Below, in pieces: positions 1 to 64,000 of a stretch of DNA of 64,000 nt. Source of the stretch: Streptantibioticus cattleyicolor NRRL 8057 = DSM 46488 (GTDB lineage: Bacteria > Actinomycetota > Actinomycetes > Streptomycetales > Streptomycetaceae). The position numbers and the translations under genes are program-made. The DNA lies in NCBI RefSeq assembly GCF_000240165.1, contig NC_017586.1, positions 3,720,001-3,784,000 of the forward strand, written 5' to 3'. The notes beneath the pieces are model-generated. The model searched no databases. It saw only the letters and a list, made by a program, of their open reading frames with translations, and was not told the origin of the DNA. Position 1 is the stretch's first letter. Every line of letters begins with the position of its first letter.

Positions 1-1
1 C

Positions 2-421
2 GCGCTGCTGGCCGGGGCCGTGCTCTTCCCGCTCGGCGACGTCACGCTGATCTCGGGCACCACCGTGCCGTTCACCGACGGGCTGCTGCGGGCCGCGCTG
101 ATCGCCGCCGTGGTGGCGCTCTCGCTGACCGGGGTCGCCGCCCTCGGGCTCTTCGTCTCCACCGTCACCGACAGCGGCATCGCGGCCATGGCCACCACGG
201 TCGGGGTGGTGATCACCGCGCAGATCATGGACGGCGTTCCGCAACTGCACGCCGTCCAGCCGTACCTCTTCCCGCACTACTGGTTCAGCTTCGCCGATCT
301 GCTGCGCTCGCCGGTGCCGTGGGACGGGCTCCGGCGCGACCTGGGGTCGCAGGCGCTGTACGTGGCGGTGTTCGGGTCGGCGGCGTGGGCGCGGCTGACC
401 ACGCGGGACGTGACCGCCTGA
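2..421 (+). CDS. ABC-2 type transporter permease, C-terminal part
   Basis: Partial gene whose start lies left of the window; the frame is open from base 2 and ends at TGA 419-421. The visible part of about 139 residues holds three hydrophobic stretches: the loop and helix around LIAAVVALSLTGVAALGLFV, a second near MATTVGVVITAQIM, and a last one near the C-terminus. This fits the membrane domain of an ABC-2 type exporter, which would pair with an ATP-binding protein encoded upstream outside the window. Substrate unknown. It converges on the APC permease with only 7 bp between the stops. The family call rests on hydropathy and general appearance rather than a diagnostic motif. Confidence 0.6.
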   Translation, partial: ALLAGAVLFPLGDVTLISGTTVPFTDGLLRAALIAAVVALSLTGVAALGLFVSTVTDSGIAAMATTVGVVITAQIMDGVPQLHAVQPYLFPHYWFSFADLLRSPVPWDGLRRDLGSQALYVAVFGSAAWARLTTRDVTA

Positions 422-428
422 CGGTGCG

Positions 429-2408
429 TCAGTCCGGTTCGGGGGTGCGCCCGGCGGCCAGCGCCTCGACGGCCCGTTCGACGTCGAACGGCAGGATGGT
501 CACCGCCACGTCGGGCAGCTCCTCGACCGCCTTGGCGATCTGGTCGCCGGTGCCCCGGTGCAGGATCCGGCCGAGCACCGGGGCGTAGGTGCGCCGGGGC
601 ACCAGCAGGGTGAGCGCGGTCTGGCCGTCCTCGGTGGTCCGGGCGGCGAGGTCGACCACGGCCCGGCGCAGCCTGCGGTCGGGGCATTCGACCACCTCCA
701 GCGGAACCGTGGTGCCCGCGGTCTCCTCCCAGCTCTCCATCAGCGGCCGGGCGTGGCCCTCGTCCACCATGAAGTGCACGGCGCGCAGCTCGTCCGGGCG
801 GAGCCGGTGGGCGTACCGCAGCGCCTTGACGGTGGCCAGGTCGAGGCTGTCGACCAGGACGTAGACGATGTGCCGGCGCCAGGACGGCCGGTCGGCGCCG
901 GGCACCGGCATCGCCTCCAGCGCCGCCGACTCCGAGCGGTACTGGCGGTTGATGCGGATCAGCGCCCACACCCCCAGCGGGAAGACGATCACCACCAGCC
1001 AGGCGCCCTCGGTGAACTTGGTGACCGCGAAGATCAGCACCACCAGCGCCGAGGCGATGGTCGCGGCCACGTTGACCGCCAGCTTCCACGGCCGCCCCGG
1101 CTCCTGGCGCCGCAGGTGGTAGGCGGTCAGCCCGGAGGCGGCCATGGTGAACCCGGTGAAGACCCCGATGGCGTAGAGCGCCACCAGCCGGTCGACGTTG
1201 CCCTCGGTGACCACCAGCAGCGCCAGCGCGAGCGCGGTCAGCACCACGATGCCGTTGGAGAACGCCAGCCGGTGCCCGCGCCGGGTCAGCTGGCGCGGCA
1301 GGAAGCTGTCCTCGGCGACGAAGCTGGCCAGGAACGGGAAGCCGCTGAACGGGGTGTTGGCACCGGTGTAGAGGATCAGCGCGGTGGCGAGCTGGACGTA
1401 GACCAGACCGGCGGTGCCCACCCAGCCGTCGCCGAAGAGCAGATGGGCCTCCTGCGCGATGACCGTGGGGTTGCCGCCGGCGTACGGCAGCGCGTGGGTG
1501 AAGTGGGCCAGCGCGGAGACGGCGAGCACCATCACGGCCAGCGCGCAGCTCATCGCCACCAGCGTGCGGCGGGCGTTGACCCCCTGCGGTTCGCGGAACG
1601 CCGAGACGCTGTTGGAGATCGCCTCCAGGCCGGTCAGCGAGGAGCCGCCGTTGGCGAAGGCGCGCAGCACGATGAAGACGCCGGCGCCGTAGAAGACGCC
1701 CCCGCCCGGGGTGCCGGAGGTGAGGGCGCCGGGGGCCCGCAGGTCGGCGTGGGGCAGGTGGCCGTGGAGCACGAAGCGCACCGCGCCGACGATCAGCATC
1801 AGCGCGACCGCGGCCATGAACAGGTAGGCCGGCATCGCGAAGGTCCGTCCCGCCTCCCGGATGCCGCGCAGGTTGCCGTACATCAGCACCAGCACCACGG
1901 CCACGCCCAGCGGGGTCTTGTAGTGGGCGAGCCCGGTGAAGCCGCCGCCGGCCAGGTGGGCCAGGGAGATCAGGGCGTCGGTGCCGGCCGCGGTCTGCAC
2001 CGCCACGGTGACGATGTAGTCGATCAGCAGCGCCACCGCCGCGATCTGCGCGACGTTGGGCCCGAAGTTCTCCCGGGCCACCACGTAGGAGCCGCCGGCC
2101 CGGGTGTAGACGGTGACCACGTCCCGGTACGACAGGGTGAGCAGCAGCAGGACGAACATGATCGCCCCGGTGAGCGGCATCAGCAGCGAGAACGCGGCCG
2201 TGCCGATGACGGGGACGAGGATGCGCAGCATCTCCTCCGGGCCGTAGGCGGTGGAGGACATGCAGTCCGAGGCGAGCACCCCCAGGGCCAGCGGGTTGGA
2301 GAGCTTCTCCTGTCTGAGCTGCTCGGTGATGAGCGGCGGGCCGAGCAGCAGGCGCTTGAGGCGGTAGGTGTACCGGTCCCGGGTGAAGGTGGTCTCGGAG
2401 GCGGCCAT
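429..2408 (-). CDS. APC-superfamily permease with cytosolic C-terminal domain
   Basis: 659 residues. After a basic N-terminal segment, about twelve hydrophobic segments run to roughly residue 480, with unwound-helix glycines typical of amino acid/polyamine/organocation carriers (SDCMSSTAYGPEEML, GGSYVVARENFG). A soluble region of about 180 residues follows, starting near RRHIVYVLVDSLDLATVKAL and resembling the regulatory tails of large APC carriers. Integral membrane protein; probably a proton-coupled carrier of amino acids or a related solute, substrate not predictable. The ATG at 2408 has no obvious ribosome site; a start 11 bases upstream is in another frame. It follows korB on the same strand, 81 bp downstream, and could be cotranscribed. 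Confidence 0.75.
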   Translation of the reverse strand: MAASETTFTRDRYTYRLKRLLLGPPLITEQLRQEKLSNPLALGVLASDCMSSTAYGPEEMLRILVPVIGTAAFSLLMPLTGAIMFVLLLLTLSYRDVVTVYTRAGGSYVVARENFGPNVAQIAAVALLIDYIVTVAVQTAAGTDALISLAHLAGGGFTGLAHYKTPLGVAVVLVLMYGNLRGIREAGRTFAMPAYLFMAAVALMLIVGAVRFVLHGHLPHADLRAPGALTSGTPGGGVFYGAGVFIVLRAFANGGSSLTGLEAISNSVSAFREPQGVNARRTLVAMSCALAVMVLAVSALAHFTHALPYAGGNPTVIAQEAHLLFGDGWVGTAGLVYVQLATALILYTGANTPFSGFPFLASFVAEDSFLPRQLTRRGHRLAFSNGIVVLTALALALLVVTEGNVDRLVALYAIGVFTGFTMAASGLTAYHLRRQEPGRPWKLAVNVAATIASALVVLIFAVTKFTEGAWLVVIVFPLGVWALIRINRQYRSESAALEAMPVPGADRPSWRRHIVYVLVDSLDLATVKALRYAHRLRPDELRAVHFMVDEGHARPLMESWEETAGTTVPLEVVECPDRRLRRAVVDLAARTTEDGQTALTLLVPRRTYAPVLGRILHRGTGDQIAKAVEELPDVAVTILPFDVERAVEALAAGRTPEPD

Positions 2409-2489
2409 GTACCAGTCATACGGGTGCCCGGCGGCTACGTCGGGGAGACGCAGCGGCCGGGCACCCGTACGGCCGGGGCCTGCCGGGCG

Positions 2490-3570
<1,081 letters not shown>

Positions 3571-3578
<8 letters not shown>

Positions 3579-5517
3579 GCGCGCTCTCCTGCGTGGACGT
3601 GGCGGTGATCTCGGCGGTGATGGCGCCGGCGAGCTGCTCGGCCTTGAACGGCAGACCGGTGACCTGGGTGTGGGAGCGGGCGTCCACCAGGTACTTCGCC
3701 CGCAGCAGGTGGGCCAGCTGACCGAGGTTCATCTCCGGCACGATCACCTTGTCGTAACGGCGCAGCACCTCACCGAGGTTGGCCGGGAACGGGTTGAGGT
3801 GGCGCAGGTGGACCTGGGCGACCGGGTGGCCCTCACGGCGTACCCGGCGCACCGCGGCGGTGATCGGCCCGTAGGTCGAGCCCCAGCCGACCACCAGCGT
3901 GGTGGCGTCGCCGTCGGGGTCGTCCACGGTGACGTCGGGGACGTCGACGCCGTCCACCTTGGCCTGCCGGGTGCGCACCATCAGGTCGTGGTTGCGCGGG
4001 TCGTAGGAGATGTTGCCGGAGCCGTCCTGCTTCTCGATGCCGCCGATGCGGTGTTCGAGGCCGGGGGTGCCGGGGACGGCCCAGGGACGGGCGAGGGTGT
4101 GCGGGTCGCGCTGGTAGGGCCAGAAGGCCTTGGTGCCGTCGGCCAGTTCGTGGTTGGGCTCGGTGGCGAAGCGCACCCGCAGGTCGGGCAGGTCGGTGAT
4201 CTCCGGGATCCGCCAGGGTTCGGAGCCGTTGGCCAGGTAGCCGTCGGAGAGCAGGAAGACCGGGGTGCGATAGGTCAGCGCGATCCGGGCCGCCTCCAGC
4301 GCCGCGTCGAAGCAGTCGCCGGGGGTGGCCGGGGCGACGATCGGCACCGGGGCCTCACCGTTGCGCCCGTACATCGCCTGGAGCAGGTCGGCCTGCTCGG
4401 TCTTGGTGGGCAGCCCGGTCGACGGTCCGCCGCGCTGGATGTCGACGATCAGCAGCGGCAGCTCCAGGCTGACCGCCAGGCCGATGGTCTCCGACTTCAG
4501 CGCCACGCCGGGGCCGGAGGTGGTGGTCACCGCGAGCGAGCCGCCGAACGCGGCGCCCAGCGCGGCGCCGATGCCGGCGATCTCGTCCTCGGCCTGGAAG
4601 GTGCGCACCCGGAAGTTCTTGTGCTTCGACAGCTCGTGCAGGATGTCCGAGGCCGGGGTGATCGGGTACGACCCCAGGAAGAGCGGCAGGTCGGACTGGA
4701 CGGAGGCGGCCACCAGCCCGTACGCCAGCGCCAGGTTCCCCGAGATGTTGCGGTAGGTGCCGGCCGGGAAGGCGGCGCCGGCCGGGGCGACCTCGTAGAC
4801 CGAGGCGAACTCCTCGGTGGTCTCCCCGAAGTTCCACCCGGCGCGGAACGCGGCGATGTTGGCCTCGGCGATCTGCGGCTTCCTGGCGAACTTCGACCGC
4901 AGGAAGGACTCGGTGCCCTGGGTGGGCCGGTGGTACATCCACGACAGCAGGCCCAGCGCGAACATGTTCTTGCTGCGCTCGGCCTCCTTGCGGGTGAGCC
5001 CGAACTCCTTGAGGGCCTCCACGGTCAGCGTGGTCAGCGGCACCGGGTGCACCGCGTAGCCGTCCAGCGAGCCGTCTTCCAGCGGGCTGGCCGGGTACCC
5101 CACCTTGGCCAGCGCGCGGGGGGTGAACTCGTCGGTGTTGACGATGATCTCCGCGCCGCGCGGCAGGTCGGCGACGTTGGCCTTGAGCGCCGCCGGGTTC
5201 ATGGCGACCAGCACGTCGGGGGCGTCGCCGGGGGTGAGGATGTCGTGGTCGGCGAAGTGCACCTGGAACGACGACACGCCCGGCAGCGTGCCGGCCGGCG
5301 CCCGGATCTCGGCGGGGAAGTTGGGCAGCGTCGACAAGTCGTTGCCGAACGAAGCGGTCTCCGAGGTGAACCGGTCGCCGGTCAACTGCATACCGTCACC
5401 GGAGTCGCCCGCGAACCGGATGACCACCCGGTCCAGACGCCTGATTTCCTTGCTCGGCACCGTGCGCGCTTCGCCGGCCACGGCCTGCTCGGCTGTTCTA
5501 CTGACCTGGCTGGTCAC
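3571..5517 (-). CDS. korA: 2-oxoacid:ferredoxin oxidoreductase, alpha subunit (gamma-alpha fusion)
   Basis: 648 residues from the GTG at 5517, chosen because GGAGG lies 9 nt upstream; an in-frame ATG at 5589 would add 24 low-complexity residues. The N-terminal part (about 30-210) is the gamma domain that elsewhere is a separate subunit (VIRFAGDSGDGMQLTGDR). The rest is the pyruvate-ferredoxin-type alpha region (GSYPITPASDILHELSKH, FQAEDEIAGIGAALGAAFGG, TTTSGPGVALKSE, RGGPSTGLPTKTEQADL). It works with KorB as the cytoplasmic low-potential electron source. About 290 bp separate it from the upstream response regulator on the same strand, so it probably has its own promoter in 5518-5807. Confidence 0.93.
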
Positions 5518-5807
5518 TGAAGTGGACCTCCCTCGGGGCGGCGGCTCGCGGAGAACGCCTCGGCCGTTACCGTTGGTAGCACCGGCCATGGTACGGGGGT
5601 GAGGGTCACCTTACCGGGGTGTCCCGCATGGCGGGCGGCCGCGCTGTGCCGGCCTGCCCGATCCGCGTCGCCGCGCGTCGCCGCCATGAACCCGGTCACC
5701 CCCCGAACCCCTTTCGTCCCCAACCTTGGTCGAACGCCGGCCCGACCGGTTTTATTTCCGTCCTCCGCGCCGCGGACTTCCTCGTCCAGCCGCCACGGTG
5801 TCAACAA

Positions 5808-6467
5808 TCAGGAGTTCAAGTAGGTGAGAACGGCCAGGACACGTCGGTGATCTCCGTCACTCGGCGCCAGCCCGAGCTTGAGGAAGATGTTGCCGACGTG
5901 CTTCTCCACCGCGCCGTCGGAGATCACCAGCTGCTTGGCGACGGCCGAGTTGGTGCGCCCCTCGGCCATCAGCGCCAGCACCTCGCGCTCCCGTGGCGTC
6001 AGCCCGGCCAGCACGTCCTGCTTGCGGCTGCGGCCGAGCAGCTGGGCGACGACCTCCGGGTCGAGCGCGGTGCCGCCGGCCGCCACCCGCACCACCGCGT
6101 CCACGAACTCCCGCACGTCGGCCACCCGGTCCTTGAGCAGGTAGCCCACGCCCCGGGTCGACCCGGCCAGCAGCTCGGTGGCGTACTCGCTCTCGACGTA
6201 CTGGGAGAGCACCAGTACCCCGATCGAGGGATGGTCGCGGCGCAGGCTGACGGCGGCGCGCACGCCCTCGTCGGTGTGGGTGGGCGGCATCCGCACGTCG
6301 GCCACGACCACGTCCGGCGGTACGCCGTCGGCGGCCAGTTCGCCGACCACCTTCAGCAGCGCGTCGGCGTCGCCGACCCCGGCCACCACCTCGTGCCCCC
6401 GGTCGGTGAGCAGCCGGGTCAGCCCCTCCCGGAGCAGCACCGAATCCTCGGCGATGACCACCCGCAC
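5808..6467 (-). CDS. NarL/LuxR-family response regulator
   Basis: 219 residues from a GTG at 6467, preceded by GGAGGACAG; the longer frame to 6551 adds an atypical N-terminus. Receiver domain first: acidic pair in [13 protein letters not shown], phospho-acceptor Asp in [10 protein letters not shown], conserved Lys in YLLKDRV. The C-terminal LuxR-type helix-turn-helix is [20 protein letters not shown] followed by [23 protein letters not shown]-binding cytoplasmic regulator. It lies directly downstream of two histidine kinases on the same strand, which are its likely phosphodonors. Targets are unknown; the divergent nuo operon and downstream korAB are the nearest candidates. Confidence 0.9.
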
Positions 6468-6612
6468 CCTGTCCTCCACGAGCCGCAGCCCCCAGTCCCG
6501 TCGCGTCGTCGCGCCCGGCGTCCGCCGGCCACCACCACAGCATCCCAGCATCGGCGCCGCGGGTGCCGGGGCGACGCCGGTGCGGGGACGGACTGGGGCG
6601 CACGCGTGCGCG

Positions 6613-7929
6613 TCACGAGCGCCAGGGCAGCTCCGCGGTGATCCGGGTGGGGCCGCCCGCCGGCGAGTCGACCGTCAGCACGCCGTCCATCGAGTCCAGC
6701 CGCGCGGCGAGCCCGGCCAGCCCCGCACCGGCGCCGGGCCGGGCGCCGCCGTGGCCGTCGTCGGTGACCTGGACCAGCATCCGGTCGCCGGAGCGCCACA
6801 CCTCTACTCCGGCGGTGCGGGCGCCGCTGTGCCGCCCGACGTTGTCCAGCAGTTCGGAGACGGTGAAGTAGGCGATGCCCTCGATGGCCGGCGCGGGGCG
6901 GGCGGGCAGGTCCACGGCGACGGTGACCGGCACCGGGCAGCGGGCGGCCACCGCGGACAGCGCCGGGCCCAGGCCGCGGTCGGTGAGGATCGCCGGGTGG
7001 ATGCCGCGGGCCAGGTCACGCAGTTCCTGCAGGGCGGTCTTCACCTCGCCGTGCGCCGACTCCACCAGCCGCACCGCCGCCCGCGGATCGTCCCGCACCA
7101 CCTCCTTGGCCTGCCCCAGCTCCATGGCGAGGGCGACCAGCCGGGCCTGGGCACCGTCGTGCAGGGCCCGCTCGATCCGGCGCAGATCGGCCGCCGCGGT
7201 GTCCACCACCACGCCCCGGTCCGACTCCAACTCCCGCACCCGGCTGACCCGTTCCGACGGCCCGAGCAGCCCGCGCACCAGCAGCGCCTCCACCGACGCC
7301 AGCCCGCGCACCACCCACGGCCAGGCCAGCGTCAGCAGCAGCCCGACGGCCGCGGTCGCCGCCAGCTCCGCCGACCCCGACAGGTACACCGCGTGGCCCC
7401 GGCCGTCCCCGTACAGCTGGATGCCGGGCTGGTCGACGTAGGCCGGGAAGACCCACCGCCACAGCGGGTAGGACAGCATCGACCAGCACACCGTCGTCCA
7501 CACCGTGGCGACCGTGAAGGTGAAGACGCCCCAGGGCAGGCGCAGCAGGCAGTACAGGGCGTGCCGCCAGGAGGCGCCGGAGCGGAAGAGGCCGCCCACC
7601 CAGGCCATCAGCCCGCCGGGGCGCCGCCGTACCGGCTCCGGCTCGGCCACCTCGGCCCGCAGCAGCGTGCGGGCCCGCAGCCGTTCCAGCACCCCGATGC
7701 CGCGGCAGCCGGCCAGCATCGCGGCGAGCACCGGCACCCCGAGGAAGGTGACCAGCAGCCCGGCGCCGAGCGTGGTCATGGTGACCATGTAGCAGAAGCC
7801 GACGATGCCCATCGGCAGGTTGAGCAGCAGGTGGAGCAGTTCGCGCCAGGTACGGGCCTCGACGGGGGCGCGCAGCGCGGCGGGCAGCCGGCGCTGGTGC
7901 GGCCGGGGGTCGGTCAGGGCGGTCGCCAT
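6613..7929 (-). CDS. Membrane histidine kinase (HisKA_3), copy 1 of a tandem pair
   Basis: 438 residues from the ATG at 7929; the frame is open further upstream but reads as arginine-rich shadow. The N-terminal half carries hydrophobic segments in two blocks ([38 protein letters not shown]), a sensor layout common in streptomycete NarX-like kinases. The HisKA_3 box [16 protein letters not shown], near residue 250, contains the phospho-accepting His. The HATPase region ends with [15 protein letters not shown] and a GxG-rich G2 loop. Highly similar to the kinase upstream (7977-9215), including long identical DNA runs, so the two arose by tandem duplication. Membrane signal unknown. Confidence 0.88.
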
Positions 7930-7976
7930 CGTGGGGTGTCCGTTTCTCGTCGGGTCGGCGGGGCCGGGCCGGGTGG

Positions 7977-9215
7977 TCACCGGTCGCGCCAGGGGAGTTC
8001 GGCGGTGACCGTGGTGGGGCCGCCCGCGGGGGAGTCGACCACCAGGACGCCGTCGACCGCGTCGAGGCGTTCGGCGAGGCCGGCCAGGCCCGAGCCGGTG
8101 CCGGTGGAGGCGCCGCCGCGGCCGTCGTCGCGCACCTGGAGCATCAGCCGGCCCCCGGCACGCCACACCTCCACGCCGGCGGTACGGGCGCCGCTGTGCT
8201 TGCTGACGTTGGTGAGCAGCTCGGAGACGGTGAAGTAGGCGATGCCCTCGATGGCCGGCACCGGCCGGGTGGGCAGCTCCACGGAGACGGCGACCGGCAC
8301 CGTGCACCGGCCGGCCACGGCGGACAGCGCCGGGCCCAGACCGCGGTCGGTGAGGATCGCCGGGTGGATGCCGCGGGCCAGGTCACGCAGCTCCTGGAGG
8401 GCCTGCTTCACCTCGCCGTGGGCGGCGTCCACCATCCGGGCCGCCTCGTCCGGGTCCTCCAGCAGCTTCTCCTTGGCCAGCCCCAGCTCCATGGCGAGGG
8501 CGACCAACCGGGCCTGGGCGCCGTCGTGCAGGTCGCGTTCGATGCGCCGCAGATCGGCCGCCGCGGTGTCCACCACCGTGCCGCGGTCGGACTCCAGCTC
8601 GGCGATGCGCCGCTCCAGCGCGTCGGAGGGGGAGAGCAGGGCGCGCGCCATCGCCCGGTCGACGTTGGCCAGCCCGCGCGCCACGTACGGCAGCACCGTC
8701 CCGCCGATCACCAGCAGCACCAGCGTCAGGACGAAGGTGACCACCCCCCACGGCAGCCGGAGGAAGAAGTAGAGCGCGTGCCGCCAGGCCACCGGGTCCT
8801 TCAGCGAGGCCCACAGCCACTCGAAGAAGCCCAGGGTGCCCCGGCGCCACCGGCGCGGCGGATCGATCGCCACGCCGAGCAGCCTGCGCACCCGGGACCG
8901 CTCCCAGCGCCCCAGCGCCCGGCAGCCGCTGAGCCCGGCGGCCAGCAGCGGCAGCCCGACCACCGTCATCGACAGCCCGAGGCCGGCCACGAGCACCACG
9001 ACCACGTAGACGAAGCCGAAGACGCCCAGCGGCAGGTCGAGCAGGAGGTGGCCGATCTCGCGCCAGGTGACGCGGTCGAAGGAACGGGCGCGGGGCAGCG
9101 CGCGGTCGGCGGACCGGACGCGTCCCGGGGCGGCCTCCAGGGCGCCCGTCGCCGCGCCGGGGGGCGTACGGAGCGCGGGGGCGGCCGGGTCGTCGTGGGG
9201 CGGGCGCTTGCTCAT
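7977..9215 (-). CDS. Membrane histidine kinase (HisKA_3), copy 2 of a tandem pair
   Basis: 412 residues with ATG at 9215. Same architecture as its downstream neighbour: an N-terminal pair of membrane segments (LLLDLPLGVFGFVYVVVVLV), a second pair near WGVVTFVLTLVLLVIGG, the HisKA_3 box [20 protein letters not shown] and a C-terminal ATPase with [20 protein letters not shown]. It lacks the extra extracytoplasmic loop seen in copy 1 (around [16 protein letters not shown]), so the two copies may sense different inputs while sharing output. First gene of a kinase-kinase-regulator run, 47 bp before the next start, and divergent from nuoA across a 351-bp intergenic region. Confidence 0.88.
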   Translation of the reverse strand: MSKRPPHDDPAAPALRTPPGAATGALEAAPGRVRSADRALPRARSFDRVTWREIGHLLLDLPLGVFGFVYVVVVLVAGLGLSMTVVGLPLLAAGLSGCRALGRWERSRVRRLLGVAIDPPRRWRRGTLGFFEWLWASLKDPVAWRHALYFFLRLPWGVVTFVLTLVLLVIGGTVLPYVARGLANVDRAMARALLSPSDALERRIAELESDRGTVVDTAAADLRRIERDLHDGAQARLVALAMELGLAKEKLLEDPDEAARMVDAAHGEVKQALQELRDLARGIHPAILTDRGLGPALSAVAGRCTVPVAVSVELPTRPVPAIEGIAYFTVSELLTNVSKHSGARTAGVEVWRAGGRLMLQVRDDGRGGASTGTGSGLAGLAERLDAVDGVLVVDSPAGGPTTVTAELPWRDR

Positions 9216-9566
9216 GGGACCAAGCCTGCCGGGCCCGCCGAGGGGGGCGCCATGGGGGCCGTGGGTGGACCGGGGGTGGGGTTTTCCCTACATTCCGCGG
9301 GCCGGGACGCCCGTCCCGCCGCCGCGCTCCGGCCACCGCACGGGCGGTGCGGCGCCATGCGCCCGCGTCGCCGTTCCCGGGCAGGCCATAGACTCCGTTG
9401 CGTACAGATCGTCCACCGGAATGTCCCACGACACCGCGTCCCACCAGGTGGACGGCGACCGTCCCGCAGGACGGACAAGCCGTCACCGGAGCGGGTACGG
9501 GACGTAAGACGGACGTAAAGAGACCACGGCAGACTACGCAGGACCTACGAGGAACGAGGGGCGGAC
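9216..9566. promoter_or_regulatory. Divergent intergenic region between kinase genes and nuo operon
   Basis: 351 bp without a gene, expected to hold promoters for both directions. The clearest pattern is a direct repeat of GGACGTAA at 9500-9507 and 9511-9518, an 11-bp period about one helical turn apart and 49 bp before nuoA, plausible as a regulator site. A GAGGGG ribosome site precedes the nuoA GTG by 5 nt. No confident -35/-10 pair was identified. Confidence 0.4.
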
Positions 9567-10055
9567 GTGCTGGAGGCGACCGTGCCGGGCGTGCCGACGG
9601 CGTCGGCCGCGCCGGCCGTCCGGGAGGCGTGGGCGGCACCGGCCGGCGGACACCCGGGGCCGGTGGGCCCCGCCGTGGAGCAGGCGGCCGGCTACTTCCA
9701 GGCCTACTCGCTGGTCGGCCTGGTGGCCGTGGTCGGCGTGCTCTTCGTGGCGGCGGCCTTCGCCGCCGGCCACCTGCTGCGCCCGGTGGTGCCGACCCGC
9801 GAGAAGATGCTCACCTACGAGTGCGGCGTCGACCCGGTCGGCGAGGGCTGGGCGCACACCCAGATCCGCTACTACGTCTACTCGTTCCTGTACGTGATCT
9901 TCGCGGTCGACGCGATCTACCTGTTCCCCTGGGCGACGGTCTTCGCCGCCCCCGGGTTCGGCGGCACGACGCTGGTGGAGATGTTCGTCTTCATCGGCTT
10001 CCTCGCCGTCGGCCTGCTGTACGCGTGGAAGAAGGGCGTCCTGGAATGGACGTGA
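9567..10055 (+). CDS. nuoA: NADH-quinone oxidoreductase subunit A
   Basis: 162 residues from a GTG with GAGGGG 5 nt upstream. Small membrane subunit of complex I with three helices ([58 protein letters not shown]) and the family loop [13 protein letters not shown]. The N-terminal 45 residues are an Ala/Pro-rich extension not found in most NuoA. The stop overlaps the nuoB start (ATG at 10046), so translation is coupled. First gene of a ten-gene operon lacking nuoD and the NADH-input genes E, F and G. Confidence 0.93.
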
Positions 10056-10648
10056 CGGCAACGACCCAACCCCTGCCCGAGCCCCGGCGGCTGGGCACGC
10101 TGGCCCGGCTGGCGCCCGAGCCGATGAAGGTGATCCTCAACTGGGGCCGCCGCTACAGCCTGTGGGTCTTCAACTTCGGCCTCGCCTGCTGCGCGATCGA
10201 GTTCATCGCGGCCTCCATGGCCCGCCACGACTTCATCCGGCTCGGCGTGATCCCGTTCGCCCCGGGGCCGCGCCAGGCCGACCTGATGGTGGTCTCCGGC
10301 ACGGTCACCGACAAGATGGCCCCGGCCGTCAAGCGCCTGTACGAGCAGATGCCGGAGCCGAAGTACGTCATCTCCTTCGGCGCCTGCTCCAACTGCGGCG
10401 GCCCCTACTGGGACTCGTACTCGGTCACCAAGGGCGTCGACCAGATCATCCCGGTCGACGTCTACGTCCCCGGCTGCCCGCCGCGTCCGGAGGCGCTGCT
10501 CCAGGGCATCCTCAAGCTCCAGGAGAAGATCGCCCGCGAATCGCTCGGCGAGCGGTACGGGACCGGGGCGGCGCGGCCGTCGGCACGGGCGCTGCGCAGC
10601 GGCCTGGTGACGCCGCCGCCGGCCCCGGCCGGGGAGGACCACCGGTGA
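10046..10648 (+). CDS. nuoB: NADH-quinone oxidoreductase subunit B
   Basis: 200 residues; peripheral subunit carrying the N2 [4Fe-4S] cluster that passes electrons to quinone. The N2 ligands are all present: tandem Cys48-Cys49 (GLACCAIEF), Cys114 (FGACSNCGG) and Cys144 (VPGCPPRPE). The family core runs from about 25 to 165; the last 35 residues are a basic/Pro-rich tail. Its start lies inside nuoA and its TGA overlaps the nuoC GTG by three bases. With the cluster intact this copy looks functional rather than decayed. Confidence 0.95.
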
Positions 10649-11514
10649 CCTCCTTCGACCGGCTGCCGGAGGGCGCCGCGGAGATCTTCGGCGAGGGCGC
10701 CACCGCGCACCACGCCTACGACCTGCTCACCGTGGACGTGCCCGCCACCGCCTGGACCGACGCGCTGCGCACCGCCCGCGACGAACTGGGCTGCACCTAC
10801 TTCGACTGGCTCAGCGCGGTCGACGAACCCGGTACCGGCTTCACCGTGTGCGCCCACGTCGCCGCGCTGCCCGGGCCGGGCGGCGGAACGGTCCGCGCGC
10901 TGCTGCTGCGTACCACCGTCCCCCACGACAACCCCGAACTGCCCACCGCCACCGGCGTCTACGCCGGGGCCGGCTGGCACGAGCGGGAGACCCACGAGAT
11001 GTTCGGCGTCGTCTTCACCGGCCACCCGCACCTGGTGCCGCTGCTGCTCCCCGAGGGGTTCGAGGGGCACCCGCTGCGCAAGGACTTCGTGCTCGCGGCG
11101 CGGGTGGCCAAGGCGTGGCCGGGGGCGAAGGAGCCGGGGGAGTCCGACCACGGCGGCCCCAAGCGCCGCCAGATGCTGCCGCCCGGCGTGCCCGACCCCA
11201 ACGAGTGGGGGCCGCTCAAGGGCCAGCTCCCGCCCGCCCCGGCCCGCGCCCCCCGGGCCGCCGCGGCCGGCGGCGAACGCCCGGCGCGCCGCACCCGCAC
11301 GGCCGGCGAGGCCACCCCGGCGCCGCGCCGCGCCCGCTCGGTGAGCGAGGGCTCGGCGACCCAGCGCGCCGCCGCCCCCGGTGACGCCGAGCGCCCCGCC
11401 CCCCGCAAGCGCACCCCCGACGCCCCCTGGCAGCGCCCCGAGCCGCCGGAACAGCCGGAGCGCACCGACCCGGAGCGCACCGACCCGGCCGGCGAGAAGG
11501 GGGACGACGCGTGA
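10645..11514 (+). CDS. nuoC: NADH-quinone oxidoreductase subunit C with long disordered tail
   Basis: 289 residues from GTG 10645, with GGGGAGG upstream. The complex I 30-kDa domain spans about 1-155 and contains the signature [18 protein letters not shown] and the ending [16 protein letters not shown]. Residues from about 190 to the end are a Pro/Arg/Glu-rich, probably disordered extension with repeated ERTDP. NuoC normally docks with NuoD, but no nuoD follows: the stop overlaps nuoH directly. It must therefore use a NuoD encoded elsewhere or work in an atypical complex. Confidence 0.9.
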
Positions 11515-12473
11515 GCGGGACGCTCGACATCGTGCTGCGGCTGATCGCCGTGCTCGTCGCCTTCCTGGTGCTGCCGCTGGTCGTCGGCCAGACCGAGCAC
11601 AAGGTCATGGCCCACATGCAGGGCCGGCTCGGCCCGATGTACGCCGGCGGCTTCCACGGCTGGGCCCAACTCGTCGCCGACGGCGTGAAGTTCGCGCAGA
11701 AGGAGGACGTCGTCCCGGCCGACGCCGACCGGCGGATCTTCCAACTCGCCCCGGCCGTCGCCCTGCTGCCCTACCTGCTGGTGCTGATCGCCATCCCGGT
11801 CGGCCCGCACGGCTTCGTGGGCACCGCGCCGGACGCCGGGCTCTTCTTCGTCCTCGCCGTGATGGGCGTCGGCGTGCTCGGCTCGCTGATGGCGGGGTGG
11901 GCCTCGGCCAACAAGTTCTCGCTGCTCGGCGGTTTGCGCACGGCCGCCCAGCTGATGGCGTACGAGCTGCCGATGCTGCTGGCCGCGGGTTCGGTGGCGA
12001 TGGCCGCCGGCACCGTGTCGCTCACCGGGATCCTCGGCGCCTTCCACTGGTGGTGGATCCCCTGGCAACTGGTGGGCGGCGTGGTCTTCTTCGTGGCCGG
12101 CCTCGCCGAGCTGCAGCGCCCGCCGTTCGACATGCCGGTCGCCGACTCCGAGATCATCTTCGGCGCGTACACCGAGTACACCGGGCTGCGGTTCGCCTTC
12201 TTCCTGCTCGCCGAGTACGCGGGCATCGTGGTGCTCTCCGCGCTGACCAGCGTGCTCTTCCTCGGCGGCTGGCACGGCCCGTGGTCCGGCGGCCTGGGCT
12301 GGCTGTGGACGCTGGTCAAGACCGGGCTGCTGGCCTTCGTGGTCATCTGGCTGCGGGTGACCTATCCCCGGTTGCGCGAGGACCAGTTGCAAAAGCTCGC
12401 CTGGACGGTGCTCATCCCGCTGTCCCTGGCCCAGATCGCGCTCACCGGCGTCGTCAAGGTGGTGATCTCATGA
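11511..12473 (+). CDS. nuoH: NADH-quinone oxidoreductase subunit H
   Basis: 320 residues, GTG start overlapping the nuoC stop. Membrane subunit forming most of the quinone tunnel, with about eight helices. Recognisable blocks are the loop [20 protein letters not shown] followed by [17 protein letters not shown], and the C-terminal [20 protein letters not shown]. The acidic residues of the E-channel region are kept in the [12 protein letters not shown] stretch. The stop overlaps the nuoI ATG by four bases. Confidence 0.95.
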
Positions 12474-13075
12474 GTCCCGTGCCCGGCCACGGCCTGGCCA
12501 AGGGCCTGGCCGTCACCCTGCGGACGATGACCCGCCGGTCCGTCACCGCGCAGTACCCGGACGCGCAGCCCGAACTGCCGCCGCGCACCCGCGGCGTGAT
12601 CGGGCTGTTCGAGGAGAACTGCACGGTCTGCATGCTGTGCGCCCGCGAGTGCCCGGACTGGTGCATCTACATCGACTCGCACAAGGAGACCGTCCCGCCC
12701 GCCGCCCCTGGCGGCCGGGAGCGCAGCCGCAACGTCCTCGACCGGTTCGCGATCGACTTCTCGCTCTGCATGTACTGCGGTATCTGCATCGAGGTGTGTC
12801 CTTTCGACGCGCTCTTCTGGTCACCGGAGTTCGAGTACGCCGAGACCGACATCCGCGAGCTGACCCACGAGCGGGACAAGCTGCGCGAGTGGATGTGGAC
12901 CGTCCCCGCGCCGCCCCCGCTCGATGCGGGCGCGGAGGAGCCCAAGGAGATCGCCGCCGCCCGCAAGACCGCGGAGAAGCTGGCCGCGGCCGAGCAGGCC
13001 GGGCAGGCCGGGCAGGCCGAGGAGACGGGACCGGCCGGCCAGGCCGATCCGGGGCGTACGGAGGGGGACGCGTGA
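12470..13075 (+). CDS. nuoI: NADH-quinone oxidoreductase subunit I (two [4Fe-4S] clusters)
   Basis: 201 residues. Two 8Fe-ferredoxin motifs are complete: Cys51, 54, 57, 61 in [12 protein letters not shown] and Cys100, 103, 106, 110 in [12 protein letters not shown], the wiring that carries electrons to N2 in NuoB. The C-terminal 45 residues are an Ala/Glu-rich extension. With NuoE, F and G absent from the operon, NuoI would be the most peripheral electron entry point encoded here and thus a possible docking site for ferredoxin. The stop overlaps the nuoJ GTG. Confidence 0.95.
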
Positions 13076-13653
13076 GCCTCGCCGCCGCCCACCCCGGGTT
13101 CCTCTCCCCGAACGGGGTCGAGATCACCTTCGTGCTCGTCGGACTCGCCACCCTCGGCGCCGCGCTGGTCACCGTGACCACCCGGCAGCTGGTGCACGCC
13201 GCGCTGTGGCTGGTGGTGACGCTCGGCGGACTCGCGGTGGAGTACCTGCTGCTCACCGCGGAGTTCATCGCCTGGGTGCAGGTGCTGATCTACGTCGGTT
13301 CGGTCGTCGTCCTCCTGCTGTTCGGGCTGATGCTCACCAGGGCGCCGATCGGCCGGTCACCGGACGCCGACTCCGGCAACCGGTGGGCCGCGCTCACCGT
13401 GGCCGTGGCCGCCGCGGCCACCTTGGTGTGGGTCGTGACCGACGCCTTCCGCGCCACCTGGATCGACGTCGGCACCGCGGTGCAGGGCTCGACCAAGGTG
13501 ACCGGCGCCGTGCTCTTCCGGCACTGGGTGCTGCCGTTCGAGGCGCTCTCGGTGCTGCTGCTCGCCGCGCTGGTCGGCGCCATCGTGCTCTCCCGGGGCA
13601 AGGGGATCGCCCTCGCCCCGCGGCGCGCCCCGGCCCGTTCCGAGGAGAACTGA
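13072..13653 (+). CDS. nuoJ: NADH-quinone oxidoreductase subunit J
   Basis: 193 residues, GTG start overlapping nuoI. Five predicted membrane helices, including the family pattern [20 protein letters not shown] followed by [20 protein letters not shown] and a last helix at [18 protein letters not shown]. It sits between NuoH and NuoK in the complex I membrane arm. nuoK follows after 4 bp, with GAGGAG inside the nuoJ end serving as its ribosome site. Confidence 0.93.
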
Positions 13654-13657
13654 GCCG

Positions 13658-14074
13658 ATGCACCTCGTCTACCCCGCCGTACTCGCCGCCCTCCTGTTCT
13701 GCGCCGGCCTGTACGGCGTACTCGCCCGGCGCAACGCGATCCTGGTCCTGATGTCCGTCGAGCTGATGCTCAACGCGGTCAACCTCAACCTCGTGGCCTT
13801 CGACGTCTGGCTGCGCGACACGCTCCACGCCGGCCAGGCGCTCACCCTGTTCACCATCACCATCGCCGCCGCGGAGATCGGCATCGGCCTGGCGATCGTG
13901 CTGCTCGTCCACCGCAACCGCGGCACCTCGGACGTGGACAAGCTGACCGGCCTGGCCGACACCGGCGACGAACCCGATGCCGACTCCGCTGCCGCCAGCA
14001 TCCCAGCCACCACTGACAATCCGGCCGACACCGCCGCCGACCAGGCACTTCACGCCAGGGGGCAGTCCGCGTGA
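13658..14074 (+). CDS. nuoK: NADH-quinone oxidoreductase subunit K with C-terminal extension
   Basis: 138 residues against about 100 for the family. The first 90 form the three-helix core, with the Glu of [17 protein letters not shown] in helix 2 and the second Glu in [20 protein letters not shown]; both belong to the proton path. The extra 40 residues are hydrophilic and probably cytoplasmic. GTG of nuoL overlaps the stop. Start is the ATG with GAGGAG 10 nt upstream. Confidence 0.93.
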
Positions 14075-16056
14075 CCCTGACGACCCTCGCCGTCCTCGTC
14101 CCCGTCCTGCCGTTCCTCGGCGCCGTGGCGGGCCTGCTGCTGGGCCGCCGCGCGCCCGGCTTCGTCCGGCCGCTCGCCGTCCTGCCGACGCTGGCCGCCT
14201 TCGCGCTGGCGGTCACCGTCGCCGTACGCCAGGGCACCGGACCGGCCACCGACGCGGGCACCCGGCTCACCCCGACCGGCTCGGTGCCGATCGACCTCGC
14301 CCTCCACCTCGACGGCTTCGCCGTGCTCATCGCCGTCCTGGTCGGCCTGGTCGCCTCCGCGGTGCAGATCTACTCCACCGGCTACCTGCGCGACGACCCG
14401 CGCTACCCCTCCTACGCGGCGCTGGTCTCGCTGTTCACCGCGGCCATGCTGCTGGTGGTCTACTCCGGCGACCTGATGGTGCTCCTGGTGGGCTGGGAGG
14501 TGATGGGCATCTGCTCGTACTTCCTGGTCGGCCACTACTGGGAGACCCCGCAGGCCCGTTCCGCCTCGCTCAAGGCGTTCCTCGTCACCAAGCTGGGCGA
14601 CCTGCCGTTCCTCATCGGGATCTTCGCGCTGGCCGCCTCCGCCGGGACGTTCCGGATCAACGGCGTGCTGACGGCCGCCGCGGCCGGGCAGATCCACCAC
14701 CCGACGCTGATCGCGTTGCTGCTGCTCGGCGGGGTGGCCGGCAAGTCGGCGCAGTTCCCGCTGCACACCTGGCTGCCGGACGCGATGGCCGGCCCGACCC
14801 CGGTCTCGGCGCTGATCCACGCCGCCACCATGGTCGCGGCCGGGGTCTACTTCGTCGCCCGGCTGCTGCCGTTCTTTCTGCTGTCGCAGGCCGCGCTGGC
14901 CGTGCTGGCGGTGATGGCCGCGGTCACCATGATCGGCTCCGCGCTGGCCGCGCTGGCGCAGGACGACATCAAGCGGGTGCTCGCCTACTCCACCATCGGC
15001 CAGCTTGGCTACATGACCGGCGCGCTCGCCGTCGGCGACCGGGACGCGGCCGTCTTCCACCTGCTCACCCACGGCGCCTTCAAGGCCCTGCTCTTCCTCG
15101 GCGCCGGCGCGCTGATCCACGCGGCCGGCACCAACTCGCTGGCCGCGATGTCCCGGATGCGCACGCTGCGCGACCGGGTGCCGGACGCGATGTGGACCAT
15201 GGGCATCGGGCTGGCCGCGCTCGCCGCGCTGCCGCCGTTCTCCGGCTTCTTCTCCAAGGAGGCCGTGCTGCGCGCCGCCGAGCACGCCTCGTCCGGCCAC
15301 GCCGCCCACGTGCCGTCCGCGGTGGGCTGGCTGGTGCTGGTGGCCGGGCTGGTCACCGCGCTGCTGACGGCCGCGTACGCCACGCGGGCGTTCCTGCTGG
15401 CCTACCGCGGCGAGGGCCCCTCGGCGCCGGACGGGCACCGCGTCCCCGTCGTGATGAACGCCGTCCTGTGGGTGCTCGCCATCCCCGCCCTCGGCCTCGG
15501 GGTGACCGTACGCGTCCTCCCCGACTGGTTCGACGGCACCGAACTCACCCCGACCCTGGCCACCTCCGTGCTCGGCGTGGGGCTCGCGCTGATCGGCGTG
15601 GTCGTCACCTACGCGGCGTGGCGGGCCGCCGCCGCCCGCCGGGTGCCGATGGGCGCCGTGGCCGTACCCCCCCGGCCCGAGGCGGAAGAGCCCGCGGCCA
15701 CCGAGGCCACCGCCATCGCCGCGCACGAACGCGTCTACGGCGACATCGCCGAGGCGCCCGACCCGGCCGACCCCGGACGGCTGCTGCTCGGCCCGCTGCA
15801 CCGCGCCGCCGCGCACGGCTTCCACCTCGACCGGGCCTACTCCGCCCTCTTCGTGCGGCCGGTCCTCGGCGCCGCCGGCCTGGTGCGCTTCCTCGACCGC
15901 GAGGTCGTCGAGACGTACGTGAGCGGCGCCAGCGGACTGCCCAAGCTGCTGGGCGCGGCCGTACGCCGGGCGCAGACCGGCAACGTGCAGACCTACCTCA
16001 GCGCACTGCTCGCCGGCGCCGTCGTCCTCGCCGTCCTCGTCGCCGTCGGAGCGTGA
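14071..16056 (+). CDS. nuoL: NADH-quinone oxidoreductase subunit L (antiporter-like)
   Basis: 661 residues with a GTG start. Largest proton-pumping subunit, with a Mrp-type antiporter core: helix-5 Glu in [20 protein letters not shown], Lys in [20 protein letters not shown], and [19 protein letters not shown] downstream. The C-terminal region from about residue 480 carries the additional helices and lateral-helix segment of NuoL. Key residues are present. nuoM starts 3 bp after the stop. Confidence 0.95.
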
Positions 16057-16059
16057 GCC

Positions 16060-17619
16060 GTGAACGACACCGTCCTCAGTTACCTGCTCCTGGCCGCGCT
16101 CGTGCTCCCGCTGCTCGGCGCGGCGGGCGCCCTCCTCCCACCCCCGCCCGGGCTCAAGGGGCGCGACCCGGACCAGGCCGTGCTGCGCCACGGCGTCAGT
16201 GTCACCGGCGTGGTGCTGGCGCTCACGATCGCCCTGGCCGTCGGGTTCGACCACGGCCACCCGGCGCGTATGCAGGCCACCACCGACGTCAGCTGGATCC
16301 CGGCGCTGCACATCCGGATCCACCTCGGGGTGGACGGGGTCTCGCTCCCGCTGGTGGTGCTCACCGCGCTGCTCACCTTCCTGTGCGCGCTGCACGCCTA
16401 CTTCAAGCGGCCCGAGGGCCCGGCGCCCAAGGCGTTCGTGGCGCTCCTGCTGCTGCTGGAGGCGGGCACGCTGGGCACCTTCGCCGTGCTCGACCTGATG
16501 CTGTTCTTCCTGGCCTTCGAGACGGTGCTGATCCCGATGTACTTCCTGATCGCCCGCTGGGGCGGCCAGGGCAGGCAGCGGGCCGCGTTCCGCTTCATCC
16601 TGTACACGCTGCTGGGCTCGGTCGTGATGCTGCTGGGCCTCCTGCTGATCGGGTTCAAGGCGGGCACCTTCGACATGGTGGCACTCGCCACCGACAACTC
16701 CGCCCTCGGTCACGGCACCCAGGTGGTCGCGGCGCTGGCGATCGGCCTGGGGCTCGCGGTCAAGGCCCCGATGTGGCCGCTGCACAGCTGGCTCCCGGAC
16801 GCCCACACCGCGGCCCCCACGACCGGCTCGGTGCTGCTGGCCGGCGTCCTGCTGAAGATGGGCACCTACGGATTCGTCCGCATCGTGCTGCCGATCACCC
16901 CGCAGGGCGCCCACACCTTCGCGCCCTACCTGGCGGCCTTCGCGGTGGTGGGCGTCATCTACGGGTCGCTGGCCTGCCTGGCGCTGGCCCGCCGGGGCGC
17001 GCGCGGCGACCTCAAGCGGCTGATCGCCTACTCCTCCGTCGGCCACATGGGGTTCGTGCTGCTCGGCATCGCCACCCTGACCCCGACCGGGGTCAACGGG
17101 GCGCTCTTCGCCAACATCGCCCACGGCCTCATCACCGGCCTGCTGTTCTTCCTGGTCGGCGCCGTCAAGGAGCGGTACGGCAGCACCGATCTGGACCAGT
17201 TGGCCGGGGCGAACGGCGCCGCGCTGTACGGGGCGGCGCCCCGGCTCGGCGGGCTGCTCGCCTTCGGCGCGGTGGCCTCGCTGGGGCTGCCGGGGCTCGG
17301 CGGGTTCTGGGGCGAGATGCTGGCGATGTTCGGCGCCTTCCACCCGGCCGCGGGGCTGAACCGCCCGGCCTATCTGACCTTCATGGCGCTCGCCGCCTTC
17401 GGCACCCTGCTCACCGCCGGTTACCTGCTGGTCGTGGTGCGCCGGGTGTGCATGGGGGAGCGCCCCGCCGCCGGTGACACCCTGCCCGACGTGCGGGGGT
17501 ACGAGTTCGCCGCGTGGACGCCGCTGGTGGCGCTGACCGTGGTGGCCGGCCTGTGGCCCGCCGTGCTGCTGGGCCTGACCGACCCGGCCGTCCGTACCCT
17601 GCTGGGAGCCCGTTCATGA
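16060..17619 (+). CDS. nuoM: NADH-quinone oxidoreductase subunit M (antiporter-like)
   Basis: 519 residues, GTG start. Antiporter-like pump subunit with about 14 helices. The conserved helix-5 Glu lies in LMLFFLAFETVLIPMYFLIA and the key Lys in LGLAVKAPMWPLHSWLPDAH; RRGARGDLKRLIAYSSVGHM and GLITGLLFFLVGAVKERYG are further family blocks. Its last codons overlap the nuoN start. Confidence 0.95.
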   Translation: MNDTVLSYLLLAALVLPLLGAAGALLPPPPGLKGRDPDQAVLRHGVSVTGVVLALTIALAVGFDHGHPARMQATTDVSWIPALHIRIHLGVDGVSLPLVVLTALLTFLCALHAYFKRPEGPAPKAFVALLLLLEAGTLGTFAVLDLMLFFLAFETVLIPMYFLIARWGGQGRQRAAFRFILYTLLGSVVMLLGLLLIGFKAGTFDMVALATDNSALGHGTQVVAALAIGLGLAVKAPMWPLHSWLPDAHTAAPTTGSVLLAGVLLKMGTYGFVRIVLPITPQGAHTFAPYLAAFAVVGVIYGSLACLALARRGARGDLKRLIAYSSVGHMGFVLLGIATLTPTGVNGALFANIAHGLITGLLFFLVGAVKERYGSTDLDQLAGANGAALYGAAPRLGGLLAFGAVASLGLPGLGGFWGEMLAMFGAFHPAAGLNRPAYLTFMALAAFGTLLTAGYLLVVVRRVCMGERPAAGDTLPDVRGYEFAAWTPLVALTVVAGLWPAVLLGLTDPAVRTLLGARS

Positions 17620-19154
17620 CCGACCTCGCCCACGGCAGCGCCCAGGTCCTCGCCCAAGGGCTGGTGCAGACCGTCGACTGGGCCGCCGTCGCCCCGCCGC
17701 TGATCACCGCGGTGGTCGCCCTGGTGGTGCTCGTCGCCGATCTGTTCCTCGGCGAGGCGCGCAAGGTGTGGCTGGGCCGCATCGCCGTCGGCGGCCTGGC
17801 GCTCGCCGGGCTGTCGCTGCTGCCGCTGACCGCCGGCGACCGCGCCACGTTCTGCCTCACCGGCACCACCGCGCACGGCTGCTCCTACGTCGCCGACCAC
17901 TTCACGCTGGTCGTCCAGTTGCTGGTGCTGGGCGCCGCGCTGGTCACCGCGCTGATGTCGGCGCACCTGGCGGACCGGATGCCGGCCGGGGAGTTCTGGT
18001 TCCTGCTGCTGTCCTCGGCGGCCGGCGCCGCGCTGCTGCCCGCCTCGCGGGACCTGGCCACCTTGGTGGTGGCGCTGGAGGTGGTCTCGCTGCCCTCGTT
18101 CGCGCTGGTGGGTCTGGAGCGCGGGGACCGGCTGGCGGGCGAGGCGGCGCTGAAGTTCTTCCTGTCCTCGGTGACCGCGACCGCCGTGATGCTGCTGGGC
18201 GTCAGCTTCGTCTACGCGGCCACCGGCAGCATGCATCTGAACGCGGTCGCGGCCGGCCTCGGCCACGTCCCCGGCCAGCTCGGCACGCTGGCCAAGGCGG
18301 GCGTGGCGCTCACCCTGGTCGGCTTCGCCTTCAAGCTCGCGGTCGCCCCCTTCCACTTCTGGGTGCCCGACACCTACGCCGGCGCCCCGCTGCCGGTGGC
18401 CGCGTACCTGTCCGTGGTGGGCAAGGCCGCCGGGTTCTCCGGGCTGGTGCTGGTCACGGTGATCGCGTTCAGGCCGTACGCGCACGTGTGGGGGCCGGCG
18501 CTGGCGGTGCTGGCCGCGCTGACGATGACGGTGGGCAACGTGGCCGCGCTGCGGCAGCGGGCGTCGCACCCGCGCAGTGCGGTGCGCCTGCTGGCCTGGT
18601 CGTCGGTGGGGCAGGCGGGGTATCTGCTGGTGCCGCTGGCCGCCGCCGGGTACGTGGCCGATCCGCGCCGCCAGATCGGCGCCACGGTGGCGTACGCGCT
18701 GATGTACGCGGTGGTGAACCTGGGCGCGTTCGCGGTGGCCGCGCTGGTGACGCGCTCCCGCGCGCTGGGCCGGATCTCCGATTACCGGGGGCTGTACGCG
18801 CGCCGTCCGCTCGCCGCGCTGGCGCTGGCGTTCTTCCTGCTGTGCCTGGCCGGACTGCCGCCCGGGGTGATCGGGCTCTTCGCCAAGGTGGTCGTCTTCG
18901 CCTCCGCGGTCGACGCCGGCCTGGGCTGGCTGGCCGTGGTGATGGCCGTCAACGTCGTCGTGGCCCTGTACTACTACCTGCGGTGGACGGCGGCTCTCTT
19001 CGCCCGTCCGGAGGAGGCCGGGCCCGCGGAGAAGCCGGCCGGGGCGGTGCCGGTGTCCCTGGCCGCGGCGATCGCGGTGGCCGCGGTGGCGGGCGTCGGG
19101 CTGTCGGGGGCGCCGCAACTGGTGTTGAGGTTCGCCGCCTCCTCGCTGTTCTGA
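17616..19154 (+). CDS. nuoN: NADH-quinone oxidoreductase subunit N (antiporter-like)
   Basis: 512 residues from the ATG overlapping the nuoM stop. Third antiporter-like pump. Family blocks: VVALEVVSLPSFALVGLERG with the Glu, GFAFKLAVAPFHFWVPDTYA with the Lys, and LLAWSSVGQAGYLLVPLAAA. Last gene of the operon; the next gene (htpX) starts 156 bp later behind its own ribosome site. The operon order A-B-C-H-I-J-K-L-M-N is complete for the membrane arm plus B, C and I only. Confidence 0.95.
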   Translation: MTDLAHGSAQVLAQGLVQTVDWAAVAPPLITAVVALVVLVADLFLGEARKVWLGRIAVGGLALAGLSLLPLTAGDRATFCLTGTTAHGCSYVADHFTLVVQLLVLGAALVTALMSAHLADRMPAGEFWFLLLSSAAGAALLPASRDLATLVVALEVVSLPSFALVGLERGDRLAGEAALKFFLSSVTATAVMLLGVSFVYAATGSMHLNAVAAGLGHVPGQLGTLAKAGVALTLVGFAFKLAVAPFHFWVPDTYAGAPLPVAAYLSVVGKAAGFSGLVLVTVIAFRPYAHVWGPALAVLAALTMTVGNVAALRQRASHPRSAVRLLAWSSVGQAGYLLVPLAAAGYVADPRRQIGATVAYALMYAVVNLGAFAVAALVTRSRALGRISDYRGLYARRPLAALALAFFLLCLAGLPPGVIGLFAKVVVFASAVDAGLGWLAVVMAVNVVVALYYYLRWTAALFARPEEAGPAEKPAGAVPVSLAAAIAVAAVAGVGLSGAPQLVLRFAASSLF

Positions 19155-19310
19155 GATCACCGCAGGTCAGGGTGGGTACGCGGGGCTCCGGGGAACCCGG
19201 CGGCGCCGCGTGGCGTTGTCGGGTACGGGAGGTTCCACTCACAGGTGCGCAAACGCGCCGGGGGTGGAAGCTGCTGGAAGTTCCCCGCCGCACGTCTTGG
19301 AGGGCGTACC

Positions 19311-20171
19311 GTGCACCGCCGGCACAACGGGCTGAAGACCGCCGTACTCCTCGGGGGACTGTCCGCGCTCATCATCGTCATCGGCAGCTTCTTCGGCCGG
19401 ACCGGCCTGGTCGTCGCCGTCCTGGTGGCGCTGGGCACCAACGCCTACGCGTACTGGAACAGCGACAAGCTGGCGCTGCGGGCCATGCGGGCCCGCCCGG
19501 TCAGCGAGTTCGAGGCCCCCGGGCTCTACCGGATGGTCCGCGAGCTGTCGACGGCCGCGCGGCAGCCCATGCCGAGGCTGTACATATCGCCGACCGAGGC
19601 CCCCAACGCCTTCGCCACCGGCCGCAACCCGCGCAACGCCGCGGTCTGCTGCACCGAGGGCATCCTGCGGCTGCTCGACGAACGCGAGCTGCGCGGGGTG
19701 ATCGGCCACGAGCTGAGCCACGTCTACAACCGCGACATCCTGATCTCCTCGGTAGCCGGCGCGCTCGCCTCGGTGGTGATGTTCCTGGTGAACTTCGCCT
19801 GGCTGATCCCGTTCGGCCGGGACGAGGACGAGGAGGGGCCGGGCCTCGTCGGCACGCTGCTGATGCTGATCATCGGCCCGCTGGCGGCCTCGCTGATCCA
19901 GCTGGCGGTCTCCCGTTCGCGGGAGTACGAGGCCGACGCCTCCGGCGCCCGGCTGACCGGCGATCCGCTGGCGCTCGCCTCGGCGCTGCGCAAGCTGGAG
20001 ACGGGCACCCAGCAGCTCCCGTTGCCGCCGGAGCCGCGGCTGGAGACCACCAGCCACCTGATGATCGCCAACCCGTTCCGGGCCGGCGACGCCTCCAAGC
20101 TGTTCTCCACCCACCCGCCGATGGCCGACCGCATCGCGCGGCTGGAGGAGCTGGCCGGCTACCGCCGCTGA
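19311..20171 (+). CDS. htpX: HtpX-type membrane zinc metalloprotease
   Basis: 286 residues from a GTG preceded by GGAGGGCGTACC; the frame is open 66 bp further upstream without a ribosome site. Two N-terminal helices ([37 protein letters not shown]), M48 active site HELSH at 133-137, two more hydrophobic segments, then [17 protein letters not shown] supplying the third zinc ligand. Membrane-integral endopeptidase for quality control of membrane proteins, facing the cytoplasm. Converges with the YccF gene 21 bp away. Confidence 0.92.
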
Positions 20172-20192
20172 GCCCACGTCCCCGGCGCCCGG

Positions 20193-20585
20193 TCAGCGGC
20201 CGGCGAACCCCTGGCCGGAGGGGACGACCTCGCGGCCGAGCGGCGTCAGCGAGATCGGGATCAGCTTGAGGTTGGCCCAGCCGAACGGGATCCCGATGAT
20301 CGAGACGAAGAGCGGGATGCTGGTGATCAGGTGCCCCAGGGCGAGCCACCAGCCGGCGAAGACGAACCAGATGACGTTGCCGACGGCCGAGCCCACCCCG
20401 GCGTCCCGCCGCTCCACCGTCGTCCATCCGAACGGCCACAGCACGAAGCCGGCGATGCGCAGCGACGCGATGCCGAACGGGATGGTGACCACGAAGACGA
20501 AACAGATGACCGCCGCGACCACGTACCCCAGGGCCATCCACAGACCGCAGAAGACCAGCCACAAGACATTCAGGATGAATTTCAC
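20193..20585 (-). CDS. YccF-domain membrane protein
   Basis: 130 residues from the GTG at 20585, chosen for GGGAGG 8 nt upstream; the frame is open 150 bp further but that part is low-complexity. Two internal repeats of an inner-membrane domain, each pairing a helical segment with a conserved Gly/Pro turn: LNVLWLVFCGLWMALGYVVA with VVTIPFGIASLRIAGF, then GNVIWFVFAGWWLALGHLI with GIPFGWANLKL. Function unknown across the family. Confidence 0.85.
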   Translation of the reverse strand: MKFILNVLWLVFCGLWMALGYVVAAVICFVFVVTIPFGIASLRIAGFVLWPFGWTTVERRDAGVGSAVGNVIWFVFAGWWLALGHLITSIPLFVSIIGIPFGWANLKLIPISLTPLGREVVPSGQGFAGR

Positions 20586-20741
20586 AATGTCTCCCTCCCG
20601 GGGAGACAAGCTACCGGTCGCGGGCGCCGCCGGTCCCGGCCCGGCCGCCGCTGCCGCCGGTTCGGTACGGGACGGTGACAGTGGTGACCGGACCGGGGCG
20701 CCGGCCCCGGTCCGGTCGGCGCCCGCGACGGGCACGCCGCG

Positions 20742-21230
20742 TCAGCGGTAGTTGACGAACTGCACCGCGAAGTCGAGGTCCTTGCCCTTGATCAGGGCGA
20801 TGACGGCCTGGAGGTCGTCCCGGCTCTTGGAGGTGACCCGCAGCTCTTCGCCCTGCACCTGCGCCTTGACGCCCTTGGGGCCCTCGTCGCGGATGATCTT
20901 GGCGATCTTCTTGGCGTTCTCCTGGGAGATCCCTTCCTGGATGCTCGCGGAGATCCGGTACTCCTTGCCGGACGCCTGCGGCTCACCCGCGTCCAGCGCC
21001 TTCAGCGAGATGCCGCGCTTGACGAGCTTGCTCTCGAAGACGTCCAGCACCGCCTTGACCCGCTCCTCGGAGTTGGCCCGCATCTCGATCTTCTCGCCCG
21101 ACCACTGGATCGAGGCACCCACGTTCTTGAAGTCGTAGCGCTGCGAGATCTCACGGGCCGCCTGGTTGAGGGCGTTGTCGATCTCTTGCCGCTCGACCTT
21201 CGAGACGATGTCGAAACTGGAGTCGGCCAT
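20742..21230 (-). CDS. YajQ-family nucleotide-binding protein
   Basis: 162 residues from the ATG at 21230 ([20 protein letters not shown]); an upstream in-frame ATG at 21338 is unsupported. Two ferredoxin-like halves of the UPF0234/YajQ fold, with [20 protein letters not shown] in the middle and [20 protein letters not shown] near the end. Family members bind nucleotides, and some bind c-di-GMP, which is of interest because the neighbouring integrated element encodes a GGDEF protein. Cytoplasmic. Role in actinomycetes is not established. Confidence 0.9.
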
Positions 21231-21428
21231 CTTCAGTTGGCTCCTTGCGTCGGGTGCGTCAGGGGGTACGGGCCCGGCCCGGCCTGGGACCGCGTACCCG
21301 CAAGCGTAGTCACCGATCCCGTCCCGGACCGTGATCAACCAGGTGGCGGAGCACCCCCCGGCATCGGGTATCGTTTACCTCGTTGCCACGGAGACCCCGC
21401 CACGAGCGGCCTTCGGGGCGGCAACCCC

Positions 21429-21510
21429 GGCGGTGTGCCCGAGCGGCCAAAGGGAGCAGACTGTAAATCTGTCGGCTATGCCTACCCAGGTTCGAATCCT
21501 GGCGCCGCCA
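21429..21510 (+). tRNA. tRNA-Tyr (GTA)
   Basis: 82 nt with a seven-pair acceptor stem (GGCGGTG with CGCCGCC), discriminator A, anticodon loop CTGTAAA giving GTA, a long class II variable arm and T-arm GGTTCGAATCC. CCA is not encoded. Its 3' part from 21461 is the left copy of the element's direct repeat, so the 3' half comes from the element and restores an intact tRNA after insertion. Confidence 0.97.
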
Positions 21511-21511
21511 C
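21461..21511. repeat. Left attachment repeat (attL, within tRNA-Tyr)
   Basis: 51-bp sequence running from the anticodon loop (CTGTAAATC) to one base past the tRNA end; identical to 39505-39555. The mismatching flanking bases define its limits (A before and C after here; C before and A after on the right). Recombination between the two would excise the element and leave one tRNA-Tyr. Confidence 0.95.
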
Positions 21512-21521
21512 CCTTGAGGGA

Positions 21522-21563
21522 ACCCCCTCCGAACTGCGGAAACGCAGCACGGAGGGGGTCTCT
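21522..21563 (+). terminator. tRNA-Tyr terminator supplied by the element
   Basis: Inverted repeat ACCCCCTCCG / CGGAGGGGGT (522-531 with 550-559) containing an inner CTGCG/CGCAG hairpin and followed by TCTTT. It lies just inside the element, 11 bp after tRNA-Tyr, so the element brings a replacement terminator for the tRNA it interrupts. It also faces the end of int. Confidence 0.8.
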
Positions 21564-21644
21564 TTACATTCGAACACGCAGATTCGAACAATGGTCGAAA
21601 AGGGTGGCTTGTCTCACCTGGTCTCAGGTGCGTCCCGTACCTGA

Positions 21645-23057
21645 TCAGCGCGTGTCCCCCAGGTGTCCCCCGGGGGAGACGCCCTCTGAGTGCCATTCCC
21701 GCAGGCCAGCCTCGATCTGACGGTTCGCTCGGTCTTGGGCCTGCGCCAGAACCTTTGCGTAGACCCGCAGGAGTACGGCCACGGAGTGCCCGGCCCTACG
21801 CGCCACCTCCATGGGGTCGACGCCGGAGAAGAGCCAGAAAGAGACCCCGGCACACCGCAGGTCGTACGGTCGGCGGGCAAGCGGCGACGCCACCTCGGAG
21901 GGAGACAGAGCAGCGCTCCGGGCTTCCGCCCAAACCTCGCCGTATCCCGTGTCCTGAATCACACCGCCACGGTTCGTGCGGAACAGACGGCCATCCGGTG
22001 CCGCCCCGTATCGCTCGACGTGCCAACGGAGCATCGAGACGAAGTGCGGCGGGATCGGCACCACCCGCGAGTCCCGGGCCGCTCGGGCTTTGAGGTGGCG
22101 CTCTTGGTGAGCCCGGTTGTCGTCCGTCCAGTCGTGGCCGGCATGGACGATGCCACCACGAAGCGTGAGGTGGCCCCACCCGTGCTTGGGCAGGTGGCAC
22201 TGTGACGCCTTGAGGCCCACGGCTTCGGCGGGGCGCATGGCGGCGTAGTAGAGGCATCCGAAGAAGGCTTCAAGATGTGCCCCGCGCTCCCCCTGAGCGC
22301 GTACCGCTTCGAGCAGTTCCCGCACTTGACGTGGGTTGGCGACACTCGCCGGGTCAACTTCTTCGGTGGACTTCGGGGCCGTCCACTTCACCGTGGTCAG
22401 GGGGTTCACGGGGACCGTGAAGTACCGTCGCTCGACTGCGAGTCCGAGAACGTCGCTCAGGCAGGCTCGCTTGCGGCGGGCAGTACGCCCTGCGGCGGTT
22501 GAGCCGTCGAGCAGCGTCGATAGGGCGTCCAGCGCCGTGCGGAGCGTCTCGGGGTCTTCCAGGGTCGAGATGGCCACGGAGTTCTCCTCCACCCAGCGAA
22601 GAGCGTCGGCCACTTCGGCGGGGGGCTCTTTGTCCCAGCGGCTCTTGTTGTACGCCCAGCTGTACAGGGCCCTACGCAGCACTTGGGGCGCCGGGCGGCC
22701 GGCCGTGGTCTTGACCAGCACGGGCGTGATGGTGGCGAGAGCGTCGGCGTCGTTGCGGCGGGACTTCGCCGGAAGGCGGTCCCACCTGCGATCGACGTAT
22801 GCACGGGTGTGCTCGTACCAGGTCACGGAGCCGTTCAGCGCGCGGAGTTCGGATGCGGGCAGACCCGTTTCCACGTCGAACTGCTCGCCCTTGCGGAGCG
22901 CGGACATCAGCTCGGATCGCCGGCCGTCCGCCTGCGCTTTGACGGTGTAGCTCTTCGAGTGCTTCTGAGGGCCCACGACCCACCGGACGCGATAGGGCTT
23001 CGGGCGGTCGCGGCGAGTTTCGATGCTGTAGACGCGAACGTCGTACGTGAAGGGCAT
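21645..23057 (-). CDS. int: Tyrosine site-specific recombinase (integrase)
   Basis: 470 residues. Catalytic domain with Arg275 (AAMRPAEAVGL), Arg401 in RRPYDLRCAGVSFWL, His424 in RRAGHSVAVLL and nucleophile Tyr433 in RVYAKVLAQ. The HxLRH motif reads YDLRC, so the first His is Tyr and the second is Cys; similar variants occur in streptomycete integrases. An N-terminal arm-binding domain and a SAM-like core-binding domain precede it. It drives integration and excision at tRNA-Tyr, whose end lies 134 bp away. Ribosome site CTGGAGAG before the ATG. A GC-rich hairpin separates it from xis. Confidence 0.95.
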   Translation of the reverse strand: MPFTYDVRVYSIETRRDRPKPYRVRWVVGPQKHSKSYTVKAQADGRRSELMSALRKGEQFDVETGLPASELRALNGSVTWYEHTRAYVDRRWDRLPAKSRRNDADALATITPVLVKTTAGRPAPQVLRRALYSWAYNKSRWDKEPPAEVADALRWVEENSVAISTLEDPETLRTALDALSTLLDGSTAAGRTARRKRACLSDVLGLAVERRYFTVPVNPLTTVKWTAPKSTEEVDPASVANPRQVRELLEAVRAQGERGAHLEAFFGCLYYAAMRPAEAVGLKASQCHLPKHGWGHLTLRGGIVHAGHDWTDDNRAHQERHLKARAARDSRVVPIPPHFVSMLRWHVERYGAAPDGRLFRTNRGGVIQDTGYGEVWAEARSAALSPSEVASPLARRPYDLRCAGVSFWLFSGVDPMEVARRAGHSVAVLLRVYAKVLAQAQDRANRQIEAGLREWHSEGVSPGGHLGDTR

Positions 23058-23076
23058 TGCTCTCCAGGCAGCGGAT

Positions 23077-23102
23077 GGGCCCGCCCTGGGGAGGGCGGGC
23101 CC
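23077..23102 (-). other. Intercistronic hairpin between xis and int
   Basis: Perfect 11-bp inverted repeat (GGGCCCGCCCT with AGGGCGGGCCC) around a GGGG loop, 16 bp after the xis stop and 20 bp before the int start. It could tune int expression relative to xis by attenuation or RNA processing. It lacks the conserved 19-nt loop of the other element hairpins. Confidence 0.6.
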
Positions 23103-23117
23103 GATGGGGTGTGCGGG

Positions 23118-23306
23118 TCAGGCGGCGTGTTCGGTGCAGCTCTCCCACCACGCGTCCAGGTCGGCGCGGCTGACACGGACCTGGCCGTTGGGGAGCTTGC
23201 GGAGCTTGGGGCCCTTGCCGCGGGCGCGCATCCGGTAGAAGGCGGCGCGGCTCATGCCGATCTCTTCGAGGACTTCGGGGAGCTTGAGCATCTTGGTGTT
23301 GACCAT
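23118..23306 (-). CDS. xis: Excisionase, MerR-like winged HTH
   Basis: 62 residues from the ATG at 23306, chosen for GAGGAG 7 nt upstream (an ATG five codons earlier lacks one). Helix-turn-helix of the excisionase type: KLPEVLEEIGMSRAAFYRMR followed by GKGPKLRKLPNGQVRVSRAD, ending DLDAWWES. It binds attachment-site DNA and directs Int toward excision. Sits directly upstream of int, as in pSAM2 and SLP1. Downstream of a 367-bp repeat-rich region from which it is probably transcribed. Confidence 0.9.
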   Translation of the reverse strand: MVNTKMLKLPEVLEEIGMSRAAFYRMRARGKGPKLRKLPNGQVRVSRADLDAWWESCTEHAA

Positions 23307-23688
23307 TCGATGGCTCCTCAACAGGCGTCTTCTCTTGCACGGGCCCGTCTGTCCGAGGTGCGGATTTCTGCGTCACCGCGTCACCTGCGTCATCCACCGC
23401 CTTGATCTGCGGATTCGGGTGACGCGGGGCGTAGCGGGTCTGTCACTGGTGACGCAGGCTGTCCGTCGTCGGTGACGCGGGTGACGCAGGGTGACGCAGC
23501 CACTGGCCGCCTGCGTCACCGCTTTAGTGGCTGGTCAGGGGCTACTTGACGATCTTGGGTGACGGAGGTGACGCGGCGACTCTCTACTTCGGACAGGAGG
23601 GGGTGTCTGTGGTGCGCCGTCGCCGAACAGCAAGAAGAGCACGCGGGGCCGGGTGCTCTTCTTGCTTGTGTGGTGGCTGGACTGCCGG
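23307..23688. promoter_or_regulatory. Iteron-rich intergenic region, candidate replication origin
   Basis: No gene. Holds nine exact GTGACGC heptamers: six forward at 23419, 23449, 23472, 23481, 23491 and 23568, three inverted (GCGTCAC) at 23370, 23378 and 23513, plus near matches at 23387 and 23558. The central three (23472-23497) are spaced 9-10 bp apart, about one helical turn. The region lies between the replication genes and xis, where an oriV or a shared operator would be expected. It should also carry the xis-int promoter. The iterons were read directly; origin function is inferred. Confidence 0.6.
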
Positions 23689-25167
23689 TCAGAACGTCGG
23701 TTGTTGCTCGTGAGGTGGGGGCGTGGCCGGCGGTCGGGTCATTTCGATGTAGCGGGCGGCGTTGGTGCGGCCCCAGTCGATGAGGACGCCGCGGGCGGCG
23801 AGGGTGGGTTGGAGGCGCTTGAGGCGGTCGGAGAGCACCTTGCCGGTGGTCGGCCAACCCTTGGGCAGGGGACGGCACTCCTCGCCGCTGTAGAGGCTGG
23901 TGAGGCAGTGCAGCCACTCGGCCGAGGCCATCCGCTGTTCTGCACCCACCTCCAGGCCGGAGGCGTGCTTCAACACCGTCTGCGCCAGCAGGTCGCCCTC
24001 GATCACGTCGTCGTTGAGGTCGTCCAGGCTGGCCCGGTAGGCAGCCAGCGCCCCGAGGCCGGTGGCCGCGTCAAGCTGGGCGCACAGGTGGGCGAAGTCG
24101 GCCATGCGCAGGTCAGTGGGGATGTCCGCCTGTGCTGCGCGGACCTTGACCGTGAGATCGAGCAGGGACCCGAGGATGACCGGCAGCGCCTCTTCGTACT
24201 CCGCCCACAGCTCCGCTTCGGTGCGGCGGGTGCGGGGCCGCTCCAGACGCAGCGGCAGCAGCCGTTCGGCAAGGTCCGGACGGATCACACCCACATCGAT
24301 GCCGGTCAGCAGCAGGGGGCGGCGGTAGCGGGCGCGGAACACGTCCCCGTCGGTGAACAGAGCGCGCTTGACGTTCTCGGCGCCGGTGACGATGCAGCAC
24401 ATGGCGTCGGACAGGTCCGGGGTCATGTGGGAGAGGTTGTCCAGGGCGGTGACCCATCCGGCCGCCACCGCAGCGATCAGGTTTTCCTCATCCTTCGGGG
24501 CCCGGCGCAGGTCCCCGCTCATGCCCTCGACGACCCGCACGAGCATCCGGCCGCCGGTGGACTTGCCGGCGCCCTGAGGCCCGGTGAGGAACGGCGCGGG
24601 GACGGGCACGGACGGACCGAGGCAGCCGATGAGCCAGGCGATGGCCAGGCACTCGGTCTCGGCCGTGGCGAAGTTGCACAGCCTGAGCAGGGCATCGATG
24701 CCCTTGCCGTCGGTGTTCTTGGCTGGCAGGGGCAGTTCCCCGGTGAGCTGGGTGCGGCGCCAGCACACCTCGCGCGGGTCGGGAACGGCGATGTCCCACC
24801 CGGTGGGGTGGATGCGGACGGACTGTCCGTCGCTGCGCCCGAGGTCCAGCCACGTTGCTCCGTCGAATCCGGGGGCGACGCGGATGTGCACGGGCTGCAC
24901 GTCCTCGGTCAGCGCCAAGGCTTCGATCAAGTCCAGGGCCTCCTTGAGGGCGGTGCCGTTGAACACTCCCACTCCGTCGCGGTAGAGACCGACCATGAGT
25001 TCTTGTCGGTGGCTGCCCGTGGTGCCCTGGGAGCGGATCGGGCGGGCCACGGGGTGGCCGTTCTTCTGCGCGTACACCGTCCCGTCGGCGGTGCGGAAGT
25101 ACCGGAAGTGCGCTTGGGCGTAGTCGGTGATGACCTCGCGGGCGGGGTTCTTGTCGTCGTCCGCCAT
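23689..25167 (-). CDS. AICE replication-associated P-loop ATPase
   Basis: 492 residues from the ATG at 25167. Walker A GPQGAGKS at 196-203 and a probable Walker B near AAGWVTALDNLSHMTPDLSD followed by AMCCIVTG; the overall pattern is that of a superfamily 3/AAA-like replicative helicase. N-terminal 190 residues have no recognised domain. Starts 2 bp after the prim-pol stop, so primase and ATPase are translationally coupled and should act together at the element's origin, which probably lies in the iteron region immediately downstream. Helicase activity is inferred from context. Confidence 0.78.
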   Translation of the reverse strand: MADDDKNPAREVITDYAQAHFRYFRTADGTVYAQKNGHPVARPIRSQGTTGSHRQELMVGLYRDGVGVFNGTALKEALDLIEALALTEDVQPVHIRVAPGFDGATWLDLGRSDGQSVRIHPTGWDIAVPDPREVCWRRTQLTGELPLPAKNTDGKGIDALLRLCNFATAETECLAIAWLIGCLGPSVPVPAPFLTGPQGAGKSTGGRMLVRVVEGMSGDLRRAPKDEENLIAAVAAGWVTALDNLSHMTPDLSDAMCCIVTGAENVKRALFTDGDVFRARYRRPLLLTGIDVGVIRPDLAERLLPLRLERPRTRRTEAELWAEYEEALPVILGSLLDLTVKVRAAQADIPTDLRMADFAHLCAQLDAATGLGALAAYRASLDDLNDDVIEGDLLAQTVLKHASGLEVGAEQRMASAEWLHCLTSLYSGEECRPLPKGWPTTGKVLSDRLKRLQPTLAARGVLIDWGRTNAARYIEMTRPPATPPPHEQQPTF

Positions 25168-25169
25168 GG

Positions 25170-26048
25170 TCACAGTCCCAGCGTGGCGCGGGCGTTGGTC
25201 CACGCTTCGGTGCAGTGCCGGAGCGTTTCCCCCTTGGTCTGCGCGGCGGTGAACAGCCGTGCAATGTGGGCGTCGGTGAGGCAGCCGCACCGGCCGTGGA
25301 CGGACAGCACGGCAAGGAACGTGCGGTACACCGTGGTGTGGATCGCGCTGGGGGCGGCGGTGATGCGCTGTTCGGCCATGGTGATGCCGCGTTCCAGGTA
25401 GGCGGGAGTGCGGTGCGGGCACTCCCCGCCCCCGGCGGGCGCGGTGACGGAGTGCGGTGCCGGCCGGACCGAGGCTGGCGCCTTGATGCCCAGGGCGCGG
25501 ACCGTGTCCGGCAGGTCGGCCATGGCGCCGGTGCCGGGGCCGAGGTAGCGGGCGTAGGCCATGGTCGACTTGATGTCGACGCCGGGCCGGACCGCGTTGC
25601 GGGACGTCATGGCGCCCCGGTAGATCCAGTGCTCACCGCGCGTCGTCGGCACGATCCGGGTGGCGGGCAGGGCGGCACGGGCCCAGGCGACGGCCGCGGG
25701 GTCATCGAGGTCCACGACGGTCAGGCCGGCGCCGCCGGGGTGGTAGGCGACGGCCGCCGCCTGGCGCCACGCCGCCGCCCAGGCCGCGGAGGTGAGGATG
25801 CGGGGGTCGGTGGTGGCGGCGGCCCAGCCGTGGCACGGCGCCGGGCACCGGCAGGGGCCCGCCGATTTCATGGTCGGGCGTCCGCCGCACGCGCCGTGCG
25901 CGCAGAACGGGCAGTTGCCCACCGGCAGCTTCCCGGCCCGCAGGGGCAGCACGGGCACGCCCGCTAGGGCCAGGGCCAGCGCGGTCCGCAGGTGTCCTGG
26001 TGCTTCGCTCTGGGGTTTGGGTCGCCGGATGGGGGCGGGTTGGGCCAT
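25170..26048 (-). CDS. Bifunctional DNA primase/polymerase (prim-pol) N-terminal domain protein
   Basis: 292 residues. Prim-pol domain with catalytic acidic motif VVDLDDPAAV (Asp113, Asp115), TTRGEHWIYRG and GVDIKSTMAYARYLGPGTG. A Cys-rich insert between 46 and 72 (CPFCAHGAC and PCRCPAPC) probably binds zinc. Its helicase half is the separate downstream gene, a split form of the RepSA-like replication initiators. Good ribosome site (GGAGAGGAG) upstream of the ATG. Its leader holds one of three related hairpins. Confidence 0.88.
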   Translation of the reverse strand: MAQPAPIRRPKPQSEAPGHLRTALALALAGVPVLPLRAGKLPVGNCPFCAHGACGGRPTMKSAGPCRCPAPCHGWAAATTDPRILTSAAWAAAWRQAAAVAYHPGGAGLTVVDLDDPAAVAWARAALPATRIVPTTRGEHWIYRGAMTSRNAVRPGVDIKSTMAYARYLGPGTGAMADLPDTVRALGIKAPASVRPAPHSVTAPAGGGECPHRTPAYLERGITMAEQRITAAPSAIHTTVYRTFLAVLSVHGRCGCLTDAHIARLFTAAQTKGETLRHCTEAWTNARATLGL

Positions 26049-26080
26049 GCTGGAGTCTCCTCTCCTGGATGGGTGAGGGA

Positions 26081-26125
26081 CCGGAGGCGGCGGACTGTCC
26101 TTGGCCGGTTGGCCGCCGCCTCCGG
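26081..26125 (-). other. Conserved-loop hairpin A (between methyltransferase and prim-pol)
   Basis: 13-bp perfect stem (CCGGAGGCGGCGG with CCGCCGCCTCCGG) around the plus-strand loop ACTGTCCTTGGCCGGTTGG, 19 nt. It sits 13 bp after the upstream stop and 32 bp before the prim-pol ATG. CTGGATGGG follows on the start-codon side. Same loop in hairpins B and C with different stem bases. Confidence 0.8.
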
Positions 26126-26138
26126 GCAGAGAAGGTCG

Positions 26139-27599
26139 TCAGGCTGTGATCGTGGTCGCGGCGCGGGTGTCGAGGACGGCGGCGACGCGGGCGCCGATCC
26201 ACTGGGCGACGTTGCAGCTCACGGCGTTTCCGGCCTGCATGGTCTGCTCGCCCTTGTTGCCGTGGACGATGTAGTCGGCCGGGAAGCGCTGGGCGAGGAG
26301 CTGTTCGCGCGGCTGGATCATGCGGAAGTAGCAGTCCTCCACCGCCGGGGCGGCCCGCAGTAGCCCGGCGGAATCCCTGGTGCCGAGGGTGTGCAGCGGC
26401 TCGCCCGTCGTCTTGGGAGCCGCGTTCCGGTAGGGGATCACCAAGCCGTGGTGGTTGCCCTGCGCGGAGATGGTGGCCAGCGGCCGGGCCACGGGTTCGG
26501 CGCTGCCGTTACGCCGGTACTCCACGACGAACGGGGACGCCACCAGGGCTTCGAAGCCCTTGGGGTTGGCCATCCGGGTGCGCATCGGCTCGGCCGTGGT
26601 GGTGGCGGTGGTGTTCCACCCGCCGCCGACCGGCACCAGCAGCCCGTCACCGATCTTGGCGGTGCGGGAGGGCAGCGGAGCGACGTCGGCGGGAACCGGG
26701 CGGCCGTCGTGTCCGCCGTGGTTGACCGTGACGAGGGTCCGCCGGGTGGGGAAGAGCCGCAGCCCGGTACGGATGCGCTCCATGGTGCTCGCGGCCAGCG
26801 GCCGGGCCCGGTCCCCGATGCGCTCGCCGGTGTTGGTCCAGTCGATGATGTCCGCGGCCGGACGCACGTAGGGTTCCACGACGGCATGGCGGCATGAGCG
26901 GTTGGGGCAGCGGTAGTCGTACTGCTGCTTGTACTTGCCGACCCTGCGCCCGTTGCGCCAGGTCTGCACTGCCGCGACGTCCTGCTCGCAGCTCGGGCAC
27001 CAGGCCAGCGGCGTGGGCTTCAGGTCGGGCAGCGTGATGCCGTGGCGGGTGAAGACGATGTAGATGCGGTCACGCCACTGCGGTGCGTGCGCGTTGCCGG
27101 GGCCGCCGACGTGGGCGGAGGAGACGGAGACAACCTGCGAGTTGTAGCCCAGCTTCTCCATGCCGGTGCGCCACCAGTCGAACAGCTCCCAGTCGGCGGC
27201 GAACTCCACGACGTTCTCGCACAGCACGGCGGCATAGCGGTGGACCTCGGTGGCGCGGATGACGTCGTAGGCCGTGGCCCTGGTGCGCTCCCACGCCGCG
27301 TCCGGCACGCTGCCGTACTCCAAGAGGGAGAGCTGTCCCTTGGTGCGGCGGCGCCCTCCGGCCGGGCTGATCTCCGTGCAGATAGGGGACGCCCACAGGA
27401 TGTCGGTCTTGGGCAGGCGCCGCATGTCGTAGTTGTTGACGTCCGCGCACAGGTGGTCGGCGTCCCGGTGGTTCGCGGCGTGGGTTTCGATCGCTCGTTG
27501 CCAGTGGTTGGCGGCCAGCCGCAGCTCGAACCCGGCGGCAACCAGTCCGGTGGAGGATCCGCCAGCGCCGCAGAAGATGTCGGTGAACGTCAGGCTCAC
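26139..27599 (-). CDS. DNA (cytosine-5) methyltransferase
   Basis: 486 residues from a GTG with GAAGGAG upstream. Motif I FTDIFCGAGGSSTGLVAAGF, catalytic Cys74 in ILWASPICTEISPAGG (SPxC instead of the usual PPC), ENV motif in CENVVEFAADWE, and C-terminal GNAVSCNVAQWIGARVAAVL as motif X. Transfers methyl groups from S-adenosylmethionine to cytosine. A Cys4 cluster (CPSCEQDVAAVQ, CPNRSCRHAV) may bind zinc in the recognition region. No endonuclease gene is adjacent, so it is probably an orphan enzyme, perhaps protecting the element from host restriction in a new cell. Preceded by hairpin B and followed by hairpin A. Confidence 0.92.
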   Translation of the reverse strand: MSLTFTDIFCGAGGSSTGLVAAGFELRLAANHWQRAIETHAANHRDADHLCADVNNYDMRRLPKTDILWASPICTEISPAGGRRRTKGQLSLLEYGSVPDAAWERTRATAYDVIRATEVHRYAAVLCENVVEFAADWELFDWWRTGMEKLGYNSQVVSVSSAHVGGPGNAHAPQWRDRIYIVFTRHGITLPDLKPTPLAWCPSCEQDVAAVQTWRNGRRVGKYKQQYDYRCPNRSCRHAVVEPYVRPAADIIDWTNTGERIGDRARPLAASTMERIRTGLRLFPTRRTLVTVNHGGHDGRPVPADVAPLPSRTAKIGDGLLVPVGGGWNTTATTTAEPMRTRMANPKGFEALVASPFVVEYRRNGSAEPVARPLATISAQGNHHGLVIPYRNAAPKTTGEPLHTLGTRDSAGLLRAAPAVEDCYFRMIQPREQLLAQRFPADYIVHGNKGEQTMQAGNAVSCNVAQWIGARVAAVLDTRAATTITA

Positions 27600-27632
27600 G
27601 CGTGCTCCTTCGCTGGATGGGAATGAGGCGAG

Positions 27633-27679
27633 CTGCCCGACAGCGGACTGTCCTTGGCCGGTTGGCCGCTGTCGGGCAG
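27633..27679 (-). other. Conserved-loop hairpin B (upstream of methyltransferase)
   Basis: 14-bp perfect stem (CTGCCCGACAGCGG with CCGCTGTCGGGCAG) around the identical loop ACTGTCCTTGGCCGGTTGG. Its stem bases differ from those of hairpin A but stay fully paired. Lies 33 bp before the methyltransferase GTG, with CTGGATGGG in between, as in A and C. Confidence 0.8.
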
Positions 27680-27746
27680 GTGTGGACGGTGCCGAACTGT
27701 CCGGCTCCCCTTGGCGCTCAGCGCTGCTGAGCGCCGCGGGCAGCCG

Positions 27747-28055
27747 TCAGGCGGTGCGGCGGCGCGAGGCCAGGTCAATGACGTTCGCGGCCAGCTCCAC
27801 GGTGGACGGGCGCAGGGGCAAGACGGGTGCTGGCGCGGTGGTCGATTCGGCGGGAATGACGACGGGCTCACCGGGTGGGGGCGGCGGGGGCGACGTCGGC
27901 CGGGCGGTGGCCGCGCGCTGGTCGCGCAGTTCGGCGAAGACGGCGCGTTCGGCGGCGGCTTGCTGCTGGCCGCGGCGCCACAGCACCGCGTGGACGGGCA
28001 GGGCGACGGCGGCCGGACCGAACAGGACGGTCGCGGCGATGAGTTGGGCGTCCAT
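27747..28055 (-). CDS. Small membrane protein of the transfer region
   Basis: 102 residues, ATG behind AGGAGC. One or two N-terminal hydrophobic segments (LIAATVLFGPAAVALPVHAV), then a charged stretch with RGQQQAAAERAVFAELRDQR and a Pro-rich cytoplasmic tail. No recognised domain. Lies 12 bp downstream of another small membrane gene in the block following traB, the usual place for spread (spd-type) genes in streptomycete elements; that role is an inference from position and topology. Confidence 0.65.
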   Translation of the reverse strand: MDAQLIAATVLFGPAAVALPVHAVLWRRGQQQAAAERAVFAELRDQRAATARPTSPPPPPPGEPVVIPAESTTAPAPVLPLRPSTVELAANVIDLASRRRTA

Positions 28056-28067
28056 GCGGGGCTCCTG

Positions 28068-28262
28068 TCAGTGGCCGAGGCTGGCGAGGGTGTGGGCCAC
28101 GTCGGTGGTGAGGCGGGTGATCGGGCCGGCGGCGCCGGTGGAGGCGAGGAAGAACCCGAACATCACGGCGACGAAGGCGCCGCCGAAGCCGAGGGAGCGG
28201 GAGCGGAGGAGGAACGCGAGGAAGACTCCGAACAGGACGACAGCGGAGATCGTGATGAGCAC
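28068..28262 (-). CDS. Small two-helix membrane protein
   Basis: 64 residues from a GTG with GGAG 6 nt upstream. Two hydrophobic helices (ITISAVVLFGVFLAFLL; GFGGAFVAVMFGFFLASTG) joined by a basic turn, with a short C-terminal tail. Function unknown; its size and place between the zinc-ribbon gene and the next membrane gene suggest a part in intramycelial spread. Similar short proteins are common in this part of streptomycete elements. Confidence 0.65.
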   Translation of the reverse strand: MLITISAVVLFGVFLAFLLRSRSLGFGGAFVAVMFGFFLASTGAAGPITRLTTDVAHTLASLGH

Positions 28263-28292
28263 AGTGGACTCCGGGACGGGAACGAGGCGGGG

Positions 28293-28544
28293 TCAGCGGG
28301 TGCCGTCGTGGTGGATACGGGCGGCGAGGTTGAACAGGTGGCGGCCGACGCGGATGCGGATGCCGTGGCCGTCGCAGCGGCGGCAGTGCTTGCCGCGGCG
28401 GGGGCGGCCCTTGCGGTCGTAGGTGAGCCGGTAGCCGAGTCCGCGGCACTTGCGGCAGTTGCCGAACGGGCTCGCCGCACATAGCAGGGCGTAACCGAGT
28501 GTGACGGCGAGGAGGAGGGTGATAGCGAGGGCGGTGAGGGTCAT
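28293..28544 (-). CDS. Membrane-anchored DnaJ-type zinc-finger small protein
   Basis: 83 residues, ATG with GGAAGG upstream. N-terminal helix (LTALAITLLLAVTLGYALLC), then two CxxCxGxG-type half-sites, CRKCRGLGY and CRRCDGHG, separated by a basic loop, as in a DnaJ central zinc domain reduced to one zinc. A conserved ending HLFNLAARIHHDGTR follows. Proteins of this shape recur next to traB in AICEs but have no established function. Confidence 0.7.
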   Translation of the reverse strand: MTLTALAITLLLAVTLGYALLCAASPFGNCRKCRGLGYRLTYDRKGRPRRGKHCRRCDGHGIRIRVGRHLFNLAARIHHDGTR

Positions 28545-28585
28545 CGAGGGGCCTTCCTGGCGGGTTCATGGGGTTTCCGCAGGTG

Positions 28586-28675
28586 GGCCGCTATCCGCTA
28601 GCGGCCTGATCAAGGCAGGTTTGGGGTGCTAGCGGGGCCGCTAACGTTAGCGGGGTGTGCCGCTAGCGCTAGCGG
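28586..28675. repeat. CCGCTA/TAGCGG palindrome cluster 3' of traB (candidate clt)
   Basis: Eight hexamers in 90 bp: CCGCTA at 28588, 28595, 28638 and 28660; TAGCGG at 28599, 28630, 28648 and 28670. They pair into palindromes such as CCGCTAACGTTAGCGG and CCGCTAGCGCTAGCGG, and four extend to GGCCGCTA/TAGCGGCC. Position just after the traB stop (28686) is where clt, the TraB recognition locus, is known in pSVH1-like plasmids. It could instead be an operator or terminator region. Confidence 0.55.
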
Positions 28676-28685
28676 CCCCGGGCGG

Positions 28686-30881
28686 TCAGCCCACGTCCCG
28701 CTTTCCGTCACGCTCCGCGATCGCGGTGGTGATGTGGGAGCGGTCGATGCCGCGCCGGTTGACGACCTTGCCGTCCACCCGGCGGCCGACCTGGATGGTG
28801 GAGATGCCGTGCGGTTTGAGCGCGGCGGCCAGGGCTTCGGGGTCCCAGCCGTCGTAGACCTCCGGCCGCAGCTCGGCCAGGCGCGCGACCACCGTCTCGG
28901 ACCACACCTTGGGTTCCTTGGCGGGGGTGACGGCGAGGATGTCGGCGAGCAGGTCATAGGCGGGGCCGGTGACGGCCTCGGGGGCTTCACCGAGTGCGTA
29001 GCCGGACAGCAGTCCACGCTTCTCGCGCACGCTGCGGGCACGGGCGGCGATGGCGGCGGCGCCGGGGGCGTCCACGAACGCGCCGTAGACGATCCGGGCG
29101 TCCGCTCCCTCGCCGACGAAGTAGTGAATGCCCTTGTCACCCCAGGTGAACATGGTCGCCCGCACCCCGCGCTTGTAGGCGGACGTGCCCAGGACCATGT
29201 CGTTCTCGGTCTGGCCCATGACCTTCAGGCACCAGCGGGCGCCGGCGTTCGCGGAGATGCCGGTGGGCAGCGACTTGGCGTCGGGGCGCTGGGTGGCCAG
29301 CAGCATCACGATCCCCGTGGCCGGACCGCGCTTGACCAGGTCGGTGGCGATCTCCTCGAACTCCTTGCCGTGCTCGGGATGCTCGAAGAGCACCTGGCAC
29401 TCGTCCACCCCGACCACGATCGGGTGCAGACCGAGCGAGCGCTTGTCGGCGAGCTGGCTGGTCACCTTGGACTCGGGGCAGATGTCCCGGGGCAGGGAGC
29501 GGATCACCTTGGTGCGGCGCCGCAGTTCCTCGCGCAGCGTGCGGAAGTCGGCCAGCACGTACCCGATCGTCTCGTCGTCGTCGCCGGCGGCGTGGCGGTG
29601 GGAGACAGCGTTGCCGACCGGGTCGAGGTCGCCGGTGCCCTTCATGTCGTAGGTGTGCAGCTCCGCCCGCGGATCCAGTGCCGCGATCAGCAGCAGCAGC
29701 CGCAACAGGAAGGTCTTGCCCATGCGCGGGATCGCGCCGATGATCCCGGCGATGTACATCAGCGTGACCTCGACCCAGCGTCCGCGCTGGTCGGTGCCGT
29801 AGGCGACGGGCTTGAACAGGTCCACCGTCCCGGACTTGGCCAGCGGCCATGCGGGCTTCTTGGCCTTGGCCAGGTCTTGGTCTCCGACCCACAGCACCAG
29901 GTGACCGGTGTGCTCGTCCGGCACCGCCTCGGGCCACACGCAGCCCAGCGGGCGGCGCAGACCCGAGGCAAGCCGGTCCCGGCGCTCGATCACGTCGGTG
30001 ACGGTCACGCCGAAGGGCAGGTCGCCTTCCGCGCGCCACCCGGGGCCGTCGCGGGTGATCGGGGCGGTGAACTCGAACCCGCCCCGCCCCTTGCTCTGCG
30101 CCGAGTTGATGGCCGGGATGCCCAGCGCGCCCAGCGCCCGCAGCACGATGTCACTGGTCAGCTTGGTGGCCTTGGGCAGCTCCACCGCACGGTGGATGAC
30201 CGGGTCATCGGCCTTGCGGCCGGCCGACCCCAGCGCCAGCACGACCGCGGTCACGGACACGGCTTGCAGCCAGCCGGGGGCCAGCACGTACAGGGCCAGG
30301 GCGGCGCCGATGCCGACGAACAGGGCCAGCACCGCTACCAGGGTGCGCATGCGCACCCGGCCGTCCCGCTGCCGCGACAGCCGCAGGTACTCCCCGGCGT
30401 CCTCGCGGCGCACGGCGGCGAGCCGGACCGGTTCGCCCTCGCTGTCGGCCATCCAGCGCAGCGTGCCGCCGACGAACTTCGCCGCACCGGTGGGAGCTTG
30501 GAGGGTCAGGCGGGCGGCGTAGACCGGGGCGCGCAGCGCGTGGTACCCGGCGGCGTGCCCGTAGTGCCGGGCCACCCACCCGGCAGCGGTCTTCAGCTCC
30601 GCGGGGGACTTCATCCACGGCGGTACCACCGGGCGCCGCTTCGCGGCCAGCAGGCGGCTCATGTAGCCGGGCCCCGTATCGGCCGGGACCGGCTGGTCAA
30701 CCATCACCGGCACAGCCGGATCCGCCTCGGCGCCGTCCGCCGGTCCGGTGGCGGGTGCGGTGGCCGCCTCGGTACGGGCGGCACGTGCCTTGCCGAGGTC
30801 CACCACCTCACCACCACCCGGGGCGGGGGTCATTTCGGCTTCGAGCCGGTTGAACAGCTCGCTTTCATCGTCATGGTTCAC
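28686..30881 (-). CDS. traB: TraB-type FtsK/SpoIIIE DNA translocase
   Basis: 731 residues from the GTG at 30881. An acidic N-terminal region is followed by two adjacent membrane helices (TLVAVLALFVGIGAALALYV and VSVTAVVLALGS), then the FtsK-like motor: Walker A GAIPRMGKTFLLR, Walker B PIVVGVDECQVLF and MLLATQRPDAKSLP. The C-terminal 100 residues (GPAYDLLADIL to HITTAIAERDG) resemble the winged-helix gamma domain that reads specific 8-bp repeats. It moves double-stranded element DNA between mycelia. Directly followed by a palindrome cluster that could be its target. Confidence 0.93.
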   Translation of the reverse strand: MNHDDESELFNRLEAEMTPAPGGGEVVDLGKARAARTEAATAPATGPADGAEADPAVPVMVDQPVPADTGPGYMSRLLAAKRRPVVPPWMKSPAELKTAAGWVARHYGHAAGYHALRAPVYAARLTLQAPTGAAKFVGGTLRWMADSEGEPVRLAAVRREDAGEYLRLSRQRDGRVRMRTLVAVLALFVGIGAALALYVLAPGWLQAVSVTAVVLALGSAGRKADDPVIHRAVELPKATKLTSDIVLRALGALGIPAINSAQSKGRGGFEFTAPITRDGPGWRAEGDLPFGVTVTDVIERRDRLASGLRRPLGCVWPEAVPDEHTGHLVLWVGDQDLAKAKKPAWPLAKSGTVDLFKPVAYGTDQRGRWVEVTLMYIAGIIGAIPRMGKTFLLRLLLLIAALDPRAELHTYDMKGTGDLDPVGNAVSHRHAAGDDDETIGYVLADFRTLREELRRRTKVIRSLPRDICPESKVTSQLADKRSLGLHPIVVGVDECQVLFEHPEHGKEFEEIATDLVKRGPATGIVMLLATQRPDAKSLPTGISANAGARWCLKVMGQTENDMVLGTSAYKRGVRATMFTWGDKGIHYFVGEGADARIVYGAFVDAPGAAAIAARARSVREKRGLLSGYALGEAPEAVTGPAYDLLADILAVTPAKEPKVWSETVVARLAELRPEVYDGWDPEALAAALKPHGISTIQVGRRVDGKVVNRRGIDRSHITTAIAERDGKRDVG

Positions 30882-30913
30882 TGAGGGTCTTCCTTCCACC
30901 AGGTTGGGAGAAG

Positions 30914-30956
30914 GCGGGCCCGGCCGCTGGCCGTCCAAAGCGGCGGCCGGGCCCGC
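30914..30956 (-). other. Intercistronic hairpin upstream of traB
   Basis: 13-bp perfect stem (GCGGGCCCGGCCG with CGGCCGGGCCCGC) with a 17-nt loop CTGGCCGTCCAAAGCGG, 32 bp before the traB GTG and 24 bp after the previous stop. Same position relative to genes as hairpins A-C, with a loop that shares only a GTCC core and size, so it may be a divergent member. Confidence 0.65.
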
Positions 30957-30980
30957 GTCAGCAGCGCGGTGCGCTGCGGG

Positions 30981-31289
30981 TCAGAACAGGGATTTCTGGG
31001 AGTCGGCCGCCGTGGCGGCGCGGGCGCGGGTGGCAGCGGCCTGAAGGTGCTGCCAGCACACCGGGCACCACGCGCGCAGCTCGCCGGGCGGAACGGTGAC
31101 CGCTTGGTGGTCCGGCACGCGCCGGGGCGGGGCGGCGATCAGGTGGGCCCGGTCGGTGTGGGGTGCCTGGCAGGTCCCGCCGGTGCGGCGGTGGGCGCTG
31201 CCGCATTCGCCGGCGCACTGGCAGACCCAGCCGGCCCGGGTCATCACGGTGGTGTAGAGGTCCGTGGCGATGATCGGGCCGCGGGTCAT
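30981..31289 (-). CDS. Cys-rich small protein, possible HNH-like zinc fold
   Basis: 102 residues. ATG overlaps the stop of the DUF2637 gene (ATGA). Cysteine/histidine pattern CQCAGECGSAH, CQAPHTDRAHLIAAP and AWCPVCW suggests a zinc-bound HNH-like or ribbon fold; the ending ATAADSQKSLF is also typical of AICE homologues I recall. Lies just before traB, the last of a six-gene overlapping chain. Function unknown; nuclease activity cannot be claimed from these motifs. Confidence 0.65.
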   Translation of the reverse strand: MTRGPIIATDLYTTVMTRAGWVCQCAGECGSAHRRTGGTCQAPHTDRAHLIAAPPRRVPDHQAVTVPPGELRAWCPVCWQHLQAAATRARAATAADSQKSLF

Positions 31290-32353
31290 GCCGCCTCACC
31301 CATCGCGTCAGGCGGGGCGGATTCGCCGCCGTCGGCTTTGGCTTCCTGGTAGCGGGCGGCGACCCACCCGACGGACCAGCCGGTCAGTTCCGCAGTCTCA
31401 CGCACGGACCGGCCGGTGTTCACGCCCTCGCGGGCGGCGGCCCGCGCCTCGTGCTCGGGCATCTTCACCACGGCGACGGTGGTGTTCACCGGCCGGGGCT
31501 CGGTGCCGTTCACGGGCGCGGCTGTGGCGTTCACCGGCCCGGGTTCCGAGGCGTTCACCGGGCGGGACTTCGGGGTGTTCACGGGCTCCCGGCGAGGGGC
31601 GGCCCCGTCGTGTTCACGCGGCGAGCGGGCGGCGTTGCGCCGCTGCTCCCGTTCCCGCTCGCGGCGTTGGTCTTCCTCGCGGCGGCGGGCGTCGGCGGCT
31701 TCGCGTGCCTCACGGGCCATGCGCGCTTCGTGTTCGCGGCGTTCACGTTCCTGGGCGGCTTCCCACTCGCGGCGTTCACGCTCGATCCGCTCGGCGTGTT
31801 CACGCTCGGCGTGTTCACGCTGTTCACGCATCGCCCGTTCCCGGTCCCGCTCTTCGCGGGTCCGGCGTTCACGGGCTTCGCGTTCGTCGCGTTCACGCTG
31901 CTGGGCTTCGGCGCGTTCGGCGTCCAGCCGGGCCAGTGCGCGGGCGATGGCCCGGCGGTAGGCGAGGCTGGTCTCGGAGGTGACGATGAGCAGCAGCGGG
32001 GCGACGGAGTGGACGGCGACGCCGACCCCGTCACCGGCGAGGGCGGAGTTGCCGACGTTCAGCAGCAGGGTCATGGTGCCGGTCATCCAGCGCAGCGTGA
32101 CCGGCCACCAGCCGCCGTGTCCGCCGAGCCGGGCCAGGACCGCGTCGAGGCGGACGACGATGACCACCGCGGCGTCCACGACGACGGGCAGGATCGGCGA
32201 GGTCCACCGCCAGGCGGCCGGGGTGTGGCCGGCCGCCAGCGGGGTGACCGTCAGCACGCTGTAGAGCATCGCGCCGAAGACGATCAGCCATGTGCCCGCG
32301 CTCAACGTCCGCTCCGCCGCCCGGATACTGTCCGGTGACTTCAGGACGGGCAC
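31286..32353 (-). CDS. DUF2637 membrane protein with coiled coil and HTH-like tail
   Basis: 355 residues from GTG 32353 with GGGAGG 5 nt upstream. Four helices of the DUF2637 type (TLSAGTWLIVFGAMLYSVLT to VGVAVHSVAPLLLIVTS), then about 100 residues of Arg/Glu-rich coiled coil (RERDEREARERRTREERDRE), five PVN-type repeats and a C-terminal RSVRETAELTGWSVGWVAAR resembling a helix-turn-helix. Probably links the membrane to DNA during transfer, like spread proteins. The coding DNA contains 14 GTTCAC hexamers in two reading frames. Confidence 0.75.
   Translation of the reverse strand: MPVLKSPDSIRAAERTLSAGTWLIVFGAMLYSVLTVTPLAAGHTPAAWRWTSPILPVVVDAAVVIVVRLDAVLARLGGHGGWWPVTLRWMTGTMTLLLNVGNSALAGDGVGVAVHSVAPLLLIVTSETSLAYRRAIARALARLDAERAEAQQRERDEREARERRTREERDRERAMREQREHAEREHAERIERERREWEAAQERERREHEARMAREAREAADARRREEDQRREREREQRRNAARSPREHDGAAPRREPVNTPKSRPVNASEPGPVNATAAPVNGTEPRPVNTTVAVVKMPEHEARAAAREGVNTGRSVRETAELTGWSVGWVAARYQEAKADGGESAPPDAMGEAA
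31418..31897. repeat. GTTCAC hexamer array inside the DUF2637 gene
   Basis: Fourteen GTTCAC in 480 bp: 31418, 31484, 31508, 31529, 31553, 31577, 31612, 31741, 31774, 31798, 31813, 31822, 31867 and 31891, eleven of them extending to GTTCACG. Read on the coding strand, six give Val-Asn codons and eight give part of Arg-Glu codons, that is, two different frames, so protein repetition alone does not explain them. Confidence 0.7.
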
Positions 32354-32970
32354 GGCCACCTCCCGAACCGCCCAGCCGGCGCTGCTTCGTCGCGCAGTGC
32401 GGCCACGACCGGCCCGGCCAGGCGGTTGACCGCGTCGGCCACCGCCGCCACGGCGGACTTGGCGTCCGCCACCAGCCCGGGACCACCGGTGTGTGCGGGG
32501 GTGGGCAGGTTCCATGTGTCGTCCACCGGCAGGCGGATCACCGTGGTGGTCAGCAGCGCCGGGCGGTCGCCGTCCGGCTCCCACCAGTAGCGGTACGGCT
32601 CCTCGCCGGGCGCCAGGTCCCGGTCCCAGTCACGCCACCGGCCCGGGACCGCCCGGTCGGCCACCAGCGCACGGCGGCCGAGAGGAACGTGGACGTCGAC
32701 GGTGAGGTGCCCGTATTCCGACCATGCCGGGGTGACGGCGCGGATGTCGGGGCGCAGGCGTACGTACCCGGGCGACATCACCGGCGCGGTGGCGATCGGC
32801 CACACCGCCGCGGCGAAGTCCTCCGCCGGCAGCGGCGTCCCGTCCTCGTGCAGCCGGGCGCAGCGGTCGCGCAGGTACGCGCCGAACCGGGAGCGGCCGT
32901 CCGAGGCGTTGCGCCGGTCGTACGCGTCGTCAACAGCCGCGAGCAGAGCGGGGGTCCAGGTGACGCTCAT
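32341..32970 (-). CDS. Hypothetical AICE protein
   Basis: 209 residues from the ATG at 32970, which overlaps the stop of the preceding gene by four bases. It begins MSVTWTPALLAAVDDAYDRR and is soluble, with many Trp, Pro and Asp (WRDWDRDLAPGEEPYRYWWE), ending in an Ala/Val-rich amphipathic segment (DAKSAVAAVADAVNRLAGPV). No domain recognised. Overlaps the DUF2637 start by 13 bp; the coupled arrangement suggests a shared role in transfer or spread. Confidence 0.65.
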   Translation of the reverse strand: MSVTWTPALLAAVDDAYDRRNASDGRSRFGAYLRDRCARLHEDGTPLPAEDFAAAVWPIATAPVMSPGYVRLRPDIRAVTPAWSEYGHLTVDVHVPLGRRALVADRAVPGRWRDWDRDLAPGEEPYRYWWEPDGDRPALLTTTVIRLPVDDTWNLPTPAHTGGPGLVADAKSAVAAVADAVNRLAGPVVAALRDEAAPAGRFGRWPCPS

Positions 32971-33191
32971 GCTGCCCCCTCGCTGTCCGCGTCGGGGCCG
33001 CACACGCAGTCCTCGGGCGCCGCGCCCTGGCCGATCCGGCAGGCGCATACGGTGCCCAGCGGGCCGATCTGGTCGGGGTTGAGGCAGTGGTCGCACGTGC
33101 CCTCGGCCCACTCCTCGGACTCCTGGGCGTAGTCGTCGTCCCAGTCGTCGTCCGGCCAGGGGCCGTCGTAACCGTCGAAGTAGCCGGTCAT
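32967..33191 (-). CDS. Small acidic Cys-containing protein
   Basis: 74 residues from the ATG at 33191 overlapping the GGDEF gene stop. Very acidic first half (DDDWDDDYAQESEEWAEG), then CDHCLNPDQIGPLGTVCACR and CVCGPD, five cysteines that could hold a metal. Function unknown. Both ends overlap neighbours by four bases, which supports it as a real gene despite its size. Confidence 0.6.
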   Translation of the reverse strand: MTGYFDGYDGPWPDDDWDDDYAQESEEWAEGTCDHCLNPDQIGPLGTVCACRIGQGAAPEDCVCGPDADSEGAA

Positions 33192-33823
33192 CGCGCGTCC
33201 CTCCGGCGTTCGGCGCCGCGGCGGCCGGCGCGGCGGCCGTGGACGGTGGGCAGGGCGGGCACGGTGACGTCGGCGACGCACCAGCCGCCGCCGTTCTGCT
33301 TGGCCCGGTACATCGCCTCATCGGCCCGCCGCAGGGCGATGCCGAGGTCGGGCGTGGTCAGCTCGGCGCAGTGGTAGGCGCCGACCGAGGCACGCATGGG
33401 CAGCACACGACCGGCGAAGGGAACCGGTTCGGTGAGCAGCAGGTGCAGTGCCCGGAGGCGGTCCGGCAGGTCGCCGGGCCGGGGCAGGGTGACGACGGCG
33501 GCGAACTCGTCCCCGCCAAGCCGCCCGACCACCCCGTCCAGGGGCGTGCACCAGTCGGCGAGCCGGTGGCCGGCCGCGGCCAGGGCCGCGTCCCCGGCGG
33601 CGTGGCCGTGGGTGTCGTTGAGGGCTTTGAAGCGGTCCAGGTCCACGAGCAGCACCACGGCGTGGGGGTGGCGGAGGTGGCGGCGGGCGCGGGCGGTGAA
33701 GGCGTCCCGGGTCGGCAGGCTGGTGACCGGGTCGCGGCGGGCGGCGGACAGGCGGCGCCACATCCAGGTGCCGTGCACGGACCAGCCGGCCGCGAGCGGC
33801 GCGGCGGCGAGCAGGACGTTCAT
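33188..33823 (-). CDS. GGDEF-domain protein, probable diguanylate cyclase
   Basis: 211 residues from the ATG at 33823. A short hydrophobic N-terminus (LLAAAPLAAGWSVHGTWMWR) is followed by a GGDEF domain: metal Asp61 in VVLLVDLDRFKALNDTHGHA, AGDAALAAAGHRL, signature GGDEF at 103-107 and RADEAMYRAKQNGGG at the end. All motifs for making c-di-GMP from two GTP look intact; no RxxD inhibitory site lies in the usual place before GGDEF. In streptomycetes c-di-GMP acts through BldD on development, so the element may influence host differentiation. Part of the six-gene overlapping chain. Confidence 0.88.
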   Translation of the reverse strand: MNVLLAAAPLAAGWSVHGTWMWRRLSAARRDPVTSLPTRDAFTARARRHLRHPHAVVLLVDLDRFKALNDTHGHAAGDAALAAAGHRLADWCTPLDGVVGRLGGDEFAAVVTLPRPGDLPDRLRALHLLLTEPVPFAGRVLPMRASVGAYHCAELTTPDLGIALRRADEAMYRAKQNGGGWCVADVTVPALPTVHGRRAGRRGAERRRDAR

Positions 33824-34119
33824 GCCGCCTCCGTCCGCGCCGGGCGGCGGAGGGTGGCCGGCCGCGGGAGGGCGACCACGTTGACCACGTCGGGGGCCCG
33901 GGTCTCGATCAGCTCGGCGACCATGCGGGTCGTGCGGTCGAACAGGGCCGGATCGTCGGCGAGGATGTCGCGGGCCGCGTCCAGACGCGCCGCACGTTCC
34001 TCGGGGGACTCGCCGTCCTCCGGGCCGAGCCACAGGTCGAGTGGTGTGCCGAGGGCGAGTTCGATCAGTTCGTCATCGGTGGCCACCTCGTGGCGCCCGA
34101 TGAGGTTTCGCATGGACAT
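33820..34119 (-). CDS. Small acidic helical protein
   Basis: 99 residues, ATG with GGAGAAG upstream. Acidic and predicted helical (ATDDELIELALGTPLDLWLG; AARLDAARDILADDPALFDR), with a basic C-terminal end (RPATLRRPART). No domain recognised. First gene of the overlapping chain to 30981 and preceded by hairpin C. Could be a regulator or partner of the GGDEF protein it overlaps; this is only position. Confidence 0.6.
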   Translation of the reverse strand: MSMRNLIGRHEVATDDELIELALGTPLDLWLGPEDGESPEERAARLDAARDILADDPALFDRTTRMVAELIETRAPDVVNVVALPRPATLRRPARTEAA

Positions 34120-34147
34120 GCGCTTCTCCTGCTGGATGGGGAGGGAA

Positions 34148-34194
34148 GCGCCGGGCGGCGGACTGTCCTTGGCCGGGTGGCCGCCGCCCGGCGC
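34148..34194 (-). other. Conserved-loop hairpin C
   Basis: 14-bp perfect stem (GCGCCGGGCGGCGG with CCGCCGCCCGGCGC) around loop ACTGTCCTTGGCCGGGTGG, one base different from A and B. Starts 3 bp after the upstream stop and lies 28 bp before the next ATG, with CTGGATGGG between hairpin and start as in A and B. Confidence 0.8.
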
Positions 34195-34197
34195 GGG

Positions 34198-34668
34198 TCA
34201 CAGGGTGGTGATGAGCACGGCGGCGACCAGGAGCCACAGGTGGTGGAAGGACTGGTCGAGGGCGTAGGCGCCGGTGCCGAGGTGGGCTGCGGGCTTGCCG
34301 TCGGCGGTGGTCGGGTGCGCGGGGTGGGCCGGGGTGCCGAGCCGGTAGAACTCGGACTGCCCGGTGACCTTGGCCAGCCACGCGAGCGTGGTGCGGCGAT
34401 CGGCCCACCAGTGCGTCACTGCATCCACCCCGAGTCCGGCCACCAGGCCGAAAGCCGACAGGCGCAGCCCCAGCGCAGCGGCTACGGGGAGCAGAAGGAC
34501 GACCTTGGTGAGGGTCAGGGTGGCGACGTGCCGGGCGTCGGCGAGGCGGCCCGCCCACCCCGGGCGGCACTTGGCCGCGGACTGGGCGGAGGTTTGCACC
34601 CAGTGGTCACCCACGCTGTGGGCGACGTACAGGGCGATGAAGACAGCGGCGAAGGTTGTGGCATCCAT
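34198..34668 (-). CDS. DUF3307-like membrane protein
   Basis: 156 residues from the ATG at 34668. The N-terminal helix contains the His-x3-Asp-x3-Gln pattern in VAHSVGDHWVQTSAQSAAK typical of DUF3307, followed by VATLTLTKVVLLLPVAAALG, GLGVDAVTHWWADRR and a C-terminal helix (FHHLWLLVAAVLITTL). About four membrane segments. Function of the family is unknown. Found in many streptomycete elements. Confidence 0.7.
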   Translation of the reverse strand: MDATTFAAVFIALYVAHSVGDHWVQTSAQSAAKCRPGWAGRLADARHVATLTLTKVVLLLPVAAALGLRLSAFGLVAGLGVDAVTHWWADRRTTLAWLAKVTGQSEFYRLGTPAHPAHPTTADGKPAAHLGTGAYALDQSFHHLWLLVAAVLITTL

Positions 34669-34721
34669 TTGCGGAGTCCTTACGACGTGGGGCGGGGGCA
34701 ACCGGGTGGCGCAAGGGCGGG

Positions 34722-35498
34722 TCAGTGGGTGCGGACGCGGCCGGAGAGGCTGTTGGCGCTCACCCGCAGGTGACCGGTGCGGGAGAGGTGGATGTCTCCG
34801 GAGACGCTGTGGGCGGTCAGTGCTCCGCGGGCGGCGTCCGTGGCCTGCGTGGTCACGTCGCCGGAGGTGGTGTTCAGCTCGGCGCGCTGTCCGTCGTACT
34901 GGACGATGCGGATGTCCCCGGAGACGCTGTGGACGGTGACCGCCTTCGACACGCGGCCGACCGACACGTCACCGGACGTGGTCCGGGCCGCGAGCGTCCG
35001 CACGCTGTCCGCGCGCAGGTCACCGGACAGGGAGCGGAACTCCAGTGAGTCCACCTCGCCGTAGGCGCAGGCGTCGGCAGAGGTGGAGACCACGGCCAGA
35101 GACGATCCGGTCGGCAGGCTGACGATGGCCTCGATCGGGCTGACCGTCTCCATCACGCCGGTACCGCCGCCGGTGATGATCCGGCCGTTGACGACCGTGA
35201 GGCCGGTGACCGACCCGTAGACGGTGCCCATGGTCTGCGTGACCCGGTTGCCCCGGGCGCTTTGCATCATCACGTTGGCGGGGATCGCGGGGACCTCGAT
35301 GGCCAGCGCCTGGCCGTTCTGGTTGCTGCGGGCCCGGTTGACCGCGTCGGCGGCCGGACCGGAGGAGTCGTCCGTCCGCACGACCACGCGGGCGGTCGTG
35401 AGGTTGTCGAGGACCTGCACGTGGACGTTGCCCATCGGCAGGTCCAGTCCGAGGACGACCGGGCCGGCGGACTGGGAGACGAAGGTGCGCTCGGTCAT
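34722..35498 (-). CDS. DUF4097-family beta-solenoid protein
   Basis: 258 residues, ATG with AGGAG upstream. Repeating SxSGD strands (FRSLSGDLRADSVRT, ARTTSGDVSVGRVSK, VHSVSGDIRIVQYDG, LNTTSGDVTTQATDA, AHSVSGDIHLSRTGH) at about 20-residue steps form a right-handed beta-helix of the DUF4097 type. No signal peptide or membrane segment, so probably cytoplasmic. Unusual cargo for an AICE; biochemical role unknown. Possibly an adhesive or scaffold surface. Confidence 0.82.
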   Translation of the reverse strand: MTERTFVSQSAGPVVLGLDLPMGNVHVQVLDNLTTARVVVRTDDSSGPAADAVNRARSNQNGQALAIEVPAIPANVMMQSARGNRVTQTMGTVYGSVTGLTVVNGRIITGGGTGVMETVSPIEAIVSLPTGSSLAVVSTSADACAYGEVDSLEFRSLSGDLRADSVRTLAARTTSGDVSVGRVSKAVTVHSVSGDIRIVQYDGQRAELNTTSGDVTTQATDAARGALTAHSVSGDIHLSRTGHLRVSANSLSGRVRTH

Positions 35499-35728
35499 TG
35501 CGGATCTCCTGATTGACGAGGAACGAAAGGGCTGAGGTGGTCGCGGCTTCGGCGAGAGGCGAACACCTCGGGATGACCCCGTGCGCCGCGATGCGGGAGG
35601 GGTGAGTGCCTTGGCCCGGTGGCCAGCGGGGCGGTTCGATCAGTGGCCGGTCACAGCGGCGTGCGGGTGGGGACGCGGAGGCCGTACCGGCAGCGGCGGC
35701 TTCGTCCGCTCATGCTCGGAACCGGTCA

Positions 35729-35833
35729 TCACCGACCACCCCTTGCCGCCGCGTCGTTCTCGCTGCGACGGTTGGCGTCCTTGACCTTCTCCGACAGGTC
35801 TTCACGTTCCTGATCTGTCATGCTCAGCAACAC
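35729..35833 (-). CDS. Small charged peptide
   Basis: 34 residues from GTG 35833 with GGAGG 4 nt upstream, or 30 from the ATG at 35821 (MTDQEREDLSEKVKDANRRS, then ENDAAARGGR). Highly charged helix. Codon choice is normal and the ribosome site is good, but its small size leaves it uncertain. It lies between the DUF4097 gene and a hairpin downstream of the KilB-like gene. Confidence 0.45.
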   Translation of the reverse strand: MLLSMTDQEREDLSEKVKDANRRSENDAAARGGR

Positions 35834-35860
35834 GGCGCCTCCAACACAGGTGCCTGTCAC

Positions 35861-35894
35861 GCGGCGCCCGGGGGGCATAGACCCCGGGCGCCGC
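35861..35894 (-). terminator. Hairpin after the KilB-like gene
   Basis: 13-bp perfect inverted repeat GCGGCGCCCGGGG / CCCCGGGCGCCGC with an 8-nt loop, 103 bp after the stop at 35998. Probably a terminator or attenuator separating the membrane-protein gene from the small peptide and DUF4097 genes. A short palindrome, ACAGG-TG-CCTGT, lies beside it at 35846. Confidence 0.55.
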
Positions 35895-35997
35895 TTTGCT
35901 TGGGCCGGCCGGTGTGGCCGGAGTGCCCCGGGCCGGCGTCGAACCGGCGTCGTCGCGGCCCCCGCGTGGTGGCGGGGCCGGGGCTTGGGCTGGGGGG

Positions 35998-36447
35998 TCA
36001 TACCTGGCGGGCGGCCTCGGCGACGAGGCGGTCGGTGGCCGCGATTGCTGCGGTGCGGGCGGTGGTCAGGGCGTCGCGGTCGGGGGCGTGGCGCAGGGCG
36101 TAGGTGGCCTGCGCGGCCTCGGTGGCCACGGGGGCAAGATCGGGGGCGAGGATGGCGACGGTGGCCAGGGGCGCGGTGATGGCGGCGCGGGTGGCGTGGC
36201 TGTCGGCCCGCGCGGTGCGGTACTCCTCGTCCGCCGCGCCGGACAGCCGTAAGTCCTCGCGGACCCACATCGCCCGGCGGTGGTCGGCGAGTGCGGCGGT
36301 GAGCTGGGCGACGGCGGCGACCACGTCCCGGCGCCGCTCGGTGGCGCGATCCTCGCTGCGGGCGGAGCGGGCGGCGCGCTGCTGGAGAACGTAGGCGGTC
36401 ACCGAGCCGAGCAGGGTCCCGGCCACGGCGATGACGGACTCGATCAT
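35998..36447 (-). CDS. KilB-like membrane-anchored helical protein
   Basis: 149 residues from ATG 36447, preceded by GGAGG 5 nt upstream. One N-terminal helix (MIESVIAVAGTLLGSVTAYV) followed by a long charged helical region (RSEDRATERRRDVVAAVAQL) and an Ala-rich tail. This topology matches proteins often called KilB in streptomycete elements, named after pIJ101 spread functions; the name is from memory and not diagnostic. First minus-strand gene of the element's main block, with a long intergenic region upstream. Confidence 0.6.
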   Translation of the reverse strand: MIESVIAVAGTLLGSVTAYVLQQRAARSARSEDRATERRRDVVAAVAQLTAALADHRRAMWVREDLRLSGAADEEYRTARADSHATRAAITAPLATVAILAPDLAPVATEAAQATYALRHAPDRDALTTARTAAIAATDRLVAEAARQV

Positions 36448-37243
36448 GTGATCCTCCTGAACAGCGAGTGCTGCGGGTTCGAGCAACCCACAGCCCGCGC
36501 CGCACCGGCCGGTGCCGGGGCGGCGGGGACTGTGCGTGCTCGACGCAGGCGCGGCGTCGGCCCCGTCCGGCCATGCGGACGGAGCGGCGCCGCGCACCTG
36601 CCCGGTGGCAGGCTCCCGGCGGAACAGTGGTGGTGCCGGGCGGTGACTCGATGGGCGTAGCCGCCGTGGTGGTCAGGTACGGCGGCGCCTAACGCGTTCG
36701 TCGGCGATGCATTGGACCTCCCATTGGCCGAGGTGAGCGAGGGTGAAGGCCGCGTGAGCGCTCGAAGCGTGGCGGCCGTGGTCTTCCTGCGACATCGTCC
36801 GTTTCGGCTCTCACGCGCAACGTGAGGGAGTGCCTAGTCCGTCCGTGGCGACATTCGGAAGCTGTGTCGCCGCGGTCTTATCCACCGACCGGTCATCGCG
36901 GGGAGTCGCCCCCGCTCGGGATTCGGTGTCTCAGTGCCAGTGCACTCACGAGCCTGCGAAGTTCGGTTCCGCGCTCGTGGACCGCTGTCCAGGTTTTTCG
37001 CACCGGGTCTGACAGCCGACGGGCTGTGTCTGCCGCTCCCCTCTGACCTGACGGCCAAAGGGTGGTGCTGACTAGACGTCACCAAACCAACGCAACTCGC
37101 TTACTTCCAACTCGCGTTGGATGGCGGCGTGGGATAAGACTGCACTGCGGCGGTGGGCGACGTCAAGCATCCATCGCGCTTTGGATCGGTCCGTCTTACG
37201 TTGCTTCTTGCTCCGCAGGTCAGAACGTGAGAACGTCGGGAGC
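36448..37243. promoter_or_regulatory. Regulatory intergenic region between the two transcription directions
   Basis: 796 bp separating the leftward transfer block from the rightward gntR gene, with noticeably lower GC than the rest of the element between about 36,800 and 37,200. Contains one weak small ORF on the minus strand and an inverted repeat CTCACG-CGCAA-CGTGAG at 36810-36826. Near gntR there is a repeated GAACGTCGGGA. Expected to hold divergent promoters under GntR control. No other gene seen. Confidence 0.5.
36673..36795 (-). CDS. Possible 40-residue protein
   Basis: ATG at 36795, stop at 36673; reads MSQEDHGRHASSAHAAFTLA then HLGQWEVQCIADERVRRRRT. Ordinary composition and no shadow-like repetition, but the upstream ribosome site is weak (GGA 4 nt before). 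A CTCACG/CGTGAG palindrome 15 bp upstream could be its operator. No known family. Uncertain. Confidence 0.3.
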   Translation of the reverse strand: MSQEDHGRHASSAHAAFTLAHLGQWEVQCIADERVRRRRT

Positions 37244-37259
37244 ATGCCGAACGTCGGGA
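37231..37259 (+). promoter_or_regulatory. Direct repeat over the gntR start, candidate operator
   Basis: GAACGTCGGGA occurs at 37231-37241 and 37249-37259, an 18-bp period straddling the ATG at 37244; a partial GAACGTGAG lies at 37223. The placement suggests autorepression by the encoded GntR protein, possibly with a leaderless or very short-leadered message because no proper ribosome site spacing exists. Confidence 0.45.
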
Positions 37260-38038
37260 AGTACGCGGAGCTGGCTGAACGACTAGCCCAGCTCATCGAG
37301 GATGACTACTCGCCTGGCCAGCAGTTCCTCACCAACCCAGAGATTGCGAAGCGCTACAGCGTCAGCGGCAACACCGCCAGTCGCGCCGTGCAGGCGCTCA
37401 AGGAACGCGGACTGCTCTCCGGCAAAGTGGGCGGTAAGACCTGGGTGCGGGTCGCACCGGTCCGCCACCTGCGGAGCAACGAGATGTACCACCGAGAGAA
37501 GCAGCGCGTCCGCCTGGGAGAAGAGGAGCGGCGGACGTGGGGGATCTCCGAGGACAGCACCAAGATGGCAGTCACCGAAATCGCCGAGAACTCGGTGGAC
37601 TTCGCCATCGTGACCCCGCCGGCGGATGTCGCCGAATTGTTGGGCCTCACCTCCGGCCAGAAGGTGCTGCGACGCAGCTACAGGCGCCGCAACCACCGCG
37701 GTGAGGGGGCCAGCACCTCGGTCTCGTACCTGCCGTACGACCTGGTGTCGCGCAACCCTGAGATCCTGGACCCGACGACCGAGCCTTGGCCCGGCGGAAC
37801 TCAGCACCAGCTCTACACGGTAGGCGTCGAGGTCGACCGGATCGAGGACCGGGTCACTGCTGAGATGCCGACCGAGAGGGAAGTTGAAGAACAGGACATC
37901 CCGCCCGGGGTGCCGATGATCCGCGTCCGGAAGATCACATACGACACGAGTGACCGGGTGGTCGAAGTGACCGACATCCCGTTCCCGGCCGACCGCATCG
38001 AACTGCAATTCGTGACCCGATTGGAGCGTTGGGCGTAA
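37244..38038 (+). CDS. GntR-family regulator with UTRA domain (KorSA/Imp-like)
   Basis: 264 residues from ATG 37244. N-terminal winged helix-turn-helix (LAQLIEDDYSPGQQFLTNPE, IAKRYSVSGNTASRAVQALK, ERGLLSGKVGGKTWVRV), then a UTRA-type effector domain from about residue 100 with DVAELLGLTSGQKVLRRSYR and PTEREVEEQDIPPGVPMIRV. By position and family it should be the element's maintenance repressor, like KorSA of pSAM2 or Imp of SLP1, holding transfer and excision genes off. The glycosyltransferase ATG overlaps its TAA, so both are coexpressed. Confidence 0.9.
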   Translation: MPNVGKYAELAERLAQLIEDDYSPGQQFLTNPEIAKRYSVSGNTASRAVQALKERGLLSGKVGGKTWVRVAPVRHLRSNEMYHREKQRVRLGEEERRTWGISEDSTKMAVTEIAENSVDFAIVTPPADVAELLGLTSGQKVLRRSYRRRNHRGEGASTSVSYLPYDLVSRNPEILDPTTEPWPGGTQHQLYTVGVEVDRIEDRVTAEMPTEREVEEQDIPPGVPMIRVRKITYDTSDRVVEVTDIPFPADRIELQFVTRLERWA

Positions 38039-38802
38039 TGCCGATCATTTCTGTGATCACGCCGGTCTTCGACGGCGGGGACGCCTACCTGGCGGATACC
38101 TACGAGTCGGTGGCCTCCCAGCGGCTCCCCGACGGCTGGTCTCTCCAGTGGTGTGTCCAGGAGGACGGCAAGACCGGCAAGCCGCTCAACCGACTACCGG
38201 ACCTGCCGTGGATCTCCAAGGACGCTGGACGGTGTGGGGGAGCCGCACGTGCTCGGACTCTCGCCCTGCCCCGCGCCGAGGGGTTGCTAGTCCGTACCCT
38301 GGACGCGGACGACCTGTTCCCGGACGAGCACACCCTGGCGCGGGACATCGAGGCTCTCGCCGCCAGCCCTGACCTGGGGTGGACCGTCGCTCCCGCGCTC
38401 GATCTCTACCCGGACGGGCGACTCGTCCCCGGCCCCAACGATCCGCCTCCCGGCCGCCTCCCCGCCGGCTTCCTTGCCGATGGCTTGCGAGCGGGCTCCC
38501 TACCCGTCATGGGGACCACGGCGACGATCTACAAGGAGCTAGTCCTGGCACACGGTGGCTGGCCGGCGATCCCCGCATTTGAGGATGTCGGTCCCCTGCT
38601 GGCGGCCGAGGCGGTTGTCGATGGGTGGATGCAGGAGAAGCCCGGCGAGATCTACCGGAAGCACCCAGGCCAGTCCACCGAAGAGCCGGAGTACAAGGAC
38701 GACGCCGAAAGGGCCACGCGCATCGGAATCGTGCTCAGCCGCGCTGATGCGATCCGTAGCCTTGGCTGGAGGTGGCAGCCGAGGGAGCCCGTGACGGTCT
38801 AG
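38038..38802 (+). CDS. Family 2 glycosyltransferase-like protein (element copy)
   Basis: 254 residues from the ATG overlapping the gntR stop. GT-A fold: MPIISVITPVFDGGDAYLAD at the start, DGWSLQWCVQEDG, metal-binding DADD at 89-92, acceptor region FEDVGPLLAAEAVVDGW and ending GEIYRKHPGQSTEEP. Related along its length to the chromosomal gene at 40683-41444, just beyond the element. Acceptor and sugar unknown. Coexpressed with the repressor, so likely made in the integrated state; possible surface modification or lysogenic-conversion-like role. Confidence 0.82.
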   Translation: MPIISVITPVFDGGDAYLADTYESVASQRLPDGWSLQWCVQEDGKTGKPLNRLPDLPWISKDAGRCGGAARARTLALPRAEGLLVRTLDADDLFPDEHTLARDIEALAASPDLGWTVAPALDLYPDGRLVPGPNDPPPGRLPAGFLADGLRAGSLPVMGTTATIYKELVLAHGGWPAIPAFEDVGPLLAAEAVVDGWMQEKPGEIYRKHPGQSTEEPEYKDDAERATRIGIVLSRADAIRSLGWRWQPREPVTV

Positions 38803-38840
38803 ACCGGAGCGGCGGGACTGAACGGTCCTAGCTATGTGGG

Positions 38841-38881
38841 AAGGGGCGGCCCCTCTCGGACTCGAAGAGGGGCCGCCCCTT
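38841..38881 (+). terminator. Strong terminator of the gntR-glycosyltransferase operon
   Basis: Perfect 16-bp inverted repeat AAGGGGCGGCCCCTCT / AGAGGGGCCGCCCCTT with a 9-nt loop, 38 bp after the glycosyltransferase stop. Near-symmetrical, so it could work in both directions. Confidence 0.85.
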
Positions 38882-38932
38882 CACGCTGCCTCTGCCACCC
38901 TCGGCGACACAGACTCGCGGTATGTTCTGCTG

Positions 38933-39391
38933 ATGTTCAGTCAGATCGTGACCCTGATAGGGGTAGTTGTAGGCGCCCTGACCTCCTACTTAGCCACTAC
39001 CGCGGCTGAGCGGGTCAGACATCGTCGCAAGCTGGAAACCCGCTGGGACAAGCGGAAGCTGAGCACTTACATCGAGTACGTCACCCTGGTGAAAGCGGCA
39101 CAGGGAGCCGCTAAGCAGGCGTGGGAGAACCCCGAAGTCCGAGCCGAGGCGCTCGCCAGGATGGAAGCGGCGGAACGGAAGCGGTCTCTCGCCTTTGAGG
39201 CGTTGGTCCTCCTGGCGCATCCTCGCGCCGTTGTCGCGGCACACGAAGTGAACCGGGTCCTGTGGCAGGCTCTGGAGGCTGCGCGCCAACCCACCGAAGA
39301 GCCCCCGCCAACGGACCTGTTGATAGAGGCGATGAACCTCCTTCATGAGGAGACGAGGCGGGATCTAGGCGTCTCCAGCGACACCCCCTGA
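38933..39391 (+). CDS. Membrane-anchored helical protein at element right end
   Basis: 152 residues from the ATG at 38933 (MFSQIVTLIGVVVGALTSYL); the frame is open upstream but that part overlaps the terminator. One N-terminal helix and a long charged helical domain (RRKLETRWDKRKLSTYIEYV), topologically similar to the KilB-like protein at 35998. Last gene before the right attachment repeat. No ribosome site of note. Function unknown. Confidence 0.6.
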   Translation: MFSQIVTLIGVVVGALTSYLATTAAERVRHRRKLETRWDKRKLSTYIEYVTLVKAAQGAAKQAWENPEVRAEALARMEAAERKRSLAFEALVLLAHPRAVVAAHEVNRVLWQALEAARQPTEEPPPTDLLIEAMNLLHEETRRDLGVSSDTP

Positions 39392-39504
39392 GCCGCCACG
39401 GCGACCGCCCGAGGATCCATGAGAACCATGATCGTTCCCCATGCGTCCCCCAGTAGGCCAACCTGCCGATAAAGACGCAGCTCGGGGCGCATGAAGGCGG
39501 CCCC

Positions 39505-39555
39505 CTGTAAATCTGTCGGCTATGCCTACCCAGGTTCGAATCCTGGCGCCGCCAC
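39505..39555. repeat. Right attachment repeat (attR), truncated tRNA-Tyr copy
   Basis: 51 bp identical to 21461-21511, covering the anticodon loop, variable arm, T arm and 3' acceptor strand, but without the 5' half of a tRNA, so it is not a functional tRNA gene. Marks the right end of the element. Confidence 0.95.
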
Positions 39556-39560
39556 ACGGG

Positions 39561-39606
39561 AACTGAGGCCCCTCATCCACGGAGACGTGAATGAGGGGCC
39601 TCAGTT
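39561..39606 (+). terminator. Original chromosomal terminator of tRNA-Tyr
   Basis: Perfect 16-bp inverted repeat AACTGAGGCCCCTCAT / ATGAGGGGCCTCAGTT with a 14-nt loop, 5 bp beyond the right repeat. Before insertion it would have followed tRNA-Tyr; it is now 18 kb away, and the tRNA uses the element's terminator instead. Confidence 0.85.
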
Positions 39607-39720
39607 GTTGTCCGGGCGGATCGCGGTGGGCGGCCCGTCCGACTCCGTTCCGCCGCCCTGTGGTGGCTGTGACGGGACGGCCCCCGAGGGCCCGAGGGCC
39701 CGGTCGGGGTCCGTGCCGGG

Positions 39721-40227
39721 TCACGCGGCGAGGGCCACCCCCGTGCCCGGTGCGACGCCCGGGTAGGCATCGACGGCCAGGTTGAGCTGGCTCTGCATGT
39801 ACCAGGTGTTCAGGCCGAAGACGAACGCGAGAAGCCAGCATGCCGCCGGGCTGCACGTCACGGTCAGCCCGGCCGCCCGCTGTGCGTTGGCGATGGCCTT
39901 GCCGGTGTTGTGGTACGAGACGAGGGGGGCGATGACGGTCCAGCTCAGGAAGATCAGGACCAGTACGCTGCCGGCCGGGCTGAGCACCCGTCGCCTGTCG
40001 AACTCGTGCATCTCCTTGTGGATCTTGTAGTACCAGACCAGGTGGTAGATCCCGAGAGTGATGAGGGGCAGGCCGATCCACACGGCGACGGAACCCCGGC
40101 GCTTCATGGCCAGGCCGGTCGGCCGGCCCACGACGGGGGCACCTGCGGGGTGGCCCGGCGGGAACGCGTTGCCGGTCGGGCCTGAGGCGTACGGGTCGTG
40201 CGCAGCGGGCGGCTGTGCGTTGTGCAT
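39721..40227 (-). CDS. DUF4234 membrane protein
   Basis: 168 residues from the ATG at 40227 with GGAG 8 nt upstream. Pro/Ala-rich N-terminus, then DUF4234 core: AVWIGLPLITLGIYHLVWYY, KIHKEMHEFDRR, GSVLVLIFLSWTVIAPLVSY, and a third hydrophobic segment ending NTWYMQSQLN. Function unknown. First chromosomal gene right of the element; divergent from the glycosyltransferase across 455 bp. Confidence 0.8.
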   Translation of the reverse strand: MHNAQPPAAHDPYASGPTGNAFPPGHPAGAPVVGRPTGLAMKRRGSVAVWIGLPLITLGIYHLVWYYKIHKEMHEFDRRRVLSPAGSVLVLIFLSWTVIAPLVSYHNTGKAIANAQRAAGLTVTCSPAACWLLAFVFGLNTWYMQSQLNLAVDAYPGVAPGTGVALAA

Positions 40228-40682
40228 GCGGTGTGCTCCATCGTGACTTGTAGCGGTTCGGGGCTCGGCCCCGGTGGAGCAGCGTGGCAGGAACATGATG
40301 GGAACGGGTGCGAAGTTGCTGGTCTGTGACCGGAAGGGCGGGCAACGGTGACCGTCCTTGAGCGCCGATCGCTGTCCCGGTTCTTTTCGCGGGCGGCCGG
40401 AGGGAGTTGACGGGCCGTCCGGGCCGCGGCGGAACGGTTCCCGGGCGGCGCCGACCCCGTGCTTCGAACGTCCCCGTGCGTCGAACGATCCCGTGCTTCG
40501 AACCGCCCGCGCCCGCCCAGGTCTGTGACACCCGCCCGCGGCGTGCGCACTCCCGACGAGCGTGCACACCGCCTCGCGCGCCGCCGCGTGCCGGACCCGC
40601 CACCGGTCCGACGCGCCCTCGGCCACGCCCGGGTCCGCCGGCCGGTCCTCGGGTTCCTCACGAGAGCCTACGCTGAGCGGTC
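40228..40682. promoter_or_regulatory. Divergent intergenic region with three tandem 17-bp repeats
   Basis: 455 bp without a gene. Three tandem copies of CCCGTGC(T/G)TCGAAC(G/C) begin at 40456, 40473 and 40490, an exact 17-bp period. They may form an operator for the DUF4234 and glycosyltransferase genes that flank it. No clear promoter hexamers found. Confidence 0.5.
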
Positions 40683-41444
40683 ATGCCGAACCTGATCTCC
40701 GTCGTCACGGCCGTTCACGCGCCCGGGGCCCGGTATCTGCCGGATGCCTACGCGTCGTTGTGCGAGCAGGAGCTGCCGGACGGGTGGCGGTGGGAGTGGG
40801 TCGTCCAGGAGGACGGGGAGACCGGCGCCGTCGCGCCGTACGTGCCCGACGACCCGCGGGTCAGCTTCGGGCAGGGGCGCCCGGGGCGGGCCGGGGTCGC
40901 CCGCACGATGGCGCTCTCCCGGGTGCGGGGCGCGTACGTGAAGGTGCTGGACGCCGACGACATGCTCACCCCCGGCGCCCTCGCCCGCGACCTGCGCGCG
41001 CTGGACCGCAACCCGGGGGTCGCCTGGGCCGTCTCCCGCGTCCTGGACCTGCTCCCGGACGGCTCCACGGCCGCCTTCGACCAGGACCCGCCGGAAGGCG
41101 TCGTCGAGCGCGGTGCCGTCCTCGACCACTGGACGTCGCACGGGTACCGGCTCCCCGTCCACCCCGCCACCCTCTTCGTCCGGCGCGACCTGCTGCTCGC
41201 CCTCGGCGGCTGGATGGCGCTGCCGGCCTCCGAGGACACCGGCCTCCTCCTCGCCCTGAACGCGGTGAGCCGGGGCTGGTTCACCGCGCGGACCGGCCTG
41301 CTGTACCGCAAGTGGCCGGGCCAGGTGACGAGCCAGGCAGCACACGCGGACGAGGCGGAACGCAACGCCCGTAAGGCCGTCGTGGAGGCGCGGGCGAGGG
41401 CGCTGGGGGAGCTGGGCGGATGGCGGTTCGACGCCCGCCCCTGA
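40683..41444 (+). CDS. Family 2 glycosyltransferase-like protein (chromosomal copy)
   Basis: 253 residues. GT-A pattern: MPNLISVVTAVHAPGARYLP, DGWRWEWVVQEDGETGA, metal-binding LDADD near 92-96, HPATLFVRRDLLLALGGWMA, SEDTGLLLALNAVSRGW and LLYRKWPGQVTSQ. Same length and motif order as the protein encoded inside the integrated element at 38038-38802. Cytoplasmic; acceptor unknown. Weak ribosome site before the ATG. Confidence 0.82.
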   Translation: MPNLISVVTAVHAPGARYLPDAYASLCEQELPDGWRWEWVVQEDGETGAVAPYVPDDPRVSFGQGRPGRAGVARTMALSRVRGAYVKVLDADDMLTPGALARDLRALDRNPGVAWAVSRVLDLLPDGSTAAFDQDPPEGVVERGAVLDHWTSHGYRLPVHPATLFVRRDLLLALGGWMALPASEDTGLLLALNAVSRGWFTARTGLLYRKWPGQVTSQAAHADEAERNARKAVVEARARALGELGGWRFDARP

Positions 41445-41556
41445 TCGCCGCGCGCGGGGGCCGACGAGGGCCCGCGGACGGGTAGCTGACGGAGCATCAG
41501 ATCAAGGCGTACCCTCGGAGGTCCACACGCTGCCGCGTTCCGGAGGTGTCGGACTC

Positions 41557-42060
41557 ATGGATGACGGGACGGGTCTGCCGGTGCCGCTCGACGGACCGCC
41601 GCGCTATGTGGCCGTGTTCCGCCGGGCCGGGGGTGACTGGGTGGTCGCCGCCCAGTCGCCGGGACGGGGGCCGGTGGAGTACGCGGTCGCGGCGATGACG
41701 CGGACGGTACGGGCGCGGGGCCAGGCGCCGTGGGCCGAGGTGTGGGGGCCGGACGACGAGGGGCGGGGGTGGCGGCGGCTGCGGACGGTACGGGGGCGGC
41801 CCGGGCCGGCCGCGGCCTCCGGGGAACCCGGTCAGCCGCGGCCGAGCGCCAGCGCGCGCGACGAACGCCTGCGGGACCGCCGCCACCAGGTGCTCCTCAC
41901 GGCGCTGGCGGCGGCCGGCCTCACCGACCTGGAACCGGCGGACACCTCGGCCGTCACCCACCTGACCGAGGTCGCCGACGAGGACGACCTGCGCCGGATC
42001 GCCCACTGGCTCGCGTCGGCGACCGCCTCGGGTCAGCGCGCCGCTGGGGAGCAGGCGTAG
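41557..42060 (+). CDS. Hypothetical protein
   Basis: 167 residues, ATG behind GGAGG (11 nt). N-terminal beta-rich half (PPRYVAVFRRAGGDWVVAAQ), a basic linker and an acidic C-terminal half (DTSAVTHLTEVADEDDLRRI). No family recognised. Its end overlaps the end of the convergent GT39-type gene by 28 bp. Confidence 0.65.
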   Translation: MDDGTGLPVPLDGPPRYVAVFRRAGGDWVVAAQSPGRGPVEYAVAAMTRTVRARGQAPWAEVWGPDDEGRGWRRLRTVRGRPGPAAASGEPGQPRPSASARDERLRDRRHQVLLTALAAAGLTDLEPADTSAVTHLTEVADEDDLRRIAHWLASATASGQRAAGEQA

Positions 42061-44276
42061 AGCGACTGCGCCGTGACGTCCGGTGCGCCGGGGGACGGGA
42101 ACGACTGCGCCGTGGCGTTCACCGCGCCGTAGGACGCCGGGGGCACCTTGGCGCACGCGGCGCGCACCCAGGACGTGATCGCCGCGGCCGGACCGCCGGA
42201 GCCCCGGGTCGTACCGCCCAGCAGCACGTACCGCACCTGGCCGGAGCGCACCAGCTGCCGGAAACCGTCGGCCGTGGGGAACGGCGCGCGCCCGGAGAAG
42301 CCGCCGACCGGGAGCACGTCGGCGCCGGCGCCGAGGATGTAGGGCGAGGCGGCGCTCCAGCTGGTGGTGGCCAGGACGTAACGGGCCGATCCGCGGTGCG
42401 CCGTGGCGTAGTCGAGGACCCCGCGCTGCTCGGCGGTGAGGCGGCCGGATCCGGAGCCGAAGCCGCCGAAGCCGCCCCCGCCGCCGTGCCGACCGTCGGA
42501 CCACGGCACCCGCGCGCCGCGCCCGGCCGCCCGGACCACCCCGCCACCGTGGCCGCCGCCGGAGGGGCCCACCGCGCCCATGCCGGAGCCGTGGTAACCG
42601 GGGGTGAGCACCTGTACCGCCCAGGCGCCCGGCGCCAGCAGCAGCGCGCAGAACGCGGCGAGCAACCCGGCGAGCGCCGTACGGCTGCGCGCGGTCACCC
42701 GCCCACCGGGCCGGGCCACCACCAGCAGCACGACCGCGAGCACGCCGGCCACCCCCACCACGGGCGCCAGCCACGGCAGGAAGGACGGGAAGCGCGCGGC
42801 CAGCGAGACCGCCCACGCCGTGGTGGCCGCCACCGCGGCCGGCAACGCCCAGGTCCGGGGGCCGCCCGCGCGGTACGCCCGCCACAGCAGCGTCACCCCG
42901 CCGCCGGTGAGCGCGGCGAGCGGCACCGCGACCACGCCCATGTAGTACGTGTGGCCGCCGACGCTGCCCGCGCTGAACACCAGGAAGTAGGTGGCCAGCC
43001 ACACCCCCCACAGCACGAAGCCGGCCCGGGCCCGGTCGGTACGCGGGCTGCCGCGCCGCCACAGCAGCCCGCAGACGACGGCGATCGCGGCGAACGGGTA
43101 GAGCCAGCCGGTCTGCGAGGCGAGGGCGGAGCCGAACATCTTCGACCAGCCGTCCTGGCCCTCGCCGCCCCAGCCGCCGCCCTGCGGGGCCCGCTGGGCG
43201 GCGCCGTTCAGGGCGTGCGCGCCGGCGTGCACGCCCAGGGACGTACCCCGGTCGCGCGCCCCCGCGTCATGGCCGGAGTCGCGCGCCCCGTGCCGGAACG
43301 TTCCGGCGTCGAAGGCCCGCTGCCCGGACGGCTCCTGGCCGGACCCCTGGGGACCCCCCTGGCCGTGGCCGCCGCCGTGGCCCCCGCCCTGCGTCGCGCT
43401 GACGCTGCCGGTCGAGGCGGCGCTGATGCCCAGCGAGGAGAAACGGTTCAGGAAGTTGTAGCCGATCACCATGCTGAAGGCGGAGTTGTCGGTGGTGCCG
43501 TCGACGTACGGGCGGTCCTGGGCCGGGGTCAGCGTGACGGCGATCATCCAGGAGAGCGAGACGGCGGTCGTCACCACGGCGGCGAGCCCGAGGTGGGCCA
43601 GCCGGCGGCGCAGCGCGGTCGGCGCGGAGAGCAGGTGGACGGCGGCGAGCGCGGGGAGCACCGCCCACGCCTCCAGCATCTTCGCCTGGAACCCGAGGCC
43701 GACCCAGAACCCGGCCAGCAGCAGCGGACGCAGCCGTCCGGTCCGGGCGGCGCGCTGGGTGGCGTCGGCGGCCAGCAGCACGCACAGGGTGAACATCGGG
43801 TCCTCCACCGCGGTGCGGAAGAGGCCGACCGCCACCGGGGTCAGCAGGAAGGCGGCGGAGGCGATCAGGGCCGCGTTCACCCCGGCCCAGCGGCGCACCA
43901 CGCGGTGGAGCACCGCCACGCTCGCCACGCCTTCGAGCACCTGCGGCAGCACCAGCGTCCACGGGTGGAAACCCAGGATCCGGGCGGAAATCGCCTGCGG
44001 CCACAGGAATCCCGGCAATTTGTCCAGGGTGATGGAATTACCCGGGTCGAAGGAGCCGAAGAAGAACGCCTTCCAGTTCTCCGTCATGCTGCGGGCGGCG
44101 TTCGCGTAGAACGTGTGGTATTCGCTGTGGTTGATCCCCCAGGCGTACAGGAGCGCGGCGAGCGCCAGGATCACCAGCAGCGCCGGACGGGCGTACCCGG
44201 GGTCGCCGGGGCGCGACCGCCAGGGTGCGCGCCGGGCCGCCGGGCCGGAGGCCGGAACGGGGACTGTCGTTGCCAT
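42033..44276 (-). CDS. ArnT/PMT-type (GT39) membrane glycosyltransferase
   Basis: 747 residues. First external loop carries the acidic pair and pattern GINHSEYHTFYANAARSMTE and FGSFDPGNSITLDKLPGFLW typical of GT39/GT83 enzymes that use polyprenyl-linked sugars; about ten more membrane helices follow. A Gly/His-rich low-complexity loop (residues about 305-380) and a C-terminal extracytoplasmic domain (TADGFRQLVRSGQVRYVLLG) complete it. Transfers a sugar to an extracytoplasmic acceptor, identity unknown. ATG start. Confidence 0.85.
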   Translation of the reverse strand: MATTVPVPASGPAARRAPWRSRPGDPGYARPALLVILALAALLYAWGINHSEYHTFYANAARSMTENWKAFFFGSFDPGNSITLDKLPGFLWPQAISARILGFHPWTLVLPQVLEGVASVAVLHRVVRRWAGVNAALIASAAFLLTPVAVGLFRTAVEDPMFTLCVLLAADATQRAARTGRLRPLLLAGFWVGLGFQAKMLEAWAVLPALAAVHLLSAPTALRRRLAHLGLAAVVTTAVSLSWMIAVTLTPAQDRPYVDGTTDNSAFSMVIGYNFLNRFSSLGISAASTGSVSATQGGGHGGGHGQGGPQGSGQEPSGQRAFDAGTFRHGARDSGHDAGARDRGTSLGVHAGAHALNGAAQRAPQGGGWGGEGQDGWSKMFGSALASQTGWLYPFAAIAVVCGLLWRRGSPRTDRARAGFVLWGVWLATYFLVFSAGSVGGHTYYMGVVAVPLAALTGGGVTLLWRAYRAGGPRTWALPAAVAATTAWAVSLAARFPSFLPWLAPVVGVAGVLAVVLLVVARPGGRVTARSRTALAGLLAAFCALLLAPGAWAVQVLTPGYHGSGMGAVGPSGGGHGGGVVRAAGRGARVPWSDGRHGGGGGFGGFGSGSGRLTAEQRGVLDYATAHRGSARYVLATTSWSAASPYILGAGADVLPVGGFSGRAPFPTADGFRQLVRSGQVRYVLLGGTTRGSGGPAAAITSWVRAACAKVPPASYGAVNATAQSFPSPGAPDVTAQSLYACSPAAR

Positions 44277-44448
44277 ACCCGGCAGTCTTCGGCACGCGGA
44301 ACGCGACTCCGCACCGGAAGCGTTCCGTTCAAGGAATTTCTCATCCGTCCCGGAGGAATTCTTTAACGTGCCTGGGGCGTTCTTGGCCGGCCCTGGTCCT
44401 GCGCATTACCCGGCGGCGGACCGGAACGCCCGCCGCCGGGGGCGCGCG

Positions 44449-45108
44449 TCAGCCGGACACCGCCGCCACGGCCCGCTCCACCGGCGTCCCGCCGCCGATC
44501 AGCTCCAGGGTGCGGCCGGCCGTGCCCGGGGCGTCGAGCAGGGCGGCGAGGACGGCGGCCACGTCGTCGCGGGTGACCTCGCCGCGCCCGGTGTGCTCGG
44601 CGAGGGCCACGGTGCCGGTGCCGGGGTCGTCGGTGAGCCGGCCGGGCCGCAGGATCGTCCACTCCAGCGCGGTACGGGCCCGTACCTCGGCGTCGGCCGC
44701 CCCCTTGGCCTTGAGGTACTCGGCGAAGACCGGGTCGGTGCCGGGCGGGGGCGGGGTGTCGGCGCCCATCGAGGAGACGACGAGGTACCGACGTACGCCG
44801 GCGCGTTCGGCCGCGTCCGCGCAGAGGACGGCGGCGGCGTGGTCCACGGTGTGCTTGCGGGCGACGCCGCTGCCCGGCCCGGCCCCGGCGGCGAAGACGA
44901 CCGCGTCGGCCCCGGCGAACGCCCCGGCCACCTGGTCGACGGAGGCCGACTCCAGGTCGAGCACGACCGGTTCGGCGCCGTTGGCCCGCAGCGCCTCGGC
45001 CTGTTCCGGTCTGCGGACGATGCCGCTCACCTCGTCGCCGCGTGCCGCGAGCAGCCGTTCCAGGCGCTGGGCGATCTGTCCGTGTCCTCCGGCGATGACG
45101 ATGCGCAT
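44449..45108 (-). CDS. NAD(P)-binding Rossmann-fold protein (atypical SDR)
   Basis: 219 residues. N-terminal dinucleotide motif MRIVIAGGHGQIAQRLERLL (GxxGxxG), VVFAAGAGPGSG, VSSMGAD and EYLKAKGAADAEVRA with the Lys of the YxxxK-like region, then WTILRPGRLTDDPGTG. Fits the NmrA/HSCARG-type atypical short-chain dehydrogenases, which act as redox sensors or epimerase-like enzymes. Upstream gene is an amidohydrolase on the same strand, 61 bp away. Confidence 0.85.
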   Translation of the reverse strand: MRIVIAGGHGQIAQRLERLLAARGDEVSGIVRRPEQAEALRANGAEPVVLDLESASVDQVAGAFAGADAVVFAAGAGPGSGVARKHTVDHAAAVLCADAAERAGVRRYLVVSSMGADTPPPPGTDPVFAEYLKAKGAADAEVRARTALEWTILRPGRLTDDPGTGTVALAEHTGRGEVTRDDVAAVLAALLDAPGTAGRTLELIGGGTPVERAVAAVSG

Positions 45109-45169
45109 ACCGCCGACCGTACGCTGTCGTACGCGCCCCCGCGCGCCGGTCGCCGACGACGCGGGGGCC

Positions 45170-46438
45170 CTACGCGGGCGAACCGCCGGAACGCGACTGG
45201 CGCGGCAGGTCGAGCCCGACCGCCGAGGAGCAGTCGGCGTACTCGCGCACCGCGCTGGTCCGCGAGACCACCCGGCCGCGGTGGACGACGATCCTGCTGT
45301 ACGCCAGCGACAGCGCCGCGTCCACCCGGCTGCCGCGCACCGCGAGCAGCTCGGCGGGGAAACCGGCCTCCACCCGCACCTCGGGCAGCCCGAGCACGGC
45401 CCGGGCGACGGTGCTCACCGCGTCGTAGGCGGCCCCCGGCGGGCATCCGGCGTGCGCGGCGAGCAGGAAGGCGGCCTCCAGCGGGTCGCCGCGGCCGACC
45501 GGGTTGGCGGTGTCGCGCAGCGCGCCGCTGCCCGCGGTGACCCGCACCCCGGCGGCGCGCAGGGTCCGTACCAGGCCGGCCGCGGGGTGTCCGCGTTCCA
45601 GCGCGCCGCAACCGCCCTGCGGCAGGCAGACCACCGCGACCCCGGCCGCCGCGAGCTGGCCCGCGACCCGGCGCACCGTCTCGGCGGGGTACCCGGCCAG
45701 GGCGTCGCACGGACCGATGGCCACCCCGGGGCGCAGCCCGCCGGACATCGCGGCCAGCCGGGCGAGCCGGGCCGGGTCGGCACCGGTGGTGTGCAGGTCG
45801 ACCGGGCAGCCGGACTCGGCGGCCACCCCCAGCACGGCCTCCACGTACCCGGTCGGGTCCGGGTCGAGGTCGGGGCAGCCGCCGACCACCCCGGCGCCCA
45901 TCTTGACCGCGTCCCGCAGCATCGCCAGGCCGTCCGCGCCCGCCACCCCGGTCAGCAGCCGGGGCATGGCCACCGCGGTGACGTCCACCAGCCCGCGCAG
46001 GCTGCGGCGGGCCTGCAGGACGGCCTCCAGGGCGTTGAGTTCCTGCACGTCGCCGACGCGTACGTGGGTGCGCAGCGCGGTGGCGCCGTGGCCGAGCTGG
46101 AGCAGGGCGGCCTCGGTGACCCGGCGGCGCAGTTCCTCGCAGGTGTCCGAGGGCGGGCCGTCGTGGCCGGCGGTGAGGGCGGTGTCGAGGTGGGCGTGGG
46201 GTTCGGCGGGGGCCGGCAGCAGCAGGTAGCCGTCGAGGTCGACGCGGCGCCCGGCCGACCGCTGTTCCGGCGGACCCAGGCTGCCCGCGGTGCCCACCGC
46301 CTCGATCCGGCCGCCGCCGAGCCTGACGTCCACCACCCGCCCGTCCCGCAGCCGGGCGCCGGTCAGCAGCAGCGTGGACGCCGGCCCGCCGCCGTCGGAA
46401 GCGGGCTGCCTCGGCTGCTGCGGCAGGCTCTCGGTCAT
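45170..46438 (-). CDS. Amidohydrolase-family protein, probably degenerate
   Basis: 422 residues in the cytosine deaminase-like branch of the amidohydrolase fold: N-terminal beta sandwich (LLLTGARLRDGRVVDVRLGG), metal pair HAHLD near residue 80, then a TIM barrel. Several expected catalytic positions are altered: the barrel His-x-Asp-Glu site reads DLHTTGADP, the serine-His block reads VAIGPCDALAGYP, and the metal Asp of the SDN motif reads AGSGALRDTANPVGRGD. It may bind a ligand without hydrolysing it. ATG with AGGAG upstream. Confidence 0.75.
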   Translation of the reverse strand: MTESLPQQPRQPASDGGGPASTLLLTGARLRDGRVVDVRLGGGRIEAVGTAGSLGPPEQRSAGRRVDLDGYLLLPAPAEPHAHLDTALTAGHDGPPSDTCEELRRRVTEAALLQLGHGATALRTHVRVGDVQELNALEAVLQARRSLRGLVDVTAVAMPRLLTGVAGADGLAMLRDAVKMGAGVVGGCPDLDPDPTGYVEAVLGVAAESGCPVDLHTTGADPARLARLAAMSGGLRPGVAIGPCDALAGYPAETVRRVAGQLAAAGVAVVCLPQGGCGALERGHPAAGLVRTLRAAGVRVTAGSGALRDTANPVGRGDPLEAAFLLAAHAGCPPGAAYDAVSTVARAVLGLPEVRVEAGFPAELLAVRGSRVDAALSLAYSRIVVHRGRVVSRTSAVREYADCSSAVGLDLPRQSRSGGSPA

Positions 46439-46956
46439 CGTGACTCCTCCGCAAGATCACGTACGCACGAGCCTATGGCGCCAGGGGCGGCGGGCCGGGG
46501 AGGAGGGCAATAGTCGTACCGGAGTGCCGCGCCCGGCGTCCCGCTGCCGGTCCCCTCCCGTGCCCAGGGGGCCGGGGCATCGGCCGGGCGCTCGTTGCCC
46601 GAGAAGCCGTCCCCGGACGGGGTGCCGGGAGTGCCCGGGCCACGGCCTGCCGCCCGTGCCCGGGGGCCTCGGCGAGACCCCTGCTGCCCGTGCCCGGGCG
46701 CCGTCGCTCCGGCGGGGATCGATCAGGTACCGGTAGGGGTCGCCGATCGGCCGGGGGCGGCGGGCGTGTGCGAGGCCCCGTGCTCTGTCCGCGCCCGGGG
46801 GAGCCGGCGCCTCGGCGGGAACCCTGCGGCCCGGCCGCCCGGCCCCCGGTCGGCGCCGCGGGCCCGGCGCGAAACGGGCCCCCGGGGGAGTCGGACAAGG
46901 GGGCCCGATACGGATTTCACGGATCGGGGGCGGAGCGTGTAATGTCTTCCTCGCTC
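46439..46956. other. Intergenic region with GTGCCCGGG-like repeats
   Basis: 518 bp between the amidohydrolase start and tRNA-Thr. No convincing gene. Contains four variants of TGCCC(G/A)GGG (46561, 46641, 46656, 46690 regions). A TAATGT at 46940 could be the -10 of the tRNA-Thr promoter. Nothing else recognised. Confidence 0.35.
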
Positions 46957-47029
46957 GCCCCAATAGCTCAGTCGGCAGAGCGTCTCCATGGTAAGGAGAA
47001 GGTCTACGGTTCGATTCCGTATTGGGGCT
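46957..47029 (+). tRNA. tRNA-Thr (GGT)
   Basis: 73 nt. Acceptor GCCCCAA/TTGGGGC, D arm, anticodon loop ATGGTAA between TCTCC and GGAGA giving GGT, T arm with GGTTCGATTCC, discriminator T. No encoded CCA. Confidence 0.97.
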
Positions 47030-47076
47030 CGGATGTAGAGGTAACCTCGTCTTCGGACGGGGTTGCCCTTCATCGC

Positions 47077-47149
47077 GGCGGTGTAGCTCAGTCGGTAGAG
47101 CAAGCGGCTCATAATCGCTGTGTCACCGGTTCAAGTCCGGTCACCGCTA
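47077..47149 (+). tRNA. tRNA-Met (CAT), elongator
   Basis: 73 nt. Acceptor GGCGGTG with CACCGCT (one G-U), anticodon loop CTCATAA, T arm GGTTCAAGTCC, discriminator A. It lacks the three G-C pairs of initiator anticodon stems, so it is the elongator form. Followed by rpmG 84 bp later. Confidence 0.96.
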
Positions 47150-47233
47150 CTCTGTGTAGCCGATTGCGGGATCGGTCCTTCGATCGGCTACTCTTGCTGC
47201 GTTCATCAAACCTGTCCGTCAAGGAGCACTCAC

Positions 47234-47398
47234 GTGGCTGCCACCGACGTCCGCCCGAAGATCACGCTGGCCTGCGTGGAGTGCAAGGAGCGGAACTACA
47301 TCACCAAGAAGAACCGGCGTAACGACCCGGACCGTCTTGAGCTCAAGAAGCACTGCCCGCGCTGCAACTCGCACACCGCGCACCGCGAGACGCGCTGA
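47234..47398 (+). CDS. rpmG: 50S ribosomal protein L33
   Basis: 54 residues from a GTG with AAGGAG upstream. Two CxxC pairs (CVECKERNY and CPRCNSHT) make it the zinc-binding (C+) form; [20 protein letters not shown] is the L33 core. Part of the large ribosomal subunit near the E site. Streptomycetes often hold a second, zinc-free paralogue elsewhere, used in zinc starvation. Strong terminator follows. Confidence 0.95.
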
Positions 47399-47412
47399 CA
47401 CCAGGCCCGATC

Positions 47413-47447
47413 GCAAGGCCGCCCCCGACCGTTGGGGGCGGCCTTGC
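47413..47447 (+). terminator. rpmG terminator
   Basis: 14-bp perfect stem GCAAGGCCGCCCCC / GGGGGCGGCCTTGC with a 7-nt loop (GACCGTT), 14 bp after the rpmG stop, followed by GTCGTTTCG. Confidence 0.85.
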
Positions 47448-47487
47448 GTCGTTTCGTCGTACCCCACTCCCTTTTCCGGAGGTGCCG

Positions 47488-47940
47488 ATGCCGCTCGACC
47501 AGTCCTTCGTCGGGCGTACGTACCCGCCCACCGAGCCCTACGAGGTGGGCCGCGAGAAGATCCGGGAGTTCGCCGAGGCGATCGGCGACGCCAACCCCGC
47601 GTACACCGACGTCGCGGCGGCCAAGGCGCTCGGCCACGCGGAGGCGGTCGCACCGCCGACCTTCCCGTTCCTGATCACGTACCGGGCCGCCGCCCAGGTG
47701 GTCGACGACCCCGACCTCGGGCTCGACTACAGCCGGGTCGTCCACGGTGACCAGAAGTTCACCTACATCCGCCCGGTGCGCGCCGGCGACCGGCTCTCGG
47801 TCACGGTGACCATCGACGCGATCAAGTCGATGGCCGGCAACGACCTGCTGACCGTCCGCGGCGACGTCCACGACGCCGACGGCGACCACGTGGTGACCGC
47901 GACGATGATGCTCGTCGCCCGCGCCCCCGAGGAGGACTGA
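47488..47940 (+). CDS. MaoC-like (3R)-hydroxyacyl dehydratase, HadA/HadC type
   Basis: 150 residues from ATG 47488 with GGAGG 5 nt upstream. N-terminal hot-dog domain without the catalytic Asp/His signature: RTYPPTEPYEVGREKIREFA, ALGHAEAVAPPTFPFLITY, QKFTYIRPVRAGDRLSVTV. Matches the non-catalytic partner in HadAB/HadBC heterodimers of type II fatty acid synthesis, stabilising long acyl chains. Its gene is 3 bp from the next, which has the active-site motif. Confidence 0.88.
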   Translation: MPLDQSFVGRTYPPTEPYEVGREKIREFAEAIGDANPAYTDVAAAKALGHAEAVAPPTFPFLITYRAAAQVVDDPDLGLDYSRVVHGDQKFTYIRPVRAGDRLSVTVTIDAIKSMAGNDLLTVRGDVHDADGDHVVTATMMLVARAPEED

Positions 47941-47943
47941 CCG

Positions 47944-48378
47944 ATGGCCGCGCAGGTGAGGTACGAGGACGTGGCGGCCGGCGCCGAACTGCCGGTGCTC
48001 ACCACCCGGGTGACCCGCGACACGCTGGTGCGGTACGCGGGCGCCTCCGGCGACTTCAACCCGATCCACTGGAACGAGAGGTTCGCCAAGGAGGTCGGGC
48101 TGCCGGACGTGATCGCGCACGGCATGTTCACCATGGCCACCGCGATCCGCGCGGTCACCGACTGGGCCGGCGACCCCGGCGCGGTGGTCGAGTACGGGGT
48201 GCGCTTCACCAAGCCGGTCGTCGTCCCCAACGACGACCAGGGCGCCGAGATCGAGGTACGCGGCAAGGTCGCCGCCAAGCTCGACGACGAGGCGCGTACC
48301 GTGCGGGTCGACCTGACCGTCACCTCCGGCGGCCAGAAGGTGCTGGGCATGTCCCGCGCGGTGGTGAAGCTCGCCTGA
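47944..48378 (+). CDS. MaoC-like (3R)-hydroxyacyl dehydratase, HadB type (catalytic)
   Basis: 144 residues. The hydratase 2 motif is complete: GDFNPIHWNERFAKEVGLPD with catalytic Asp and His, then VIAHGMFTMA. Expected to dehydrate 3-hydroxyacyl-ACP during fatty acid elongation together with the preceding subunit. murB follows. Confidence 0.9.
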   Translation: MAAQVRYEDVAAGAELPVLTTRVTRDTLVRYAGASGDFNPIHWNERFAKEVGLPDVIAHGMFTMATAIRAVTDWAGDPGAVVEYGVRFTKPVVVPNDDQGAEIEVRGKVAAKLDDEARTVRVDLTVTSGGQKVLGMSRAVVKLA

Positions 48379-48451
48379 CCGGCAGGTGGCCTTAGTCACC
48401 CGGGCCCGGCGACGGACGGCCCGGCGGACACGACCTCCTAAGCTGAACCCC

Positions 48452-49507
48452 GTGCAGCTCACCCACGACGCCCCGCTCGCCCCCCTGACCACCTTCCGGC
48501 TCGGCGGCCCCGCCCGGCGCCTGGTGACGGCGACCACCGACGCCGAAGTGGTGGAGGCCGTCCGGGAGGCCGACGCGACCGGCACCCCGCTGCTGGTGAT
48601 CGGCGGCGGCAGCAACCTCGTCATCGCCGACGAGGGGTTCGACGGCACCGCGCTGCGCATCGCCACCCGCGGCGTCGCGCTGGACGGCACGCAGCTGGAG
48701 CTGGCCGCCGGCGAGCCGTGGCACGACGCCGTCGACCGCACCGTGGAGGCCGGGCTCGCCGGGATCGAGTGCCTGGCCGGCATCCCCGGCTCGGCGGGGG
48801 CCACCCCGATCCAGAACGTGGGAGCCTACGGCCAGGAGGTCGCCACCACCATCACCGAGGTGATCGCCTACGACCGGACGGCCGGCGAGACCGTCCGGCT
48901 GGCCGGCGGTGACTGCCGCTTCACCTACCGCAACAGCGTCTTCAAGGCGGAGAGCGGCCGGTACGTGGTGCTCCGGGTGCGCTACCGGCTCCAGGACGCC
49001 GACGGCCTCTCCGCGCCGGTGCGGTACGCCGAGGTGGCCCGGGCGCTCGGGGTGGCGGTCGGGGACCGGGTGCCGGTGGCCACCGCCCGCGACACCGTGC
49101 TGAAGCTGCGCACCGGCAAGGGCATGGTGCTCGACCCGGAGGACCACGACACCTGGTCCGCGGGGTCGTTCTTCACCAACCCGGTGCTCGACGACGCCGC
49201 CTTCACCGCCTTCCTGGACCGGGTGCGCGACCGGCTCGGCCCCGACGTCCAGCCCCCGGCCTACCCGGCCGGCGAGGGGTCCACCAAGACCTCGGCCGCC
49301 TGGCTGATCGACAAGGCCGGGTTCACCAAGGGGTACGGTGAGGGCCCGGCCCGCATCTCCACCAAGCACACCCTGGCGCTGACCAACCGGGGCCACGCCA
49401 CCACCGCCGACCTGCTCTCCCTCGCCCGCGAGGTGCGCGACGGGGTCCACGCGGCCTTCGGCGTGACGCTGGTCAATGAACCGGTGATGGTCGGAACCCG
49501 TCTGTAA
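48452..49507 (+). CDS. murB: UDP-N-acetylenolpyruvoylglucosamine reductase
   Basis: 351 residues from a GTG at 48452. Completes UDP-MurNAc synthesis by NADPH reduction with FAD. FAD motif LLVIGGGSNLVIADEGFDG, then GIECLAGIPGSAGATPIQNV and GAYGQEVATTI (active-site Tyr/Ser region), FTYRNSVFKA and the C-terminal KTSAAWLIDKAGFTKGYGEG. It matches type I MurB length. No clear ribosome site. Confidence 0.95.
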   Translation: MQLTHDAPLAPLTTFRLGGPARRLVTATTDAEVVEAVREADATGTPLLVIGGGSNLVIADEGFDGTALRIATRGVALDGTQLELAAGEPWHDAVDRTVEAGLAGIECLAGIPGSAGATPIQNVGAYGQEVATTITEVIAYDRTAGETVRLAGGDCRFTYRNSVFKAESGRYVVLRVRYRLQDADGLSAPVRYAEVARALGVAVGDRVPVATARDTVLKLRTGKGMVLDPEDHDTWSAGSFFTNPVLDDAAFTAFLDRVRDRLGPDVQPPAYPAGEGSTKTSAAWLIDKAGFTKGYGEGPARISTKHTLALTNRGHATTADLLSLAREVRDGVHAAFGVTLVNEPVMVGTRL

Positions 49508-49624
49508 CAACGGGTGAATCCACAGGGGCAAAGGACCCCATGGCCCCTCCCCGGTGCCCGTACACCAAAAGCTCATGACATTCTCATCCCTACGCCGAAA
49601 GGCGGGCAGATGGGGAGGACAGTC

Positions 49625-50875
49625 GTGCGGAAGACGGAGACGGCTGCCATGGAAAGGCAGGACGCCGCACAGGTGGGACGGATCGGACGCTGGCCGGTGC
49701 GCTGGCACCACGCGCTGCTCACCGTGTGGACGGTGGTCTGGTTCTTCGTGGCCGAGCGCCACGGCGGCGTTTCCTGGCACTACCTGCGCGAGGGCGAGCA
49801 GCTGCTTTTCGGGCAGAGCGGCGGCGGAGGGCTCGCGCTCTACGCCAACCACCCGGAGCTGCAGATCGGCCCGGTCAGCTTCCTGGTCGCGGGGTTGTTC
49901 GCACCCTTCCCCGCCGCGCTGGGCGAGAAACTCGCCGAGGCGTTCATGTCGGGGCTCGGGCTGTGGATGCTGGTCCTGATCGGCCGCGCCGCCGCCGACC
50001 ACTACCTGGGCACCGGCACCAACCACCGGCGCCTCCAGCAGCGGGTGCTCATCGCCGGCGCCGCCTTCATCCCGATGTGGGTGGAGGTCTCGGCACGCTT
50101 CGCCCACCTCGACGACGTGATGGCGCTGTTCTTCACCACGTTCGCGGTGCGCGCGGTGGTACGCGGGCAGGCCACCGCCACCGGGGTCTTCCTCGCCCTG
50201 GCGGTGGACTCCAAGCCGTGGGCGGTGGCCTTCCTGCCGCTGCTGCTCACCCTGCCGCGCCGCACCTGGCTGCGCTCGGCGCTGTGGACGGTGGGGCTGG
50301 TGGCCATCGCCTGGCTGCCGTTCTACGTCGGCAACGGCAACACCATGGCCGCCGCCCACTTCACCATCCCCAACCAGGCAGCCTCCTCGCTGCGCTGGTT
50401 CGGGGTGACCGACCCGGCCACCCCGTGGTGGGACCGGCCCGCCCAGATGGCGCTGGGCCTGGGGCTGGGCACCCTCGCCGTGCACCGCGGGCGCTGGCCG
50501 GCGGTGATCCTGGTCGCCGCCGACGCCCGCATCCTGCTCGACCCCAGCGTCTACACGTACTACAGCGCCTCGGTGCTGCTGGGCACCCTGATCTGGGACG
50601 CCATCGGGCAGCGCAGGCTGGTGCCGTGGGTGAGCTGGATCGCGCTGATCTCGCTGTACGGCAGCGCGCTGATCGTCCCGTCGGACTCGGCGCGGGGGCT
50701 GATCCGGCTCGCCTTCGCGGTCGGCTCGGCGGCGTACGTGCTGCTGTGGCCGATGCGCGCGCCCCGCAGCGGGGGCCGGCGCCGGCACCGCTTCGTACCG
50801 CACCAGCGCCGCCGGGACCCCGACCCCGTCTACCCGCTGTACGACCTGCCCGCCCCCGGCGACGGCAAGGCCTAG
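49625..50875 (+). CDS. Polytopic membrane protein, possible GT87-like glycosyltransferase
   Basis: 416 residues from GTG 49625 with GGAGG 6 nt upstream (an ATG at 49610 is in frame). About nine hydrophobic segments; after the first, an acidic external loop (HYLREGEQLLFG; YANHPELQIGPVSF) and RFAHLDDVMALFFTTFAVRA with adjacent acidic residues resemble GT-C fold enzymes using polyprenyl-phosphate sugars. The tail is basic. Precise activity unknown. Ends 10 bp from the convergent deaminase. Confidence 0.7.
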   Translation: MRKTETAAMERQDAAQVGRIGRWPVRWHHALLTVWTVVWFFVAERHGGVSWHYLREGEQLLFGQSGGGGLALYANHPELQIGPVSFLVAGLFAPFPAALGEKLAEAFMSGLGLWMLVLIGRAAADHYLGTGTNHRRLQQRVLIAGAAFIPMWVEVSARFAHLDDVMALFFTTFAVRAVVRGQATATGVFLALAVDSKPWAVAFLPLLLTLPRRTWLRSALWTVGLVAIAWLPFYVGNGNTMAAAHFTIPNQAASSLRWFGVTDPATPWWDRPAQMALGLGLGTLAVHRGRWPAVILVAADARILLDPSVYTYYSASVLLGTLIWDAIGQRRLVPWVSWIALISLYGSALIVPSDSARGLIRLAFAVGSAAYVLLWPMRAPRSGGRRRHRFVPHQRRRDPDPVYPLYDLPAPGDGKA

Positions 50876-50885
50876 GCCAGGGGCG

Positions 50886-51899
50886 TCACGACGCCAGCCA
50901 GTCGTCGATCCCGGCCAGCAGCCGCCGCCGCACCGGCTCCGGGGCGCGGGAACCCCGTACCGACTGGCGGGCCAGCTCGGCCAGCTCCTCGTCGCTGAAG
51001 CCGTGCGCCTGCCGGGCCAGCTCGTACTGGGCGGCCAGCCGGGAGCCGAACAGCAGCGGGTCGTCGGCGCCCAGCGCCATCGGCACCCCGGCCTCGAACA
51101 GGGTGCGCAGCGGAACGTCCTCGGGCTTCTCGTAGACGCCCAGCGCCACGTTGGACGCCGGGCAGACCTCGCAGGTGATCCGCTGCTCGGCGAGGCGGGC
51201 CAGCAGCGCCGGGTCCTCGGCGGCCCGCACCCCGTGGCCGACCCGGGCGGCGTGCAGGTCGTCCAGGCAGTCGCGGACGCTGCCGGGGCCGGCGAGTTCA
51301 CCGCCGTGCGGGGCGGCCAGCAGCCCGCCGTCCCGGGCGATGGCGAAGGCCCGGTCGAAGTCGCGGGCGAGGCCGCGCCGCTCGTCGTTGGAGAGCCCGA
51401 AGCCGACCACCCCGCGGTCGGCGTACCGCACCGCGAGCCGGGCCAGGGTGCGGGCGTCCAGCGGGTGACGGGTGCGGTTGGCGGCGACCACCACCGCCAT
51501 CCCGACCCCGGTCAGCCGGCTCGCCTCGTCCACCGCGTCCAGGATGATCTCCAGCGCCGGGATGAGCCCGCCCAGCCGCGGGGCGTACGAGGTCGGGTCC
51601 ACCTGGATCTCCAGCCACCCCGAGCCGTCCTCGACCTCCTCCTCGGCGGCCTCGCGGACCAGCCGGCGGATGTCCTCGGGGGTACGCAGCACCGAGCGGG
51701 CGATGTCGTACAGCCGCTGGAAGCGGAACCAGCCGCGCTCGTCGGTGGCCCGCAGCTTCGGCGGCTCGCCCGAGGTGAGCGCCTCCGGCAGGTGGACGCC
51801 GTAGGTCTCGGCCAGCTCCAGCAGCGTGCTGGTGCGCATCGAACCGGTGAAGTGCAGGTGGAGGTGGGCCTTGGGAAGCAGATGTACATCGCGCGCCAT
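50886..51899 (-). CDS. Adenosine deaminase-family protein
   Basis: 337 residues. Metal and catalytic motifs: HLHLH at 12-16, APHGGELAGPGSVRD with His and catalytic Glu, ARVGHGVRAAEDP, CPASNVALG and the metal Asp in ALGADDPLLFGSRL. Converts adenosine (or an adenine derivative) to inosine in purine salvage. ATG start; the 98-bp region upstream separates it from the aminotransferase on the same strand. Confidence 0.9.
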   Translation of the reverse strand: MARDVHLLPKAHLHLHFTGSMRTSTLLELAETYGVHLPEALTSGEPPKLRATDERGWFRFQRLYDIARSVLRTPEDIRRLVREAAEEEVEDGSGWLEIQVDPTSYAPRLGGLIPALEIILDAVDEASRLTGVGMAVVVAANRTRHPLDARTLARLAVRYADRGVVGFGLSNDERRGLARDFDRAFAIARDGGLLAAPHGGELAGPGSVRDCLDDLHAARVGHGVRAAEDPALLARLAEQRITCEVCPASNVALGVYEKPEDVPLRTLFEAGVPMALGADDPLLFGSRLAAQYELARQAHGFSDEELAELARQSVRGSRAPEPVRRRLLAGIDDWLAS

Positions 51900-51997
51900 C
51901 CCAAGATCCTGCTACAGCCAAGCCCCCGCCGGAACCGGTTTGCGCGACCGGGTCTTCCGAACGGGGGCTTGCCCGCAAGCGTGAGCGGACCGGCGGG

Positions 51998-53236
51998 TCA
52001 GTCGCGCGCCTCCGCCAGCAGCTTCTGGATCCGCGAGACGCCCTCGACCAAATCCTCGTCGCCGAGCGCGTACGACAGCCGCAGGTAACCCGGGGTGCCG
52101 AAGGCCTCACCCGGCACCACCGCGACCTCGGCCTCCTCCAGGATCAGCGCGGCCAGCTCCACGGTGTCCTTCGGGCGCTTGCCGCGGATCTCCTTGCCGA
52201 GCAGCGCCTTGACCGACGGGTAGGCGTAGAAGGCGCCCTCCGGCTCCGGGCAGAGCACGCCGTCGATCTCGTTGAGCATCCGCACCATGGTGCGCCGCCG
52301 CCGGTCGAAGGCGGCGCGCATGGTGGCCACCGCCTCCAGGCCGCCGGAGACCGCGGCCAGCGCCGCCGCCTGGGCCACGTTGGAGACGTTGGAGGTGGCG
52401 TGCGACTGGAGGTTGGTCGCCGCCTTGATCACGTCCTTGGGGCCGATCACCCAGCCGACCCGCCAGCCGGTCATGGCGTACGTCTTGGCGACGCCGTTGA
52501 CCACGACGCACTTGTCCCGCAGCTCGGGGACGACCACCGGCAGCGAGGTGAACTCGGCGTCCCCGTAGACCAGGTGCTCGTAGATCTCGTCGGTGAGGAC
52601 CCACAGGCCCTTCTCCGCGGCCCAGCGGCCGATCTCGGTGACCTGCTCGCGGGTGTAGACCGCGCCGGTGGGGTTGGACGGCGAGACGAAGAGCAGCACC
52701 TTGGTGTGCGGGGTCAGCGCCGCTTCCAGCTGCTCGACCGAGACCCGGTAGCCGGTGGTCTCGTCCGCCACGACCTCCACCGGCACGCCGCCCGCCAGCC
52801 GGATCGACTCGGGGTAGGTGGTCCAGTACGGGGCCGGGACGATGACCTCGTCGCCCGGGTCGAGGATGGCGGCGAACGCCTCGTAGATCGCCTGCTTGCC
52901 GCCGTTGGTCACCAGCACCTGGGAGGCTTCGACCTGGTAGCCGGAGTCACGCAGCGTCTTGGCGGCGATGGCCTCCTTCAGCTCCGGGAGGCCGCCGGCC
53001 GGGGTGTAGCGGTGGTACTTGGGGTCGCGGCAGGCCGCCACCGCCGCCTCGACGATGTAGTCGGGGGTGGGGAAGTCGGGCTCACCGGCCCCGAAGCCGA
53101 TGACCGGGCGGCCGGCCGCCTTGAGCGCCTTGGCCTTCGCGTCCACCGCGAGGGTGGCGGATTCGGAGATCGAGCCGATGCGGGCCGAGACCCGCCGTTC
53201 GGTAGGGGACTGGACGGGGGGAGTAGCTGCGGTCAT
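51998..53236 (-). CDS. aspC: Class I pyridoxal-phosphate aminotransferase (aspartate type)
   Basis: 412 residues from ATG 53236. PLP-binding Lys in [49 protein letters not shown] and [16 protein letters not shown], the usual order for subgroup I-gamma aspartate aminotransferase. Interconverts aspartate and 2-oxoglutarate with oxaloacetate and glutamate. Divergent from tRNA-Trp; an ATG 9 nt upstream is an alternative start. Confidence 0.92.
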
Positions 53237-53427
53237 GACTGCCATCGTCGCAGACCCGGCGGGGCCCCGGCACGGGGGTTTGTCCAGGTGTCCCACGCCG
53301 GAGTGGCCCAGGTCGTTCGACGCCCGGCCGGGAAACCCGTACACTCATGCCTCGTTGGTCCTCGACGGCGGATCAGTGCTGCGTGCCCTGTGCGACGGTT
53401 CTGATGCGGTAGGTTGGGGTAAACCAA

Positions 53428-53500
53428 AGGGTCGTAGCTCAAGTGGTAGAGCACTGGTCTCCAAAACCAGCGGTTGGGGGTTCAAGTCCCTCCGGCCCTG
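53428..53500 (+). tRNA. tRNA-Trp (CCA)
   Basis: 73 nt. Acceptor AGGGTCG with CGGCCCT (one G-U), anticodon loop CTCCAAA between CTGGT and ACCAG giving CCA, T arm GGTTCAAGTCC, discriminator G. Directly precedes secE, the usual arrangement. Confidence 0.97.
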
Positions 53501-53622
53501 CTACACGCATCATCACCGCGGGTGCGTGCACGCGTACGTTGTGAACTGCCGTAAGAAAGCACCACCGCCGTGCGGCTCGACCGGGCGCGGCACGGCCGAG
53601 ACCCGGATTCAGGTGAGGACGA

Positions 53623-53928
53623 GTGACGGAAGCCTTGGGCTCCACCGCGACGCCTGAAAGTGGTCGACCCGAGAACGAGGCCGACGAGGCGCTCGACGCG
53701 AGGGCGAAGAAGAAGCGCGGCGGAAAGCGCGGCAAGAAGGGCCCCTTCGCCCGGATCGGACTCTTCTACCGGCAGATCATCGCGGAGCTGCGGAAGGTCG
53801 TCTGGCCCGCCCGCAACGACCTCATGTCGTACACCACCGTGGTGATCGTCTTCGTCGCGGTCATGATCGGTATCGTGACCGTGGTCGACTGGGGATTCTC
53901 CTCGCTGCTGAAGTACGTCTTCGGCTGA
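53623..53928 (+). CDS. secE: Preprotein translocase subunit SecE
   Basis: 101 residues from a GTG. Hydrophilic, Lys-rich first half (RAKKKRGGKRGKKGPFARIG), conserved amphipathic helix FYRQIIAELRKVVWPARNDL and a single membrane helix (YTTVVIVFVAVMIGIVTVV), the minimal SecE form of actinobacteria. Clamps the SecY halves in the translocon. nusG follows after 79 bp. Confidence 0.95.
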   Translation: MTEALGSTATPESGRPENEADEALDARAKKKRGGKRGKKGPFARIGLFYRQIIAELRKVVWPARNDLMSYTTVVIVFVAVMIGIVTVVDWGFSSLLKYVFG

Positions 53929-54007
53929 GACCCCGCCAAGGGCGCCCGCCACCGCGGTCGCCCGAGCGCATCGTTCCACCCCTTGAAGCCAGGAAGAAGC
54001 AGCCATC

Positions 54008-54916
54008 GTGTCTGACCCGAACCTGTACGACGCCGACGAGACCGCCGCGGCGGCCGACGAGGCTGCGGCGAGCGCAGAATCGGTCGAGGCCCAGGGCGAC
54101 GACACCGAGCGCGACACCGCCGCGGCGGCCGAGGAGACCGCGGCTGCGGAGACCACCGAGGAGGCCGCGGAGGACGAGGCCGCCGAGGAGACCGGGGCCG
54201 AGGACGCCGAGGCCGGGACCGAGGGCGTCGAGACCGAGGGCGTCGAGACCGAGGGCGTCGAGACCGAGGCCGTCGAGGAGGCCGAGGAGCCGGCCGCCCC
54301 CGCCGTCGACCCGGTGACCGCGTTCCGCGAGGAGCTGCGCACCCTGCCCGGCGACTGGTACGTGATCCACACCTACGCCGGTTACGAGAACCGCGTGAAG
54401 GCCAACCTGGAGCAGCGCGCCGTCTCGCTCAACGTCGAGGACTACATCTTCCAGGCCGAGGTGCCGCAGGAGGAGGTCGTCCAGATCAAGAACGGCGACC
54501 GGCGCACCGTCAAGCAGAACAAGCTCCCCGGCTACGTGCTCGTCCGCATGGACCTGACCAACGAGTCGTGGGGCGTGGTCCGCAACACCCCGGGTGTCAC
54601 CGGCTTCGTCGGCAACGCCTACGACCCGTACCCGCTCACCCTGGACGAGGTCGTCAAGATGCTCGCCCCGGAGGTCGAGGAGCAGGCCGCGGCGGGCGCC
54701 GAGGGCGGCGAGGCCGCGCCGAAGAAGAAGGTCGAGGTCCAGGTGCTGGACTTCGAGGTCGGCGACTCGGTGACGGTGACCGACGGTCCCTTCGCCACCC
54801 TCCAGGCGACCATCAACGAGATCAACCCCGACTCCAAGAAGGTCAAGGGCCTGGTGGAGATCTTCGGCCGGGAGACCCCGGTGGAGCTCTCCTTCGACCA
54901 GATCCAGAAGAACTGA
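54008..54916 (+). CDS. nusG: Transcription termination/antitermination factor NusG
   Basis: 302 residues from a GTG. The first 110 residues form an Ala/Glu/Asp-rich acidic extension with four tandem TEGVE-type units. NGN domain from about 115 ([60 protein letters not shown]), KOW domain at the end ([40 protein letters not shown]). Binds RNA polymerase and couples it to Rho or the ribosome. Such acidic tails are common in streptomycete NusG. Confidence 0.95.
54218..54277. repeat. Four tandem 15-bp units in nusG
   Basis: ACCGAGGGCGTCGAG three times, then once with one change (ACCGAGGCCGTCGAG). In-frame expansion giving TEGVE repeats in the acidic region; copy number should vary between strains. 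Confidence 0.9.
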
Positions 54917-55093
54917 CCACGGTTCTTCCCACCGCTTCCGTCCAGGTCAGCCCGGCGCTCGCAGCCGGTCTGACCTGCTCGGTTTCAGGCCGCGCGGCGG
55001 TACCCGTTATCGTTGTGCGGTATGCCTGCCGGCGGGTGCGTGCCGCCTGCCCGCGGGTGTGAACACTCTCGACTCAGGACCCGGAGAGAGCAC

Positions 55094-55528
55094 ATGCCTC
55101 CCAAGAAGAAGAAGGTCACGGGGCTGATCAAGCTCCAGATCCAGGCCGGTGCCGCCAACCCGGCCCCGCCGGTCGGTCCGGCGCTGGGTCAGCACGGCGT
55201 CAACATCATGGAGTTCTGCAAGGCCTACAACGCCGCGACCGAGTCGCAGCGTGGCATGGTCGTGCCGGTGGAGATCACGGTCTACGAGGACCGTTCCTTC
55301 ACCTTCGTGACCAAGACTCCGCCGGCCGCGAAGCTGATCCTCAAGGCCGCCGGCGTCGAGAAGGGCTCCGGCGAGCCGCACTCGAAGAAGGTCGCCAAGA
55401 TCACCCGCGACCAGGTCCGGGAGATCGCCACCACCAAGATGCCCGACCTGAACGCCAACGACCTGGACGCCGCCGAGAAGATCATCGCCGGCACCGCCCG
55501 TTCCATGGGCATCACGGTCGAGGGCTGA
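55094..55528 (+). CDS. rplK: 50S ribosomal protein L11
   Basis: 144 residues, ATG with GGAGAGAG upstream. [60 protein letters not shown] and SMGITVEG ending are canonical. L11 forms the GTPase-associated stalk base on 23S rRNA and is a thiostrepton target site. The 177-bp gap after nusG probably holds a promoter with TTATCGT near 55010. Confidence 0.97.
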
Positions 55529-55604
55529 CGACCGACCTTTCGAGGTGGGAGGGCCACGCGCCGGCCCGTACCACGACTCCACACAGACTCACGTAGGAGC
55601 AGTA

Positions 55605-56327
55605 GTGAAGCGCAGCAAGTCCTTCCGGGCTGCGGAGGCCAAGGTCGACCGGGAGCGTCAGTACGCCCCGCTCGAGGCCGTCCGTCTCGCCAAGGAGACC
55701 TCCACCGCCAAGTTCGACGCCACCGTCGAGGTGGCCATGCGTCTGGGTGTCGACCCGCGCAAGGCCGACCAGATGGTGCGTGGCACCGTCAACCTTCCGC
55801 ACGGCACCGGCAAGACCGCCCGGGTCCTGGTCTTCGCGACCGGTGACCGTGCTGCGGCTGCGGAGGCCGCCGGCGCCGACATCGTCGGCTCCGACGAACT
55901 GATCGACGAGGTCGCCAAGGGCCGCCTGGACTTCGACGCCGTCGTCGCCACCCCGGACCTGATGGGCAAGGTCGGCCGCCTCGGCCGCGTGCTCGGTCCG
56001 CGTGGTCTGATGCCGAACCCGAAGACCGGCACCGTCACTCCGGACGTGGCCAAGGCCGTGACCGACATCAAGGGCGGCAAGATCGAGTTCCGTGTCGACA
56101 AGCACGCGAACCTCCACTTCATCATCGGCAAGGCCTCCTTCGGCGAGCAGCAGCTGGTGGAGAACTACGCCGCGGCGCTGGAGGAGATCCTGCGTCTGAA
56201 GCCGTCCGCCGCCAAGGGCCGGTACATCAAGAAGGCCGCCATCACCACCACGATGGGCCCCGGCATCCCGGTCGACCCCAACCGCACCCGGAACCTCCTC
56301 GTCGAGGAAGACCCGGCCGCGGTCTGA
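55605..56327 (+). CDS. rplA: 50S ribosomal protein L1
   Basis: 240 residues from a GTG with GGAG 5 nt upstream. [17 protein letters not shown] start, [40 protein letters not shown] and [16 protein letters not shown] match L1. Binds the mobile L1 stalk and represses its own mRNA in other bacteria. Followed by a terminator, so rplKA form a transcription unit. Confidence 0.97.
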
Positions 56328-56342
56328 CGCCCGGCATCCCGG

Positions 56343-56378
56343 AAGGCCGGTCCCCGCATCGCGCGGGGGCCGGCCTTT
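56343..56378 (+). terminator. rplKA terminator
   Basis: 15-bp stem AAGGCCGGTCCCCGC / GCGGGGGCCGGCCTT with one G-U pair and a short loop, then TTCG. 16 bp after the rplA stop. Confidence 0.85.
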
Positions 56379-56441
56379 CGCCGTGGTGTCCGTGGTGTGC
56401 GTTACGTTGCTGCCCTCTCAAAGTGAACAGGGGCGGGAACG

Positions 56442-57362
56442 ATGGCACAGGCAGGACGGGGCAGGGTGGCGGGGCGCACGGCCGGTGCGGTGGCCGTGGT
56501 GGCCGCGCTGGCGACGCTGACGGCGTGCGGGGGCGGCACCAAGTCCGCCGCGGGCTCTGGGCAGTCGTCCACGGCGACCCCGGCACCGATCGGGGCCTCC
56601 GCGATGGACGTGCTGATGAAGGTCGCGGACCGGATGGACCGAGCCCATTCGGTGAAGGTCGTGGGGACGATCGGCCAGGGCGCCGGCTCCCCGGGTATCT
56701 CCAGCACGGGGGCGTTCGACTGGTCCGACGGGATGACCGGTGAGGTCGACCTGGTGCCCGGCAGCCCGCTCGCCAAGCTGGGGATGCTCGGCTACCGCTA
56801 CACCCCCGACGCGATGTACACGCACTACGGGAGCGAGTTCGCACGGCACACCGGTGGCCGGCACTGGCTGAAGTTCGACTACGCGACGCTCGCCAAGGTG
56901 AGCGCACAGGGCGCGATGGTGCGCCAGCTGCTCCAGAACAACAACCCGGTGCAGTCGGTGAAGCTGCTGATCGCCGGAGGCGACGTGAAGAAGGTCGGCA
57001 CCGAGTCGTTGTACGGCGTGACCGCGACCCATTACGCGGGCGTGGTCGACGCGGACAAGCTCGTCGGTCAGCAGGCCCGCGGGCTCGATCCGAAGCAGTT
57101 GAAGCTGTTCAAGGACAACCTGGCCGAGGCCGGCGTCACCAGCGAGACCATCGACCTGTGGGTGGACTCGCACGACCTGCCGGTGAAGAAGAGGGAAGAG
57201 CTGGACTCCGCGGGTGGCCGCATGGTCTCGACGGTCGACTACTCCGACTACGGTGTCGCCGTCGATGCCCAGGCGCCGCCCGCCTCCGACACCGTCGACT
57301 CCTCCGAGCTGCCGGAGAACCCCGGTGACACCGGCGCCCCGGGCGCCAGCCGACTGGCCTGA
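56442..57362 (+). CDS. LppX/LprG-like lipoprotein
   Basis: 306 residues. Signal peptide with lipobox LTAC, lipidated Cys29 (AALATLTACGGG). The mature part has the pattern of the LppX_LprAFG beta-saddle fold (IGASAMDVLMKVADRMDRAH; PVQSVKLLIAGGDVKKVGTE; DLWVDSHDLPVKKREELDSA). Anchored outside the membrane. Relatives in mycobacteria carry lipids; the substrate here is unknown. It lies between rplA and rplJ, a place where a lipoprotein is usual in streptomycetes. Confidence 0.82.
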   Translation: MAQAGRGRVAGRTAGAVAVVAALATLTACGGGTKSAAGSGQSSTATPAPIGASAMDVLMKVADRMDRAHSVKVVGTIGQGAGSPGISSTGAFDWSDGMTGEVDLVPGSPLAKLGMLGYRYTPDAMYTHYGSEFARHTGGRHWLKFDYATLAKVSAQGAMVRQLLQNNNPVQSVKLLIAGGDVKKVGTESLYGVTATHYAGVVDADKLVGQQARGLDPKQLKLFKDNLAEAGVTSETIDLWVDSHDLPVKKREELDSAGGRMVSTVDYSDYGVAVDAQAPPASDTVDSSELPENPGDTGAPGASRLA

Positions 57363-57380
57363 CGGTTACGCCCCACCCGT

Positions 57381-57414
57381 CCCCCGGGCGGCGATTTGCC
57401 TCGTCGCCCGGGGG
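57381..57414 (+). terminator. Terminator after the lipoprotein gene
   Basis: 14-bp stem CCCCCGGGCGGCGA / TCGTCGCCCGGGGG (one G-U) with a 6-nt loop, 18 bp after the stop. Confidence 0.8.
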
Positions 57415-57530
57415 TCCCGTACGCTTCCGGGGAAGCCAGAGACCGCTGGTCGTCGCTGTGCCGTTTTGTGGGCGCGGCGGCCGAAGGATCCGCTAACCGC
57501 GGGCGACCTGCGCAGGTGACATCGGAGAAG

Positions 57531-57655
57531 CTCCCGGACGCATTGTGTCCGGTCGAGCCACGCCCCGTGCGCCTGCGCCGGGGCGTTTCGTATGTGTCAA
57601 GCCTCCTCCTTCGCGTCCTTGCGGTCCGCAATCACCCGGAAGGAGGCCGAGGCTC
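57531..57655 (+). ncRNA. Candidate L10 leader of rplJL mRNA
   Basis: Before rplJ lie two hairpins: CCGGAC/GTCCGG (57534-57552) flanked by CTC and GAG with a two-base bulge on the 3' side, and CGCCCCG/CGGGGCG (57561-57585) followed by TTTCG. The position and bulged first stem are consistent with the L10(L12)4-binding autoregulatory leader known in many bacteria. Not verified by a covariance model. Confidence 0.5.
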
Positions 57656-58216
57656 ATGGCGAGGCCCGACAAGGCTGCCGCGGTTGCCGAGCTGACGGAC
57701 AAGTTCCGCAGCGCGAACGCCGCAGTGGTCACGGCGTACACCGGCCTGAGCGTGGCGCAGCTCAAGGATCTGCGCCGTGCTCTCGGTGAGAACGCCCAGT
57801 ACCGCGTTGCGAAGAACACGCTGACCAAGATCGCGGCCAACGAGGCCGGGATCAGCTCGCTCGACGACCTGCTCAACGGGTCGACGGCGCTCGCCTTCGT
57901 CACCGGTGACCCGGTGGAGGCGGCGAAGGGCCTGCGTGACTTCGCCAAGGACAACCCCGCGCTGGTCATCAAGGGCGGTGTCCTCGAGGGCAAGGCGCTG
58001 TCCGCCGAAGAGATCACCAAGCTCGCGGACCTCGAGTCCCGCGAGGTGCTGCTCGCCAAGCTGGCGGGTGCCATGAAGGCCAAGCAGTCCCAGGCTGCCG
58101 CGCTCTTCCAGGCCCTGCCGTCGAAGTTCGTCCGCACCGCGGAGGCGCTTCGGGTCAAGGTCGAGCAGGGCGGTGCCGGTACGCCGGCTCCCGCCGAGGC
58201 CGAGTCCGCCGAGTAA
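57656..58216 (+). CDS. rplJ: 50S ribosomal protein L10
   Basis: 186 residues from ATG 57656 with AGGAGG upstream. [58 protein letters not shown] and a C-terminal helix for L7/L12 dimers. Stalk base protein binding L11 and 23S rRNA; represses its own operon via the leader upstream. Confidence 0.97.
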
Positions 58217-58309
58217 TCACCCGGTTCTCGGTCGCAGCGGGCCAGCGCAAGCCCGCCACAACCAAGCGAAAACCCCGGCACCTGCCGAATTAGTGGAAGG
58301 ACCGCCACC

Positions 58310-58696
58310 ATGGCGAAGCTGACCCAGGAAGAGCTGCTGGAGCAGTTCGAGGGCATGACCCTGATCGAGCTGTCCGAGTTCGTGAAGGCCTTCGAGGAGA
58401 AGTTCGACGTCACCGCCGCCGCCCCGGCCGCCGTCGTCGCCGCCGGTGCCCCGGGTGCCCCGGCCGCCGCCGAGGTCGAGGAGAAGGACGAGTTCGACGT
58501 CATCCTCACCTCCGCCGGTGACAAGAAGATCCAGGTCATCAAGGTCGTGCGTGAGCTGACCTCGCTGGGCCTGAAGGAGGCCAAGGACCTGGTCGACGGT
58601 GCGCCGAAGCCGCTGCTCGAGAAGGTCAACAAGGAGGCCGCGGACAAGGCGAAGGAGGCCCTGGAGGCCGCCGGCGCCGGTGTCGAGGTCAAGTAA
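58310..58696 (+). CDS. rplL: 50S ribosomal protein L7/L12
   Basis: 128 residues, ATG with GGAAGG upstream. N-terminal dimer domain ([20 protein letters not shown]), Ala/Val hinge ([20 protein letters not shown]) and C-terminal factor-binding domain ([20 protein letters not shown]). Recruits translation GTPases. Second gene of the rplJL unit; a strong terminator follows 90 bp later. Confidence 0.97.
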
Positions 58697-58786
58697 GACC
58701 CTTCGCGGGGTCCCGGTACCCCGTACGGGCCGTCCAGGCCCGGCACGGCCGTGTGTCGTGCGTGCCCCTTTCGAGGGGCTGATCAG

Positions 58787-58824
58787 CCGCAGGGCGGCCA
58801 CCCGTTCGGGTGGTCGCCCTGCGG
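58787..58824 (+). terminator. rplJL terminator/attenuator
   Basis: 17-bp stem CCGCAGGGCGGCCACCC / GGGTGGTCGCCCTGCGG with one G-U pair and a GTTC tetraloop, followed by TCTTCG. One of the strongest hairpins in the window. It would limit rplJL readthrough into rpoB. Confidence 0.85.
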
Positions 58825-59162
58825 TCTTCGCGCCGTGGGGACCCGGCTGCACGCCGTTGTCGGTGGCGGCGGGTATGGTGATCTTCGCTGGTTCGGCGAC
58901 CCCTCCGGCCGGGAGCGTGTGAGCATCCGCGCGGGGCGGGACCCTTGACGAACCGCACGCAGCGCGCAATTCTCGGGGAGTTCCCTCGCGAGGCAGGGGG
59001 GACGTCGTGGCGCCGATCCGAGCGGCTGACGGAGTCGAGGCATGGATCGCCCGCGATGCGGGAATGACTGAGGTCGGGCGCAGGACAGGAAGCCGGGGCT
59101 CGGCCGAGGCCGGGCCTACCGCATGACGAGGGGGAGATGATTCGGGTTCCGAATCACTGCTC

Positions 59163-59191
59163 TGGACATCAGTGTGCCGAGTGGCTACACT
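59163..59191 (+). promoter_or_regulatory. rpoB promoter, vegetative type
   Basis: TGGACA at 59163-59168, 17-bp spacer, TACACT at 59186-59191, a good match to the HrdB/sigma-70 consensus. It predicts a start near 59198 and a leader of about 160 nt before the TTG of rpoB. Confidence 0.6.
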
Positions 59192-59358
59192 GACCCTTTG
59201 CGCTGCCTGTTAGCTGCTGCCTGGCCCGTCACCAGGGGCAAGCCCACATCTGAGCATGGCTGAGGGAGATGGCCCGGTCCCGGGGCATCGGCCATGAGCG
59301 TGCTCAGGGGCGGACCGGTACGCGCGTAGTGAGTCCGAGCCCTCGGAAGGACCCCCTC

Positions 59359-62844
<3,486 letters not shown>

Positions 62845-62849
62845 CGGGC

Positions 62850-62899
62850 CCTCCCGCCGCCGTACCCCGCCGCCTCGGCGGCGGGCCGGCGGCGGGAGG
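62850..62899 (+). other. rpoB-rpoC intergenic hairpin
   Basis: Outer arms CCTCCCGCCGCC / GGCGGCGGGAGG (62850-62861, 62888-62899) enclosing a further GC-rich stem. It lies in the 132-bp gap between rpoB and rpoC; probably an RNA processing or stability element rather than a full terminator, since rpoC must be expressed. Confidence 0.6.
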
Positions 62900-62976
62900 T
62901 GACCCAGCCCCGGCGAGGGGCCGGACCCCGACAGACCATGTTTGACTTTCGACCCCGAAAGAGGGATTGACGACCA

Positions 62977-64000
62977 GTGCTCGACGTCAACTTCTTCGAC
63001 GAGCTGCGGATCGGCCTGGCCACCGCGGACGACATCCGTCAGTGGTCGCACGGCGAGGTTAAGAAGCCGGAGACCATCAACTACCGCACCCTCAAGCCGG
63101 AAAAGGACGGGCTCTTCTGCGAGAAGATCTTCGGCCCCACCCGGGACTGGGAGTGCTACTGCGGTAAGTACAAGCGGGTCCGCTTCAAGGGCATCATCTG
63201 CGAGCGGTGCGGCGTCGAGGTGACCCGTGCCAAGGTGCGCCGTGAGCGGATGGGCCACATCGAGCTGGCCGCCCCGGTGACCCACATCTGGTACTTCAAG
63301 GGCGTCCCGTCCCGCCTGGGCTACCTGCTCGACCTGGCGCCGAAGGACCTGGAGAAGGTCATCTACTTCGCCGCCTACATGATCACGTGGGTGGACGAGG
63401 AGCGCCGCACCCGTGACCTGCCGTCGCTGGAGGCGCACGTCTCCGTCGAGCGGCAGCAGATCGAGCAGCGCCGCGACGCGGACATCGAGGCCCGGCAGAA
63501 GAAGCTCGAGGCCGACCTCGCCGAGCTGGAGGCGGAGGGCGCCAAGACCGACGCCCGCCGCAAGGTCCGCGACGGCGCCGAGCGGGAGATGAAGCAGCTG
63601 CGCGACCGCGCCCAGCGCGAGATCGACCGCCTCGACGAGGTGTGGAGCCGCTTCAAGTCGCTCAAGGTCCAGGACCTGGAGGGCGACGAGCTGCTCTACC
63701 GCGAGCTGCGCGACCGCTTCGGCACCTACTTCCAGGGCGGCATGGGCGCCGCGGCGCTCCAGAAGCGCCTGGAGTCCTTCGACCTGGAGGAGGAGGCCGC
63801 CAAGCTCCGCGAGATCATCCGCACCGGCAAGGGCCAGAAGAAGACCCGTGCGCTCAAGCGCCTCAAGGTCGTCTCCGCCTTCCTGCAGACCCGCAACAGC
63901 CCGATGGGCATGGTGCTCGACTGCGTCCCGGTGATCCCGCCGGACCTGCGGCCGATGGTCCAGCTCGACGGTGGCCGCTTCGCCACCTCCGACCTGAACG
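62977..64000 (+). CDS. rpoC: RNA polymerase subunit beta', N-terminal part
   Basis: 341 residues visible from GTG 62977, cut by the window end. Begins [19 protein letters not shown]. The zinc-binding domain has [20 protein letters not shown]; the coiled coil around [20 protein letters not shown] is an actinobacterial-type insertion, and the C-terminal visible part reaches the [20 protein letters not shown] active-site entry. Same operon as rpoB. Confidence 0.98.

Follow-up and report, generated by a model that had tools for sequence, protein, structure and literature searches.

Intercistronic hairpins with element-specific loops precede gene modules of AICEs and may act as leader elements

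Results

The element and its genes

We analyzed a window of 64,000 nucleotides of Streptantibioticus cattleyicolor NRRL 8057 = DSM 46488 that contains an element of 18 kb, with a tRNA-Tyr gene at 21.4 kb and a repeated end at 39.5 kb. An integrase (its match is below the Pfam cut-off), a Prim-Pol, and an FtsK-like Tra lie between the tRNA-derived repeats, and on this gene content the element is, as judged from its sequence, an AICE. A related element exists as a circular plasmid record. The main features are:

21429..21512, plus strand: tRNA-Tyr, one element end
21645..23057, minus strand: integrase, matching PF00589 weakly and below the cut-off
25170..26048, minus strand: Prim-Pol (PF09250)
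26139..27599, minus strand: C5 cytosine DNA methyltransferase (PF00145), preceding prim-pol
28686..30881, minus strand: TraB/FtsK-like DNA translocase (PHROG 1358, E 1.8e-21), with a weak NCBIfam plasmid_TraB match, below cut-off
33820..34119, minus strand: f2, a 99-amino-acid acidic protein without known family, weak candidate partner
39494..39555, plus strand: repeat of the 3' part of tRNA-Tyr (92%), opposite element end

The attachment site of SLP1 is also tRNA-Tyr. AICEs of the SLP1 type likewise have an integrase, prim-pol plus a replication gene, and an FtsK-like Tra; the words hairpin, inverted repeat, secondary structure, and intergenic are absent from the main text of the report on them (PMC3218068).

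Hairpins between the genes of the element

Three hairpins that a sequence-only reading had described (A, B, and C) were confirmed, with 13, 14, and 14 perfect pairs and 19-nt loops. The hairpins and the 3' boxes that follow A, B, and C are:

26065..26073, minus strand: 3' box CCCATCCAG after hairpin A, ahead of the ribosome-binding site
26081..26125, minus strand: hairpin A, before prim-pol, 13 perfect pairs, 19-nt loop CCAACCGGCCAAGGACAGT
27613..27621, minus strand: 3' box CCCATCCAG after hairpin B
27633..27679, minus strand: hairpin B, before the C5 DNA methyltransferase gene, 14 perfect pairs, same 19-nt loop as A
30914..30956, minus strand: hairpin D, before traB, 14 perfect pairs, different 15-nt loop CGCTTTGGACGGCCA
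34132..34140, minus strand: 3' box CCCATCCAG after hairpin C
34148..34194, minus strand: hairpin C, before f2, 14 perfect pairs, 19-nt loop CCACCCGGCCAAGGACAGT

A, B, and C precede minus-strand genes, and the loop as transcribed is therefore CCA(A/C)CCGGCCAAGGACAGT. This loop occurs three times in the window (0.08 expected), and its pattern, at zero or one mismatch, is found at only these three places in the 8.1-Mb genome. From the coordinates, the stem ends 32 (A), 33 (B), and 28 nt (C) before the start codon and begins 13, 67, and 3 nt after the upstream stop codon, with 31 and 12 nt for A if its model-based span, 1 nt longer on each side, is used. An exact CTGGATGGG is downstream of each of the three. 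These measurements agree with the earlier description of a preceding stop codon, a shared sequence, and a start about 30 bp away. In a comparison of multiple elements, the 3' flanks were element-specific. Predicted folds of A, B, and C with some flanking sequence were 4.0-4.9 SD better than those of shuffled sequences, none of 200 of which was equal. None of 4227 Rfam covariance models matched hairpins A-D (E≤1, window positions 20000-42000), consistent with the earlier statement that no named RNA is known to have this form.

Hairpin D, built on the same plan, had been overlooked. Its loop, when reverse-complemented, resembles the traB loop of another element, L262 (TAGGCCGTCCAAAGCG).

Hairpins of the same type in other AICEs

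Hairpins of this type recur in many AICEs within the bacterial family of the host. The covariance-model search that the sequence-only reading had proposed, combined with direct inverted-repeat searches, tied them to AICE genes in many genomes. They precede the gene for the ~99-amino-acid f2, the prim-pol module, the integrase gene, and traB, where the loops form a class of their own, and the distance is mostly 25-39 nt. Matches to covariance model R1 were present in 101 of 394 genomes of the family at E≤0.01, with about 4 expected by chance on rough E-values. Sixty-four of 75 hairpins ended 25-39 nt before a called start, and of the 69 that have a gene upstream, 36 began 1-6 nt past its stop codon.

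We determined how often each gene was preceded by a hairpin in 40 loci picked by traB. The frequencies were 32/40 for traB, 26/31 for prim-pol, 16/28 for f2, and 6/31 for integrase, compared to 32/740 for other genes and 66/3000 for random positions. These loci were chosen by score, and the sample leans away from model-found hairpins because loci already in our set were omitted. In a separate model search, seven of another 40 loci (L113, L122, L128, L131, L132, L134, and L139) were excluded because no start was recognised by eye, although two of them, L132 and L134, proved to carry inverted hairpins. This search gave 177 matches, of which the best 150 were aligned, and 10 antisense duplicates and 4 hairpins without a recognisable start (by a permissive test) were removed before counting.

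We also searched more widely. A class-wide model search gave matches in 8 of 296 genomes, 7 of them in the family itself; the match in G626 was marginal (E 8.7e-4). Genome contigs, scanned with a looser loop pattern, gave at least 118 loci; of the 80 given to the model, 9 had hairpins, all in Streptomyces or Wenjunlia and one on the same contig as another locus of the set (L070). Four candidate loci in Nonomuraea, Dactylosporangium, and Micromonospora (L143, L173, L208, and L215) look coding. An exact scan of viral contigs for the 18-nt loop core gave 27 matches; none of the 24 inspected was an intercistronic hairpin and most look coding, and model R2 matched one of the 27, a coding one. A blastn search with the leader of hairpin B against plasmids and phages gave short, weak matches only.

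Stems covary and loops follow the element

The covariation noted in the window hairpins is real and extends across many elements, with double compensating changes in 12 of 14 stem pairs. Double changes filled 135 cells, whereas shuffles gave 37 and slid controls no more than 26; the alignment was fitted to the model and therefore leans towards structure. Covariation of a DNA palindrome is by itself no proof of RNA.

Apart from those at traB, which form a separate class, the loops of one element resemble each other and those of different elements differ, and stems tend to show the reverse. The loop distance was 1.95 within elements (130 pairs) and 4.59 between them (lowest of 1000 permutations, 3.92). 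Hairpins at different positions in the same element had a loop distance of 2.06 and a stem distance of 8.37; at the same position in different elements, the distances were 3.92 and 6.99. For the 5' stem, the distance was 4.28 within elements and 4.06 between. Because stems are no more alike within than between elements, copying of whole hairpins is unlikely, as had been argued from the three window hairpins.

The sequence-only reading had named three outcomes that would speak against it. Of these, absence outside this element is clearly contradicted by the many AICEs with hairpins, and loop change is element-specific rather than random. Stem mismatches do occur, yet they are few, with 90.9% of alignment cells paired.

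The loops suggest an element-private recognition signal, and a loop-reading factor encoded by the element would fit loops that are alike within and different between elements. We rejected the idea that the loop is an element-specific mimic of the downstream ribosome-binding region, because likeness of the loop to its own flank (6.65) was no closer than to flanks of other elements (6.63; shuffled flanks, 5.67).

Pairing does not carry an RNA wobble signature. Among 1632 inner stem pairs there were 30 G·U and 23 A·C (p 0.41). In tRNAs of the same loci, G·U made up 91 of 1449 pairs; A·C counts cannot be set against those of the tRNAs, since ARAGORN brackets show only pairs that are allowed. In addition, inverted loops occur at some sites before f2, the prim-pol module, and traB.

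Correlation of loops with f2

We compared loop distances with distances between proteins of the same elements. In 27 elements, loop distance tracked f2 distance (r 0.585; partial correlation 0.50), compared to partial correlations of 0.01 for traB, 0.03 for prim-pol, and 0.16 for integrase. Loops at prim-pol or unassigned sites also tracked f2 (partial correlation 0.47, n=26). A first test on integrase sites alone was weak (r 0.36, a value reached by 170 of 2000 permutations). The f2 correlation was weaker in a wider, noisier set (r 0.21-0.65), and integrase there equaled or beat f2 for prim-pol and integrase loops. Loops at traB, although of a different class, also correlated with f2 (r 0.29-0.37), which makes the correlation unspecific. 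On the subsets in which they occur (n=18 and 13), two small families outdid f2. The correlation at traB and the match by other families weaken the case for f2 as the reader.

The f2 protein has no known family in Pfam, PHROG, NCBIfam, or PDB, and these sources gave no support for the idea that it is a WhiB-like protein without cysteines, which we rejected. A structure prediction from 4 sequences had a mean pLDDT of 50 and no confident fold. Presence of f2 and of hairpins did not always coincide: L262 has f2 and no match to model R2, and L062 has five hairpins with like loops, and no f2 was found in it. None of 42 pattern matches to f2 in viral contigs was confirmed, tblastn against plasmids gave one record, and a second type of f2 was found in neither plasmids nor phages.

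Discussion

We propose that these hairpins are a family of cis-acting AICE leader elements in this family of Actinobacteria, each coordinating gene modules of its own element and probably acting in mRNA, a reading that we consider about equally likely to be right or wrong. A hairpin after a stop codon, mostly 25-39 nt before the start of a module-opening gene, would use its stem, whose sequence would matter little, to display the loop. Specificity would reside in the loop, perhaps together with the 3' box, and a factor encoded on the same element would read it. We infer this trans-acting reader, and regulation as its outcome: binding, most likely on mRNA, would alter translation, processing, or read-through of the following module, so that replication, integration, and neighboring genes act together. 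The non-traB sites of one element would share this signal, and a second element would have a different one even if it resided in the same cell. The earlier idea of a site that coordinates replication and transfer genes is only half right: traB hairpins have another loop class and perhaps their own control.

That RNA rather than DNA is the acting form is only suggested. The site could act as DNA, as a double-stranded operator loop or an extruded cruciform to which a DNA-binding protein of the element binds; stem matching would then serve the DNA form only or be kept by replication. Element-specific loops, inverted loops, and the near equality of G·T and A·C are consistent with this. The narrow spacing to the start codon, the placement between stop codon and ribosome-binding site, the lack of a promoter-like match at 23-38 kb of the window (sigma-70 consensus only), and the 136 forward versus 3 inverted model matches beside a start, which shared descent could also explain, argue against it, and we view a DNA site as possible but doubtful. 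Template switching is reported to homogenise inverted-repeat arms and invert spacers (PMC8604942), and could have perfected stems that are under weak selection while occasionally inverting the spacer. The few wobble pairs and some inverted loops would fit. In view of the near equality of G·U and A·C, the inverted loops, and this report, covariation alone, which the sequence-only reading took as the classic sign of selected structure, does not establish an RNA. Recurrence of hairpins before the same genes and loop sharing among sites kilobases apart are left unexplained, making template switching an improbable account, although it may operate together with selection.

Strong G+C-rich stems, often directly past stop codons, would also be expected if these were ordinary mRNA hairpins between cistrons, with a role in stabilising or processing the operon transcript (RNase III type) or in ending transcription, and in other elements hairpins with 6-nt loops precede f2 or a gene that takes its position. 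Such roles should require no element-specific loop of 15-20 nt, and A, B, and C have no T run on the sense strand as in an intrinsic terminator (our terminator scan, limited to loops of 3-8, does not reach them). We regard this explanation as improbable.

For the proposed leader element, f2 is a weak candidate as the reader of the loop, suggested by the correlations. It is unlikely, in our estimate, that f2 is a new family that reads the loops before its own, replication, and integration genes, co-evolving with them and avoiding cross-talk between co-resident elements.

In lambda boxB and phage coat-protein operator hairpins, a protein encoded by the element recognises the loop, the stem mainly must pair, and specificity differs between related elements. 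In comparison, AICE loops are longer (~15-20 nt), the sites are spread over ~10 kb, and the reader is only putative. Hairpins bound by CsrA offer another likeness: many AICE loops contain an ACAAGGA-like motif, with an AGGA-type ribosome-binding site downstream. Loop ACAAGGACAG recalls the CsrA consensus, but the exact motif is missing from many loops, including those of the window, and a search of 10 genomes with hairpins found CsrA in none, and we rejected it as the reader.

The ESAS/SAS sequences of cluster K mycobacteriophages are likewise inverted repeats directly upstream of a conserved translation-start sequence, with several copies per mobile genome and no assigned function (PMC3203893, PMC12699233). 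There the 17-bp repeat is the consensus and the spacer varies, whereas in AICE hairpins the stem varies and the loop is kept within an element, so these hairpins lack the conserved 17-bp arms with variable spacer; the SAS consensus is also a different sequence, and the hosts differ.

A loop that follows the element and a stem that leans to the gene position provide a testable handle on coordination of AICE modules, with an orphan protein family as a possible reader. They also offer a natural setting in which to study recognition specificity among elements that share a cell, such as the two elements (L025 and L057) in one genome (G102), which have different loops.

Hairpins in an integrative element

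The three hairpins with a shared loop that had been read from the sequence were found where proposed; each has a 19-nt loop on a perfectly paired stem of 13-14 bp. We list them with other features of the same region.

26081-26125, minus strand: hairpin A, before the prim-pol gene
27633-27679, minus strand: hairpin B, before the C5 methyltransferase gene
34148-34194, minus strand: hairpin C, before f2 (99-aa acidic protein)
30914-30956, minus strand: hairpin before traB, perfect 14 bp
36489-36534, minus strand: imperfect hairpin, 15 pairs, 16-nt loop of different sequence
35861-35894, plus strand: terminator-like hairpin, 13 G-C pairs, T-containing tail
33188-33823, minus strand: GGDEF (diguanylate cyclase) protein in the operon of the element (TIGR00254, 87 bits)

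By chance, the window would not be expected to contain the loop of A-C, and no fourth copy was found genome-wide at up to one mismatch. A-C occupy minus-strand intergenic gaps with a start codon 28-33 nt downstream. All three lie in an 18-kb element that has a tRNA-Tyr gene at one end and part of this gene, repeated, at the other. Its products include Prim-Pol, an FtsK-like Tra, a C5 methyltransferase, an HTH protein and, by a weak match, an integrase; between the integrase gene and 36.4 kb every called gene is on the minus strand. Judged by its gene content between the tRNA-Tyr repeats, the element is an actinomycete integrative and conjugative element (AICE). The GGDEF protein has 53% identity over 180 residues to its counterpart in the plasmid L262. 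The imperfect hairpin precedes a small gene with a start at 36447, and the terminator-like hairpin is between genes ending at 35498 and 35998.

Related hairpins in Streptomycetaceae

Similar hairpins are present in many genomes of the host's own family. A pattern scan of 394 genomes of Streptomycetaceae matched 13 places in 9 genomes; stem and start were present at eight (three in the window's genome) and absent at five. The sequence-only reading had suggested a covariance-model search and had taken the stems to covary. A first model built from eight hairpins matched 101 of the 394 genomes at E≤0.01 (rough E-values; about 4 by chance), and 75 hairpins in 22 sources at E≤0.0008. Both sides had changed at 12 of 14 stem pairs, far above shuffled and slid controls, in an alignment that was fitted to the model and is thus biased towards the structure. 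The sequence-only reading knew of no named RNA of this form, and an Rfam search gave no match.

Class-wide, 8 of 296 genomes matched, seven of them from the same family, and the named genome matches with hairpins (80 of at least 118 loci tested) were Streptomyces and Wenjunlia, both Streptomycetaceae. The hairpins appear confined to this family at the sensitivity used, with a model trained on that family that more distant forms could escape. Among the open-licence papers listed by our literature searches, no title or abstract opening describes such hairpins of AICEs or actinobacteria. The closest analogue known to us is the (extended) start-associated sequences of cluster K mycobacteriophages, whose conservation pattern is opposite to that of the AICE hairpins (PMC3203893, PMC12699233).

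The hairpins precede particular genes

Using our own gene finder and protein clustering, we found f2 and the prim-pol module each directly preceded by a hairpin in 21 of the 22 sources, which had been selected for having hairpins; L062 was the exception. The integrase gene was preceded by one in 12 of the 21 sharing this plan. For a second set, we chose traB homologs by score outside the loci already analyzed, scanned the 40 surrounding regions for inverted repeats without a model and counted strong hairpins ending 20-48 nt upstream. These preceded traB in 32/40, prim-pol in 26/31, f2 in 16/28 and integrase in 6/31, against 32/740 other genes and 66/3000 random positions; at least one of the four genes had a hairpin in 38 of the 40 loci. 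Across all 111 loci, which include some chance matches, the counts were 76/95, 46/71, 46/74 and 28/82, and 118/1926 for other genes.

Loops follow the element

Among 136 hairpins from 61 loci, the loop distance was 1.95 within and 4.59 between elements (permutation minimum, 3.92). Comparing hairpins by element and position, with 36 of unassigned position omitted, loop and stem distances were 2.06 and 8.37 for one element and different positions, 3.92 and 6.99 for different elements and the same position, and 4.46 and 8.22 when both differed. By these distances, loops follow the element and stems lean towards gene position. Loops before f2, prim-pol and integrase agreed within elements in three comparisons: 3.5 versus 7.09 (n=28), 2.1 versus 6.67 (n=10) and 5.06 versus 7.82 (n=16). 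The 20 nt 3' of the hairpin had a within-element similarity score of 9.8 (permutation maximum, 8.10), and between elements 7.15 at different positions and 8.28 at the same position. Genome G102 has two elements with unlike loops, indicating that the loop is not set by the host alone.

The traB loops disagreed with the other loops of their element (with f2, 9.0 versus 8.8, n=32) and form a separate class, or classes. The loop at 30914-30956 resembles the reverse complement of the L262 traB loop.

RNA or DNA as the acting form

Two features favor action as RNA: the distances from stop and start codons, and the orientation of the hairpins (136 start-adjacent model matches forward, three inverted, at L132 twice and L134). 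The inner stem pairs, with G·U at 30 and A·C at 23 of 1632, and the inverted loops favor DNA or a mutational origin. Six of 12 loops were inverted among the listed elements in which f2 or an f2-like protein starts MRTIV, MKSIV or MRNIV and a long-loop hairpin precedes the gene, with L132 and L134, both missed by the f2 profile, counted as f2-like from their first residues alone. The window's traB hairpin also looks inverted relative to that of L262. Template switching is described as homogenizing inverted-repeat arms and inverting spacers (PMC8604942); it can explain matched stems and loop inversions, but fails to account for loops common to distant sites. We rank RNA only modestly over DNA. 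At loci L132, L134, L279, L282, L288 and L297 the loop is inverted and the stem intact; in five of these the inversion is at one site and the element's other site is not inverted.

f2 as a candidate partner of the loops

In the 27 elements with all four proteins, the correlation between loop and f2 distances was 0.585 (partial, 0.50); partial correlations were 0.01 for traB, 0.03 for prim-pol and 0.16 for integrase. Simple linkage is not the cause, because loops at prim-pol and unassigned positions tracked f2 (partial 0.47) and not prim-pol (0.00; n=26). Integrase-position loops followed f2 less clearly (r=0.36, equally high in 170 of 2000 permutations; n=14). We regard f2 as a weak candidate only, because in a wider, noisier set the correlation blurred (r=0.21-0.65), integrase did as well as f2 or better for the loops of prim-pol and integrase, a correlation with f2 was seen for traB loops too (r=0.29-0.37), and two small protein families outdid f2 in subsets (18 and 13 elements).

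No meaningful relatives of f2 were found in Pfam, PHROGs, NCBIfam or the PDB. A circular plasmid of 18.4 kb from Streptomyces sp. NBC_00562 carries f2 under the label hypothetical; the second covariance model finds no match on this plasmid, and a hairpin with a different loop is readable before its prim-pol gene. On the 93-kb contig 2 of genome G090, which holds L062, no recognizable f2 was found, and five hairpins of one loop type (CATCCCGGCCAAGGAAAAC) precede other genes. In eight AICEs (L262, L264, L268, L289, L290, L292, L294 and L295), f2 or a gene at its position is preceded by a tight hairpin whose loop has about 6 nt, in place of the long loop.
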